A stretch of 44,695 nucleotides of DNA from an uncultured Clostridia bacterium (GTDB taxonomy: Bacteria; Bacillota; Clostridia; Christensenellales; Aristaeellaceae). A program made the translations under genes and the position numbers. The notes under the pieces were generated by a model. That model did not search any database, had not been told where the DNA came from, and saw only the letters and a list, made by a program, of their open reading frames with translations. The stretch is taken from positions 1 through 44,695 of the forward strand of contig CAMHSI010000008.1 in assembly GCA_946187775.1 (NCBI GenBank), read 5' to 3'. This document shows positions 1 to 44,695 of the stretch, piece by piece; position 1 is the stretch's first letter, and the number at the start of each line of letters is the position of its first letter.

Positions 1-65
1 ATCCGTTTCGCCTGAGCTTTTGTTTTCCTTTTCTCCGGGGAACCGGAAAAACAACAGATTAAAAA

Positions 66-97
66 AGGACATGCCCGCGGGGCACGTCCTCTTTTTT
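66..97. terminator. Bidirectional terminator hairpin
   Basis: Arms at 66-76 and 80-90 pair with one A-C mismatch around a 3-nt loop. An A-run at 61-66 gives a U-tract on the minus strand and a T-run at 92-98 gives one on the plus strand. It can therefore end the Lgt-like transcript on the minus strand and any plus-strand transcript entering from the left edge. Confidence 0.75.
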
Positions 98-115
98 TCA
101 GCCGAAGGAGGCCTG

Positions 116-1074
116 TCAGGCCTTTCCCGGCGTTTTTTCCCGGTTCCAGCGGGCGGCGGCCAGGGCGCCGGCCGCGCCGATTCCCACGAGGATCACGCAC
201 ATGATTCCGTAGCAGACGGGCTTTGTGATATTCAGGATTTTTCCGTCAATGGCAAACTCTGTGCCCACCAGCAGGGCGGCGCCCAGCAGCAGGATTCCCA
301 CCGGCGCCCAGCGGCGGGGGAAGGGAAGGGAGCGGCCGGACCGAAGCACCCAGAAGAGCATCACGGCCAGCAGCACCACGGCGCACAGCAGCTGCTCCAC
401 ATGGACAAACAGCCAGTACATCCCGGATTTCCGGAGGCTTTCGCACAGCACCTGCGGCAGGGCCAGGAAAAACAGGGAAGCGGTCAGGTTCAGGCCGGCG
501 CGGGTTCCCCGCAGCCGGAAGAAGGAGACGGCCGCCCAGACCAGGGCAAAAAGGGCGGACAGGACGCAGACGGCCCAGGCGTAGGTGACATAGTTCCCGT
601 CCGGATGGATCTGCAGGGCGAAGGGGAAGAAGGCAAAGGGACTTCCTTCCTCCAGCGTGGCGCCGGCTCCGTAGGAACCGTGGAAGATTTCCCCCAGCCG
701 GAAGAGGGCGGTGAGCAGCGCGCCGAAGGGCGCAAAGGCATCCATTCCCGGAAGGACGGAGCCCTTCCTTGCCAGCCGGTTGGCCAGCAGCACCCCGAGA
801 ACGGCGCCGACGGCGCCGCAGAAGAAGGATACCCGGTCGATTTCGAACTCCAGCAGGTACTCCAGGGCAGCGATTCCGTCGTACTCAAAATCCAGCTCCT
901 GCATGAGCAGGGCGTATCCCACCCGGGACAGCACGACCCCGAAGAGGACGGCAAACAGCAGGGAAAGGCCTGCGGTCAGCCAGGGCCTGCGGAGGGAGGT
1001 ACCCCGGGCGCAGTACAGTCCGTAAAGGGCAAAAACCAGGAGGGAACCCAGGAGCATGGTCCACAGATAGGCGC

Positions 1075-1078
<4 letters not shown>
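116..1078 (-). CDS. Divergent Lgt-like (prolipoprotein diacylglyceryl transferase family) membrane protein
   Basis: A 320-aa integral membrane protein with about seven hydrophobic segments. The middle resembles Lgt: a segment at about 84-104 followed by K/R residues, then FRLGE at 126-130 where Lgt has RIGN, and ESLR at 213-216 where Lgt has a late E-x-L-R. Lgt itself moves diacylglycerol from phosphatidylglycerol to the lipobox cysteine of prolipoproteins. Here the usual H-G-G region is not seen (FFCGA at 85-89), so catalysis is doubtful and it may be a specialised or inactive relative. The start ATG overlaps the upstream gene's stop (ATGA), and GGAGG lies 9 nt before it. It forms a two-gene operon with a secreted phosphodiester glycosidase. 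Fold assignment is from pattern recognition only. Confidence 0.6.
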
Positions 1079-2079
<1,001 letters not shown>

Positions 2080-2124
2080 GAAGGTTCCTCCAATGATATT
2101 CAATCGGTTGATTCCGGAAGGGGA

Positions 2125-2904
2125 TCAGCGGGCCTCCCGGTCCCGCAGGATCAGCTTCCGCAGACCGTCCACGCCTACGCGGACAGCGGCTTCCGTATCC
2201 AGGGTCATGGGATCTTCCAGCCCCATGGCCCGGCGGGTCTGGTTGGCGAAAACCTGCACCAGGGCGCCGGCACGGGCGCGCCGGACGGCGCAGATGATGA
2301 ACAGGGCGGCGGACTCCATTTCACTGGCCAGGGCGCCGCAGTCCAGGAAGGCCTGCCACTTGGCCTTGAGCTCCTCCCGGACGGGCATGGTATCGGGACT
2401 GTGCTGGCCGTAAAAATTGTCCTTGTTGTGGAGGACGCCCACATGGAAGGGAACCTTGTCCTCCTTCGCGGCGTCGGCCAGGGCGGCCACCACGCCGTAA
2501 TCCGCCACGGCGGGATACTCGGCGGGAGCGTATTCCCGGGAGGTGCCCTCCATCCGGATGGCGCCGGTGCCGATGACCACATCTCCGCCCATGACTTCCG
2601 GAGCCATGCCCCCGGCGGTACCGATGCGGATAAAGGTATCCGCGCCGCAGTGAATCAGCTCCTCCACGGCGATGGCGGTGGAAGGGCCGCCGATTCCGGT
2701 GCTGCATACGCTGACCTTTTCGCCCTCCAGGGTTCCGTTCCAGATGGTGTATTCCCGGTTGGACTTCACAAAGGAAGCGTTTTCAAAATAAGCGGCGATT
2801 TTCTCCGTCCTTGCGGGATCTCCGCAGAGGAGGACATAGCGGCCCACATCGCCCGGGCATATTTTTAGGTGGAATTCTTCGTTGGGAGAATAGACGGTTG
2901 CCAT
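2125..2904 (-). CDS. udp: Uridine phosphorylase
   Basis: A 259-aa cytoplasmic enzyme that cleaves uridine with phosphate to uracil and ribose-1-phosphate. It follows E. coli Udp closely: GDPAR near residue 30, the CSTGIGGPSTAIAVEEL phosphate/ribose-binding block, RIGTAGG, then the ASEMESAALF block whose Met-Glu contacts ribose. Length matches the family (about 250 aa). AGGAG lies 8 nt before the ATG. It is divergent from deoB; the ribose-1-phosphate it makes is the substrate of phosphopentomutase, so the three genes form one salvage set with cdd. A purine nucleoside phosphorylase of the same superfamily is the main alternative, but the residues around GIGGPS favour uridine. Confidence 0.9.
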   Translation of the reverse strand: MATVYSPNEEFHLKICPGDVGRYVLLCGDPARTEKIAAYFENASFVKSNREYTIWNGTLEGEKVSVCSTGIGGPSTAIAVEELIHCGADTFIRIGTAGGMAPEVMGGDVVIGTGAIRMEGTSREYAPAEYPAVADYGVVAALADAAKEDKVPFHVGVLHNKDNFYGQHSPDTMPVREELKAKWQAFLDCGALASEMESAALFIICAVRRARAGALVQVFANQTRRAMGLEDPMTLDTEAAVRVGVDGLRKLILRDREAR

Positions 2905-2945
2905 GGGCAGGACTCCTTTCCGGAATGACGTTCTGTTCGGGGAAG

Positions 2946-2951
2946 ATTATA
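2946..2951 (-). promoter_or_regulatory. Probable -10 box of udp
   Basis: On the minus strand a perfect TATAAT lies 42 nt before the udp start. No good -35 is seen at 16-18 nt; the nearest, TTCAAA at 2967-2972, gives a 15-nt spacer. The site faces away from the deoB promoter. Confidence 0.45.
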
Positions 2952-2987
2952 CCATGATCCGGCGGCTTTGAATACCCCGGGGAAGGG

Positions 2988-3016
2988 TTGAGAAGTCCCG
3001 GGGCATTTGCTATAAT
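2988..3016 (+). promoter_or_regulatory. Promoter of deoB-cdd
   Basis: TTGAGA at 2988-2993, a 17-nt spacer, and TATAAT at 3011-3016. A CCCCGGG/CCCGGGG inverted repeat spans the -35 region and might be an operator, but these GC palindromes can arise by chance here. Confidence 0.8.
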
Positions 3017-3077
3017 AACGGGCAGAAAGGGAGATTGCTTCCGGAAAGAACAGCATAACAGGCAAGGAGTGACGAGA

Positions 3078-4238
3078 ATGAGCCGGGTTTTCTTAACGGT
3101 ACTGGACGCCGTGGGCGCCGGGGAAGCGCCGGACGCGGCGGAATACGGGGATGCAGGAGCCAACACGCTGGGGCATGTGATTGCCGCCTGCAGCCCGAAA
3201 CTGCCGAACATGGCGGCCATGGGCCTTGGAAATATTTCCTCAACCGGGTACAGGTGGGACGGCCCGGTGGCGGGTGCCTGGGGAAGGGCCCGGGAGGTCA
3301 GCAAGGGAAAGGACACCACCTCCGGCCACTGGGAGATTGCCGGGGTGAGGGTGACCCAGGCGTTTCCCGTCTTTCCGGACGGATTTCCGGAAAGCTTCAT
3401 GAAGGAATATGAGAAGGCCATCGGGCACAAATGCATCGGAAACAAGCCCGCTTCCGGCACCGTGATCCTGGAGGAGCTGGGAGAGCAGCACCTGCGGGAC
3501 CATACGCCCATCGTGTACACCAGCGGAGACAGCGTGTTCCAGATTGCCTGCCACGAGGAGCTCTTTCCCCCGGAAAAGCTGTATGAATTCTGCCGGACCG
3601 CCCGGGCTATGCTGCAGGGCGAGCTGGGCGTAGGCCGGGTCATCGCCCGTCCCTTCGTGGGGAAACCGGGAAGCTTCAGCCGCACCGGGAACCGGCGTGA
3701 TTTCTCCATGCCGCCCTGCGGGAGAACGCTGCCCCAGGCGGTGAAGGAGGCGGGGATGGAAAGCATCGGCGTGGGCAAGATTGAGGATATTTTTGCCCAC
3801 GAGGGGCTGACGCAGTCGGACCACGCGGCGGGCAACCCGGCCTGCATGGATTCCCTGGTCCGGTTCATGAAAACGGATTTTGAAGGTCTGTGCTTTACCA
3901 ACCTGGTGGATACGGATTCCGTTTACGGCCACCGCAACGATCCGGAGGGATTCGCCGGGGCGCTGGAGGCCTTTGACAGGCGGCTGGAGGAGATGAAAGG
4001 GCTGCTGCGGCCCGGGGACCTGATGATCATCACCGCGGACCACGGATGCGATCCCTGCGATATCTCCACGGACCACACCCGGGAGTACATTCCGATTCTC
4101 GCTTATACTCCGGGAATGAACAGGAGCGTGGACCTGGGCACCCGGAGCACCTTTGCGGACATCGCCGCCACCTGCGCCGAATGGCTGGGGCTGGAGGAGC
4201 GGTTCGGCGCCGCATCCTTCGCGGAGGCCCTGCGCTGA
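3078..4238 (+). CDS. deoB: Phosphopentomutase
   Basis: A 386-aa cytoplasmic enzyme interconverting ribose-1-phosphate (or deoxyribose-1-phosphate) and the 5-phosphate. It belongs to the alkaline-phosphatase superfamily with two Mn ions. Visible motifs: the N-terminal metal block LDAVGAGEAPDA, the catalytic threonine in GKDTTSGHWE, and the C-terminal ITADHGCDP and STDHTREYIPIL metal blocks. Length matches DeoB (about 390 aa). The start at 3078 is preceded by AAGGAG 8-9 nt upstream; reading the frame further up would run into the promoter. It is followed 34 nt later by cdd, and together with udp it channels ribonucleoside pentose into central metabolism. Confidence 0.95.
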   Translation: MSRVFLTVLDAVGAGEAPDAAEYGDAGANTLGHVIAACSPKLPNMAAMGLGNISSTGYRWDGPVAGAWGRAREVSKGKDTTSGHWEIAGVRVTQAFPVFPDGFPESFMKEYEKAIGHKCIGNKPASGTVILEELGEQHLRDHTPIVYTSGDSVFQIACHEELFPPEKLYEFCRTARAMLQGELGVGRVIARPFVGKPGSFSRTGNRRDFSMPPCGRTLPQAVKEAGMESIGVGKIEDIFAHEGLTQSDHAAGNPACMDSLVRFMKTDFEGLCFTNLVDTDSVYGHRNDPEGFAGALEAFDRRLEEMKGLLRPGDLMIITADHGCDPCDISTDHTREYIPILAYTPGMNRSVDLGTRSTFADIAATCAEWLGLEERFGAASFAEALR

Positions 4239-4272
4239 CAGGGTTGGAAAACACAGGGAAGGACAAGAAACC

Positions 4273-4701
4273 ATGGAAAAGGATTTTGACCGGGGAGAAC
4301 TGATCCGGAGGGCCCTGGAGCAGCAGCCGGCCGCCTACGCGCCCTACTCCGGATTTTATGTTTCCGCCGCGGTGCTGGCGGACTCCGGGGAAATTTATAC
4401 GGGAGTGAATGTGGAAAACGCTTCCTATCCGGCGGGAATCTGCGCGGAGCGGAACGCCATTGCCCATGCGGCGGCCTGCGGGGAACGCCGGATCCGGGCC
4501 ATTGCCATCGTGGGCGGACCGGGCGGGGAGAACCGGGATTACTGCGCCCCCTGCGGCATCTGCCGCCAGGTGATGCGGGAATTCTGCAATCCGAAGGAGA
4601 TGCGGGTGCTGACCGCAAAAAGCCCGGAGGATTTCCGGGAGCGCACCCTGGAGGAGCTGCTTCCGGAAAGCTTCGGGCCGGAGGACCTGATACGGGAATA
4701 A
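4273..4701 (+). CDS. cdd: Cytidine deaminase
   Basis: A 142-aa zinc enzyme of the homotetrameric class, converting cytidine or deoxycytidine to uridine or deoxyuridine. The catalytic signature is complete: CAERNAI with Cys57 and Glu59, and PCGICRQ with Cys94 and Cys97 as the other zinc ligands. NVENASYPAG is the usual substrate-binding block. Length is normal for the short class. The start is the ATG at 4273 with GGAAGG upstream. It shares the deoB promoter, and its uridine product feeds Udp on the opposite strand. The gene converges on the HD-GYP gene with only 10 nt between stops. Confidence 0.95.
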   Translation: MEKDFDRGELIRRALEQQPAAYAPYSGFYVSAAVLADSGEIYTGVNVENASYPAGICAERNAIAHAAACGERRIRAIAIVGGPGGENRDYCAPCGICRQVMREFCNPKEMRVLTAKSPEDFRERTLEELLPESFGPEDLIRE

Positions 4702-4711
4702 GGCTGCCGGA

Positions 4712-6412
4712 TTATTCGGGCAGGGCGGCGTAATAGGCTTCCAGCCTTGGCCGGGCTGCCTCGTACACCGGGGAGAGGGCGGGATCGAACTGGGAGCCCA
4801 TCCCCTCCCGGATGATGGAATCCGCCTTTTCGAAGGACATCTTTTCTTTGTACACGCGCCTGCTGACGAGGGCGTCATATACATCCGCCACGGCCATGAT
4901 GCGGGCTTCCAGCGGGATGGCTTCTCCCTTCAGCCCGTCGGGGTATCCGGAGCCGTCCCACCGCTCGTGGTGGTAGTGGGCCACGTTTTCCGCCAGCTTA
5001 TGGAAAGCGCCGTCGTCCGTGTCCTTCAGGATCTCATGGACGATGCGGGCGCCTTCCGCCGCATGGGTTTTCATGATTTCAAACTCCCAGGGCTCAAAAC
5101 GGCCTGGCTTGCGGAGGATGCTGTCGTCCACGGCGATCTTTCCCAGGTCATGCATGGGGGCGGCCTTGATGAGGTTCCGGGTGAAGTCCTCCGGAAGATC
5201 CAGGGCTCCGGTTTCCCGGATGGCGTCGACCAGGATCCGGACACCCTCCCTGGTGCGGCGGATATGGCCGCCGGTGGAGTTGTCCCGGCTTTCAACCATG
5301 ACGGCCATGCTCATGATGAGGTTGTCGTGCATGGCGACGATATGGGCGGTTTTTTCCTCCACTTCCTGCTCAAGCTTCTCCTTGAAAAAGGAGAGCAGGT
5401 TGATATAGGAACGGTCCAGGGTATCGTCCTGCCCGACGATTTCGTAGCCCCGCAGCCGGGAGCGGATCTTCAGGGGCCGGACGGAGAACAGCCAGATTTT
5501 CCCGTCCTTTTCCTCAAAATGACGGTTGGCCTCCGTGTCCTCCGGATGATCCCGGTAGGTTTCGAGCCAGGGAAGGATCTTCTCCCGCATGGCCTTGCTG
5601 CGGCGGAATCCCAGGTCCACCACCAGGTTGTTCAGGTCCGGGAAAACATCCCGGGCCGTGTCGTTGCTGCCCAGGTAGGCAAAGCGGTGATCCACGGAGA
5701 TCAGGCAGAGGTTGTCCGCCTGGAGCATGGCGTTGGCGGCGCTGTCCTCCACGTTGTAGAGGCTGAGACGGAAGCCGATGATCAGATAGCAGACCTGGGC
5801 GAAGGTGTATCCCGCCGGGGTGAGCTCGATCCCGGGGAAGACCTGCCGGCCGATGAAGAAAAAGGACATACAGACCGCGTCCGGCAGGAACAGGAGCAGG
5901 AGGATTTTCCGGCTGACCTGGTTTTTCCGGACCAGGCTGTAGAAAATGACCGCGATGCTGATGGCAAAATAAACCAGCACCATGCCGTAGAACACAGCGT
6001 GAAGGATACCGTACTCCTTCACAAACACGAGGCGGCCGTCGATTTCCTGCAGCTCCGCGTCGGAATAGAACCATCCGCCGGTGCCGATGGTCTGCACCGA
6101 CAGATAGATGAGGGCGCTGAAAGCCGCGAAGCCCGCCCGGACGGCCTTGGGCAGGCGGATGCCGCAGAGGCTGAACACGGAGAACATGATGATCGGCTGC
6201 AGGAAACAACCGCCGAGGTAGGCGATCCGGGTAGCAGCGAGCATGGCCTCCGTACTCCGGGCCTGGGCCTGAAGCAGGAATCCCAGGTTGGTGACCGGAA
6301 CCAGCATGAAGATCAGGGTCAGGTGCAGGTCGAAGCTTTTCCGCCAGAGCAGCAGGTAAACACCGGTGAGGATACCGGAGAGGATAAACAGCACCAGATA
6401 ATACGTTTCCAT
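4712..6412 (-). CDS. Membrane-bound HD-GYP c-di-GMP phosphodiesterase
   Basis: A 566-aa signalling protein. Residues 1-215 form about seven membrane segments like the 7TM sensor of histidine kinases. Residues 230-330 look like a PAS-type domain, 335-360 a coiled linker, and 365-566 an HD-GYP domain. Catalytic residues seen are MHDLGKIAVDD (His421, Asp422), HYHHERWDGSGYPDG (GYP at 489-491) and VADVYDAL. HD-GYP enzymes hydrolyse cyclic di-GMP, so it probably links an external or membrane signal to c-di-GMP level. The start at 6412 is chosen because the promoter lies just upstream (6446-6474); an in-frame ATG at 6493 precedes the promoter. The ribosome site is weak (AGGCGG). No target gene is obvious nearby. 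Confidence 0.88.
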   Translation of the reverse strand: METYYLVLFILSGILTGVYLLLWRKSFDLHLTLIFMLVPVTNLGFLLQAQARSTEAMLAATRIAYLGGCFLQPIIMFSVFSLCGIRLPKAVRAGFAAFSALIYLSVQTIGTGGWFYSDAELQEIDGRLVFVKEYGILHAVFYGMVLVYFAISIAVIFYSLVRKNQVSRKILLLLFLPDAVCMSFFFIGRQVFPGIELTPAGYTFAQVCYLIIGFRLSLYNVEDSAANAMLQADNLCLISVDHRFAYLGSNDTARDVFPDLNNLVVDLGFRRSKAMREKILPWLETYRDHPEDTEANRHFEEKDGKIWLFSVRPLKIRSRLRGYEIVGQDDTLDRSYINLLSFFKEKLEQEVEEKTAHIVAMHDNLIMSMAVMVESRDNSTGGHIRRTREGVRILVDAIRETGALDLPEDFTRNLIKAAPMHDLGKIAVDDSILRKPGRFEPWEFEIMKTHAAEGARIVHEILKDTDDGAFHKLAENVAHYHHERWDGSGYPDGLKGEAIPLEARIMAVADVYDALVSRRVYKEKMSFEKADSIIREGMGSQFDPALSPVYEAARPRLEAYYAALPE

Positions 6413-6445
6413 TGCGCACCGCCTGAAGAATATTTTGCCTCTATC

Positions 6446-6474
6446 ATTATATCCCGGGGAGGGGAATGTGGCAA
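6446..6474 (-). promoter_or_regulatory. Promoter of the HD-GYP gene
   Basis: On the minus strand TTGCCA (6469-6474), a 17-nt spacer, and TATAAT (6446-6451), 34 nt before the start codon. Confidence 0.75.
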
Positions 6475-6502
6475 ACGGCAGGAAGAAGGCCATTTCGGCA
6501 CA

Positions 6503-6531
6503 TTGACAGGGAAACGCTCCGGTGGTAACAT
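6503..6531 (+). promoter_or_regulatory. Promoter of the FtsX-type ABC transporter
   Basis: TTGACA at 6503-6508, an exact 17-nt spacer, and TAACAT at 6526-6531. The palindrome at 6538-6553 begins 6 nt after the -10 and so covers the expected transcription start. Confidence 0.8.
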
Positions 6532-6537
6532 CAATGC

Positions 6538-6553
6538 GTTAGTAGACGCTAAC
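6538..6553 (+). promoter_or_regulatory. Palindromic operator, copy A (GTTAG-TAGACG-CTAAC)
   Basis: A perfect 5-bp inverted repeat with a 6-bp centre, overlapping the predicted transcription start of the ABC transporter. The same element occurs at 6613, 19311 and 23425. Its placement is typical of a repressor. The regulator is not in the window; a DtxR/IdeR-type metal repressor is my inference from the linked iron genes. Confidence 0.75.
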
Positions 6554-6560
6554 CGAAAGG

Positions 6561-6597
6561 AATCGCGCGGCAAGAGCGCAGAAGCGGCGGCGCGATT
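6561..6597 (+). other. Inverted repeat in the leader of the ABC transporter
   Basis: AATCGCGC at 6561-6568 pairs with GCGCGATT at 6590-6597 around a 21-nt loop, followed by TATTTT. It lies between operator copies A and B. It could be a weak attenuator or simply leader structure. Confidence 0.35.
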
Positions 6598-6612
6598 TAT
6601 TTTCAGCACGGA

Positions 6613-6628
6613 GTTAGATAAAACTAAC
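6613..6628 (+). promoter_or_regulatory. Palindromic operator, copy B (GTTAG-ATAAAA-CTAAC)
   Basis: A second perfect copy, 75 nt downstream of copy A and 30 nt before the ATPase start codon. No good promoter is seen for it, so it may be an auxiliary site for looping or roadblocking. Confidence 0.7.
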
Positions 6629-6657
6629 CAAATAGGAACGATCCGGAGGGAAAAACA

Positions 6658-7359
6658 ATGGCGATTGTGGAGTTCAGGGACGTATCAAGGGTATACCGGA
6701 ACGGGGATCACGAGCAGCGGGCGCTGGACCACGTGAACCTGAGCCTGGAGGAAGGGAAATTCATCGTGGTGCTGGGGCCCAGCGGCGCGGGGAAAAGCAC
6801 GCTGCTGAACCTGCTGGGCGGGCTGGACAGCCCCACGGAGGGAACCATCCTGGTGAACGGAAAGGACATTTCCACGCTGACCCCCAATGAGCTGGCGGAA
6901 TACAGGGCGGCCTCCGTGGGATTCGTATTCCAGAGCTACAACCTGATTCCCACCCTGACGGTGGTGGAGAACGTGGCGCTGGTGAAGGAGATCGCGCCGA
7001 ACCCCCTGGGAAGCCATGACATGCTGAAGGCGGTGGGCCTGGAGGATCATATCCACCAGTTTCCCTCGGAACTTTCCGGCGGCGAGCAGCAGCGGGTGTC
7101 CATCGCCCGGGCGCTGGCCAAGAATCCCCATATCCTCCTGTGTGACGAGCCCACCGGCGCGCTGGATTCGGAAACCGGCGTCATGGTGCTGAAACTGCTG
7201 CTTTCCATGGCCCGGGACCTGGGGAAGACGATCATTATCGTGACCCATAACCAGAACATTGCGAAGATGGCGGACGTGGTGATCCGGGTGAAAAACGGAA
7301 AGATCCGCTCCTGCGAGGAGCAGGAGCATCCGCTGAGCGTGGAAGAGGTGGACTGGTAA
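6658..7359 (+). CDS. ABC transporter ATP-binding protein (MacB/LolD-like)
   Basis: A 233-aa cytoplasmic ATPase of the class that pairs with FtsX-type permeases. Walker A is GPSGAGKST near residue 45, the Q-loop is FQSYNL, the signature is LSGGEQQR near 140, Walker B is [11 protein letters not shown] and the switch histidine is in VTHNQ. GGAGGG lies 7 nt before the start. The stop overlaps the permease start by one base (TAATG), so the two are coupled. Two copies of the GTTAG-N6-CTAAC palindrome precede it, implying shared metal control with the iron operon on the other strand. The substrate is unknown. Confidence 0.9.
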
Positions 7360-9656
7360 TGCTGCTGAAGAAACTTTTCCGTACGCTCTGGAGGTACAAG
7401 GCCCAGTTTATCTCCATGATCATCATGGTTGCCCTGGGCGTGGGCGTATTTCTCGGATTCAACGTGGAATGGTACTCCCTGGAGGTCAATACCGGGGAGA
7501 TTTACAAGGCAACCGGCTTCGCGGACTTCCGGATTTATTCCGACAAAGGCTTCACCGTGGAGGATCTTGAAGCGGTGAAAGCCATCGACGGGGTGGAGGA
7601 CGCGACACGCTTCCTGTCCATGGATGTGTCGGTGCAGGGAGATACGGATACCCTGGCCCTGGCCGTCAGCGAGAACATGAAGGTTTCCGGCATCCTCCTG
7701 ATGGAAGGGGAGGAATACAACCCGGAGGATACGGAAGGATTCTGGCTTTCGGATTCCTACGCGAAGGCCAACGGCATCCGGGTGGGGGATCCCCTGACCC
7801 TGAGCTACCAGGCAATTACCGTATCCGGAAAGGTAAAGGGACTGGTGAAATCCAGTGAATTCCTGATCTGCCTGCCGGAAGGGACGAACCAGATGATGCC
7901 GGATTATTCCTCCTACGGATATGTGTACATCTCCCCGGCAATGCTGGACCGGGCGGTACCCGCCGTGCTCCGGATGATCACCGGGGAAATGTACCACCAG
8001 ATCAACGTGAAGTCCTCCCTGGACAAGGCGGCGTTTGTGGAAGCGGTGGACAGGGCCCTGGGAACCACCCGGCTGGTGCTGGCAAAGGAGGATACCATTT
8101 CCTGGGCGGAGGCCCGGGGAGAAGTGGAGGAAGGCAAAACCATGGCTTCCATCCTGCCGGTGCTGTTCCTGGCCATCGCGATCCTGACCATGGTTACCAC
8201 CATGCACCGGATCACCGCCAGCGAGAAAACCCAGATCGGAACCCTGAAGGCCCTGGGATTCAGGGATCGTCGGATCCTGGTGCACTACAGTGCCTATGCG
8301 CTGTGCATCGGAATCCTCGGAACGCTGCTGGGTATCGGCATCGGATACTGGCTGGGATGGTTCATCATGAACCCGGACGGGGCGATGGCCACCTACATCG
8401 ATATGCCCTCCTGGACGCTGCACGCGCCGGCCTTCACCTGGATTGTCATTATCGCCATCAACCTGTTCCTGACGCTGATCGGGTTCCTCTCCGTGAGGAA
8501 AATGCTTTCCGGAACGGCGGCGGACGCCCTGCGTCCCTATACGCCGAAGCGGATGAAGCACCTGCGGTTTGAGGAAACAAAGGGATTCAAGAAGCTGGGA
8601 TTCGGCACCAAGTGGAACCTGCGGGACTGCGTGCGCCATAAGGCCCGGAGCTTCATGACCCTCTTCGGCGTGCTGGGATGCATGGTGCTGCTGGTGGGCG
8701 GCCTGGGCATGAAGGATACCATGGACGCCTTCCTGAATGTTTTCTACGAGCAGGCCATCAATTACAAAACCCGGGTGAACCTGGACACGGAGCATGTGAC
8801 GGCGGATGAGGCAAAACAGCTGGCGGAGGAGCTCCGGGGCGACTGGTCCGCCTCCCGGGCGGTGCAGATCGGCGACAAGGGATATTCGCTGGAAATCTAT
8901 TCCCTGAAGCATGACAAGGTGCGGTTCGCGGATACGGACATGAAGATCATTCCCCTGGAGGACGGTGGAGCCTACATCTGCTCCCGGATCGCGAAGGAGT
9001 ACCGCCTGGGGATCGGGGACACGATTTCCTTTGCCCCCTATGACAGCACCGAGCATTACACGGTGCCCGTGGCGGGGGTGCTGGACTCCATGACGGAAGG
9101 CATCTTCATGACGGAGGGCTTCGCAGAGAAGATAGGGATTCCCTTCACGGTTTCCAGTATCTACACGGATGAAACGGAGATTCCGGAAAACGGGAAGATC
9201 CTGAACAAGCAGTCGAAGCAGTCCATTATGGATTCCTTCGATACCTTCATGGACCTGATGAACAAAATGATCTGGCTGCTGGTGGCAGCGGCGGTGATCC
9301 TGGGCATCGTGGTGCTCTACAACCTGGGCGTGATGAGCTATACGGAGCGCTACCGGGAAATGGCCACCCTGAAGGTGGTGGGATTCAAGGATTCAAAGAT
9401 CGGCCGCCTGCTGATCAGCCAGAACCTGTGGCTTACTGCCGTCGGAACGGTGCTGGGAGCCGCGGCGGGCTACGCGGTGCTGCGGTACCTGCTGGAGGCG
9501 CTGGCGGCGGAGTATGAGCTGAAGCTGGTGCTGGGGCCCGTAACCTGGATCGTCAGCATCCTGGTGACCTTCGGGGTTTCCCTGCTGGTGGGCATCCTCG
9601 TGGCCCGGAAAAACCGGCATATCGACATGGTAGCCGCGCTGAAGACCGAGGAGTAA
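7359..9656 (+). CDS. FtsX-type ABC permease, 765 aa
   Basis: A two-half permease. One membrane segment near residues 17-37 is followed by a large external domain, then three segments (about 265-385). The second half repeats this with a segment near 430-450, another external domain, and three segments from about 627 to 755. The cytoplasmic ends of both FtsX units show the usual [12 protein letters not shown] and [12 protein letters not shown] blocks. Such proteins act mechanically on external substrates, in peptide, lipid or drug export or envelope signalling, rather than as importers. It has one partner ATPase, so the 765-aa chain probably supplies both halves. Control by the palindromic operators suggests a role in metal limitation, but no substrate can be read from the sequence. 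Confidence 0.85.
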
Positions 9657-9688
9657 AAACCCCCGGGCTGCGGAACAGACAAAAAACC

Positions 9689-9719
9689 GCCCCTTCCGGG
9701 CTGTGATCCCGGAAGGGGC
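9689..9719. terminator. Terminator between the convergent ABC transporter and iron operon
   Basis: A perfect 12-bp inverted repeat (9689-9700 with 9708-9719) around a 7-nt loop. An A-run at 9681-9686 gives a U6 tract on the minus strand, so it is a strong end for the nine-gene iron operon. The plus-strand side lacks a clear T-run. Confidence 0.85.
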
Positions 9720-9736
9720 AGTTTATATACGGGGAT

Positions 9737-10405
9737 TTACAGGACGGTTCCGGCGTCCATCCGCAGGGTGCGGTCGGCGATTTTCACCGCCTCGCTGTCG
9801 TGGGTTACGATGAAGACGGCTTTGCTTTTTTCATGGGCGAAGGCCCGGAAAATCTCCAGCACCCGGGCGGTGTTCACATCGTCCAGGTCTCCGGTGGGCT
9901 CGTCGGCGAAAAGCACTTCCGGACCCGCGGAAAGGGCCCTGGCGATGGCCATCCGGCGAAGCTCGCCGCCGGAGAGCTCCTTCGGCCTTGCATCCCGGAG
10001 GGAAGCGATTCCCAGCTCCTCCATCCACCGGTCCGCTTCTTCCTCCGGAGGCTTTTTTCCGTAAAGCAGGGCGGGCAGCAGGATGTTTTCCCGGACGGTC
10101 CGGGTATCCACGGCGCTGCGCCCCTGGGGAATGACGCCGATTTTCTCGCTGCGCAGGAGGCTCAGGGCGCTGTCCGGCAGGGCGTACAGATCCGTATCCC
10201 CCAGCAGCACGCGGCCCTCCGTCGGGGGCAGGAGGCCGGAGAGCAGGTTCAGCAGCGTGGTCTTGCCGCTGCCGCTGCGCCCGGTGAGCACGGTGACGCT
10301 GCCTTCATCAAGTTCCAGGGTGACGGGGTGCACCGCGAAGAAATAATTGGCTTCCCCGGTTTTCCTGAAAAAGGTACGGGAAACATTTTCTGCAATCATC
10401 CGCAT
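9737..10405 (-). CDS. ABC ATPase, last gene of the iron operon
   Basis: A 222-aa ATPase with Walker A TGRSGSGKTT, signature LSGGELRR, Walker B VLFADEPTGDLD and switch VTHDSEA. It belongs to the same MacB/LolD class as the ATPase at 11989-12675 but is clearly a separate sequence, so the operon encodes two ABC units. GGAGG lies 8 nt before the ATG, and only one base separates it from the permease stop. It most likely pairs with that permease (10407-11609). It is probably involved in the FTR1/P19-linked iron process by position; direct substrate evidence is lacking. Confidence 0.85.
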   Translation of the reverse strand: MRMIAENVSRTFFRKTGEANYFFAVHPVTLELDEGSVTVLTGRSGSGKTTLLNLLSGLLPPTEGRVLLGDTDLYALPDSALSLLRSEKIGVIPQGRSAVDTRTVRENILLPALLYGKKPPEEEADRWMEELGIASLRDARPKELSGGELRRMAIARALSAGPEVLFADEPTGDLDDVNTARVLEIFRAFAHEKSKAVFIVTHDSEAVKIADRTLRMDAGTVL

Positions 10406-10406
10406 G

Positions 10407-11609
10407 TCAGGTGCCTCCTCTCAGCGCGCTTCCGGGGTCCACCCGGCTCAGCCGGCGGGCGGCAAGGAAACCGGCAGCCGCGGAGACCGCGGACGCCAGG
10501 AGCACCGTGCCCAGGGCCAGGGCCAGGATGGTGCCGGCTCCGGGAAGCAGGTAGGGAAGGGACAGCTGCTGCTCGATGAGGGCGGAGAAGGGGAAGATGC
10601 ACAGGGCCGCCAGGGCCGTTCCCGCGGCGCCCCCCAGCACTCCGCACAGGGCGGACTCTGTGAGCACCATGCGGCCAAGCCCCTGCCGGGAGGCTCCCAG
10701 CAGCCGCAGCACCGCGAACTCCCCGGCGCGCTCCCGGGAAATCATCAGGAAAACCAGCAGCAGGATCACCACCGCCAGCACCCACACCAGCGCGATGAGC
10801 AGCGTTACCGTGCGGCTTACGCCGGCCAGGCTGTCGGAGATACCGGTAATCATGCTCCGGGTGCGGACGGCGGTCACTTTCCGCAGCTTTCCCGTGAGGG
10901 CGGAATTGACCTGGCCGATGTCGGCCCCGTCCCTTACCTTGATGTACACGGCGGAGATGATATCCTCGTCCCCGCTTTTGATTTTGTGGTTGATGCCCTT
11001 TTCCTCCGCGGCCTCCAGGAGCTTCCGCATCGTATCCATGTTGCAGTAGACGGCGGTATCCAGGCCGGTTCCCGTGGGTTCCAGGCAGGCGGTCACCTTG
11101 CACTGCCTATCGTAGATCCGCAGGATCTCTCCCATTCCGGCCTCCACCTTGCAGCCCACGGCAATTTCCATATCGCCCAGGCCGTTTTTCAGGCTGCGGG
11201 AGATCCAGGGCTGAACCGTGAAATCCAGTTGGGGATCAATGCCGATCACCTGGATTTTCACGGAGCAGCAGTCGGCTTTCAGGGAGGCCAGGAAGGTCTG
11301 GGGGGCGGCCTTTTCCACGCCGGGGACCTCCAGCGCCTTTTCCGTTACGGAGGCGTCCATGTACCAGGCGCCGGCGGTTCCCTGCAGGAAAAGGTCCTTG
11401 AAGCTGACCTTGCTCTGGGCTTCGGAGGGAACCAGGATGATGTCCGCTCCCAGCCGGGATTCAAGGCTCTGCAGCCCGCTGCGCAGGGACAGCACGACTA
11501 CCGTGCCGCCGAACACGGCAAGGGACAGGAAGGCTGTCAGCAGCGACAGGGCGACGGTGCGGCCGGGTTTGCGGATCAGGTTCTGAACGGATAAAGCAAA
11601 TGTCTTCAT
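10407..11609 (-). CDS. FtsX-type ABC permease of the iron operon (third)
   Basis: A 400-aa four-segment permease: one membrane helix at about 20-40, an external domain to about 265, then three helices. The external domain has several cysteines (DCCSVK, RQCKVTACLE), unusual for this family and possible sites for metal or disulfide chemistry. The cytoplasmic REIG-like block is RERAGEFAVLRLLG. The start overlaps the DUF4418 stop by 4 bp (ATGA). It is distinct from the two permeases earlier in the operon and probably pairs with the ATPase that follows. Confidence 0.82.
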   Translation of the reverse strand: MKTFALSVQNLIRKPGRTVALSLLTAFLSLAVFGGTVVVLSLRSGLQSLESRLGADIILVPSEAQSKVSFKDLFLQGTAGAWYMDASVTEKALEVPGVEKAAPQTFLASLKADCCSVKIQVIGIDPQLDFTVQPWISRSLKNGLGDMEIAVGCKVEAGMGEILRIYDRQCKVTACLEPTGTGLDTAVYCNMDTMRKLLEAAEEKGINHKIKSGDEDIISAVYIKVRDGADIGQVNSALTGKLRKVTAVRTRSMITGISDSLAGVSRTVTLLIALVWVLAVVILLLVFLMISRERAGEFAVLRLLGASRQGLGRMVLTESALCGVLGGAAGTALAALCIFPFSALIEQQLSLPYLLPGAGTILALALGTVLLASAVSAAAGFLAARRLSRVDPGSALRGGT

Positions 11610-11992
11610 GATTCTTTTGCGCAGACTGCGCCTGCGGCCGCCGCCAGGGCGGACGCTGCGAAGAGAATGATCAGGGCTGGCTGCATGACGGCGCGGCAGC
11701 GCATGCTGCTCATCCGGCAGAGGCTGATCAGGGTTCCGGGGGTCAGGATACCCAGCAGGCAGGCCGGCAGGGCACTGAGGTATACTCCCCGGCGTCCGCG
11801 GCGAAGCAGCAGGGCCATCACCGCCAGGATGCCCAGCACCGCTCCGATGCCCATGCAGGACCTTCCGGCCCAGTGGCAGGCGCCGAAGCTCCCGTCCTCA
11901 TGGACGCAGGGAGAAAGAAAAGAGATGCTTCCCAGGGTGATGACCAGGGACAGCGCCAGCAGGACGCATCCCGGAATCAACTGCTTCTTCAT
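11606..11992 (-). CDS. DUF4418-like small membrane protein
   Basis: A 128-aa protein with four predicted membrane helices. It has conserved-looking PCVHEDG and ACHWAG motifs in the first external loop, and LCRMSSMRC before the last helix. This pattern of Cys/His and Met residues near membrane faces matches my recollection of DUF4418, a family of unknown function often found beside ABC transporters in Bacillota. The potential ligands (Cys, His, Met) suggest metal or electron handling, but this is inference. It overlaps its neighbours by 4 bp on both sides, so it is translated as part of the iron operon. Confidence 0.65.
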   Translation of the reverse strand: MKKQLIPGCVLLALSLVITLGSISFLSPCVHEDGSFGACHWAGRSCMGIGAVLGILAVMALLLRRGRRGVYLSALPACLLGILTPGTLISLCRMSSMRCRAVMQPALIILFAASALAAAAGAVCAKES

Positions 11993-12675
11993 GCTTTCGT
12001 TTCCTTTCCGAAGTTTTCATTGATGACTTCCCTGGCAACCTTCCCGTGCTCCAGCACAATGGTCCGCTGGGCGGCGTCTGCCACCTCCGGGTCATGGGTG
12101 ACCACGATCAGGGTGGTTCCCTCCTTATGAAGCTGGGCGAAAAGATCCAGGACGATGTTTTCGTTGGCTTCGTCCAGGTTTCCCGTGGGCTCGTCCGCCA
12201 GGATCAGCTCCGGATGGTTGATCAGGGCCCGGGCCACGCAGACCCGCTGCTGCTCGCCGCCGGAAAGCTGGCTGGGAAGATGGCGGGCACGCTCCCGCAG
12301 GCCGACCCGCTCCAGGGCTTCCAGGGCTTCCTTCTCATCGGGCATGGAATGGTAATACTGGCTGACCATGATGTTTTCCACCGCCGTCAGGTAATTGACC
12401 ATATGGAACTGCTGGAAGATCAGGCCGATCTTGTCCCGGCGGATATCGGTGAGCTTTTTGCTGCTCTCCTTGCTGATGTCCACGCCGTCCAGCAGCACTT
12501 CGCCCATGGTGGGCTTGTCCATGCAGCCGATGATGTTCATCATGGTGCTCTTTCCGCTTCCGGAGGGGCCCATGATGGCGACCCATTCCCCCTGATCCAC
12601 ATGGAGGCTTACATTATCCAGGGCTTTCAGGTCCCCGTAAATCTTGGATACGTTTTTCAGTTCAAGCAAAGACAT
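11989..12675 (-). CDS. ABC ATPase of the FTR1/P19 iron operon (Cj1663-like)
   Basis: A 228-aa ATPase: Walker [11 protein letters not shown]-loop FQQFHMVN, signature LSGGEQQR, Walker [13 protein letters not shown], switch VTHDPEV. In Campylobacter jejuni the FTR1 permease and P19 genes are followed by two FtsX-type permeases and one such ATPase, the same arrangement as here. The ATG at 12675 is chosen because the protein then begins [14 protein letters not shown], as usual for the family. A TTG six bases upstream is closer (5 nt) to the AGGGAG site and is an alternative. The gene follows the flavin-binding permease directly and overlaps DUF4418 by 4 bp. Confidence 0.88.
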
Positions 12676-12681
12676 CTGCAA

Positions 12682-14139
12682 TCATTCTCCCTTCAGTACA
12701 ATAGCCGGATCGATGGATACGGCGCGGCGGATCGGCGCGAGGCAGCTCAGGGCGGCGATGGCCATGGAGACGATGACCGCTGCCGGCAGCAGCAGGGGCT
12801 GGAAGGTGATGGAGCTGCCGAACACGTTTACGCTGACCACCTGGGCAAAAACGAAGCCCAGGATGGCGCCCATGACGCCTCCCAGCAGGCCGAGGAACAG
12901 GCCTTCTCCCAGGAATTCGGCCCGGATGGACTGATCTGAGGCCCCCAGGGCCTTGCGCAGGCCGATTTCCCGGCGCCGCTCCGAAACAACCGCCATCATG
13001 GTGGTGGATACGCAGATCATCGTCAGCAGCAGCACCACCAGGGTTACCAGGAACACGAGGGCTGTCAGCTTTTCAAGCACGGAAGCCTCGGATTTCGCCA
13101 CCCGTTTGACAAGCCGGGCCCGCACCGCGTCGGAGGCGGCCGTAATCTTTTCCGCGTAGGCTTCCAGCTGCTCCGCTCCGGCGGAGACGCTCAGCTCCGC
13201 CACATCCAGGTGATCCGAACCGGTCATGTTTTCCATGTCCGCGAGGCTCATGAACACGTAGCCCTCTTCCTCGCCGCCGGTGGTCAGGATACCGCTGACG
13301 CTGAAGGACAGCGTTTTCGGTTTCGCGTCCTCCGAAGCCTTCCGGGCGGAGTTCAGGGCATTCACCACCGCTTCGGAGGTGACCGTGGCGCCGGTCAGGG
13401 CGTCGGTATCCCCCGGAGCGAGGGGAAGGGTTTTCCCGGTGAACTGCGCCAGGTACGCTTCGTCCTCCGCTACCAGCCCGCCGTATTCCGGGGTCTGGGT
13501 TTCCGCGTTCACAGTGACGGAGGCGATGGCCCCGTTTTCATCCAGCTGCGCGGTTACATAAACGATGCCGGTGCCGAAGCCCTCGGCGCTGCCGGAAAGA
13601 AGCGCGCCGGGCACCCGGCTTTCCTCCGGGGTCGATTCCCCGGCCAGGACGGTCGGCTGCCAGGTCAGCTCCATGTCGCTGCCGACCTTTACACCGATGG
13701 TTTCCGCGATTTCCCTGCCGACCAGCACCTCCCGGGGATTTTCCGGATACCTGCCCTCCACGCTGAAGTAGGGGCTGGTTTTGGTGATTTCCCCGAAGTC
13801 GGTGCCAGCGGCGGTAAAGGACTGCTGGCGGGAAGTCATATCCAGCCGGATATACCGGTAGGGGGCGGCGCCCACCAGCTCCGTTTCCGGAACGGCGCCC
13901 AGGGCTTCCCGCAGGGTTTCGCTGTTCAGTTCCCTGCCTTCCTCCGGAAGGAGTACCATGTTCGCGCCGTAGCTGCGGAACTGGGCGCCCATCTGCCGGG
14001 GCACGTCCACATAGATGGTAACCAGGCCGGCAAGGATCGTGGCGCCGATGCCGATGGACAGCAGCGCGATCAGCATCCGGGACCGGCGCCGCAGCAGGGA
14101 TGCGGTAATCATCCGCAGGAACATTCTTTTTTTGCTCAT
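12682..14139 (-). CDS. FtsX-type ABC permease with an inserted FMN-binding domain
   Basis: A 485-aa permease with one helix at about 20-42, a long external region, and three helices at about 360-380, 412-435 and 448-470. Inside the external region, residues about 187-268 form an FMN_bind-type domain. It begins GIVYVTAQLDENG, runs through ETQTPEYGG, and ends in D-A-L-T-G-A-T (246-252) followed by VTSEAVVNAL. D-x-x-[S/T]-G-A-T is the motif on which ApbE attaches FMN to the last threonine, here Thr252. A flavin on the outer face would let this permease take part in electron transfer, for example reducing Fe(III). No apbE is present in the window. Fusion of this domain to an FtsX permease is unusual in my experience. 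Confidence 0.85.
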   Translation of the reverse strand: MSKKRMFLRMITASLLRRRSRMLIALLSIGIGATILAGLVTIYVDVPRQMGAQFRSYGANMVLLPEEGRELNSETLREALGAVPETELVGAAPYRYIRLDMTSRQQSFTAAGTDFGEITKTSPYFSVEGRYPENPREVLVGREIAETIGVKVGSDMELTWQPTVLAGESTPEESRVPGALLSGSAEGFGTGIVYVTAQLDENGAIASVTVNAETQTPEYGGLVAEDEAYLAQFTGKTLPLAPGDTDALTGATVTSEAVVNALNSARKASEDAKPKTLSFSVSGILTTGGEEEGYVFMSLADMENMTGSDHLDVAELSVSAGAEQLEAYAEKITAASDAVRARLVKRVAKSEASVLEKLTALVFLVTLVVLLLTMICVSTTMMAVVSERRREIGLRKALGASDQSIRAEFLGEGLFLGLLGGVMGAILGFVFAQVVSVNVFGSSITFQPLLLPAAVIVSMAIAALSCLAPIRRAVSIDPAIVLKGE

Positions 14140-14160
14140 TTTTTTACCCTCCTCCCCGCA

Positions 14161-15456
14161 TCAATGCCCGCCGTGGAGCACTTCCGCCGGCCGCAGCCGC
14201 AGAATGGTCCGGATGGCAGGGAGACTGCCGGCCACCGTGACCAGGGCGATCAGGCCGGCAACGATCGGCGCCACCCGGGGATCCGCCTCGATGGCGGAAC
14301 CGAATACGCCGTGGCCGATAAGCTGGGCAAAGCCGAGGCCCAGCAGGGATCCGGCCGCGTAGCCGAAGAGGGCGGTGATCAGGATTTCCGTCATAACGAC
14401 CCCGGTAATGCTCCGGTCCTTCGCACCGATGGCCTTGAGCAGGCCGATTTCCTTGCTGCGCTCCATGACGGAGGCGGTGACCAGGTTGGAAATGCCCAGG
14501 GCCGATCCGATCAGGCTCAGGGCGGTGATCAGGATCATCAGGAGCTTCGTCTTGTCCAGGATGGTGCCTTCGCTTTCCGCCACCTTCCGCACGGCTGTGG
14601 CGGTGCTTCCGGAGATGGCCTCCTGGATCTGGTAGCAGATGGCGCTGACGTAGGCGGTGCAGTACCAGGTTTCATAATCCCGGGAGCTGAGGGCCGCAGG
14701 GTTCCGGGCGGCCCGCCGGGCCAGCTCGTTGTCCGGCGTGGTCAGGGCGGAAACCTCGATGGAGGCTACCTTGCCCTCCTTTCCGCACAGGGCCTGGACG
14801 AGGTCCAGGGAACCGAAAAGCAGGTCGTCCTCATCCCCGCCTGCGTCAAAGATTCCGGCCAGGGTGACTTCCTTTTCCCCGGCGGAGCCCTTCAGCAGGA
14901 TCCGGTCCCCGGCATGCCAGCCGTATCCGGCGGCGACGGACGTTCCGGCCATGATTTCCTGGTCGGCGCCCTCCGCCTTTTCATCGATCCAGCGGCCCTC
15001 CGTAATGTCCCACCAGGACCGCATGCTTGCAATCCCGGCGTCCAGGCTTTCCCCGGTGGGCAGGTCCAGGTGGTGGTTGAACCAGGTGCCCGTGATCTTC
15101 ACGGAATCCCCCTGGGGCACCACGACCTGCGTATCCAGGAAGGGGGTGAAATCAACAATATTGAAGGCCCAGAAGATGGTCTTCAGCTTGCCCAGCTCGT
15201 CCTCCTTCAGGTAGGCGGTATTCAGCTCGGCGCCGCCTCCCACGTCATAAATATCGCTGAGGAGGGAAGAATCCTTGGGCTTGACGGTGATGTTTGCCCC
15301 GTAGTTTTTCAGTTCCTTGTTCACCTTTTCCTCAACGCCCAGCACCACGTTCAGCATGCCGGTAGCCAGGGAAGCGCCCAGGGCAATGGTCAGCGCGATC
15401 AGCAGCATTTTCCCCTTCTGATGGAAGAGGACGCCGCGAATCATACGAAACAGCAT
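14161..15456 (-). CDS. FtsX-type ABC permease of the FTR1/P19 iron operon (Cj1661-like)
   Basis: A 431-aa permease with an N-terminal helix at about 18-40, an external domain to about 300, and three C-terminal helices. The cytoplasmic block is ERSKEIGLLKAIGAKDRSI, typical of FtsX/MacB. It resembles the flavin-domain permease that follows in organisation and start (NYGANI and SYGANM after helix one), suggesting that they form a heterodimer served by the ATPase at 11989. No FMN motif is present in this one. It lies 21 bp after the DUF2318 stop. In Campylobacter the matching pair is needed for full FTR1/P19 iron uptake function. Confidence 0.85.
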   Translation of the reverse strand: MLFRMIRGVLFHQKGKMLLIALTIALGASLATGMLNVVLGVEEKVNKELKNYGANITVKPKDSSLLSDIYDVGGGAELNTAYLKEDELGKLKTIFWAFNIVDFTPFLDTQVVVPQGDSVKITGTWFNHHLDLPTGESLDAGIASMRSWWDITEGRWIDEKAEGADQEIMAGTSVAAGYGWHAGDRILLKGSAGEKEVTLAGIFDAGGDEDDLLFGSLDLVQALCGKEGKVASIEVSALTTPDNELARRAARNPAALSSRDYETWYCTAYVSAICYQIQEAISGSTATAVRKVAESEGTILDKTKLLMILITALSLIGSALGISNLVTASVMERSKEIGLLKAIGAKDRSITGVVMTEILITALFGYAAGSLLGLGFAQLIGHGVFGSAIEADPRVAPIVAGLIALVTVAGSLPAIRTILRLRPAEVLHGGH

Positions 15457-15477
15457 GTTCAGGTTCTCCTTTTCCGC

Positions 15478-16776
15478 TTATTTAAACTCTTTTTCACCGG
15501 CCAGGAGATCTTCCAGGCTGAAGACCAGACTGCCGTCCTTCACTTCGTAGGCCAGGGGGATGGGATTGCAGCCGCCCTTGAACCCGATGGTGTTGATGTT
15601 CATGACCACGTCGCAGCGCTTGCAGATGACCTGGCCGTTGCGTTCGAAGTAGCCGGCGTTGCCGCAGACTTCACAGGCGTCCAGGCCCACGCCGAAGGAA
15701 GCGGAGTTCGGCTTTTTCACAACGATCCAGCGGACATTGATCTCGTTGGGCGTCGTGTACTCAAACCGGTGCAGGTGGCCGTCGCTCACATCCTCCATGG
15801 CGATCCGGACAACGCCTTCCGCCTCATCCACGGTGAAGTGTTCCGGGGCGGAGAGCTCCACCTTGCGGGTGTCGTCCGCCTTGACCACCGTGAGGACCAG
15901 GACGAAAACCAGCAGGAAGGCGACCACGGCAGAGGCGATCCGCCTGCGGCCCCGGTTCCGGGCCTTCAGCTTGCGCAGCTGGGCGGAATTGTCGTACGGA
16001 TCCCGGAGCACGGTTCCCTGGCGGAAATAAACCACCGCCGGAACCGCGGCAAGGACGAAGGTGATCCACAGGAAGAGCATGGAATAATCAGCGGTGAACA
16101 TCATCCAGCTGCCGATCCATCCGTAGGCCTCATCCGTGTAGCGGACGGACCAGCCCAGCCATTTGGCCCGGTTGACCCAGGGGACGAAGAAACGGCCGAA
16201 CCAGTACACGGCATTGACCAGCAGGATTGCGTTCGTTACGGCCGGCAGGCAGCCGAAGGGCTTTATTTCCAGCGCGCAGCCCGAGAGCAGGCGCGCGTAA
16301 ATTGCGAGAAGAATCAGCGCGGCAAGCCATCCGAGCATGCGCGTCGCGTAGTAGGAGGAGAAGTAGCCTTCCCCCATGGTGTTGAAATTGAAGGGGTAGA
16401 GAAGAACGCCCGGCAGGGAGTAGAAAATCCAGACGGCGGACAGGGCGGCACCGGCGGCGCAGAGCGCGGCGGTTCCCGCTTTTTTGCCCTCCGGCCGCTC
16501 CTTCCGGCCGAAAAGGGGCACCAGTACAAACAGCAGCAGCGACAGGATCAGCAGGATCGCGTAGAGATAATGATTCCAGTGGCTGGAAATGATCAGCTTT
16601 GTATTGAACTTTACGGCGGCCAGCACTGCCGAGGCGGCGGTGCCGGCAATCAGGCCCGCGGCGTGGATCCGGCGGCCCGTCCTGCCCAGCAGGCGAAACA
16701 GCAGCGCATGCGTCAGGGCTGCGAAGGTGACTGCCGGAAAGAGGTCCTGAACAACCATCCAAAGATACTTGAACAC
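15478..16776 (-). CDS. DUF2318 Fe-S-type membrane protein (Cj1660-like)
   Basis: A 432-aa protein with about nine membrane helices and a C-terminal external domain. That domain has C-x2-C-x13-C-x2-C (Cys368, 371, 385, 388) plus Cys403, a pattern suited to an iron-sulfur cluster or other metal site, and is the hallmark of DUF2318. The family is routinely found beside FTR1 and P19 genes and is thought to move electrons across the membrane; this function is from family context. The start is a GTG at 16776 with GGAGG 7 nt before it. With the flavin-domain permease it could form a relay from membrane carriers to external iron. Confidence 0.85.
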   Translation of the reverse strand: MFKYLWMVVQDLFPAVTFAALTHALLFRLLGRTGRRIHAAGLIAGTAASAVLAAVKFNTKLIISSHWNHYLYAILLILSLLLFVLVPLFGRKERPEGKKAGTAALCAAGAALSAVWIFYSLPGVLLYPFNFNTMGEGYFSSYYATRMLGWLAALILLAIYARLLSGCALEIKPFGCLPAVTNAILLVNAVYWFGRFFVPWVNRAKWLGWSVRYTDEAYGWIGSWMMFTADYSMLFLWITFVLAAVPAVVYFRQGTVLRDPYDNSAQLRKLKARNRGRRRIASAVVAFLLVFVLVLTVVKADDTRKVELSAPEHFTVDEAEGVVRIAMEDVSDGHLHRFEYTTPNEINVRWIVVKKPNSASFGVGLDACEVCGNAGYFERNGQVICKRCDVVMNINTIGFKGGCNPIPLAYEVKDGSLVFSLEDLLAGEKEFK

Positions 16777-16814
16777 AGAAAATCCTCCGAAACATTGATA
16801 GTCATAAACGCACA

Positions 16815-16857
16815 GAATGCCGGCGCGCTCTCCCCCGCGGAGAACGCGCCGGTATTC
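16815..16857 (-). other. Long intercistronic hairpin between P19 and DUF2318 genes
   Basis: Arms of 19 nt (16815-16833 with 16839-16857) around a 5-nt loop, with one mismatch and one wobble on the minus strand. There is no U-tract after it, so it is not a normal terminator. It may be a processing or stabilising element that keeps P19 mRNA more abundant than the distal genes. Confidence 0.6.
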
Positions 16858-16889
16858 TCAGAAGAATATCCGGATCAATCGTATGGGAA

Positions 16890-17444
16890 TTACCATTCCT
16901 TCACAAATTTCCAGCCGGTCCAGGTGGCGGTCAGGGGTTCGGTCCAGAAGCCGTCCTTGGCTTCAACGCCGGTCTCGGAATCCACGTGGAGCAGGTAGCC
17001 GTTTTCAGCGGGGCTCTTGATGGACAGGGTGATGGAATACTCGCCTTCAGGCAGGGCGATGTTGTTGCCGTAGTGGGGGCCGTCAGAGGCAGCCATGGGC
17101 ATCATGGAGCCGGAGGTGACTTCCTTACCGTCCTTGTCCTTGATGACGAAGTCGATGCTCAGGTAGGGAACCCAGCCGTCCACCGGGAAGCCGTAGGGGT
17201 TCTCGTTGGCAGTCAGGTCCACTTCGATGTGCAGGTCATTGCCTTCCTTGGGAGCGGCATTCTCGGCGGGAGCCATATCCACGGGCTGGAAATATACCAT
17301 GCTCATGGTCATGAAGCCGACTTCCTGCTCGCCTTCGGTACCGAGTTCGTATTCATCAAAACCGGCTTCTTCTTCCGCAAGGCCTACGGCGGAAACGGCG
17401 AAGAGCATCAGGGCAGCCAGCATCAGGGAAATCAGTTTTTTCAT
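16890..17444 (-). CDS. P19/Tpd-family periplasmic-type iron-binding protein
   Basis: A 184-aa exported protein with a signal peptide (MKKLISLML... ending VGLA before EEE) and no lipobox cysteine. It matches the P19/Tpd/FetP family that binds Fe and Cu and partners FTR1-type permeases. The expected metal ligands can be placed: His72 in DLHIEVDL, Met115 or Met117 in GSMMPMA, His124 in GPHYGNN, and His153 in LHVDSETGV. Met-rich FMTMSM at 44-49 may add to the copper site. Length fits the family (about 175-180 aa). GGAGG lies upstream of the start. It lies directly after FTR1, the same order as in Campylobacter, and presumably presents iron to it. Confidence 0.92.
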   Translation of the reverse strand: MKKLISLMLAALMLFAVSAVGLAEEEAGFDEYELGTEGEQEVGFMTMSMVYFQPVDMAPAENAAPKEGNDLHIEVDLTANENPYGFPVDGWVPYLSIDFVIKDKDGKEVTSGSMMPMAASDGPHYGNNIALPEGEYSITLSIKSPAENGYLLHVDSETGVEAKDGFWTEPLTATWTGWKFVKEW

Positions 17445-17518
17445 GGTTGGGATAACCTCCTTTTGTTTTCTCTTGTATATCCGTCACAGACGCTGCGCGG
17501 GGCGGCGGTGTGTGGGTA

Positions 17519-19276
17519 TCAGGTGGTTTGCTGCGCTTTGAGCGCGTCGATCCTGCCGCGGTAATGGGCGATCATGAAGGTGACCAGCAGGATGATGGAC
17601 AGGATCAGCTGGGGAAGCAGGGTTTCCAGCCAGGGATAGATACCGAAGATCTGGATGATGTCATTCTCCGGAACCCCGGGAACCCTGAGGGTCAGGTCGA
17701 AGACGTTGCCCTCCGCCAGCTCCTTGATTCCGCTTCCCAGGAAGCTGACGCACATGACAGCCATCAGGATGGAAGTGGCCGTGAAGAAGATCTTGATGGG
17801 AAGCTTGATGGAAAGCTTTGTGATGGCCAGGTAAATGAACACCAGCAGCACGCAGCCGACGCCGAAGCCCGCCCAGACCATGCCGGGATTTCCTTCGCTG
17901 AGCATGGGCTGGTAAAACAGGACCACCTCAGCTCCTTCCCGGAAGACGCTCAGGAAGGCGGTGAAGCCCAGGGCAAAGGCGCTGCCGGTCTGCACGGAGG
18001 ACTGTACCTTGCCGTCGATGAACCGGGTCCAGCTGGCGGCCTCCGCCTTGGAAATCATCCAGTTGCTGACATAGAACAGGACGCAGACCGCAATCAGGGC
18101 GGTGACGCCCTCAATGATCTCCTGGGCGAGGCCGGCGCCGACGAAGGCCTGCTTGGCCCAGGCGAGAACCGCCGCGGCAGCAAAGCTGGCGAGAATGCCG
18201 GCGGCGGCGCCGATGTAGACGCTGCGCAGGCTCTTCCTGTTGCCGCTCTTGACCAGGTAGGCAATGATGGCCGCAATGACCAGGATCGCTTCCAGGCCCT
18301 CCCGGACAATGATTCCAAAGGCTCCGAGGAAGGTGAGCAGGCGGGGATCACTCTGCTGCTCCTCCTCCTGCGCCGGCTCGGCTGCCGCGGTTTCGGCGGC
18401 CTCGGCGGCTTTCTTTTCCTCATTCCTGGTATCGATGGACTTCGCGTATTTCAGCACGGTGTTCTTGGCCACATCGGTAGCGGTACGGAACTTGTTTTTC
18501 CGGAAACCCGTTTCACCGTTGTCGATGAGGGATTCAAGATCGGCGAAGCATTCGTCCATGGCCTTTCTTTCCTTAACGGAAAGGTCCGTATACAGGGCGT
18601 GGTCCAGGCCGGATTCCTCATACACGGTGTAATAGGCGGTATACAGGTTGTCCCGGGCGGCGTCAAAGTCCTTGTCCAGGTAGGCCAGGTAGGAGGTGTC
18701 CAGCAGCTCCTTCACCAGGGTGGCGGCTTCGTACCAGCTTTCATACTTCGCGGCGGCGTTGGGATCGGCGGAGTATTCCGGATAGGGATCCTGGGCGGAA
18801 AGCTCGCCCCGGAGGTAGTATTTTGTTTCACTCTGCACCCCGCCCTGCATGGCGGCCAGCTTGTTGCCGTCCTCCCGGATCATGGCCTTCAGCTTGGCAA
18901 GGGCGCTGCGGACGGAAACTTTGGTTTCCTGTGTCTGGTTTTCCTTTTTCACGGCAGCCTTGCAGGCGGAGAACTGCATCTCAACCGCGTTCTTCCGGTT
19001 GCCGCTGACGTAGCTCATGGTCTGGCGCTCGAAACCGGTGGTTTCATAGACGCGGAAATAGGCGTTGCTGACATTGTCGTAGGCCGCGGCGGCATCACCG
19101 TCGAGATAGGACTCAAAGGCGGCATCCAGGAATTTGTCGATTTCATCCGCCGCGTCCGCCCAGCGGGTGGAGGGCGCTTCCTCCGCCCAAACCAGGGAGG
19201 GCAGGAGCAGGAGCAGCATCATCAGTCCGCAGAGCAGCCGGGTCCGGAGTGTGTTTTTTCCGGTCATGGTATTCAT
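17519..19276 (-). CDS. FTR1-family high-affinity iron permease with N-terminal external domain
   Basis: A 585-aa first gene of the iron operon. Residues 1-31 are a signal peptide. Residues 32-285 form an external domain built from two related halves (around 45-110 and 187-255, both with a Y-L-D-x-D...A-Y-x-x-V-Y-E pattern). Residues 285-310 are an Ala/Glu-rich linker. The rest is a seven-helix FTR1 domain with both REXXE iron motifs, REGLE at 325-329 and REGAE at 446-450. FTR1 proteins import ferric iron, usually after oxidation or binding by a partner; here P19 follows. AAGGAAG precedes the ATG. The palindromic operator at 19311-19326 lies just after its -10. Confidence 0.93.
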   Translation of the reverse strand: MNTMTGKNTLRTRLLCGLMMLLLLLPSLVWAEEAPSTRWADAADEIDKFLDAAFESYLDGDAAAAYDNVSNAYFRVYETTGFERQTMSYVSGNRKNAVEMQFSACKAAVKKENQTQETKVSVRSALAKLKAMIREDGNKLAAMQGGVQSETKYYLRGELSAQDPYPEYSADPNAAAKYESWYEAATLVKELLDTSYLAYLDKDFDAARDNLYTAYYTVYEESGLDHALYTDLSVKERKAMDECFADLESLIDNGETGFRKNKFRTATDVAKNTVLKYAKSIDTRNEEKKAAEAAETAAAEPAQEEEQQSDPRLLTFLGAFGIIVREGLEAILVIAAIIAYLVKSGNRKSLRSVYIGAAAGILASFAAAAVLAWAKQAFVGAGLAQEIIEGVTALIAVCVLFYVSNWMISKAEAASWTRFIDGKVQSSVQTGSAFALGFTAFLSVFREGAEVVLFYQPMLSEGNPGMVWAGFGVGCVLLVFIYLAITKLSIKLPIKIFFTATSILMAVMCVSFLGSGIKELAEGNVFDLTLRVPGVPENDIIQIFGIYPWLETLLPQLILSIILLVTFMIAHYRGRIDALKAQQTT

Positions 19277-19310
19277 AAGCGGGATTCTTCCTTTCCTCAG
19301 GGAAACAATC

Positions 19311-19326
19311 GTTAGCGCAATCTAAC
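19311..19326 (-). promoter_or_regulatory. Palindromic operator, copy C (GTTAG-CGCAAT-CTAAC)
   Basis: A perfect palindrome 35 bp upstream of the FTR1 start and 9 bp downstream of the -10, where a bound repressor would block transcription of the whole iron operon. Confidence 0.78.
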
Positions 19327-19335
19327 TCACGGGGA

Positions 19336-19344
19336 ATCATAACA
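19336..19344 (-). promoter_or_regulatory. Extended -10 promoter of the iron operon
   Basis: On the minus strand TGTTATGAT, an extended -10 (TG-N-TATGAT). The -35 is poor, which extended -10 promoters tolerate. Confidence 0.6.
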
Positions 19345-19445
19345 CAGAAATCTTTGAACCGGTATCCGGATATTGACTTATTTATGTTGCGCATTGTCAG
19401 CTGTTGACTATTTTGATAAATTTTGCACAGAGCATGGTCAAAGCT

Positions 19446-19461
19446 GTTAGGGTGTGCTAAT
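19446..19461 (+). promoter_or_regulatory. Imperfect palindromic operator, copy E, at the araC promoter
   Basis: GTTAG-GGTGTG-CTAAT, 15 of 16 positions of the framework counting the free centre. It overlaps a probable extended -10 (TGCTAATAT, about 19454-19462) for the AraC gene. A -35 (TGGTCA) 17 nt upstream is weak. Confidence 0.45.
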
Positions 19462-19516
19462 ATTAGTCGATTAACGAGATACGGGACCCGTTGGACGCAG
19501 GAAAGGGGAACGCGGA

Positions 19517-19879
19517 ATGGAACAGGGGCCAGGAAGCAGGGTTACTGGAAGCGTGCTGATGGTGCAGAAGGCAAAGGAGTATATTGAGGAGCACTGCAGG
19601 GAGAAGTTTTCCCTGAAAAAGATGTCCGGGGAGCTTTATGTGAACGGCAGTTACCTGCTCCGGATTTTCAGGAAGCATACGGGGTATACGCTGCTGGCCT
19701 ACCACAATCATGTGCGGTGCGAAAAGGCCAAGGAGCTGCTGCGCAGGCCGGACGTCAGCATTTCCGATGTGGGAGAGGCCGTTGGATTCGTATCCTCGTC
19801 GCACTTTTCCCACGTATTCAGGAAGACGGAGGGCTGCACCCCCTCGGAATACAGGCTGCGGTTTCTTCCGGAAGGCTGA
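19517..19879 (+). CDS. Short AraC-family transcription regulator
   Basis: A 120-aa protein consisting almost only of the AraC DNA-binding domain with two helix-turn-helix units: the first around FSLKKMSGELYVNGSYLLRIF and the second around SISDVGEAVGFVSSSHFSHVF, followed by the usual KxxG-x-T-P-S-E-Y-R ending. There is no N-terminal sensor domain, so it resembles MarA/SoxS-type regulators controlled by their own expression level. AAAGGGG lies 8 nt before the start. An imperfect GTTAG-N6-CTAAT palindrome overlaps its promoter, so it may be a secondary regulator in metal limitation. It lies between the iron operon and an MMPL exporter, either of which could be a target. Confidence 0.88.
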   Translation: MEQGPGSRVTGSVLMVQKAKEYIEEHCREKFSLKKMSGELYVNGSYLLRIFRKHTGYTLLAYHNHVRCEKAKELLRRPDVSISDVGEAVGFVSSSHFSHVFRKTEGCTPSEYRLRFLPEG

Positions 19880-19905
19880 GGCGGAAAAGGAATAATGACG
19901 GATCA

Positions 19906-19939
19906 CCGGGAAGATGATATACTTCTTCCCGGATTTTTT
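19906..19939 (+). terminator. Terminator or attenuator between araC and the MMPL gene
   Basis: CCGGGAAG (19906-19913) pairs perfectly with CTTCCCGG (19925-19932), followed by T6 at 19934-19939. It lies 27 nt after the araC stop and just before the exporter start, so it may limit readthrough into the exporter. Confidence 0.65.
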
Positions 19940-19960
19940 ATGGATGCAGGCGGTGCGGAA

Positions 19961-22171
19961 ATGAACGGAAAGAGACGGATTGCCCGGGGAATCGTCCGGG
20001 GACGGGGATGGCTGACGGCGGGTCTTTTGCTGCTGGCGGTCCTGTGTGTGTTCACCATCGGCAAAACCAGGATCAATTATGACCTGACGCGCTACCTGGA
20101 CAGGAACACCATGACCCGCAGGGCGCTGGACGTAATGGCGGAGGAGTTCGGATCCCCGGAGCAGCTGCGGATCATGTTCACGGATCTTCCGGAGGAGGAG
20201 ATGCAGGCGGTGACGGACCGGCTGCGGGAGATGGAGGAAATCCGCCTGGTGTCCTATGATCCGGAGGAAAACACGAGGCAGGCGGAGGGGAAAACCCTGC
20301 GCCTGGTGACCCTGACGCTCCGGGAGGGGGACGGAACCGCTCTGGTGGAAAAGCTGCGGAGCATGTTTCCGGGGGCCGGTGAATACGCCGTGGGCGGCTC
20401 CGCGGCGGAGCAGCTGGACGTGCAGCGCAGCGTGGGGGAGGAAATGCCGCTGGTGATGCTGATCTCCGTCGGCATTGTGCTGCTGGTGCTGCTGCTGACC
20501 TCCCGCGCCTGGCTGGAGCCGGCGGTGATCCTCCTCACCCTGGGGGTATCCATCCTGATCAATATGGGAACCAATTTTGTGTTTCCGGATGTGTCCTTCA
20601 TTACCTTCGCGGTATGCGCCATCCTGCAGCTGGCGCTTTCCATCGACTACGCCATTATGCTGCTGCATACCTACAACGGGTGCTGTGACCGGGGAATGGA
20701 CGCGAAGGACGCGATGACGGAAGCGCTGGCGCAGTGCTTCATGCGGATCGCCTCCAGCGCCCTTACCACGGTGGCGGGGCTGCTTTCGCTGCTGTTCATG
20801 AGCTTCACCATCGGGTTTGATATCGGTATGGTACTGTCCAAGGGAATTGTGATCAGCATGCTGTGCGTGTTCCTGTTCATGCCGGGACTTGTGCTGCTGA
20901 TGGAAAGGCCGCTGAGGGCCACCCGGCACAAACCGCTTTCCGTCGGGGGAGCGCGCCTGGCAAAATTCATTCTCCGGGCGGGAAAGCCGCTGGCGCTGGT
21001 GTTGACGGCGGCGGTGATCTTCGCGGCGGTGCTGTCCGCGCAGAACCGGTTCTCCTTCTCCGCCGGCAGCATGTCGGCAAAGACGGAAACCGCCCGGATC
21101 AACGAGGTATTCGGGGCGTCGGACCCGCTGGTGATCCTGGTGCCCGGGGGAGAGACGGACGGGGATTACGACCGGCAGCGGGAAACGGCGGAGCGGCTGC
21201 TGGGACTCCGGCGGGAAAACGGGGAGCCGGCGGTGAAGCACCTGACCGCCATGGTTACGGACGGGGCGGAAGCGCTGAAGTACTATACGGCGAAAGAGGC
21301 GGCGGAGCTGACGGGCATGCCGGAGGAAACGGTGTCCCTGTTCTTCCTGCTGCAGGGCTTCGGGGATCGGGTACGGGCGGACCGGCTGCTGGAGGCGGCC
21401 GGCGCTTTTGCCGCGGGGAACGAGGCCCTGGAAGGCCTGCGCGGGGCGCTGGATACGGCCCGGAGCGCCCTGGAGGGGCCCCGGTACGCCCGGATGCTGG
21501 CGGAAACCGGGTTCCGTTCCTCAGACAGCGATTTCAACGCGTGCATGGACGCGGTGCTCTCGGCGGTTCGGGAAACCTACGGGGACGATTTTTACGTGAC
21601 GGGGGCGTCCATGTCCACCTATGACATCGGCAAAGCCTTCAGCGGGGACCTGCTGAAGGTGAACCTGATCACGCTGCTGTCGATCCTGATGATCGTGACG
21701 GTTTCCTTCCGGTCCTTCCGGATGCCGGCGCTGCTGGTGTTTGTGATCGAAGGGGCCATCTGGATCACCATGGGGATTTCCCGGGTGATGGGGCAGGAGA
21801 TCTTCTTTATTTCCTACCTGATCTGCCTTTCCATCCAGATGGGGGCCACCATCGATTACGGGATCCTGATGTGCGACCAGTTCAGGAGCCTGCGGGGAGA
21901 AGGAAAGCCGGCGGCGGAGGCGCTGACGGAAGCCATCCGCAGGTCCCTGCCGACGGTGCTGACCTCCGGGATCATCCTGGTGACCGCCGGATATTTCGTG
22001 GGACGGCTGTGCAGCATTTACTACATTTCCAGCATCGGATCCCTGCTCTCCCGGGGAGCGCTGGTTTCGGTGATCCTGGTGCTGACGCTCCTTCCCTCGC
22101 TGCTGGGCCTCATGGGCCGCGGGGAAGGCTTTTGCCGCGCCGGAAACAAAAAAAAGAACGGTTCCCCGTGA
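19961..22171 (+). CDS. MMPL/RND-family membrane exporter
   Basis: A 736-aa protein with about 12 membrane helices in two repeats: helix one near the N-terminus, an external domain, then five helices (about 155-315), a helix near 335, a second external domain, and a final set of five (about 550-720). Conserved blocks include DYAIMLLHTYN and DYGILMCDQF, placed like the SSD/MMPL helix-four motifs. The family exports lipids, fatty acids or hydrophobic compounds using the proton gradient. The start at 19961 is inferred because the preceding in-frame ATGs at 19895 and 19940 lie before or within the terminator; ribosome sites are weak at all three. It probably depends partly on araC readthrough. The substrate is unknown. 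Confidence 0.85.
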   Translation: MNGKRRIARGIVRGRGWLTAGLLLLAVLCVFTIGKTRINYDLTRYLDRNTMTRRALDVMAEEFGSPEQLRIMFTDLPEEEMQAVTDRLREMEEIRLVSYDPEENTRQAEGKTLRLVTLTLREGDGTALVEKLRSMFPGAGEYAVGGSAAEQLDVQRSVGEEMPLVMLISVGIVLLVLLLTSRAWLEPAVILLTLGVSILINMGTNFVFPDVSFITFAVCAILQLALSIDYAIMLLHTYNGCCDRGMDAKDAMTEALAQCFMRIASSALTTVAGLLSLLFMSFTIGFDIGMVLSKGIVISMLCVFLFMPGLVLLMERPLRATRHKPLSVGGARLAKFILRAGKPLALVLTAAVIFAAVLSAQNRFSFSAGSMSAKTETARINEVFGASDPLVILVPGGETDGDYDRQRETAERLLGLRRENGEPAVKHLTAMVTDGAEALKYYTAKEAAELTGMPEETVSLFFLLQGFGDRVRADRLLEAAGAFAAGNEALEGLRGALDTARSALEGPRYARMLAETGFRSSDSDFNACMDAVLSAVRETYGDDFYVTGASMSTYDIGKAFSGDLLKVNLITLLSILMIVTVSFRSFRMPALLVFVIEGAIWITMGISRVMGQEIFFISYLICLSIQMGATIDYGILMCDQFRSLRGEGKPAAEALTEAIRRSLPTVLTSGIILVTAGYFVGRLCSIYYISSIGSLLSRGALVSVILVLTLLPSLLGLMGRGEGFCRAGNKKKNGSP

Positions 22172-22183
22172 AAAGGGAACCGT
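22148..22183 (-). terminator. Terminator of the ohrR-gpx operon
   Basis: A 9-bp inverted repeat (22158-22166 with 22175-22183). The A-run at 22148-22155 gives a U8 tract on the minus strand. It overlaps the 3' end of the MMPL gene. Confidence 0.8.
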
Positions 22184-22196
22184 CCTGCGGATACCG

Positions 22197-22748
22197 TTAC
22201 TTTTTCAGCTCATCCTCAACGGCTTTCCGGACCTCAGCCATGTCCGCCGTGGGCTCGAAGCGGGCAATGACCTCGCCCTGCCGGCTGACCAGGAACTTGG
22301 TGAAGTTCCAGCGGATGTAGGCTTTGTCTCCGAACTTCTTGTTGTTCATTTCGGAGAACTTGTTCATGGCGGCGTTCTTCAGGCCCTTGCCGAAACCGGC
22401 GAAGGGCTTTTCGCCCGCCAGGTAGGCGAACAGCGGATCCGCGGTTTCACCGTTTACGTCCGTCTTGGCGAACTGGGGGAAGTCGGCGCCGAACTTCAGG
22501 GTGCAGAACTCATGGATTTCATCCTCGGTTCCGGGAGCCTGGTTGGCGAACTGGTTGCAGGGGAAATCCAGGATTTCCAGCCCCTGGTCCCGCAGGTCCC
22601 TGTACATGGCCTCCAGGGGTTCATAGTGGGGAGTGAAGCCGCAGCCGGTAGCCGTGTTGACGATCAGCAGCACCTTGCCGGCGTAGTCGCCCAGGGAAAC
22701 CTGGTTGCCTTTTCTGTCCTTCACGGAAAACTCGTAGATCTTTGCCAT
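22197..22748 (-). CDS. gpx: Glutathione-peroxidase-family thiol peroxidase
   Basis: A 183-aa enzyme reducing hydrogen or organic peroxides, in bacteria usually with thioredoxin. Seen: peroxidatic Cys36 in NTATGCGFT, Gln66 in FPCNQF, the Trp of the tetrad in RWNFTKFL, and Cys82 in FCTLKFG placed as the resolving cysteine of thioredoxin-dependent members. There is no selenocysteine codon. The start at 22748 gives an 8-nt spacing to GGAGG; an ATG two codons earlier would leave only 2 nt. It follows an OhrR-type repressor by 15 bp and is probably co-transcribed with it for peroxide defence. Confidence 0.92.
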   Translation of the reverse strand: MAKIYEFSVKDRKGNQVSLGDYAGKVLLIVNTATGCGFTPHYEPLEAMYRDLRDQGLEILDFPCNQFANQAPGTEDEIHEFCTLKFGADFPQFAKTDVNGETADPLFAYLAGEKPFAGFGKGLKNAAMNKFSEMNNKKFGDKAYIRWNFTKFLVSRQGEVIARFEPTADMAEVRKAVEDELKK

Positions 22749-22763
22749 TTTCATTTCCTCCTT

Positions 22764-23225
22764 TTACTCTTTCCTGCGCGATTCCATATTGCGCAGCGCC
22801 TTGTAGGTCAGGATATACAGGGTTTGGAACTCTTCCGGGGTCAGGCCTACGCACCCGGCCACGGCGGGAGGAATGGAGACCGCCTTTTCCCGCAGCGCTT
22901 TTCCGGACTCCGTAACCGTCAGCGTCAGCAGCCGTTCATCCTCCCCGGAACGCTCCCGGGTGAGGTATCCGGCCTGGCTCAGGCGCCGGAGGACCGGGGT
23001 AAGGGTGCCGTAGTCCAGATGGAGGCATTCCGCCAGGTCCCGGGAGGAAACCGTCTCCCGCTCCCAGAGCACCATCATGACGATGTACTGGGTATAGGTC
23101 AGCCCCAGGTCCCTGAGGAAGGGACCGTACTGACGGACCAGCTCCTTGGAGCAGGCGTACAGGGGAAAGCATACCTGATTCCGGAGCTTCAGGGCTTCAT
23201 ATGGGTCAGCCATACCGTTTTTCAC
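22764..23225 (-). CDS. ohrR: OhrR-type MarR-family peroxide-sensing repressor
   Basis: A 153-aa MarR-family winged-helix regulator. N-terminal LRNQVCFPLYACSKE matches the OhrR region whose reactive cysteine (here Cys19) senses organic hydroperoxides; Cys25 lies close by. The DNA-binding unit includes SSRDLAECLHLDYGTLTPVLRRL, and the wing contains ERSGEDERLLTLTVT. The start is taken as the GTG at 23225 because GGAGG lies 8 nt before it; the ATG at 23213, preceded by AGGTG, is nearly as good. The promoter has a GCACAA-N5-TTGTGC palindrome at its start point, so autorepression is likely, with derepression of gpx under peroxide stress. Confidence 0.88.
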   Translation of the reverse strand: MKNGMADPYEALKLRNQVCFPLYACSKELVRQYGPFLRDLGLTYTQYIVMMVLWERETVSSRDLAECLHLDYGTLTPVLRRLSQAGYLTRERSGEDERLLTLTVTESGKALREKAVSIPPAVAGCVGLTPEEFQTLYILTYKALRNMESRRKE

Positions 23226-23248
23226 CTGCTTCACCTCCGATAGCTTTT

Positions 23249-23265
23249 GCACAATTTACTTGTGC
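23249..23265 (-). promoter_or_regulatory. Likely OhrR operator
   Basis: Perfect palindrome GCACAA-TTTAC-TTGTGC (plus-strand reading) covering the predicted transcription start of ohrR-gpx. It is unrelated to the GTTAG-N6-CTAAC element. Confidence 0.7.
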
Positions 23266-23271
23266 GCAATC

Positions 23272-23300
23272 ATAATAGCAGAGCCGGAAAACGATGTCAA
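23272..23300 (-). promoter_or_regulatory. Promoter of ohrR-gpx
   Basis: On the minus strand TTGACA (23295-23300), a 17-nt spacer, and TATTAT (23272-23277). The -35 begins about 11 nt beyond the end of the small-RNA terminator. Confidence 0.8.
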
Positions 23301-23310
23301 GCGGTTTCGC

Positions 23311-23357
23311 AAAAAAAGAAAAAGAAAGCGGGGCGCCGTACGCTGCAGCGCCCCGCT
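23311..23357 (-). terminator. Terminator of the candidate small RNA
   Basis: A perfect 10-bp GC-rich stem (23327-23336 with 23348-23357) and an 11-nt loop, followed on the minus strand by a U-rich tail from the A-rich run at 23311-23326. Confidence 0.88.
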
Positions 23358-23424
23358 CCCTTTGGAGGTAAGGAATTTGGTATATCATCCGGGATGGCTT
23401 CACCCGGTTGATATCGTCCCAGAA

Positions 23425-23440
23425 GTTAGGATAAACTAAC
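23425..23440 (-). promoter_or_regulatory. Palindromic operator, copy D (GTTAG-GATAAA-CTAAC)
   Basis: A perfect palindrome starting at the expected +1 of the small RNA, 7 nt after its -10, matching the geometry at the iron operon and the ABC transporter. Confidence 0.78.
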
Positions 23441-23447
23441 TATCTGT

Positions 23448-23476
23448 ACTATAACAGATCCCCGCAATTCCGTCAA
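23448..23476 (-). promoter_or_regulatory. Promoter of the candidate small RNA
   Basis: On the minus strand TTGACG (23471-23476), an exact 17-nt spacer, and TATAGT (23448-23453). It starts 36 bp beyond the histidine kinase stop, so it is independent of that operon. Confidence 0.82.
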
Positions 23477-23511
23477 CAGGAAATTTTGTATTCCGAATGT
23501 TTTTCCGGCGC

Positions 23512-24759
23512 TTATTTCGGCAGCCTGCAGGTAAAGACCAGCTGCCGGTCCTCCTTCATGGCGGCGGAAATGGTGCCGCCGTGCTTTTCGGCGATGGCGG
23601 CGGCGATGGCCAGGCCGATGCCGAAGCCGTTCTGCTTCTCCTTGTTCCGGGAATCGTCCGCCCGGTAAAACCGGTTGAAGAGCCGGCGGCACTGTTCCTC
23701 CGTCAGGGGCTCGGCCACATCGTTGGAAACGGTTATGACGGCGTGCCGCCCCTCGCTCCGGGCTTCCGCCCGGATGGTTCCCTCCGGCGGGGTGTATTTG
23801 ACCGCGTTATCCAGCAGGGTGGACAGCAGCCGCTGTACGGAGGCCCGGTCTCCCCGAAGGGTCAGCCCTTTTTCGGCTTCCGCGGTCATGGCCTTGCCCT
23901 GGAATTCCGCCATGGCGATAAAGGGCTCGGCGGCTTCAGCAAGCAGGGAATCCAGCGCCAGGTTTTCCATCTCCAGGGGGGAGCCCTCCTCCTCCATGCG
24001 GCTGAGGTACACCAGCTCGTCCACCAGGTGCCGCATCTGGGCGGTCTGCTTCCGGGTGCTGCGGATCCACTGGCTGTCCGGCATCTCCATCTGCAGAAGC
24101 TCCATATTGGTGGAAATAACGGTGAGGGGCGTTTTCAGCTCATGGGAGGCGTTGGTGATAAACTGCTTCTGCTGTTCCATGTTGCGGATGGTAGGCTCAA
24201 TCGCCTTGCGGCTGGCCAGGGTGACCGCCAGGGCGGCCAGCAGGATGCCGCCGAGGCAGGCCAGGCCGGAGAACAGCGCCAGCTTGCGCACGGCGGCCAG
24301 CCGGGTTTCACAGTCCATGAAAAAGTAATCCCGTCCCCGGGGGCTTTCCCGGACAAGGAACAGGTAATCCTGCAGGAAGCCGGATTCCTTTCCGGAGGCG
24401 GCGGCCTCCAGGGCCAGGCCCGAGGCCAGGGTTTCATCGGAATTGTGCATGTGGAGCAGGCTTTTGCTCAGGACCTCGCCCTCGGAATCGAGGGTGACGA
24501 TGAACCAGCTGGATTCGTTGAAAAGGCTGCGGGCATGCCGATCCCGCTTTCCTTCGGGCCAGTTCTCCGGCAGCTTCCCCTGAAAGCCGTCGCGCTCCGG
24601 GTTTCCGCCGAATTCCGCGAAGGACACCAGCGTGTCCCGCAGCTCGTTGCGGACACTGATCCAGTTGACGGCGTTGACCGCCAGCACAACGGCAACCATG
24701 GCGGCCGTCAGGGTGATAAGGGCAAGGCGGATAAACCGCAGCCGCAGTTTTCTGATCAT
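23512..24759 (-). CDS. Sensor histidine kinase
   Basis: A 415-aa membrane kinase with helices at about 12-34 and 160-185 flanking an external sensor domain. The DHp domain contains FITNASHELKTPLTVI with the phospho-accepting histidine. The ATP-binding domain has the N box LLDNAVKYTP and a G-box region GFGIGLAIAAAIAEKHGG. Its start overlaps the response regulator stop by 4 bp (ATGA). The pair ends the glycosidase/VTC/DUF4956 operon, so it may sense envelope or phosphate state and control that set; the signal is not readable from sequence. Confidence 0.9.
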   Translation of the reverse strand: MIRKLRLRFIRLALITLTAAMVAVVLAVNAVNWISVRNELRDTLVSFAEFGGNPERDGFQGKLPENWPEGKRDRHARSLFNESSWFIVTLDSEGEVLSKSLLHMHNSDETLASGLALEAAASGKESGFLQDYLFLVRESPRGRDYFFMDCETRLAAVRKLALFSGLACLGGILLAALAVTLASRKAIEPTIRNMEQQKQFITNASHELKTPLTVISTNMELLQMEMPDSQWIRSTRKQTAQMRHLVDELVYLSRMEEEGSPLEMENLALDSLLAEAAEPFIAMAEFQGKAMTAEAEKGLTLRGDRASVQRLLSTLLDNAVKYTPPEGTIRAEARSEGRHAVITVSNDVAEPLTEEQCRRLFNRFYRADDSRNKEKQNGFGIGLAIAAAIAEKHGGTISAAMKEDRQLVFTCRLPK

Positions 24760-25430
24760 GCTTTCATCTCCAGGGAATAACCCGTTCCGCGGTGGACCCG
24801 GATCTCCGTTTTGGTTTCCAGTTCTGCCAGGCGCTTGCGAAGGGTGGAAATGTTTACCCAGACCACGCTGCTGTCCGCCTCGCTGTCCCAGCCCCAGATC
24901 CGGTCCATCAGCTGCTGGACGGAGAAGAGGATGCGCGGGTTTTCAATGAACAGCTCCATCAGCTGGTAGCTTTTGCCGGTAAGCCGGACGCCGCGGCTGC
25001 CGCAGCGGAGCTCGTTCATCCCTTTGTCCAGGCTCAGGTCCCCGAAGGTGACAACATCGGGCACATATACTTCCCGGCGCCGGAGCAGCGCCCGGATCCG
25101 GGCGAGGAGCTCCTGGGCGTTGAAGGGCTTGGGCAGGTAATCGTCCGCTCCGGCGTCCAGCCCCGTGACCCGGTCCTCCACGGCGTCCCGGGCGGTAAGC
25201 AGCAGGCAGGGGGAAGAGATCCCCTTTTCCCGGATCTTCCGCAGGGCGGTGATTCCGTCCATCCTCGGCATCATCCAGTCCAGGATAATCAGGCCGTAGG
25301 ATTCCGCCTCCGCCCAGTCCAGGGCGTCGGCACCGTCGGCCACGGCGTCCACCTGGTAGCCGCTGCGCTCCAGCAGGGCGGTTACGGCAGCCCGCAGGTC
25401 CCGTTCATCCTCGGCAAACAAAATACGCAT
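24756..25430 (-). CDS. OmpR/PhoB-family response regulator
   Basis: A 224-aa regulator. The receiver domain has the acidic pair EDE near residue 6, the phospho-accepting Asp in LIILDWMMPRMDG, and the Lys in YLPKPFN. The winged-helix DNA-binding domain occupies about 125-222 (VRLTGKSYQLMELFIENP, then VWVNISTLRKRL). It is coupled to the kinase that follows. It lies 43 bp after the DUF4956 gene with no terminator between, so co-transcription with the polyphosphate polymerase set is likely. Confidence 0.92.
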   Translation of the reverse strand: MRILFAEDERDLRAAVTALLERSGYQVDAVADGADALDWAEAESYGLIILDWMMPRMDGITALRKIREKGISSPCLLLTARDAVEDRVTGLDAGADDYLPKPFNAQELLARIRALLRRREVYVPDVVTFGDLSLDKGMNELRCGSRGVRLTGKSYQLMELFIENPRILFSVQQLMDRIWGWDSEADSSVVWVNISTLRKRLAELETKTEIRVHRGTGYSLEMKA

Positions 25431-25473
25431 TTTTCATCACCCTGATCAAGCATAGCAGGTTTTTGGGATTCTG

Positions 25474-26142
25474 TCACATGGAATCGCGGGCATCGGGCAG
25501 AATTCCCAGGGAAACGGGCAGGTTTCCGTTGCGTTCCCGCAGGCAGTCGAGGAAGTCCTTGCTCCGGGAGAGATCCCGCAGGGAGACGCGGTAGACCAGC
25601 TGGAACACGGTTCCCATTTCCACGCTGCGGACCCGCTGCAGCTCCCACTTGCTGCAGTAGGAGGAGAGGACGTCATCCAGCAGTCCGTCGTACTCCAGGG
25701 ATTCCGGCAGGGAGACCCGGAGCTCCCGCTGCTTTTCCCCGGAGGACCCGAAGCGGACCAGGTCCAGCAGCGCCATGGCCGCCAGGTACAGGACCAGGAG
25801 GATGCAGGCGATTCCCACGTAGCCGGCGCCGAGGCACAGGCCCAGGGAGGCCGCCAGGAACACGGCCAGGATTTCCTGCCCGCTGCCCTGGACAGAGCGG
25901 AAACGGATCAGGCTGAAGGATCCCGCCACGGCGATACCGGCGCCCAGGTTCCCGTTGACCACCAGGATCACAGAGGCGGTGATCAGGGGCAGGATGGCAA
26001 CGGTCAGGGCAAAGGAACGGGTGGTCATGTTTTTCCGTGTGTAGTACAGGGCTGCAAGGATTCCGAGCACCAGGGCAAGTCCGAGGGAAAGCAGCACATT
26101 TCCGAAGGTCATGGTTCCGGCTTTGAAAATACTGTCAAGCAC
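25474..26142 (-). CDS. DUF4956 membrane protein
   Basis: A 222-aa protein with four membrane helices in the first 130 residues and the family block SLIRFRSVQGSGQE around 78-92, then a soluble domain. DUF4956 proteins are commonly encoded next to VTC-domain polyphosphate polymerases, as here, and may form the channel or membrane partner; function is not established. The start is a GTG at 26142 that overlaps the VTC gene by 8 bp, so the two are translated together. Confidence 0.82.
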   Translation of the reverse strand: MLDSIFKAGTMTFGNVLLSLGLALVLGILAALYYTRKNMTTRSFALTVAILPLITASVILVVNGNLGAGIAVAGSFSLIRFRSVQGSGQEILAVFLAASLGLCLGAGYVGIACILLVLYLAAMALLDLVRFGSSGEKQRELRVSLPESLEYDGLLDDVLSSYCSKWELQRVRSVEMGTVFQLVYRVSLRDLSRSKDFLDCLRERNGNLPVSLGILPDARDSM

Positions 26143-26854
26143 AGTGGATCGCTCCTTTCGAGTGGGTTCCGAAGCACATATAGCGCTGGTAGGCAGTTCC
26201 GTATTTGGAAAAATGGATCCTTTTCGCGCCGGCGGCCTGCAGGAGTTCCGCCAGCCACCGGGGATAAACGCCGCCGGTTTTGATTTCCAGTATCCGCTGG
26301 TCCGGAAGGATCAGGGGAATGTTTTCCGACGGGAGGGAAAGATCAAGGTCATAGTCCCGGAAGGAGATGTTCCGGTCCAGGGTGATCCGGATCTCCGGCT
26401 CCAGGCTGCTGAACCAGGCGGACCGGTTGTAGGCGATGACGGCGCTGGGAACCAGGTTCCAGCGGCGGACCATCCAGAGGGCCTCCCGGCCCACCTGGCC
26501 CGTTTCCGCCGGGAGGAGCCTTTCCTGCAGGCCCCGGGCAGCCTCCTCCAGCGGAAGGGCGGTCCGGCGCTTGTAAACGACGCCGCGGTACTTCTTCTTG
26601 ACCTCCACAAAGGACATGGAGGCCGCCCCCGGCTGCCCGTAGGCCCGGAGCCGGAGCTTTTCCTTGTAAGCCGGACGCTCCAGGGAGGAGCGGATCAGCA
26701 GGCGGTCCGGGGAATCGTAATACAGGCTCTGGACCAGGGGACTCCCGAAGTCCCGGCAGCAGAAGCCGTGGCTGCGCAGGCCGGCCTCGAAGACCGGCAG
26801 CCGGGCGCTGGTAAGCATATACTTGACCTCAACCCGGGCAAAGCTTTCCTCCAT
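26135..26854 (-). CDS. VTC-domain polyphosphate polymerase-like protein
   Basis: A 239-aa protein with a VTC4-type triphosphate-tunnel fold. Motifs lining the tunnel are visible: RVEVKYML near the N-terminus, YKEKLRLRAYG, VEVKKKYRG, ITLDRNI, LEIKTGG and HFSKYGTAY near the C-terminus. The yeast relative makes polyphosphate from ATP; bacterial copies may make it or modify another polymer. The start at 26854 is supported by GGAGG 8 nt upstream. It is encoded with a small membrane protein and DUF4956, both probably forming its membrane assembly. Confidence 0.85.
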   Translation of the reverse strand: MEESFARVEVKYMLTSARLPVFEAGLRSHGFCCRDFGSPLVQSLYYDSPDRLLIRSSLERPAYKEKLRLRAYGQPGAASMSFVEVKKKYRGVVYKRRTALPLEEAARGLQERLLPAETGQVGREALWMVRRWNLVPSAVIAYNRSAWFSSLEPEIRITLDRNISFRDYDLDLSLPSENIPLILPDQRILEIKTGGVYPRWLAELLQAAGAKRIHFSKYGTAYQRYMCFGTHSKGAIHCA

Positions 26855-26856
26855 GG

Positions 26857-27051
26857 TTATTCCCTCCTTCCGATCCAGTACAGGACGCTCTGGGCGGCGC
26901 CGGAGGCGCAGAGCAGGGCTAGCAGCCACCTGGAAATATCATTGTTCACGAAGTTCATCATGGGGTTGAACTGGTCGAGAACCAGGAAGACAACGAACAT
27001 CAGGGACAGGACCACCGTCAGGTGGCTGAGAAGAAACCGTGCTTTATTCAT
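26857..27051 (-). CDS. Small two-helix membrane protein
   Basis: A 64-aa protein with two predicted membrane helices (about 8-26 and 41-60) joined by an external NPMMNFVNND loop. I do not recognise a family. Its start overlaps the upstream glycosidase stop by 8 bp, and its stop is 2 bp before the VTC start codon. Tight coupling on both sides argues that it is a real part of the complex, perhaps anchoring the polymerase. Confidence 0.7.
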   Translation of the reverse strand: MNKARFLLSHLTVVLSLMFVVFLVLDQFNPMMNFVNNDISRWLLALLCASGAAQSVLYWIGRRE

Positions 27052-28165
27052 GGGTGTTCACCTCCGCAATCAGCAGCGCGTCGCTGCTTTCCCGGCCGCC
27101 GCCGGAGGGCGTGTTGATAACGGCGTTGTTCCAGACCATGACGGAGGAGTTTCCGCCGTCCAGGTTATAGGCCGCCGCGCAGCCCAGGTCCTCAAAGAGC
27201 CGGCTCAGGTCCGGCAGGGTGATTCCGGTGGATTCCCCCCGGCCGTCCACCACCACCAGGCAGTAATGGCCGGGCTCGTAGTATCCCAGGGCGGTGCGGG
27301 GGTTGGCGGAAATGATCCGGCCGGTGCTGTTGAAGTCGGTGAGGGCTGTTCCGCTGCCGGACAGCAGCGCCGGCCCGAAGGTCCAGGCCTGCCAGGCACC
27401 GTCCTCAACGGCTTCCTCCACCGAGAAGGAGGATCCGGGCATGACGCGCATGGTTCCATCATAGTAGAGGACGCATACGTCGCAGTCCGTCTGGTTTGCC
27501 CGGTAGATGACCCCGTTTCGGATCACCACGCCTTCCCGGGTGTTGCCGTAATAGTCGCCGTTTACCGCCAGCAGGGCATTGTTCAGCAGGGCCATATCCG
27601 CGATGCTGTCCCGGAATCCGGACCCGTAGGCCTCGCCGGCCAGGGCGGACCGGAAGCAGGTGATGTCCCGCACGTAGATATCCGCCAGGTAATAGGTGGT
27701 GCTGCCCAGGGTTTCCTCGGTGACGGTGACGGAAATGTCCGGACTGGAGTAGCTGTTTTCCGTAACAACCACCTCATCGGTGAATTTGTCGGCGAACTTT
27801 TCGCTCAGGGGCGTATCATCCGTTTCGGCTTCCGTTTCCGCTTCGGAGGTTTCCTCCGTCAGGGCGCTTCCGCCCTTGCTGTTCATGCCGTTTCCCCCGT
27901 TTCCGCGGCTTCCGTTTCCGCGGCCGCCTTTGGCGCTCATGGAGGAGGAATCGCTGATGCCGGCGGAGGCGATCTGCCCCAGGGGTTCCGCGGCGCTTCC
28001 GGAGGTATCCCCTTCGGAGTCCCGCCCGGCAGGATTGGTGATCACGATGCCGAGGCTCTCCTGGGGCCGGGGAAGCACGTGATGGAACAGGGCAAAGACG
28101 GTCAGGGCCAGACCCGCGCAGAGCAGGTCTGCCAGGATGTATTTCAGGATCCGGTGCTTTTTCAT
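27044..28165 (-). CDS. Membrane-anchored phosphodiester glycosidase (NAGPA/DUF2233 family)
   Basis: A 373-aa protein: short basic start, one membrane helix at about 8-28, a low-complexity Ser/Gly/Asn-rich linker (about 45-105, with GRGNGSRGNGGNG and ETEAETD), then a NAGPA domain. The hallmark AYNLDGGNSSVMVWN lies near residue 340. The linker places the enzyme away from the membrane. The start at 28165 has AGGAG 8 nt upstream. As first gene of the operon with VTC, DUF4956 and a two-component system, it may trim or mature the polymer made by that set. It is a distant relative of the protein at 1075-2079. Confidence 0.85.
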   Translation of the reverse strand: MKKHRILKYILADLLCAGLALTVFALFHHVLPRPQESLGIVITNPAGRDSEGDTSGSAAEPLGQIASAGISDSSSMSAKGGRGNGSRGNGGNGMNSKGGSALTEETSEAETEAETDDTPLSEKFADKFTDEVVVTENSYSSPDISVTVTEETLGSTTYYLADIYVRDITCFRSALAGEAYGSGFRDSIADMALLNNALLAVNGDYYGNTREGVVIRNGVIYRANQTDCDVCVLYYDGTMRVMPGSSFSVEEAVEDGAWQAWTFGPALLSGSGTALTDFNSTGRIISANPRTALGYYEPGHYCLVVVDGRGESTGITLPDLSRLFEDLGCAAAYNLDGGNSSVMVWNNAVINTPSGGGRESSDALLIAEVNTHE

Positions 28166-28285
28166 CTCATTCACTCCTTTGCCGGCTTTCCGGCAGGAAC
28201 AGTAAAACACCGGAACCTAAAACAGAACTTAAACGCGAAAAACAAATGAAAATCCGGCGGGTTTTGTCTTTCCTCTGCACTTTGA

Positions 28286-28314
28286 TTGTTTTTTAGCGGT
28301 GCCTTGAGTATACT
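28286..28314 (+). promoter_or_regulatory. Promoter of the LIV operon
   Basis: TTGTTT (28286-28291), a 17-nt spacer, and TATACT (28309-28314), about 59 nt before the binding-protein start. Confidence 0.6.
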
Positions 28315-28372
28315 GACGGGGAAGGAAAAGGTTCCTGAAAAAAGAATCCACAAACTGAAGGAGGTATATTCA

Positions 28373-29545
28373 ATGAAGAAACTGATTGCTCTGGTACTGG
28401 CTGTCATGATGCTGGTTCCTGCTTTCGCGATGGCGGAAAACGTCATCAAGATCGGCGTGTTTGAGCCCTCCACCGGCGACAACGGCGCCGGCGGAAAGCA
28501 GGAGATCCTCGGCATCCAGTATGCCAACAGCCTGAAGCCCACCGTCAACATCGGCGGCGAGGAGTACAAGGTTGAACTGGTGATTGAAGATAACCAGTCC
28601 GTCAACGATAAAGCGGTTACCGCCGCGGCCAGCCTGGTGAATGCCGGGGTGTCCGTTGTACTGGGCTCCTACGGTTCCGGCGTGTGCATGGCCGCGGGCG
28701 ATACCTTCGCGGAAGCGGAAGTGCCCGCCATCGGCGTCAGCTGCACCAACCCCAACGTTACCGCCCTGTGCGATTACTACTGGCGCATCTGCTTCCTGGA
28801 TCCCTTCCAGGGCTCCGTCATGGCCAACTTTGCCATCCAGAAGGGCAGCACCACGGCATACGTGCTGAACATGCAGGGTGAGGACTACGGCAGCGGCCTG
28901 GCCAACTATTTCGTGGAAGCCTTCAAGGCTGCCGGCGGCACCGTGGTGGGCGACAAGGCTGCCACCTTCCCGGAAGGCACCAGCGATTTCACCGCCTACA
29001 TCAACAACGCCGTGAACGCCAACTGCGACGTGTTCTTCGCTCCCTGCTCCACCACCTATGCCGCGCTGATCATCGACCAGGCGGCCGCGCAGGGCGTCAA
29101 GTTCCCGATCATGGCGGGCGACACCTGGGAGAACTCCGCGATCCTGAGCGCCGCGAAGGGCAAGGAAGTGGAAGTGTACTGCTCCACCTTCTTCGATGAG
29201 AACGACGACGCCGCCGCGGCCGCGGAATTCGTCAAGGGCTTCAAGGAATGGCTGAACGCGGACGCGGGCAACCTGAACAACAACGGCGGCAACGATATCG
29301 TCGCCGCGGTTTCCGCCCTGGGCTTCGACGCCTACAACGTGGCGCTGGCCGCCATTGAGGCTGCCGGAAGCGCTGACTCCAAGGCCATCGCGGAAGCGCT
29401 GCCCGGAGTCACCTGGGACGGCGTGACCGGAAGCATCGCCTTCGATGAGATCGGCGACGCCAGGAAGGACATGGCCTACATCAAGTACGCCAATCCGGAA
29501 ACCGGCGCCTTCGACTTCGTCAAGACCCAGAAGGTCGGCGAATAA
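28373..29545 (+). CDS. livJ: Branched-chain amino-acid ABC transporter, substrate-binding protein
   Basis: A 390-aa exported binding protein of the type I periplasmic-binding fold (Leu/Ile/Val class): IKIGVFEPSTGDNG at the mature N-terminus, GSYGSGVCMAAG in the ligand-binding region, and the C-terminal VTGSIAFDEIGDARKDMAYIK block typical of the family. The signal peptide ends AFAMA before ENV and has no lipobox cysteine, odd for a Gram-positive binding protein. AGGAGGT lies upstream of the start at 28373. The first gene of a complete five-gene LIV importer; a hairpin after it probably keeps its mRNA in excess over the membrane genes. Confidence 0.92.
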   Translation: MKKLIALVLAVMMLVPAFAMAENVIKIGVFEPSTGDNGAGGKQEILGIQYANSLKPTVNIGGEEYKVELVIEDNQSVNDKAVTAAASLVNAGVSVVLGSYGSGVCMAAGDTFAEAEVPAIGVSCTNPNVTALCDYYWRICFLDPFQGSVMANFAIQKGSTTAYVLNMQGEDYGSGLANYFVEAFKAAGGTVVGDKAATFPEGTSDFTAYINNAVNANCDVFFAPCSTTYAALIIDQAAAQGVKFPIMAGDTWENSAILSAAKGKEVEVYCSTFFDENDDAAAAAEFVKGFKEWLNADAGNLNNNGGNDIVAAVSALGFDAYNVALAAIEAAGSADSKAIAEALPGVTWDGVTGSIAFDEIGDARKDMAYIKYANPETGAFDFVKTQKVGE

Positions 29546-29560
29546 TCCACTGCTGAGGAC

Positions 29561-29591
29561 CGGGAGCTGCTGCGGCGAGCAGCAGCTCCCG
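29561..29591 (+). terminator. Intercistronic hairpin after the binding-protein gene
   Basis: A 12-bp perfect stem (29561-29572 with 29580-29591) with a 7-nt loop, followed by a T-rich run. It is probably a partial terminator or 3' stabiliser giving more binding protein than permease. Confidence 0.7.
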
Positions 29592-29622
29592 TTTGATTTT
29601 TCAACGGAAGGGCGAGACTGAT

Positions 29623-30501
29623 ATGTTTGATACGCTGCTCCCTTACCTGCTGGCCGGAATCTCCGTCGGCGGGCAGTACGCGATGATAGCGGTGGGCTAT
29701 ACGCTGGTTTACGGCATTCTCCGACTGATCAACTTTGCCCACGGCGATATCTTCACGGCTGCGGGGTTCTTCATGGTTTACCTGGCCGCGGCGATGCCGC
29801 CGGCGCTGGCAATTCCGCTGGTGATCATCCTGACGGTGGCGCTGGGCTTCACGGTGGAGCGGGTAGCCTACAAGCCGCTCCGTTCCGCGCCGCGGATGTC
29901 CATCATGATCTCCGCCATCGGCGTCAGTTACCTGCTCCAGAACCTGATGTGGTACCTGACCGGCGGCCTGGCCCGCCAGTATCCGGTGCTTCCCGGACTG
30001 GGTGATTCCATCCAGATCGGCAGCGCCAGCACGAAGGTTGTGACGCTGGTGACGCCGGTGCTGACGGTGGCGCTGGTGGTAGCCCTGGTGATGCTGATCA
30101 AGCGGACCAAGATCGGAATGGCCATGCGGGCGGTTTCCGTGGACTTTGAGACGGCGCAGCTGATGGGAATCAAAATCAACAACGTGATTTCCTTCACCTT
30201 CATTATCGGTTCCGCCATGGCTGCCATCGGCTCCCTGCTGTACTTCACCAACTACACGGCGGTAACCCCCACCATCGGCGCCATGCCCGGCCTGAAGGCG
30301 TTCGTGGCGGCGGTGTTCGGCGGCATCGGGTCCATTCCCGGGGCCATGATCGGAGCGCTGATTATCGGCATCTGCGAGAACCTGATCAAAGCCGCCGGAT
30401 TGACCATGTTCTCCGACGCGTTTACCTTTGCACTGCTGATCATCGTGCTGCTGGTGCGTCCCACAGGACTGTTCGGCGAGAAGACGACGGAGAAAGTGTG
30501 A
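29623..30501 (+). CDS. livH: LIV ABC permease LivH
   Basis: A 292-aa permease with about eight membrane helices. Family blocks are visible: GGQYAMIAVGYTLVYGILRLINFAHGD near the N-terminus, MGIKINNVI before the central helices, and AAVFGGIGSIPGAMIGALIIGICEN near the end. It forms the membrane channel with LivM for uptake of leucine, isoleucine and valine or related amino acids. The start at 29623 is favoured because it gives the usual family N-terminus and follows a GAAGGG site. It lies 10 bp before livM. Confidence 0.93.
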   Translation: MFDTLLPYLLAGISVGGQYAMIAVGYTLVYGILRLINFAHGDIFTAAGFFMVYLAAAMPPALAIPLVIILTVALGFTVERVAYKPLRSAPRMSIMISAIGVSYLLQNLMWYLTGGLARQYPVLPGLGDSIQIGSASTKVVTLVTPVLTVALVVALVMLIKRTKIGMAMRAVSVDFETAQLMGIKINNVISFTFIIGSAMAAIGSLLYFTNYTAVTPTIGAMPGLKAFVAAVFGGIGSIPGAMIGALIIGICENLIKAAGLTMFSDAFTFALLIIVLLVRPTGLFGEKTTEKV

Positions 30502-30511
30502 GGTGAGAAGG

Positions 30512-31591
30512 ATGAAGAAAAAAGGAAACCTGCGCCTGATCCTCTCCCTGGCCGTTGTGGCTTTGCTGTATGGCGCGGCAGTGCTTGTGGAGCACACCTC
30601 CGGCTCGAAATCCATGGTGGTGACCGTACTGCAGAAGGGCGCGGTATACGCGCTGATCGCCGTATCCATGAACCTGCTGAACGGCTTTACGGGACTTTTC
30701 TCCCTGGGGCAGGCCGGATTCATGCTCATCGGCGCCTACAGCTACGCGATCCTGACCATTCCCATGGCCAAGCGGGCAGCGGTGTACCAGTATTATGACG
30801 GGGGCATCGTCCAGTTCACCATCGGCCTGCTTCCGGCCCTGCTGGTGGCGGGGGTGATGGCCGCCCTCTTCGCCGCCCTGATCGGCATGCCCGTGCTGCG
30901 GCTGAAGGGCGACTACCTGGCCATTGCCACCCTGGGCTTCGCGGAGATCATCCGCGCCTTCGTCCAATGGGACGCCATCGGCCCCCTGACCAACGGATCC
31001 AACCTGCTGAAGACCTATCCGACCCTGAAGACGGCCATGCCGGGGAACACCCTGCTGTTTACCTTCCTGGTGGTCGGGGTATGCATCGGGCTGATCCTGC
31101 TGCTGATCAACTCCACCTACGGCCGGGCCTTCAAGGCTATCCGGGACGATGAGATCGCGGCGGAAGCCATGGGGATCAACCTTTTCCGCCATAAGCAGAT
31201 GGCCTTCGTTATCAGCAGCTTTTTCGCGGGAATCGGCGGGGCGCTGCTGGCCATGTACCAGGGCTCCCTGCAGGCCAACGGCTTCAAGAGCGCCATGACC
31301 TACGAGATCCTCCTGATCGTGGTGATCGGGGGAATGGGCTCCGTCAGCGGAAGCATCCTGGCTTCCTTCCTGTTCATTGCCTGCAGCGAATGGTGGCTTC
31401 GGTTCCTGGACGCGGAAACGATGATCGGGAATTTCCAGGTTCCGCTGCTGGCCCCCGGATTCCGGATGGTGGCCTTCTCCATCGTGATTATGGTGGTGGT
31501 GCTGTTCTTCCGGAAGGGCATCATGGGTGACCGGGAGCTGTGGGAGCTGGGCAGCCGCAGGCAGGCGAAAGGAGGCGGACGGAACAAATGA
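30512..31591 (+). CDS. livM: LIV ABC permease LivM
   Basis: A 359-aa permease with about ten helices and family blocks LNGFTGLFSLGQAGFM, RLKGDYLAIATLGFAEIIR, AIRDDEIAAEAMGIN and GGMGSVSGSILASF. It pairs with LivH. The start is the ATG at 30512, 6 nt after AGGTG; a GTG nine bases upstream is less likely. The stop overlaps the livG start (ATGA). Confidence 0.93.
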   Translation: MKKKGNLRLILSLAVVALLYGAAVLVEHTSGSKSMVVTVLQKGAVYALIAVSMNLLNGFTGLFSLGQAGFMLIGAYSYAILTIPMAKRAAVYQYYDGGIVQFTIGLLPALLVAGVMAALFAALIGMPVLRLKGDYLAIATLGFAEIIRAFVQWDAIGPLTNGSNLLKTYPTLKTAMPGNTLLFTFLVVGVCIGLILLLINSTYGRAFKAIRDDEIAAEAMGINLFRHKQMAFVISSFFAGIGGALLAMYQGSLQANGFKSAMTYEILLIVVIGGMGSVSGSILASFLFIACSEWWLRFLDAETMIGNFQVPLLAPGFRMVAFSIVIMVVVLFFRKGIMGDRELWELGSRRQAKGGGRNK

Positions 31592-32451
31592 GCGAGCAGA
31601 AGAACCATGACACGAGCGTACTCCGCCTCAGGGATATCACGATGCAGTTCGGCGGCGTGGTTGCCATCAACAACCTGTCCCTGGAGGTCAACCAGGGGGA
31701 GATCGTGGCGCTGATCGGCCCCAACGGCGCGGGAAAGACCACGGCCTTCAACTGTATCACCGGCGTGTACGAGCCCACCAACGGAGAGGTTTATTTCCAC
31801 GGGAAGCCCATCGCCGTCAACCATCCCCAGGGGAAAATGGCCAAGCAGTACGCGGGAATCAACGGGGACGCCTACCGGGGCAAAAAGCCGGTGGTATATT
31901 CCCCGGATAAAATCACGAAGATGGGCATCGCCCGCACCTTCCAGAACATCCGGCTGTTCAAAAGCCAGACCGCCTTTGAAAACGTGCTGATCGGCACCCA
32001 TCTTCGCCGGACCAGCAACCTGTTCACCGCGGCCTTCCGCCTGAACGCGAAGGAGGAGAAGGCCATGCGGGAGAAGGCGGCGGCACTGCTGGAGATCGTG
32101 GGCCTCTCCGGGGAAGCGGACGAGCTGGCGGTCTCCCTGCCCTACGGAAAACAGCGCCGGCTGGAGATTGCCCGGGCCCTGGCTACGGAGCCGTCCCTGC
32201 TGCTGCTGGACGAGCCGGCGGCGGGCATGAACCCGCAGGAGACGGACGAGCTGGGCGAGTTTATCGTGGATATCAAGAACCGCTTCAACCTGACCGTGTT
32301 CATGATTGAGCACCATATGAACCTGGTGATGGATATCTCAGACCGGATCTATGTGCTGGATTTCGGAAAACAGATTGCGGAGGGCACCCCGGAGGAGATT
32401 CAGAAGAATCCGGACGTGATTGCCGCCTACCTGGGGGTGGAGGAAGAATGA
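31588..32451 (+). CDS. livG: LIV ABC ATPase LivG
   Basis: A 287-aa ATPase with Walker A GPNGAGKTT, GIARTFQNIRLF as Q-loop region, signature-like LPYGKQRRLEIARAL (the LivG form rather than LSGGQ), Walker B LLLLDEPAAGMNP, and the switch histidine in IEHHMNLVM. The C-terminal extension ending in YLGVEEE is usual for LivG. It powers the transporter with LivF and overlaps both neighbours by 4 bp. Confidence 0.95.
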   Translation: MSEQKNHDTSVLRLRDITMQFGGVVAINNLSLEVNQGEIVALIGPNGAGKTTAFNCITGVYEPTNGEVYFHGKPIAVNHPQGKMAKQYAGINGDAYRGKKPVVYSPDKITKMGIARTFQNIRLFKSQTAFENVLIGTHLRRTSNLFTAAFRLNAKEEKAMREKAAALLEIVGLSGEADELAVSLPYGKQRRLEIARALATEPSLLLLDEPAAGMNPQETDELGEFIVDIKNRFNLTVFMIEHHMNLVMDISDRIYVLDFGKQIAEGTPEEIQKNPDVIAAYLGVEEE

Positions 32452-33170
32452 GCCTGCTGAAAGTGACGGACCTGGTGGTCAGCTACGGGGGAATCGAAGC
32501 CCTGAAAGGCATTTCCTTTGAAGTGGACCAGGGACAGATCGTGACCCTGATCGGCGCCAACGGAGCGGGGAAAAGCACAACCCTTCGCACGATTTCAGGC
32601 CTGGTGTCTCCCCGGGAGGGAAGGATCTATTTCGAGGGCCGGGATATCACGGATTTCAACACCCAGAAGATCGTGGAGGCCGGAATCGCCATGGTTCCGG
32701 AAGGACGGAGGGTATTTCCGAACCTGACGGTGCTGGAAAACCTGCGGATCGGGGCTTACCTGCGGAAGGACCGGGAGGTCATTGAGGAGGACATCAAATA
32801 CGTCTACGACCTGTTTCCCCGGCTGCAGGAGCGCTCCTGGCAGCTGGCGGGCACCCTCTCCGGCGGCGAGCAGCAGATGCTGGCCGTGGGACGGGCGGTG
32901 ATGACCCGGCCGAAGCTGATCATGATGGACGAGCCCAGCCTCGGCCTGGCTCCCCTGGTGGTCAAGGATATCTTTAAAATCATCCAGACCCTGAAGGGGA
33001 CGGGGATGACGGTGCTGCTGATTGAGCAGAACGCCAATGCGGCGCTTCACGCCTGCGACTACGCCTACGTGATGGAAACCGGGAGGATCACCACCAGCGG
33101 AACCGGGGAGGAACTGCTGTCCAGTGAAGCCATCCAGGAGGCGTACCTGGGAAAGAGCAGCCGGGATTGA
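32448..33170 (+). CDS. livF: LIV ABC ATPase LivF
   Basis: A 240-aa ATPase with Walker A GANGAGKST, FPNLTVLENLRIGAY, signature LSGGEQQML, Walker B LIMMDEPSLGLAP and switch IEQN (Asn-containing, as in LivF). The ending EEAYLG-type motif is present (QEAYLGKS). Last gene of the importer, followed directly by a strong terminator. Confidence 0.95.
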   Translation: MSLLKVTDLVVSYGGIEALKGISFEVDQGQIVTLIGANGAGKSTTLRTISGLVSPREGRIYFEGRDITDFNTQKIVEAGIAMVPEGRRVFPNLTVLENLRIGAYLRKDREVIEEDIKYVYDLFPRLQERSWQLAGTLSGGEQQMLAVGRAVMTRPKLIMMDEPSLGLAPLVVKDIFKIIQTLKGTGMTVLLIEQNANAALHACDYAYVMETGRITTSGTGEELLSSEAIQEAYLGKSSRD

Positions 33171-33177
33171 GCGGCAG

Positions 33178-33209
33178 CCGGCGGGCGGAAAGCCCGCCGG
33201 TGCTTTTTT
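33178..33209 (+). terminator. Terminator of the LIV operon
   Basis: A perfect 9-bp GC stem (33178-33186 with 33192-33200), a 5-nt loop, then T6 at 33204-33209. Confidence 0.9.
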
Positions 33210-33219
33210 GCCGATATAA

Positions 33220-33236
33220 CCTATTGACATAGTAGG
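33220..33236 (+). promoter_or_regulatory. Sulfur-type operator at nifS (CCTATTGACATAGTAGG)
   Basis: A CCTA-N9-TAGG dyad covering the -35 box. The identical sequence recurs at 34908-34924. An Rrf2-family regulator (IscR/CymR type) is a reasonable guess because the controlled genes handle sulfur; none is encoded in the window. Confidence 0.6.
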
Positions 33237-33252
33237 CAAAAGGAAATATAAT
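33224..33252 (+). promoter_or_regulatory. Promoter of nifS-nifU
   Basis: TTGACA (33224-33229), a 17-nt spacer, TATAAT (33247-33252): both boxes are consensus, so tight repression is plausible. Confidence 0.9.
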
Positions 33253-33296
33253 GCTCCTGCTGCGAAGCGCACGATTGATTGCAAGGAGAGCACCCC

Positions 33297-34484
33297 ATGA
33301 GCATTTACGCGGACCACGCCGCAACCACCGCCATGAGCGGGGCGGCCATTGAAGCCATGACCCGATGCATGAAGGAGGAATACGGGAATCCCTCCAGCCT
33401 GTACCGGATGGGCCAGCGGGCGAAGGAGACCCTGGAGCGGGCGAGGGAGGAAATCGCCGGCGTCATCGGGGCGGAGCCCGGGGAAATCTATTTTACCTCC
33501 GGCGGAAGCGAGGCGGACAACCAGGCGATCCGCTCCGCCGCGCTGACCGGAAGGAAAAAGGGAAAGAATCACATCCTGTCCACAGCCTTCGAGCACCACG
33601 CGGTGCTGCACACCCTCGAGGCGCTGAAGGCGGAGGGGTTTGAGGTTACCCTGCTGGACGTGCATTCCGACGGCATCGTACGGCCGGAGGAGGCGGAGGC
33701 GGCCATCCGGCCGGAAACCTGCCTGGTGACGGTGATGACCGCCAACAATGAGATCGGAACGATCCAGCCCATCCGGGAGATCGGGGAGATCTGCCGGAAG
33801 AAGGGGGTAGTTTTCCACACGGACGCGGTGCAGGCGGTGGGGCACCTGGATGTGAACGTGCAGAGGGACCGGATCGACATGCTTTCCGCCTCCGCCCACA
33901 AGTTCCACGGGCCCAAGGGAGTGGGCTTCCTCTATGTACGGAAGGGAATTCCGCTCCTTCCGCTGATCCACGGCGGAGCCCAGGAGAAGGGAAAGCGGGC
34001 AGGGACGGAAAACCTGCCTGGAATCGTTGGGATGGCGGCAGCCCTGAAGGAAGCCACCGCAGGGCGGGAGGCGGAGGCCGCGCGGCTGACGGCCCTGCGG
34101 GACCGGCTGATCAGGGGACTTGCCGAAATCCCCCATTCCGCCCTCAACGGGGACGCAAAGAGGCGCCTTCCGGGAAACGTGAGCTTCTGCTTTGAAGGCA
34201 TTGAGGGGGAATCCCTCCTGCTACTGCTGGACGAGAAGGGGATCAGCGCCTCCTCCGGAAGCGCCTGCACCTCCGGCTCCCTGGATCCCAGCCACGTACT
34301 GCTGGCCATCGGCCGGGTGCATGACGTGGCCCACGGATCCCTGCGGCTGACGCTGGGACGGGAAAACACCCCGGAGGACGTGGAAGCAATTATCTCGGCC
34401 ACAAAGGACGTTGTGGGCTACCTCCGCAGCTTCTCCCCGGTATGGCGGGACCTGCAGAGCGGAAAAACACCCTTTATTCTGTAA
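33297..34484 (+). CDS. nifS: Cysteine desulfurase
   Basis: A 395-aa PLP enzyme removing sulfur from cysteine as a persulfide for Fe-S cluster and other sulfur assembly. Seen: YADHAATTAMS at the N-terminus, the EHHAVLHTLE histidine region, PLP Lys202 in SASAHKFHGPKG, and catalytic Cys324 in SSGSACTSGS, whose SACTSG loop is of the NifS/IscS class. The start at 33297 has AAGGAG upstream. It is followed 17 bp later by the scaffold gene, the standard minimal clostridial pair. The promoter carries the sulfur-type operator. Confidence 0.95.
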   Translation: MSIYADHAATTAMSGAAIEAMTRCMKEEYGNPSSLYRMGQRAKETLERAREEIAGVIGAEPGEIYFTSGGSEADNQAIRSAALTGRKKGKNHILSTAFEHHAVLHTLEALKAEGFEVTLLDVHSDGIVRPEEAEAAIRPETCLVTVMTANNEIGTIQPIREIGEICRKKGVVFHTDAVQAVGHLDVNVQRDRIDMLSASAHKFHGPKGVGFLYVRKGIPLLPLIHGGAQEKGKRAGTENLPGIVGMAAALKEATAGREAEAARLTALRDRLIRGLAEIPHSALNGDAKRRLPGNVSFCFEGIEGESLLLLLDEKGISASSGSACTSGSLDPSHVLLAIGRVHDVAHGSLRLTLGRENTPEDVEAIISATKDVVGYLRSFSPVWRDLQSGKTPFIL

Positions 34485-34501
34485 ATGCGGGAGGGACGCG
34501 T

Positions 34502-34894
34502 ATGGCACTGTACAGTGAAAAAGTCATGGATCATTTCCTTCATCCCCGGAACGTGGGCGTCATCGAGGACGCCGACGCCGTGGGCGAAGTTGGAAACGCC
34601 AAATGCGGGGACATCATGAAGATGTACCTGAAAATTGAGGACGACACCATCCGGGATGTCAAATTTGAAACCTTCGGCTGCGGAAGCGCCATTGCCTCCA
34701 GCTCCATGGCCACGGAGATGATCAAGGGAAAGCCGGTGTCCGAAGCCATGAAGCTGACCAACAAGGCGGTAACGGAGGCGCTGGACGGGCTTCCGGCCCA
34801 TAAGATCCACTGCTCCGTGCTGGCGGAGGAAGCGATTCAGTCCGCCCTGGAGGATTACCGCCGCCGGCAGGGGCAATCCGGCGAAAAACAATGA
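34502..34894 (+). CDS. nifU: Fe-S cluster scaffold NifU/IscU-type protein
   Basis: A 130-aa scaffold on which Fe-S clusters are built with sulfur from the preceding desulfurase. Three cluster cysteines are in place: NAKCGDIM, TFGCGSAIASSS and IHCSVLAEEAI. The start VMDHFLHPRNVG is typical. It is the single-domain (IscU-like) form without the ferredoxin-like middle and C-terminal Nfu domains of full nitrogenase NifU. The start at 34502 follows GGAGG by 8 nt. Confidence 0.95.
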   Translation: MALYSEKVMDHFLHPRNVGVIEDADAVGEVGNAKCGDIMKMYLKIEDDTIRDVKFETFGCGSAIASSSMATEMIKGKPVSEAMKLTNKAVTEALDGLPAHKIHCSVLAEEAIQSALEDYRRRQGQSGEKQ

Positions 34895-34907
34895 GAGTAC
34901 AAAAACA

Positions 34908-34924
34908 CCTATTGACATAGTAGG
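34908..34924 (+). promoter_or_regulatory. Sulfur-type operator, second copy (CCTATTGACATAGTAGG)
   Basis: Identical to 33220-33236, again around the -35 box. One flanking base on the right (C) is also shared, giving an 18-base identity. Confidence 0.6.
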
Positions 34925-34940
34925 CGAATTGGAATAAGAT
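34912..34940 (+). promoter_or_regulatory. Promoter of the leader-sulfhydrylase unit
   Basis: TTGACA (34912-34917), a 17-nt spacer, TAAGAT (34935-34940). The leader ORF begins 31 nt after the -10. Confidence 0.85.
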
Positions 34941-34970
34941 ACCGGCAGAAACAGGAAAGGAGGCGCGGAC

Positions 34971-35090
34971 ATGGCAGCGGCGAAAAAGGTTCAGGAACGG
35001 AAATGGATGTGTCGAATGCTGAACTCCCGGGCAGTAAAAATGGCTGGGGCGTCTGCATACGATTGTTTGCGCCTGAAGATGATTCAATAA
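34971..35090 (+). CDS. Leader peptide, 39 aa, with Met and Cys codons
   Basis: The ORF is preceded by a strong ribosome site (AAGGAGG, 7 nt spacing) directly downstream of a promoter, so it is very likely translated. It begins MAAAKKVQERKW, then Met13-Cys14-Arg15-Met16, and ends KMIQ; Met recurs at 24 and 37 and Cys at 32. It is basic and has no signal or known domain. The Met-Cys-Arg-Met run ends 6 nt before a segment (35024-35034) complementary to the 5' arm of the following terminator. Together with the downstream sulfhydrylase of methionine/cysteine synthesis this suggests a translation-dependent attenuator. A small functional protein is the alternative. Confidence 0.7.
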   Translation: MAAAKKVQERKWMCRMLNSRAVKMAGASAYDCLRLKMIQ

Positions 35091-35107
35091 GCGTCATCCG
35101 AGTCATT

Positions 35108-35141
35108 CCGCCCGGGAGCTCCTGCAGCTGCCGGGCTTTTT
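35108..35141 (+). terminator. Attenuator-type terminator before the sulfhydrylase gene
   Basis: GCCCGG (35110-35115) pairs with CCGGGC (35131-35136), with an inner AGCT/AGCT pairing, then T5 at 35137-35141. It lies inside the leader, 55 nt before the sulfhydrylase start. The 5' arm can instead pair over nine contiguous bases with 35024-35032 in the leader ORF, giving a competing structure. Confidence 0.75.
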
Positions 35142-35196
35142 GCGTGGCCCGGAAAAAACCAAAAAAAAGAAACAGACAGAAAGAAGGAAATGAAAA

Positions 35197-36486
35197 ATGA
35201 GCAATTACAAGTTTGAAACCCTGCAGCTTCACGTGGGCCAGGAACAGCCGGATCCGGCCACCGACGCCCGGGCGGTGCCGATCTACCAGACCACTTCCTA
35301 CGTTTTCCGCAACAGCAAGCACGCGGCGGACCGCTTCGGGCTGGCAGACGCCGGCAACATCTACGGGCGGCTGACCAACAGCACCCAGGAGGTGCTGGAA
35401 AAGCGGCTGGCGGCCCTGGAGGGCGGCAGCGCGGCCCTGGCCCTGGCCTCCGGCGCAGCGGCCGTTACCTACACCATTGAAGCCCTGGCCGCCAACGGCG
35501 GACATATTGTGGCCCAGAAGACCATCTACGGCGGCAGCTACAACCTGCTGGCCCACACCCTGCCCCAGTACGGGATTGAAACCACCTTTGTGGACGCCCA
35601 CAACCTGGCGGAGGTGGAAGGAGCCATCCGGGAAAACACCCGGGCGGTTTACCTGGAGACCCTGGGGAATCCCAACAGCGACATCCCGGATATCGACGCC
35701 ATTGCGGAAATCGCCCACCGGCACGGACTGCCGCTGGTGATTGACAATACCTTCGGAACGCCCTACCTGATCCGGCCCATCGAACACGGCGCGGACATTG
35801 TGGTGCATTCCGCCACCAAGTTCATCGGCGGCCACGGCACCACCCTGGGGGGCATCATTGTGGAAAGCGGGAAGTTTGACTGGAAGGCCTCCGGCAAATA
35901 CCCGAATATCGCCGCACCCAATCCCAGCTATCACGGGGTGTCCTTTTACGACGCGGTGGGCCCGGCGGCCTTCGTGACCTTTATCCGGGCGATCCTGCTG
36001 CGGGACACGGGCGCCACGATCTCACCCTTCAACGCCTTCCTCCTGCTGCAGGGGGTGGAAACCCTGAGCCTGCGGCTGGAACGGCACGCGGAAAACACCG
36101 CGAAGGTGGTGGAGTACCTGAAGAACCATCCGCTGGTGGAGAAGGTGCACCATCCCTCCCTGCCGGACCATCCGGACCACGCGCTGTACGAGCGGTACTT
36201 CCCCCGGGGCGGCGGTTCCATTTTCACCTTTGAGATCCGGGGCGGGAAGGAAGCGGCCTGGGCGTTTATCGACAACCTGAAGATCTTCTCCCTGCTGGCC
36301 AACGTGGCGGACGTGAAGAGCCTGGTGATCCACCCCGCCACCACAACCCATTCCCAGCTGTCCGAAGAGGAGCTGGCGGACCAGGGAATCTATCCGGGTA
36401 CGATCCGGCTCTCCATCGGCACGGAGCACATTGATGATATCCTGGCGGATCTTGAGGCCGGATTTGAGGCGGCCGGGAAGATCTGA
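35197..36486 (+). CDS. metY: O-acetylhomoserine sulfhydrylase (aminocarboxypropyltransferase)
   Basis: A 429-aa PLP enzyme of the Cys/Met-metabolism family, making homocysteine from O-acetylhomoserine and sulfide (some relatives also make cysteine). Seen: [17 protein letters not shown] at the start, [30 protein letters not shown], and PLP Lys208 in [17 protein letters not shown]. Length (429) matches the long sulfhydrylase class rather than cystathionine enzymes (about 390). A GGAA ribosome site precedes the ATG. Expression appears doubly controlled: by the shared sulfur-type operator and by the leader attenuator. It stands alone as a transcription unit, converging on the PII gene. Confidence 0.93.
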
Positions 36487-36491
36487 TCCCT

Positions 36492-37169
36492 TTATTCCTC
36501 TTCCTCATCCAGCCGCCGCAATCCGGCCACCTGGGAAACGGGAAGGGAGAAGCAGACGGCGCCGGCGCTGCTGTCCGGCCCGGCCTTTTCGAGAATCGCC
36601 TGCATGATCGCCGCTTTTTTCGCGGTGCTTGCAACGATCAACAGCACTTCGCGTTCCGTGGCCAGGGAAAGGCCACGGAATTTTTCCGTCTGCATCAGCC
36701 CCGTGCCCTTGGCGGCGATCACCGTGCCGCCTCCGGCGCCGGCGGGGCGCGCGGCGTCCATTACCTCATCCGTATGGCCCTCGTTGAGGATTACAAAAAT
36801 CAGTTCATATTTGAAATTCATCTCCGGCTTGCCGGCTTCCGTCTGATTGCTGCCTGTCATGTATTCCAAGGTCTGTATACCTCCGATGCTTTTGATGGGA
36901 ACGGCGGCCATGATGCCGTTGCCGGGAATGTCGATATTGAGCTTCAGCTTCGTCTGCCGGAAGAGCTCCTTCATGGAATCCCGGCCGGCCACAGTGGCGG
37001 TGACGGCCTTCTCCGTGGGGCTGAGCCCGCGGATGGTCAGCAGCGCCGGGGAGGCGGTGCCGCGGCCCATCATGGTCTGGGAGACCCTGAGCCCCAGGGA
37101 GCGGTAGATTTTTTCCTGGGCGTCCCGCATGTTCCGGTCCAGGACGGAAAGCACATAATACAGTTCCAT
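36492..37169 (-). CDS. Tandem PII-type signalling protein
   Basis: A 225-aa protein built from two PII (GlnB-like) domains. Residues 1-105 begin ELYYVLSVLDRNM and are divergent. Residues about 117-215 keep the classical B-loop-like AGAGGGTVIAAKGTG and the EREVLLIVAS strand. PII proteins bind ATP/ADP and 2-oxoglutarate or other small effectors and regulate partner transporters. It begins one base after the DUF1538 stop with GGAGGTG overlapping that stop, so the membrane protein is its likely partner. No uridylylation tyrosine motif is evident. A fused double PII is uncommon. Confidence 0.8.
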   Translation of the reverse strand: MELYYVLSVLDRNMRDAQEKIYRSLGLRVSQTMMGRGTASPALLTIRGLSPTEKAVTATVAGRDSMKELFRQTKLKLNIDIPGNGIMAAVPIKSIGGIQTLEYMTGSNQTEAGKPEMNFKYELIFVILNEGHTDEVMDAARPAGAGGGTVIAAKGTGLMQTEKFRGLSLATEREVLLIVASTAKKAAIMQAILEKAGPDSSAGAVCFSLPVSQVAGLRRLDEEEE

Positions 37170-37170
37170 G

Positions 37171-38694
37171 TCACACCTCCCACAGCTCGATAATTTCGGT
37201 GCTGGCGTGGGCGGAAACCTTCCGGTTGACCGCGCTGCGGCGGGAAGAGATCACATAGATGACTCCCATGACCTGCACCGTGATCAGGGGCATCATGGCC
37301 ACCAGCGCCACCAGACCGAAGGCGTCCCTCAGGATATTGCCCCCCAGGGCGGAAACAGCGCCGGTGGCAAAGGGAAGCATGAAGGCGGCGGTGAGGGGGC
37401 CGCTGGCCACCCCGCCGGAATCGAAGGCGATGGCGGTAAAGGTATTGGGAACGAGGAAGGACAGCCCCAGGGAGATGGCGTAGCCCGGCACCACAATCCA
37501 CAGGAGGGAAATACCGGTCAGCGCCCGGAGCATGCTCAGCCCCATGGCGGAGGAGACGGCAATGGACAGGCTCAGCCCCATGGCCCTGGCGGAAATAACG
37601 CCGGCGCTCAGCTCCTCCACCTGCTTATTCAGCACATGCACCGCAGGCTCGGCGTTGATGATGAACCAGCCCATCAGCATGCTCAGGGGGATCAGCAGGA
37701 AACGCCAGGCGGGATCCGCCAGCTTTTCCCCCAGCCGGAAGCCCAGGGAGGAGAAACCCACGTTGACCCCGGTCAGGAACAGCATCAGCCCCACGGCGGT
37801 CATCAGCAGGCCGACAACGATCCGCAGCAGGGGAGCCCGCCCGAGCCGGAGGGCCGCCACCTGGAAAACCAGGAAGAAAACCACGATGGGCAGCAGCGCG
37901 ATGCCCACATCCTCCAGGCTTTCGGGAATGGCGGAAAGATAGCTGCGCCCCAGGGCTACGGTATGCGCGTAGGAGGAGAACCCGGCGGCGGCGCTGCCGG
38001 CCGGGGCAGAGCGGTAGATGAATCCCAGGATCAGGACGGCCAGGATCGGGCCGATGGAACAGAGCCCCACCAGGCCGAAGCTGTCCTCCTGGGCCCGGGC
38101 GTCGCTCCGGATGGAAGCGACACCGATGCCCAGGGCCATGATAAAGGGAACGGTCATAGGCCCGGTGGTGACGCCGCCGGAATCGAAGGCCACAGCGAAG
38201 AAATCCGGATCGGAGAGAAGCGCCAGCAGGAAAACCAGGGCGTAAAAGCCCACCAGCAGCCAGCGCAGGGAGATCCCCCGCAGGATACGGATCATGCCCG
38301 TCATCAGGAAAAGCCCGACGCCGACGGAAACAACCAGGATCAGGACCGTCGTGTTGATGGAGGGCACGTTCCCAGCCAGCACCTGCAGGTCCGGCTCGGA
38401 AACGGTCACCGCGACGCCCAGCAGGAAGCTGACGGAAAGGATCAGCGCGGGATTCCGGGAACGGGTAAGCTTCGCCCCGATGTGGGAGCCGATCTGGGAC
38501 ATGGACATTTCGGAGCCCACGGTAAAGAGCCCCATGCCGACGACCAGGAAGACCGAGCCGATGATAAAGGACAGCATCAGGTCGTTTTCCATGGGGACCC
38601 AGATCAGGCAGAGAATGGCCACAATGGTTACAATAGGCAGTACGGACGCAGAAGATTCCCGGAGTTTCTCCAACAGGACATCTTTGTTTTTCAC
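37171..38694 (-). CDS. DUF1538 membrane protein (putative transporter)
   Basis: A 507-aa protein with about 12-14 membrane helices in two homologous halves. Each half has the conserved signature A-F-D-S-G-G-V-x-x-G-P (VAFDSGGVTTGP in the first, IAFDSGGVASGP in the second), as in DUF1538. Polar residues inside helices suggest an ion or small-solute pathway. The start is a GTG at 38694, 9 nt after AAGGGG; the upstream ATG-containing extension has no ribosome site and would include a promoter-like TATAAT at 38759-38764. Pairing with a PII protein suggests gating by energy or nitrogen state. The substrate is unknown. Confidence 0.82.
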   Translation of the reverse strand: MKNKDVLLEKLRESSASVLPIVTIVAILCLIWVPMENDLMLSFIIGSVFLVVGMGLFTVGSEMSMSQIGSHIGAKLTRSRNPALILSVSFLLGVAVTVSEPDLQVLAGNVPSINTTVLILVVSVGVGLFLMTGMIRILRGISLRWLLVGFYALVFLLALLSDPDFFAVAFDSGGVTTGPMTVPFIMALGIGVASIRSDARAQEDSFGLVGLCSIGPILAVLILGFIYRSAPAGSAAAGFSSYAHTVALGRSYLSAIPESLEDVGIALLPIVVFFLVFQVAALRLGRAPLLRIVVGLLMTAVGLMLFLTGVNVGFSSLGFRLGEKLADPAWRFLLIPLSMLMGWFIINAEPAVHVLNKQVEELSAGVISARAMGLSLSIAVSSAMGLSMLRALTGISLLWIVVPGYAISLGLSFLVPNTFTAIAFDSGGVASGPLTAAFMLPFATGAVSALGGNILRDAFGLVALVAMMPLITVQVMGVIYVISSRRSAVNRKVSAHASTEIIELWEV

Positions 38695-38871
38695 GGAAGA
38701 TTCCCCTTCTTTGCTTTTTCGGCTGCTTCCGGGTCCGATGCCGGAAACGACAGAAACCATTATACCACGGTTTCCTTTGCGCTGCAGGGAGAATTCGGGA
38801 TTCTTTCCGGGTTCTTTGCCCTCCGGCAGGCCGCCGCGAGAGGAAAAGCCGCAGGCAGTGAAAAGCGGCAA

Positions 38872-38899
38872 TTGACATTCTTCGCGTTTGGTGTATAGT
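38872..38899 (+). promoter_or_regulatory. Promoter of the beta-mannosidase gene
   Basis: TTGACA (38872-38877), a 16-nt spacer, TATAGT (38894-38899). Confidence 0.8.
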
Positions 38900-38927
38900 A
38901 CAATCAAAAAAAGCGGAGGAAACCGCC

Positions 38928-41348
38928 TTGAAAATGAATCTCAATGACAACTGGAGGATGCTCAGGCAGGGCAGGGAATATCCCTGTGCCGTTCCGTGCT
39001 CCATGTATGAAACCCTGATCCGCAGCGGGGAGATTCCCGACCCGTATGTGGGGGAAAACGAATGGGAAGCCACCCGGCTTTCGGACGAGGATACGGTTTT
39101 TGAGCGCGCCGTGTCGCTGGCGGAGCCGCCCCGGGAGGGGGAGAAAACCCTGCTGCGGTTCGCCGGGCTGGATACCCTGGCGGAGGTATACTGGGACGGG
39201 GAGCTGCTGGGAAAGGCGGACAACATGCACCGCACCTGGGAATTTTCCCTGGACGGGCGGGACGGGGCCGGGGAACACCGGCTGAGGATCCTGTTCCGGT
39301 CCCCGTCCGTATATGTTACCGAGGCCCAGAAAAAGCGCCCCCTGTGGTGCGTGGGGCAGGCGATGCCGGGATATCCCCACCTGCGCAAGGCCCACTCCTC
39401 CTTCGGATGGGACTGGGGTCCCGTGCTTCCGGACATGGGGATCTGGCGGGATGTGACGCTGGAGCGCTTTGCCGGCGGGAGAATCCTGGACGTGTATTAT
39501 GAACAGGAGCACGGGGACGGCCGGGTGACGCTGACCGCCCGGATTCACACGGAGGAATGGAAAGAGGGCCTGGAAGCCCGGCTGGAGATTACCGGGCCGG
39601 AGGGAAAGACCCTGTCCGTTCCCGCGGAAAAGGGACGGGCGGAGGCGGTGATCGAAAACCCGAAGCTCTGGTGGGTCCGGGGACTGGGGGACCAGCCCCT
39701 GTATTCCTGCCGGGTGGTGCTGGAGGACCGGGGCGCGGCCGTGGACGAAAGGACGGAACGGATCGGCCTGCGGACGCTGACGGTTTCCCGGGAGAAGGAC
39801 GCCTGGGGAGAGGAGTTCACCCTCGTCAACAACGGGGTCCGGTTTTTTGCCATGGGAGCGGATTACATCCCGGAGGACCAGCTGATGCCCCGGTGTACGC
39901 CGGAGCGGACCGTACGCCTGCTGGAAGACTGCACTGCGGCCAACTACAATTTCATCCGGGTCTGGGGAGGCGGCGTGTATCCGGGGGACGCCTTCTATGA
40001 TTTCTGCGACGAGCATGGGCTGGCGGTCTGGCAGGATTTCATGTTTGCCTGCGCCAGCTATGTGCTGACACCGGACTTTGAGAAAACGGTGCGGGCCGAA
40101 ATCCGGGACAATGTGGTGAGGCTCCGGAACCACGCCTCCCTGGGCCTGTGGTGCGGAAACAACGAAATTGAATCCGCCTGGACGGACTGGGGCCTTCCGG
40201 AGGATCCGGAAGCCCGGGGGGATTACCTGAAGCTGTTCGAAAAAATCATTCCGGAGATCCTTGCGGAAACGGATCCCCGGACCTTCTACTGGCCTTCCTC
40301 TCCCTCCTCCGGGGGCGGATTCCGGGAGCCTTCCTCCGACAAGGCCGGGGACATGCACTACTGGGCGGTCTGGCACAACTTCAAACCCATAGAGGCCTTC
40401 CGGGAACACTATTACCGGTTCTGCTCCGAGTACGGGTTTGAGAGCCTTCCGGACATCAAAACCGTGCGCTTCTTCGCGGAGGAGAAGGACTGGGACCTGT
40501 GCGGGACGGTGATGGAGGCCCACCAGAAGTGCGACCAGGGAACGGAGAAAATGCTCTATTACCTCGGGCAGATGACGAATTACGCCTATGATTTCCCGAG
40601 GCTGGTTTACTGCTCCCAGCTGGTGCAGGCGGACTGCATCCGTTCCAACGTGGAGCATATGCGGAGGGCCCGGGGCCGGTGCATGGGATCCGCTTACTGG
40701 CAGGTCAATGACTCGAACCCGGTGATTTCCTGGTCCAGCATTGACTATTTCGGCCGCTGGAAGGCGCTCCACTACGCGGCACGGAGGTTTTACGCGCCGA
40801 TTCTCCTGTCCTGCGAGGACGCGGATCCGCTGCACCCCGTACTGCATGTGACCAACGATACCCGGGAGGCGCAGACGCTGCGGATCAGCTGCCGGCTGCG
40901 GGACGCTTCCGCCCGGGTGCTGCGGGAATATGAAACGGAGGCGGAGGTTCCGGCCCTGACGGCGGCAGCCTGCCTGCCCTTGGACCTGGAGAAGGAACTG
41001 GCCTCCCGGGAGGATAAGCGCAGCCGCTACCTGGAATACACGCTGGAGAAGGACGGCCGGGTCATCGGCGCCGGAACCACCCTTTTTGTACGGCCCAAGG
41101 CCTTTGCCTTCCAGAAGGCGGAAATCGGCGTCCGGATCGAGGAAACGGAGGACGCGTACCGGCTGACGCTCGCCGCGTCCTGCTTCGCCAAGAGCGTGTG
41201 CCTTTCCCTGCGGGAAGGGGATTGCGTGTTCAGCGACAACTGGTTTGACATCCACGGCGGCGAGCCGGTTACGGTGACGGTGGACAAAGCCCGGTGCGGC
41301 CTGGGTCCGGAGGAATTCCGGGACCAGCTGGAGATTGCCAGCTACTGA
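38928..41348 (+). CDS. GH2-family beta-mannosidase
   Basis: An 806-aa cytoplasmic glycosidase removing beta-mannose from the non-reducing end of mannan- or N-glycan-derived oligosaccharides. It shows the GH2 layout: jelly-roll N-domain (SLNDNW-like LNDNWRMLRQG start, HSSFGWDWGP block), immunoglobulin-like domain, TIM barrel and C-terminal domains. The acid/base is Glu413 in WCGNNEIES and the nucleophile is Glu501 in CSEYGFES, both in beta-mannosidase rather than beta-galactosidase context. No signal peptide. A TTG start is chosen because GGAGG lies 8 nt before it; an ATG two codons later would be 14 nt away. It heads a carbohydrate-related cluster with an esterase and a sugar kinase. Confidence 0.9.
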   Translation: MKMNLNDNWRMLRQGREYPCAVPCSMYETLIRSGEIPDPYVGENEWEATRLSDEDTVFERAVSLAEPPREGEKTLLRFAGLDTLAEVYWDGELLGKADNMHRTWEFSLDGRDGAGEHRLRILFRSPSVYVTEAQKKRPLWCVGQAMPGYPHLRKAHSSFGWDWGPVLPDMGIWRDVTLERFAGGRILDVYYEQEHGDGRVTLTARIHTEEWKEGLEARLEITGPEGKTLSVPAEKGRAEAVIENPKLWWVRGLGDQPLYSCRVVLEDRGAAVDERTERIGLRTLTVSREKDAWGEEFTLVNNGVRFFAMGADYIPEDQLMPRCTPERTVRLLEDCTAANYNFIRVWGGGVYPGDAFYDFCDEHGLAVWQDFMFACASYVLTPDFEKTVRAEIRDNVVRLRNHASLGLWCGNNEIESAWTDWGLPEDPEARGDYLKLFEKIIPEILAETDPRTFYWPSSPSSGGGFREPSSDKAGDMHYWAVWHNFKPIEAFREHYYRFCSEYGFESLPDIKTVRFFAEEKDWDLCGTVMEAHQKCDQGTEKMLYYLGQMTNYAYDFPRLVYCSQLVQADCIRSNVEHMRRARGRCMGSAYWQVNDSNPVISWSSIDYFGRWKALHYAARRFYAPILLSCEDADPLHPVLHVTNDTREAQTLRISCRLRDASARVLREYETEAEVPALTAAACLPLDLEKELASREDKRSRYLEYTLEKDGRVIGAGTTLFVRPKAFAFQKAEIGVRIEETEDAYRLTLAASCFAKSVCLSLREGDCVFSDNWFDIHGGEPVTVTVDKARCGLGPEEFRDQLEIASY

Positions 41349-41413
41349 GGGAAAACCGGGACTGCACCTGCCGCGCGCCGCGGGGAAAAGGACGCAGATA
41401 CGTTTTTTTCCGG

Positions 41414-41443
41414 TTGTCCTTTTGGCGGAACCTCCTGTATAAT
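41414..41443 (+). promoter_or_regulatory. Promoter of the esterase-kinase-transporter unit
   Basis: TTGTCC (41414-41419), an 18-nt spacer, TATAAT (41438-41443), 42 nt before the esterase start. Confidence 0.7.
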
Positions 41444-41484
41444 AAAGAAAAAGAACGGAAACTGAAAAAAACGGAGGGTCGTTT

Positions 41485-42255
41485 ATGGCATATTTCAGGG
41501 CGGAATACTATTCAAAAGCGCTGTGCAGGGACATCAACTTTGAGGTGCTGATTCCCAATGATCCCCGGGGAGAGGAGGCGGCGGAGGAAAAGCCCATGCG
41601 CACCCTTTTCCTGCTTCACGGGTACAGCGGAAAGGCCTGGAACTTCATGCCGGCGGATTTTCCGGAGAGGTACCATACGGCCCTGGTGCTTCCCATCGCG
41701 GAAAACTCCTTCTACCTCAACATGCCGGCCAGCGGCCGCGCTTACCAGACCATGGTGGGGGAGGAGCTGGTGAAGTATGTCCGGAAGACCTTCAACCTGG
41801 CCCGGACGCCGGAGGACACCGCTATTGTCGGGTTCTCCATGGGCGGCTTCGGCGCGCTGCACACGGGGCTGGCCTATCCGGAAACCTTCGGGAAAATCGG
41901 AGCCATGAGCTCCGCCCTGATCGTGCACGAGGTGGCGCAGATGAAGCCGGGCCAGGGAACCCCCATCGCGAACTATGATTATTACCTGGACATTTTCGGG
42001 GATCCTTCGAAGCTGCTGGAAAGCGATAAGAACCCGGAAACCCAGATCCGGAACCTGAAGGCTGCCGGAAAGAAAATCCCGGATATTTACATGACCTGCG
42101 GGACGGAGGATTTCCTGATCGAAAACAACCGGGAATTCCACCGGTTCCTGGAAGCGGAGAGCGTGGAGCACCGGTATGTTGAGGCCCCCGGGATCCACAA
42201 CGGGGAATACTGGCTGGAGCACGCCCGGGATATTGTGCGGTGGATGTATGAATAA
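41485..42255 (+). CDS. Esterase of the EstA/S-formylglutathione-hydrolase-like family
   Basis: A 256-aa alpha/beta hydrolase. The nucleophile elbow is GFSMGGFGAL (Ser near residue 118), the oxyanion region is LFLLHGYSGKAW, the acid lies in TCGTEDFLIENN and the histidine in EAPGIHNGEYW. The family includes tributyrin esterases and acetyl/feruloyl esterases; in a mannan-degradation setting, deacetylation of acetylated oligosaccharides is a fair guess. No signal peptide, so it works inside the cell. GGAGG precedes the start. It is followed 27 bp later by the sugar kinase. Confidence 0.88.
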   Translation: MAYFRAEYYSKALCRDINFEVLIPNDPRGEEAAEEKPMRTLFLLHGYSGKAWNFMPADFPERYHTALVLPIAENSFYLNMPASGRAYQTMVGEELVKYVRKTFNLARTPEDTAIVGFSMGGFGALHTGLAYPETFGKIGAMSSALIVHEVAQMKPGQGTPIANYDYYLDIFGDPSKLLESDKNPETQIRNLKAAGKKIPDIYMTCGTEDFLIENNREFHRFLEAESVEHRYVEAPGIHNGEYWLEHARDIVRWMYE

Positions 42256-42282
42256 ACCGGAAGGAAAAAGGAGGACACGCCG

Positions 42283-43374
42283 ATGATGACCCACGGAAAC
42301 CCATTGCAGAAACAGAATACCATCCGTAAAAAATTCATTACCATGGGGGAGATCATGCTGCGGCTGTCCCCGCCGAATTACGAGAAGATCCGCATGGCCA
42401 GCTCCTTTGAGGCTTCCTACGGCGGAAGCGAGGCGAACATCGCCCTGGCCCTGGCCAGCCTGGGGGTGGATTCCACCTTCTTCTCCGTGGTGCCCAACAA
42501 CTCCCTGGGGAAGAGCGCCATCCGTTCCCTGCGCTCCTGCGACGTGCACTGCACGCCGGTGATCCTTTCCTCCCCGGAGGAAACGCCCTCCTTCCGGCTG
42601 GGAACCTACTACCTGGAAACCGGCTTCGGCATTCGGGCCAGCAAGGTGATCTATGACCGGAAGCATTCCGCCCTGACAGAATACGATTTCTCCGGCTACG
42701 ACCTGAAGGCGCTGCTGGACGGCTTTGACTGGCTCCATCTCTCCGGCATCACGCCGGCCCTGTCTCCCTCCTGCGCCGAGCTGATCATGAACCTGCTGAA
42801 GACGGCGAAGGAGATGGGGCTGACGGTTTCCTTCGACGGGAATTTCCGCTCCGCCCTGTGGAGCTGGGAGGAGGCGCGGGACTTCTGCACCGGCTGCCTG
42901 CCCTATGTGGACGTGCTGCTGGGCATCGAGCCCTACCATCTGTGGAAGGATCCGGAAAACCCCGCGGCGGGGGACTGGAAGGACGGCGTTCCGCTGCAGC
43001 CGGATTACGAGCAGCAGGATGAGATCTTCCAGCGGTTTGTGGAAAGATGGCCCAACCTGAAGTGCATCGCCCGGCATGTGCGCTACGCCCACTCCGGATC
43101 GGAGAACAGCCTGAAGGCTTTTATGTGGTATGACGGGCACACCTTTGAAAGCCGGCAGTTCACCTTCACGATCCTGGACCGGGTGGGCGGCGGGGACGCC
43201 TTTGCCTCCGGCCTGATCTACGCCATGCTCTGCGGCGACAAGCCCATGGACATCCTGAACTTCGCCGTGGCTTCCTCGGTGATCAAGCACACCATCCATG
43301 GGGACGCGAACATCACCGACGACGCGAAGGTGATCCGGAACCTGATGAATATGAACTATGACATCAAACGGTAA
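42283..43374 (+). CDS. kdgK: PfkB-family sugar kinase, probable 2-keto-3-deoxygluconate kinase
   Basis: A 363-aa ribokinase-fold enzyme. Seen: FITMGEIMLRLSPPN at the N-terminus, YGGSEANIALALASLG substrate-binding block, SFDGNFRSALWS, and the catalytic DRVGGGDAFASGLIYA with base Asp305. The first two blocks match KDG kinases, which phosphorylate 2-keto-3-deoxygluconate to KDPG in uronate breakdown; fructokinase-like specificity is the alternative. It is longer than typical KdgK (about 310-340) owing to insertions around 220-245. GGAGG lies upstream, with two adjacent ATGs; the first is used. No KDPG aldolase is in the window. Confidence 0.82.
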   Translation: MMTHGNPLQKQNTIRKKFITMGEIMLRLSPPNYEKIRMASSFEASYGGSEANIALALASLGVDSTFFSVVPNNSLGKSAIRSLRSCDVHCTPVILSSPEETPSFRLGTYYLETGFGIRASKVIYDRKHSALTEYDFSGYDLKALLDGFDWLHLSGITPALSPSCAELIMNLLKTAKEMGLTVSFDGNFRSALWSWEEARDFCTGCLPYVDVLLGIEPYHLWKDPENPAAGDWKDGVPLQPDYEQQDEIFQRFVERWPNLKCIARHVRYAHSGSENSLKAFMWYDGHTFESRQFTFTILDRVGGGDAFASGLIYAMLCGDKPMDILNFAVASSVIKHTIHGDANITDDAKVIRNLMNMNYDIKR

Positions 43375-43395
43375 ATAACGGGGGTGCTTTTTCAG

Positions 43396-44310
43396 GTGCA
43401 GCAACAGCCAAAGGCCGGGAAATTCAATCGGGGACCGCTGCTGATCCTGCTGGCGGGCTGCTTCTGGGGAAGCATGGGGATTTTTGTCCGCCGGCTTACG
43501 GGATACGGATTTACTTCCGCGCAGATCGTTGCCATCCGGCTGACCCTGGCCGCGGTGATTTTCTGCGCCCTGCTGGCGGCCCGGGAGCCCTCCGGCTTCC
43601 GGATTGCCCTGCGGGACCTGCCGCTTTTCCTCGGCCTGGGGCTGGGAAGCATCCTGTTTTTCACCGTATGCTATTTTACCGCCATTACCATGATGCCGCT
43701 TTCCACGGCCGCGATCCTGCTTTATACCTCCCCGATCTGGATCATGCTCCTGTCGGCGGTTTTCTTCCGGGAAAAGCTGAACGGCCGGAAGATCCTGGCG
43801 CTGGTGCTGGCCTTTGCCGGGTGCGTGCTGGTCTCCGGCGTATCCGGGGAGGGAATTACGCCGGCCGGGCTGCTCTTCGGCCTGGGATCCGGGATCGGCT
43901 ACGGCCTGTACAGCATCCTGGGAACGGTGGCCCTGCGGAAGTATTCTCCCTATACCGTTACGACGTACACGTTCCTGATCGCGGCAGCGGGATCCTGGGC
44001 GGTCTGCGGGCCGGGGAACATGATCGGAAAGTTCTCCGCGGCGGAAAACCTGCCCGGACTGCTGCTCTTCTGCGTGCTGACGGCGCTGGTTACGGCGGTG
44101 GTTCCTTTCCTGGCCTACACCCTGGGACTGCGGACCGTGGAAGCCGGCCGGGCCGGCATCCTGGCCACCGTTGAACCCATGGTCGCCGCCCTCTTCGGCG
44201 TCCTGGTCTTTTCCGAGCCCCTGACGCTTCTTTCCGGCTGCGGAATCCTCCTGATCCTCTCCGCGGTGATCCTCCTCAACAGCGCGGGAGGAGGAAAAAC
44301 AGCGGAATGA
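43396..44310 (+). CDS. DMT/EamA-family transporter
   Basis: A 304-aa protein with ten predicted helices in two EamA repeats: LLAGCFWGSMGIFVRRL opens the first, and GLLFGLGSGIGYGLYSILGTVALRK opens the second. EamA proteins export or import amino acids, nucleosides, sugars and other metabolites; substrate cannot be told. The start is taken as GTG 43396, about 9 nt after a GGGGGTG site; a GTG at 43384 overlaps that site. It lies 21 bp after the kinase and ends at a strong terminator, so it probably shares the unit. Confidence 0.85.
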   Translation: MQQQPKAGKFNRGPLLILLAGCFWGSMGIFVRRLTGYGFTSAQIVAIRLTLAAVIFCALLAAREPSGFRIALRDLPLFLGLGLGSILFFTVCYFTAITMMPLSTAAILLYTSPIWIMLLSAVFFREKLNGRKILALVLAFAGCVLVSGVSGEGITPAGLLFGLGSGIGYGLYSILGTVALRKYSPYTVTTYTFLIAAAGSWAVCGPGNMIGKFSAAENLPGLLLFCVLTALVTAVVPFLAYTLGLRTVEAGRAGILATVEPMVAALFGVLVFSEPLTLLSGCGILLILSAVILLNSAGGGKTAE

Positions 44311-44347
44311 AAACATCCCCTGATCCGGTTGGGATCAGGGGATGTTT
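44311..44347. terminator. Bidirectional terminator
   Basis: A perfect 16-bp inverted repeat (44311-44326 with 44332-44347) with a 5-nt loop, ending both the plus-strand DMT gene and the minus-strand LysM gene. Confidence 0.88.
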
Positions 44348-44362
44348 TGAAGATCAGGCCGA

Positions 44363-44605
44363 TCAGACGGGCACGTAGATGTAGAAGCCGCTGGTGATGT
44401 CGTTGCGGTTGGGGATCACGCTGCGGTTGATGGACACCAGGTAATCAACGGTGGTGTTGAAGCGCTTGGCGATCTTGGTCAGGTTGTCGCCTTTCACGAT
44501 CTGGTAGACCATGAATCCGGCCTTCTCCCGGGGCTTATGGGCATATCCGCCGAAACCGCCGTTTACATTTTCCATTTCCTGAAGGTTCAGTTCCTCATTA
44601 TTCAT
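44363..44605 (-). CDS. Small LysM protein with a double-glycine leader
   Basis: An 80-aa protein in two parts. Residues 1-17 fit the double-glycine leader of bacteriocins and other PCAT-exported peptides: Leu6 (-12), Glu10 (-8), Met11 (-7), Val14 (-4), Gly16-Gly17 (-2,-1). Residues about 33-80 form one LysM module: YQIVKGDNLTKIAKRFNTTV then YLVSINR and a closing YIYVPV. Cleavage after Gly17 would release a 63-aa peptide able to bind peptidoglycan or chitin-type glycans. GGAGG lies 9 nt before the ATG. A leader-peptidase ABC transporter would be needed and is not in the window. It may be a secreted wall-binding or competition factor. Confidence 0.85.
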   Translation of the reverse strand: MNNEELNLQEMENVNGGFGGYAHKPREKAGFMVYQIVKGDNLTKIAKRFNTTVDYLVSINRSVIPNRNDITSGFYIYVPV

Positions 44606-44695
44606 TGTTTATATCCTCCGTTTTCATTCATATTCCGTCGGGCTTTATCGCCCTGACATCTTTTGATACGTGCTTCCCCCGGGTGATGGCAGCGG

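Follow-up and report, generated by a model that had tools for sequence, protein, structure and literature searches.

We have identified a conserved structured RNA element in a 44,695-nucleotide stretch of DNA (hereafter the window) from an uncultured Clostridia bacterium, genome G000, and it is a conserved RNA gene of one gut Clostridia genus. The element shares a specific operator with a set of genes that includes iron genes, and a DtxR-family repressor gene neighbours it in a relative. Very probably it is a metal-controlled RNA gene, with iron as the likeliest signal. Based on comparative sequence analysis, it probably encodes a DtxR-controlled, trans-acting, iron-sparing small RNA (sRNA) that would pair with Shine-Dalgarno sequences.

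The element occupies positions 23476-23311 of the minus strand (Table 1). An initial annotation, made from the letters of the window, had described a TTGACG-17-TATAGT promoter followed by a GTTAG-N6-CTAAC palindrome at +1, in an intergenic stretch of about 285 bp, and a GC-rich terminator stem with a U-rich tail reaching 23311. All of these are present, the terminator stem having 18 pairs. The 12-bp hairpin of that annotation also lies where it was placed, with 11 pairs in the consensus and 13 in the minimum free energy (MFE) fold. Its unpaired C-rich segment was borne out in part: UUCCUUACCUCC is unpaired in the centroid fold, but in the MFE fold GGGA pairs with UUCC and AAAG lies within the base of the terminator stem. 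For the 131-nt transcript the predicted folding energy is -54.2 kcal/mol (z -5.0), and none of 200 shuffled sequences was equally stable; the terminator must be the source of much of this stability. Between 22000 and 30000 the terminator has the most pairs among 11 terminator-like sites, a number not above chance (8.0 expected), and the promoter ranks second among 6 promoter-like sites (1.6 expected). The MarR/OhrR-like gene downstream has a TTGACA-17-TATTAT promoter of its own (window 23300-23244) with a TTGCGCACAAGTAAATTGTGCAA dyad right behind it, perhaps the operator of that gene, and a glutathione peroxidase gene comes next.

Table 1. Coordinates of the element, of the operators and of operator-linked genes (window positions unless a locus is named)
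Feature	Position	Strand	Remarks
Intergenic stretch, kinase stop to MarR GTG start	23512 to ~23226		~285 bp; MarR start by eye
Sigma-70 promoter	23448..23476	-	TTGACG 23476-23471, spacer 17 nt, extended -10 TG-n-TATAGT 23453-23448
Operator GTTAGTTTATCCTAAC	23425..23440	-	GTTAG-N6-CTAAC at predicted +1
Predicted small RNA	23311..23440	-	~130 nt; both ends inferred
5' hairpin (helix 1)	23382..23414	-	11 consensus pairs
C-rich segment TTCCTTACCTCC / UUCCUUACCUCC	23364..23375	-	plus AAA to 23361
Core UACCUCCAAA	23361..23370	-	predicted anti-Shine-Dalgarno seed
Intrinsic terminator (helix 2)	23311..23363	-	18-pair stem 23363-23321, U-rich tail
Operator upstream of FTR1/EfeU-like gene	19311..19326	-	
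FTR1/EfeU-like iron permease gene	17519..19276	-	PF03239, E 3.3e-25
Fe2+ transport protein gene	16890..17444	-	PF10634, E 2.1e-47
Two exact operators 75 bp apart	6538..6628	+	upstream of MacB-like ABC exporter operon 6658-9656
HndA-linked operators	L161 3540-3555 (G000); L160 3057-3072; L153	- (L153)	
Operator pairs before DUF3793-like genes	L154 2506-2603; L158; L080; L086; L088; L078		

The absence of an open reading frame ahead of the terminator, likewise claimed at the outset, was confirmed for frames of at least 8 codons with a Shine-Dalgarno-like stretch in the G000 transcript. A small peptide gene on either strand is a far-fetched reading of the element. On the opposite strand TTTGGAGGTA followed by ATG (MVYHSG..) occurs in 6 of 20 genomes, but the start codon is missing in most genomes and variation in loop length breaks the frame (by eye), and this candidate was rejected with neither start codon nor frame conserved. 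A sense-strand frame, MPxRTGIP.., arises from the terminator arm in 7 of 21 copies; it was also rejected, as these frames begin within the terminator stem, overrun the terminator, vary in length and are missing from the window copy. ATG-started frames in that arm, found in 9 of the 20 other copies and all overrunning the terminator, look like a by-product of the arm. Promoter, operator and terminator, moreover, all belong to the sense strand.

Convincing copies of the element were found within one genus only. Searches with blastn gave matches in 18 of 61 genomes, every one within the genus; the matches at L017 and L018 looked like chance. A covariance model (R1) found the RNA in 20 of 45 genus genomes, including 9 of the 13 of good quality (completeness at least 90%, contamination at most 5%), and did not find it in the other 25, four good-quality genomes among them. 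There are 21 good copies in the 20 genomes, mostly one per genome; G033 holds a remnant beside its two good copies, and G012 a remnant beside its single copy. These remnants (L041 1501-1593 and L042 1501-1596) have lost the 5' part and lie directly at gene ends, in line with turnover of copies in 3' untranslated regions (3'UTRs). A search for diverged copies in the 25 genus genomes lacking a model hit returned 30 weak rows in 17 genomes (E up to 1, best 28.4 bits), and the 10 loci inspected had no operator and no full core, being mostly ordinary terminators. Outside the genus, a strictly filtered search of 396 genomes drawn from the order, in which 10 candidates per genome were scored, matched only L043 and L044 (31-32 bits), both without the core. 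A pattern scan of the genome collection gave 21 stretches, of which the model confirmed 12 on 11 contigs and did not confirm 9. The confirmed contigs are labelled Clostridia or Clostridiales bacterium, and by length they correspond to contigs that the genus had yielded before; five labels name goat or sheep gut sites, and three carry RUG numbers, which we take to denote rumen genomes. A viral origin was discarded after none of six viral pattern stretches was confirmed by the model, as was a phage or plasmid origin, since blastn at E 0.01 gave no match in plasmid and phage records.

The annotation had also stated that it knew of no description of the RNA. No Rfam family reached its gathering score in the window or in four loci bearing other copies; the best sub-threshold match, under permissive settings, was the unrelated sRNA Xoo2 (E 0.006, 24.4 bits against 45). 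A literature search over top-ranked titles and open-licence papers likewise turned up no apparent description.

A covariance model from relatives and a look for compensating changes in both stems had been proposed as a check, and such changes are present in both. The alignment holds 21 copies and takes its structure from the consensus of a 16-copy alignment, and the tested structure is therefore favoured, that consensus being built from most of the same sequences. Standard pairs fill 98.2% of the alignment cells, and both-sided changes occur at 10 of 26 pairs, in 30 cells, against a mean of 6.8 after shuffling and 0-9 cells when partners were slid along, a control that preserves relatedness. 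In helix 1, 98.7% of cells are paired and two pairs show both-sided changes; in helix 2 such changes occur in 8 of 15 pairs. Relatives keeping neither the hairpins nor the CCUCC segment had been named as the finding that would speak against the RNA. The 21 copies instead keep both stems, and ACCUCC is found in 21/21. UACCUCCAAA is kept in all but one copy (20/21; the exception is G008), and the CCUCC module is doubled in G016, G017 and G063. Conservation of AAAG need not reflect targets, because AAAG also pairs within the terminator. As judged from the alignment, the element appears to join a conserved open seed to compensated stems, as a trans-acting sRNA would. That a promoter, a palindrome and the kinase operon's terminator came together by chance, as the position behind a histidine kinase gene might suggest, is already refuted by this conservation and has next to no probability left: the RNA occurs with compensatory changes in 20 genomes, 14 copies have promoter and operator, and the neighbours vary.

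The promoter of its own that the annotation gave the element holds for 14 of the 21 copies, which have a promoter and an exact operator, but not for five, which lie in the 3'UTRs of operator-bearing operons. In the former group the operator lies 22-32 nt upstream of the model start in 13 copies and 64 nt upstream in G021. The promoter spacer is 17 nt in 12 copies (by script) and in the second G033 copy (by eye) and 18 nt in G021, and 12 of the 14 have TG-n-TA at the -10 element. The five promoterless copies (G009, G016, G017, G028 and G063) begin 3-5 nt after a stop codon, and exact operators precede them at a distance of 0.8-3.3 kb. The genes in between include, in at least one case, DUF3793-like, flavodoxin and secreted or lipoprotein-like ones, and after four of the five copies come ZIP-like, methyltransferase-like or DtxR-type genes (mostly by eye in both instances). 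The G020 copy is truncated by a contig end. For the G004 copy, the 4 kb upstream lack an exact operator; farther up, a gene that by eye is FeoB-like begins at 6.4 kb and an exact operator lies at 7.0 kb. Such a mix of free-standing and 3'UTR copies is unusual.

These settings bear on whether the element acts in cis only, as a terminator or processing module of iron-regulated transcripts or as a dtxR attenuator. Five copies directly behind stop codons in operons, and two copies and one remnant directly upstream of a DtxR-type gene, would suit such a role. However, the downstream gene varies among genomes, a separate promoter and operator serve 14 of the 21 copies, and a terminator leaves unexplained both the conserved first hairpin and the open CCUCC, doubled in three genomes. 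We consider a purely cis-acting element improbable, at roughly one chance in eight.

The operator in its exact GTTAG-N6-CTAAC form occurs 45 times in 338,711 b around RNA copies; in the same sequence, 29 permuted arms occur 0-2 times each, and other spacings from 2 to 11 also 0-2 times. As these 338,711 b were chosen for holding an RNA copy, whole genomes give the fairer count: 6 operators in G000, 8 in G035 and 11 in G064, with 0, 1 and 1 for the reversed controls. Only the exact form stands out, since sites with mismatches are at chance level: the window has four exact operators, and allowing two mismatches gives 5 sites where 5.5 are expected. The annotation had tied the operator to iron uptake, and the FTR1-like permease gene 4.0 kb from the element does have an operator of its own (Table 1). 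Across several genomes, genes behind operators encode FTR1, FeoA (PF04023), DUF3793 (PF12672), a ZIP transporter (PF02535), a MATE transporter (by eye) and MacB-like ABC exporters; operator-linked genes outside iron metabolism, namely regulators, a methyltransferase-like gene and others, were seen as well. The paired operators in the window suggest that the MacB-like ABC exporter belongs to the metal regulon. Pairs 76-82 bp apart recur before DUF3793-like genes, the second sometimes mismatched (Table 1), and this family of unknown function looks metal-regulated here. In G009 an operator leads a row of genes with DUF3793-like and flavodoxin (PF00258) members and an RNA copy at the end.

In G033 a gene for a DtxR-family iron-dependent repressor (PF01325 and PF02742) starts 51 nt behind a copy, and DtxR-like genes were seen by eye about 37-40 nt behind the G063 copy and 31 nt behind the G012 remnant. 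One DtxR-type gene has the coordinates L087 8570-8926. We infer that a DtxR-type protein binds the GTTAG-N6-CTAAC operator. Regulators of this family also include manganese sensors, such as MntR, the regulator of the RsaC system. The conserved sRNA might, then, be controlled by manganese or another metal, or by general metal stress, and have other targets. Exact operators before the ZIP transporter and (by eye) the MATE exporter would fit, as would, in both G002 and G008, a one-mismatch operator before a gene that by eye resembles phosphoglycerate mutase. The clearest operator-linked genes, in contrast, are iron genes (FTR1, PF10634, FeoA and flavodoxin), and we regard control by another signal as unlikely, at about one chance in seven. 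The one-mismatch operator of G002 and G008 lies about 10 nt behind the sRNA copy (L074, L077) and the phosphoglycerate mutase-like gene about 45 nt behind it (by eye); its product is possibly a metal-sparing isozyme.

In G000, G035 and G064 an exact operator also starts 145-162 nt ahead of the ATG of a gene like HndA (PF01257; Table 1); it is absent at that place in G004, G017 and G063. By eye it is upstream of the promoter, not over it, and would therefore suit activation by the iron-loaded regulator.

With iron as the signal, the mechanism can be sketched; transcription, the identity of the repressor, the direction of the iron response and the repression of targets are its inferred steps. 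When iron is plentiful, a DtxR-type repressor would sit on GTTAG-N6-CTAAC over the start site and keep the RNA gene off, and the same repressor would silence those iron-uptake operons that have this operator too. Under iron shortage it would depart, and an RNA of about 130 nt would be made, with its end set by the terminator of the gene itself. The open CCUUACCUCC(AAAG) of this RNA could then pair with the Shine-Dalgarno sequences of iron-protein mRNAs and block ribosome binding, iron-free substitutes such as flavodoxin being induced meanwhile. In some relatives this RNA would instead form part of the 3'UTR of operons that bear the operator. We regard anti-Shine-Dalgarno action on the mRNAs of iron proteins as the likeliest mechanism and would put its chance slightly above even.

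Candidate targets were sought with the pattern TTTGGAGGTA-N2-11-ATG, which places a perfect match to the seed core, by complementarity, in a ribosome-binding site. The 20 RNA-bearing genomes gave 31 rows, which became 25 sites on removal of six that are antisense of the element itself; a 13-aa open reading frame (L112) was retained. Iron proteins stand at 11 of the 25: a 2[4Fe-4S] ferredoxin in five genomes, an HndB-like hydrogenase subunit in three and rubrerythrin in three. They were called by Pfam where scanned and by likeness for the ferredoxins except L109, the HndB-like proteins except L165 and the rubrerythrins L183 and L195/L196. The HndB-like Pfam score (20.3 bits) is below the cut-off of 24.8, and the name also rests on position, the gene sitting behind the HndA-like gene. 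In 19 genomes from 11 other genera of the family an iron protein stands at one of 30 sites (30 of 48 rows classified, five of the 30 proteins by eye only; p 0.0005 against 11/25). For the canonical AAAGGAGGTA, in six of the 20 RNA-bearing genomes, the figure is one of 29 (30 of 39 rows classified, giving 29 sites, four of the proteins by eye only; p 0.0005 against 11/25). No difference was seen in the genus genomes that had given no hit to the RNA, 14 of the 25 being covered, with iron proteins at 6 of 14 sites (15 rows, two being one site; p 1.0). As orthologues are not independent, we also counted by gene family, and the contrast, 3/16 against 1/29, was then not significant (p 0.12).

Predicted pairing energies place the ferredoxin start regions high in their host genomes: in 13 of 17 genomes, no more than 3.5% of the 286 start regions pooled for comparison paired as strongly with the host's own RNA. 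The same rank was reached with the consensus seed in 9 of 15 genomes lacking a detected RNA. Compared with other leaders, those of ferredoxin show a stronger preference for the seed over the 16S tail, whether the genome has the RNA (p 4e-5) or not (p 9e-4). Of 200 seeds that share the ACCUCC core but have random flanks, 31 were equally good for ferredoxin, with and without the RNA. Ferredoxin as a proven target on energy rank was accordingly rejected as not specific. CTTTGGAGGT stands ahead of the HndB-like gene in 6/6 genomes examined, the window's own included, and in all six it belongs to the coding end of the preceding reading frame (..IFGG..). Its conservation can be explained by coding, and it was dropped as conservation evidence; this slightly lowers the odds of the iron-sparing sRNA reading and of the wider regulatory loop outlined below. 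Ferredoxin, the HndB-like hydrogenase subunit and rubrerythrin are plausible candidate targets on the basis of these predicted sites.

One genus offers a natural series of states, in which the RNA is a gene of its own, a 3'UTR passenger, a remnant or not found, and it can hence be traced how an sRNA gene arises and moves. Should the predicted targets be true, iron supply would be tied to ferredoxin and hydrogenase synthesis: an RNA shutting off ferredoxin and the hydrogenase operon would let iron set the hydrogen output of gut bacteria. The fuller picture is speculative, and we would give it little better than one chance in four: within one genus, a single DtxR-type operator would govern the sRNA both free-standing and as a 3'UTR passenger, in a coherent loop where the repressor controls uptake, flavodoxin and the RNA, and the RNA in turn shuts off ferredoxin and the hydrogenase operon, with iron supply setting the hydrogen output.

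The element represents a new family in a functional class that is already known, no match to a known family having turned up in Rfam. Its architecture had been likened to the FsrA and RsaE types of Gram-positive regulatory RNA, and the shared plan stands, but the adjoining regulator gene is of the DtxR type. FsrA is controlled by Fur, in contrast to the DtxR-type regulator gene seen beside copies of the element. RsaE/RoxS has inducers other than the iron-type signal proposed here. Neither the FsrA nor the RsaE/RoxS model is among the element's Rfam matches up to E 10. The best reading is that the element is analogous, not homologous, to FsrA and IsrR.

Like the element, FsrA of Bacillus subtilis is short (84 nt) and C-rich; it is iron-sparing, as the element would be, and binds the Shine-Dalgarno sequence via a C-rich motif (PMC9410917 and PMC12871923, both in excerpt); its helpers FbpA, FbpB and FbpC are Fur-controlled (PMC12871923, excerpt). 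RoxS likewise has C-rich regions, which in its case pair with ribosome-binding sites rich in G, in the same excerpt (PMC12871923). IsrR of Staphylococcus resembles the element in its conservation within one genus, single-stranded C-rich regions and Rho-independent terminator; it is iron-repressed and pairs near the Shine-Dalgarno sequences of iron-enzyme mRNAs (PMC9410917, excerpt). Compared by its description there, IsrR differs in its 174 nt, three C-rich regions and two Fur boxes, and it is characterized as not an orthologue of other iron sRNAs (PMC9410917). MrsI of Mycobacterium is an iron-starvation sRNA, as the element would be, with a promoter-region site for IdeR of the DtxR family, and represses iron proteins (PMC8628891, a review, in excerpt); by that description it belongs to another phylum and has a six-nucleotide seed. 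RsaC of S. aureus is a metal-sparing sRNA from the 3'UTR of an MntR-repressed metal-transport operon (PMC12421985, excerpt). Such a 3'UTR location is seen in five of the 21 copies and not in the window copy and 13 others, and RsaC, part of the mntABC operon in the manganese response (PMC12421985), differs from the element in this respect. RyhB, FsrA and IsrR are unrelated iron-sparing sRNAs of different bacterial groups (PMC9410917, excerpt), and the element looks like another independent origin of such an RNA, in gut Clostridia and under a DtxR-type operator.
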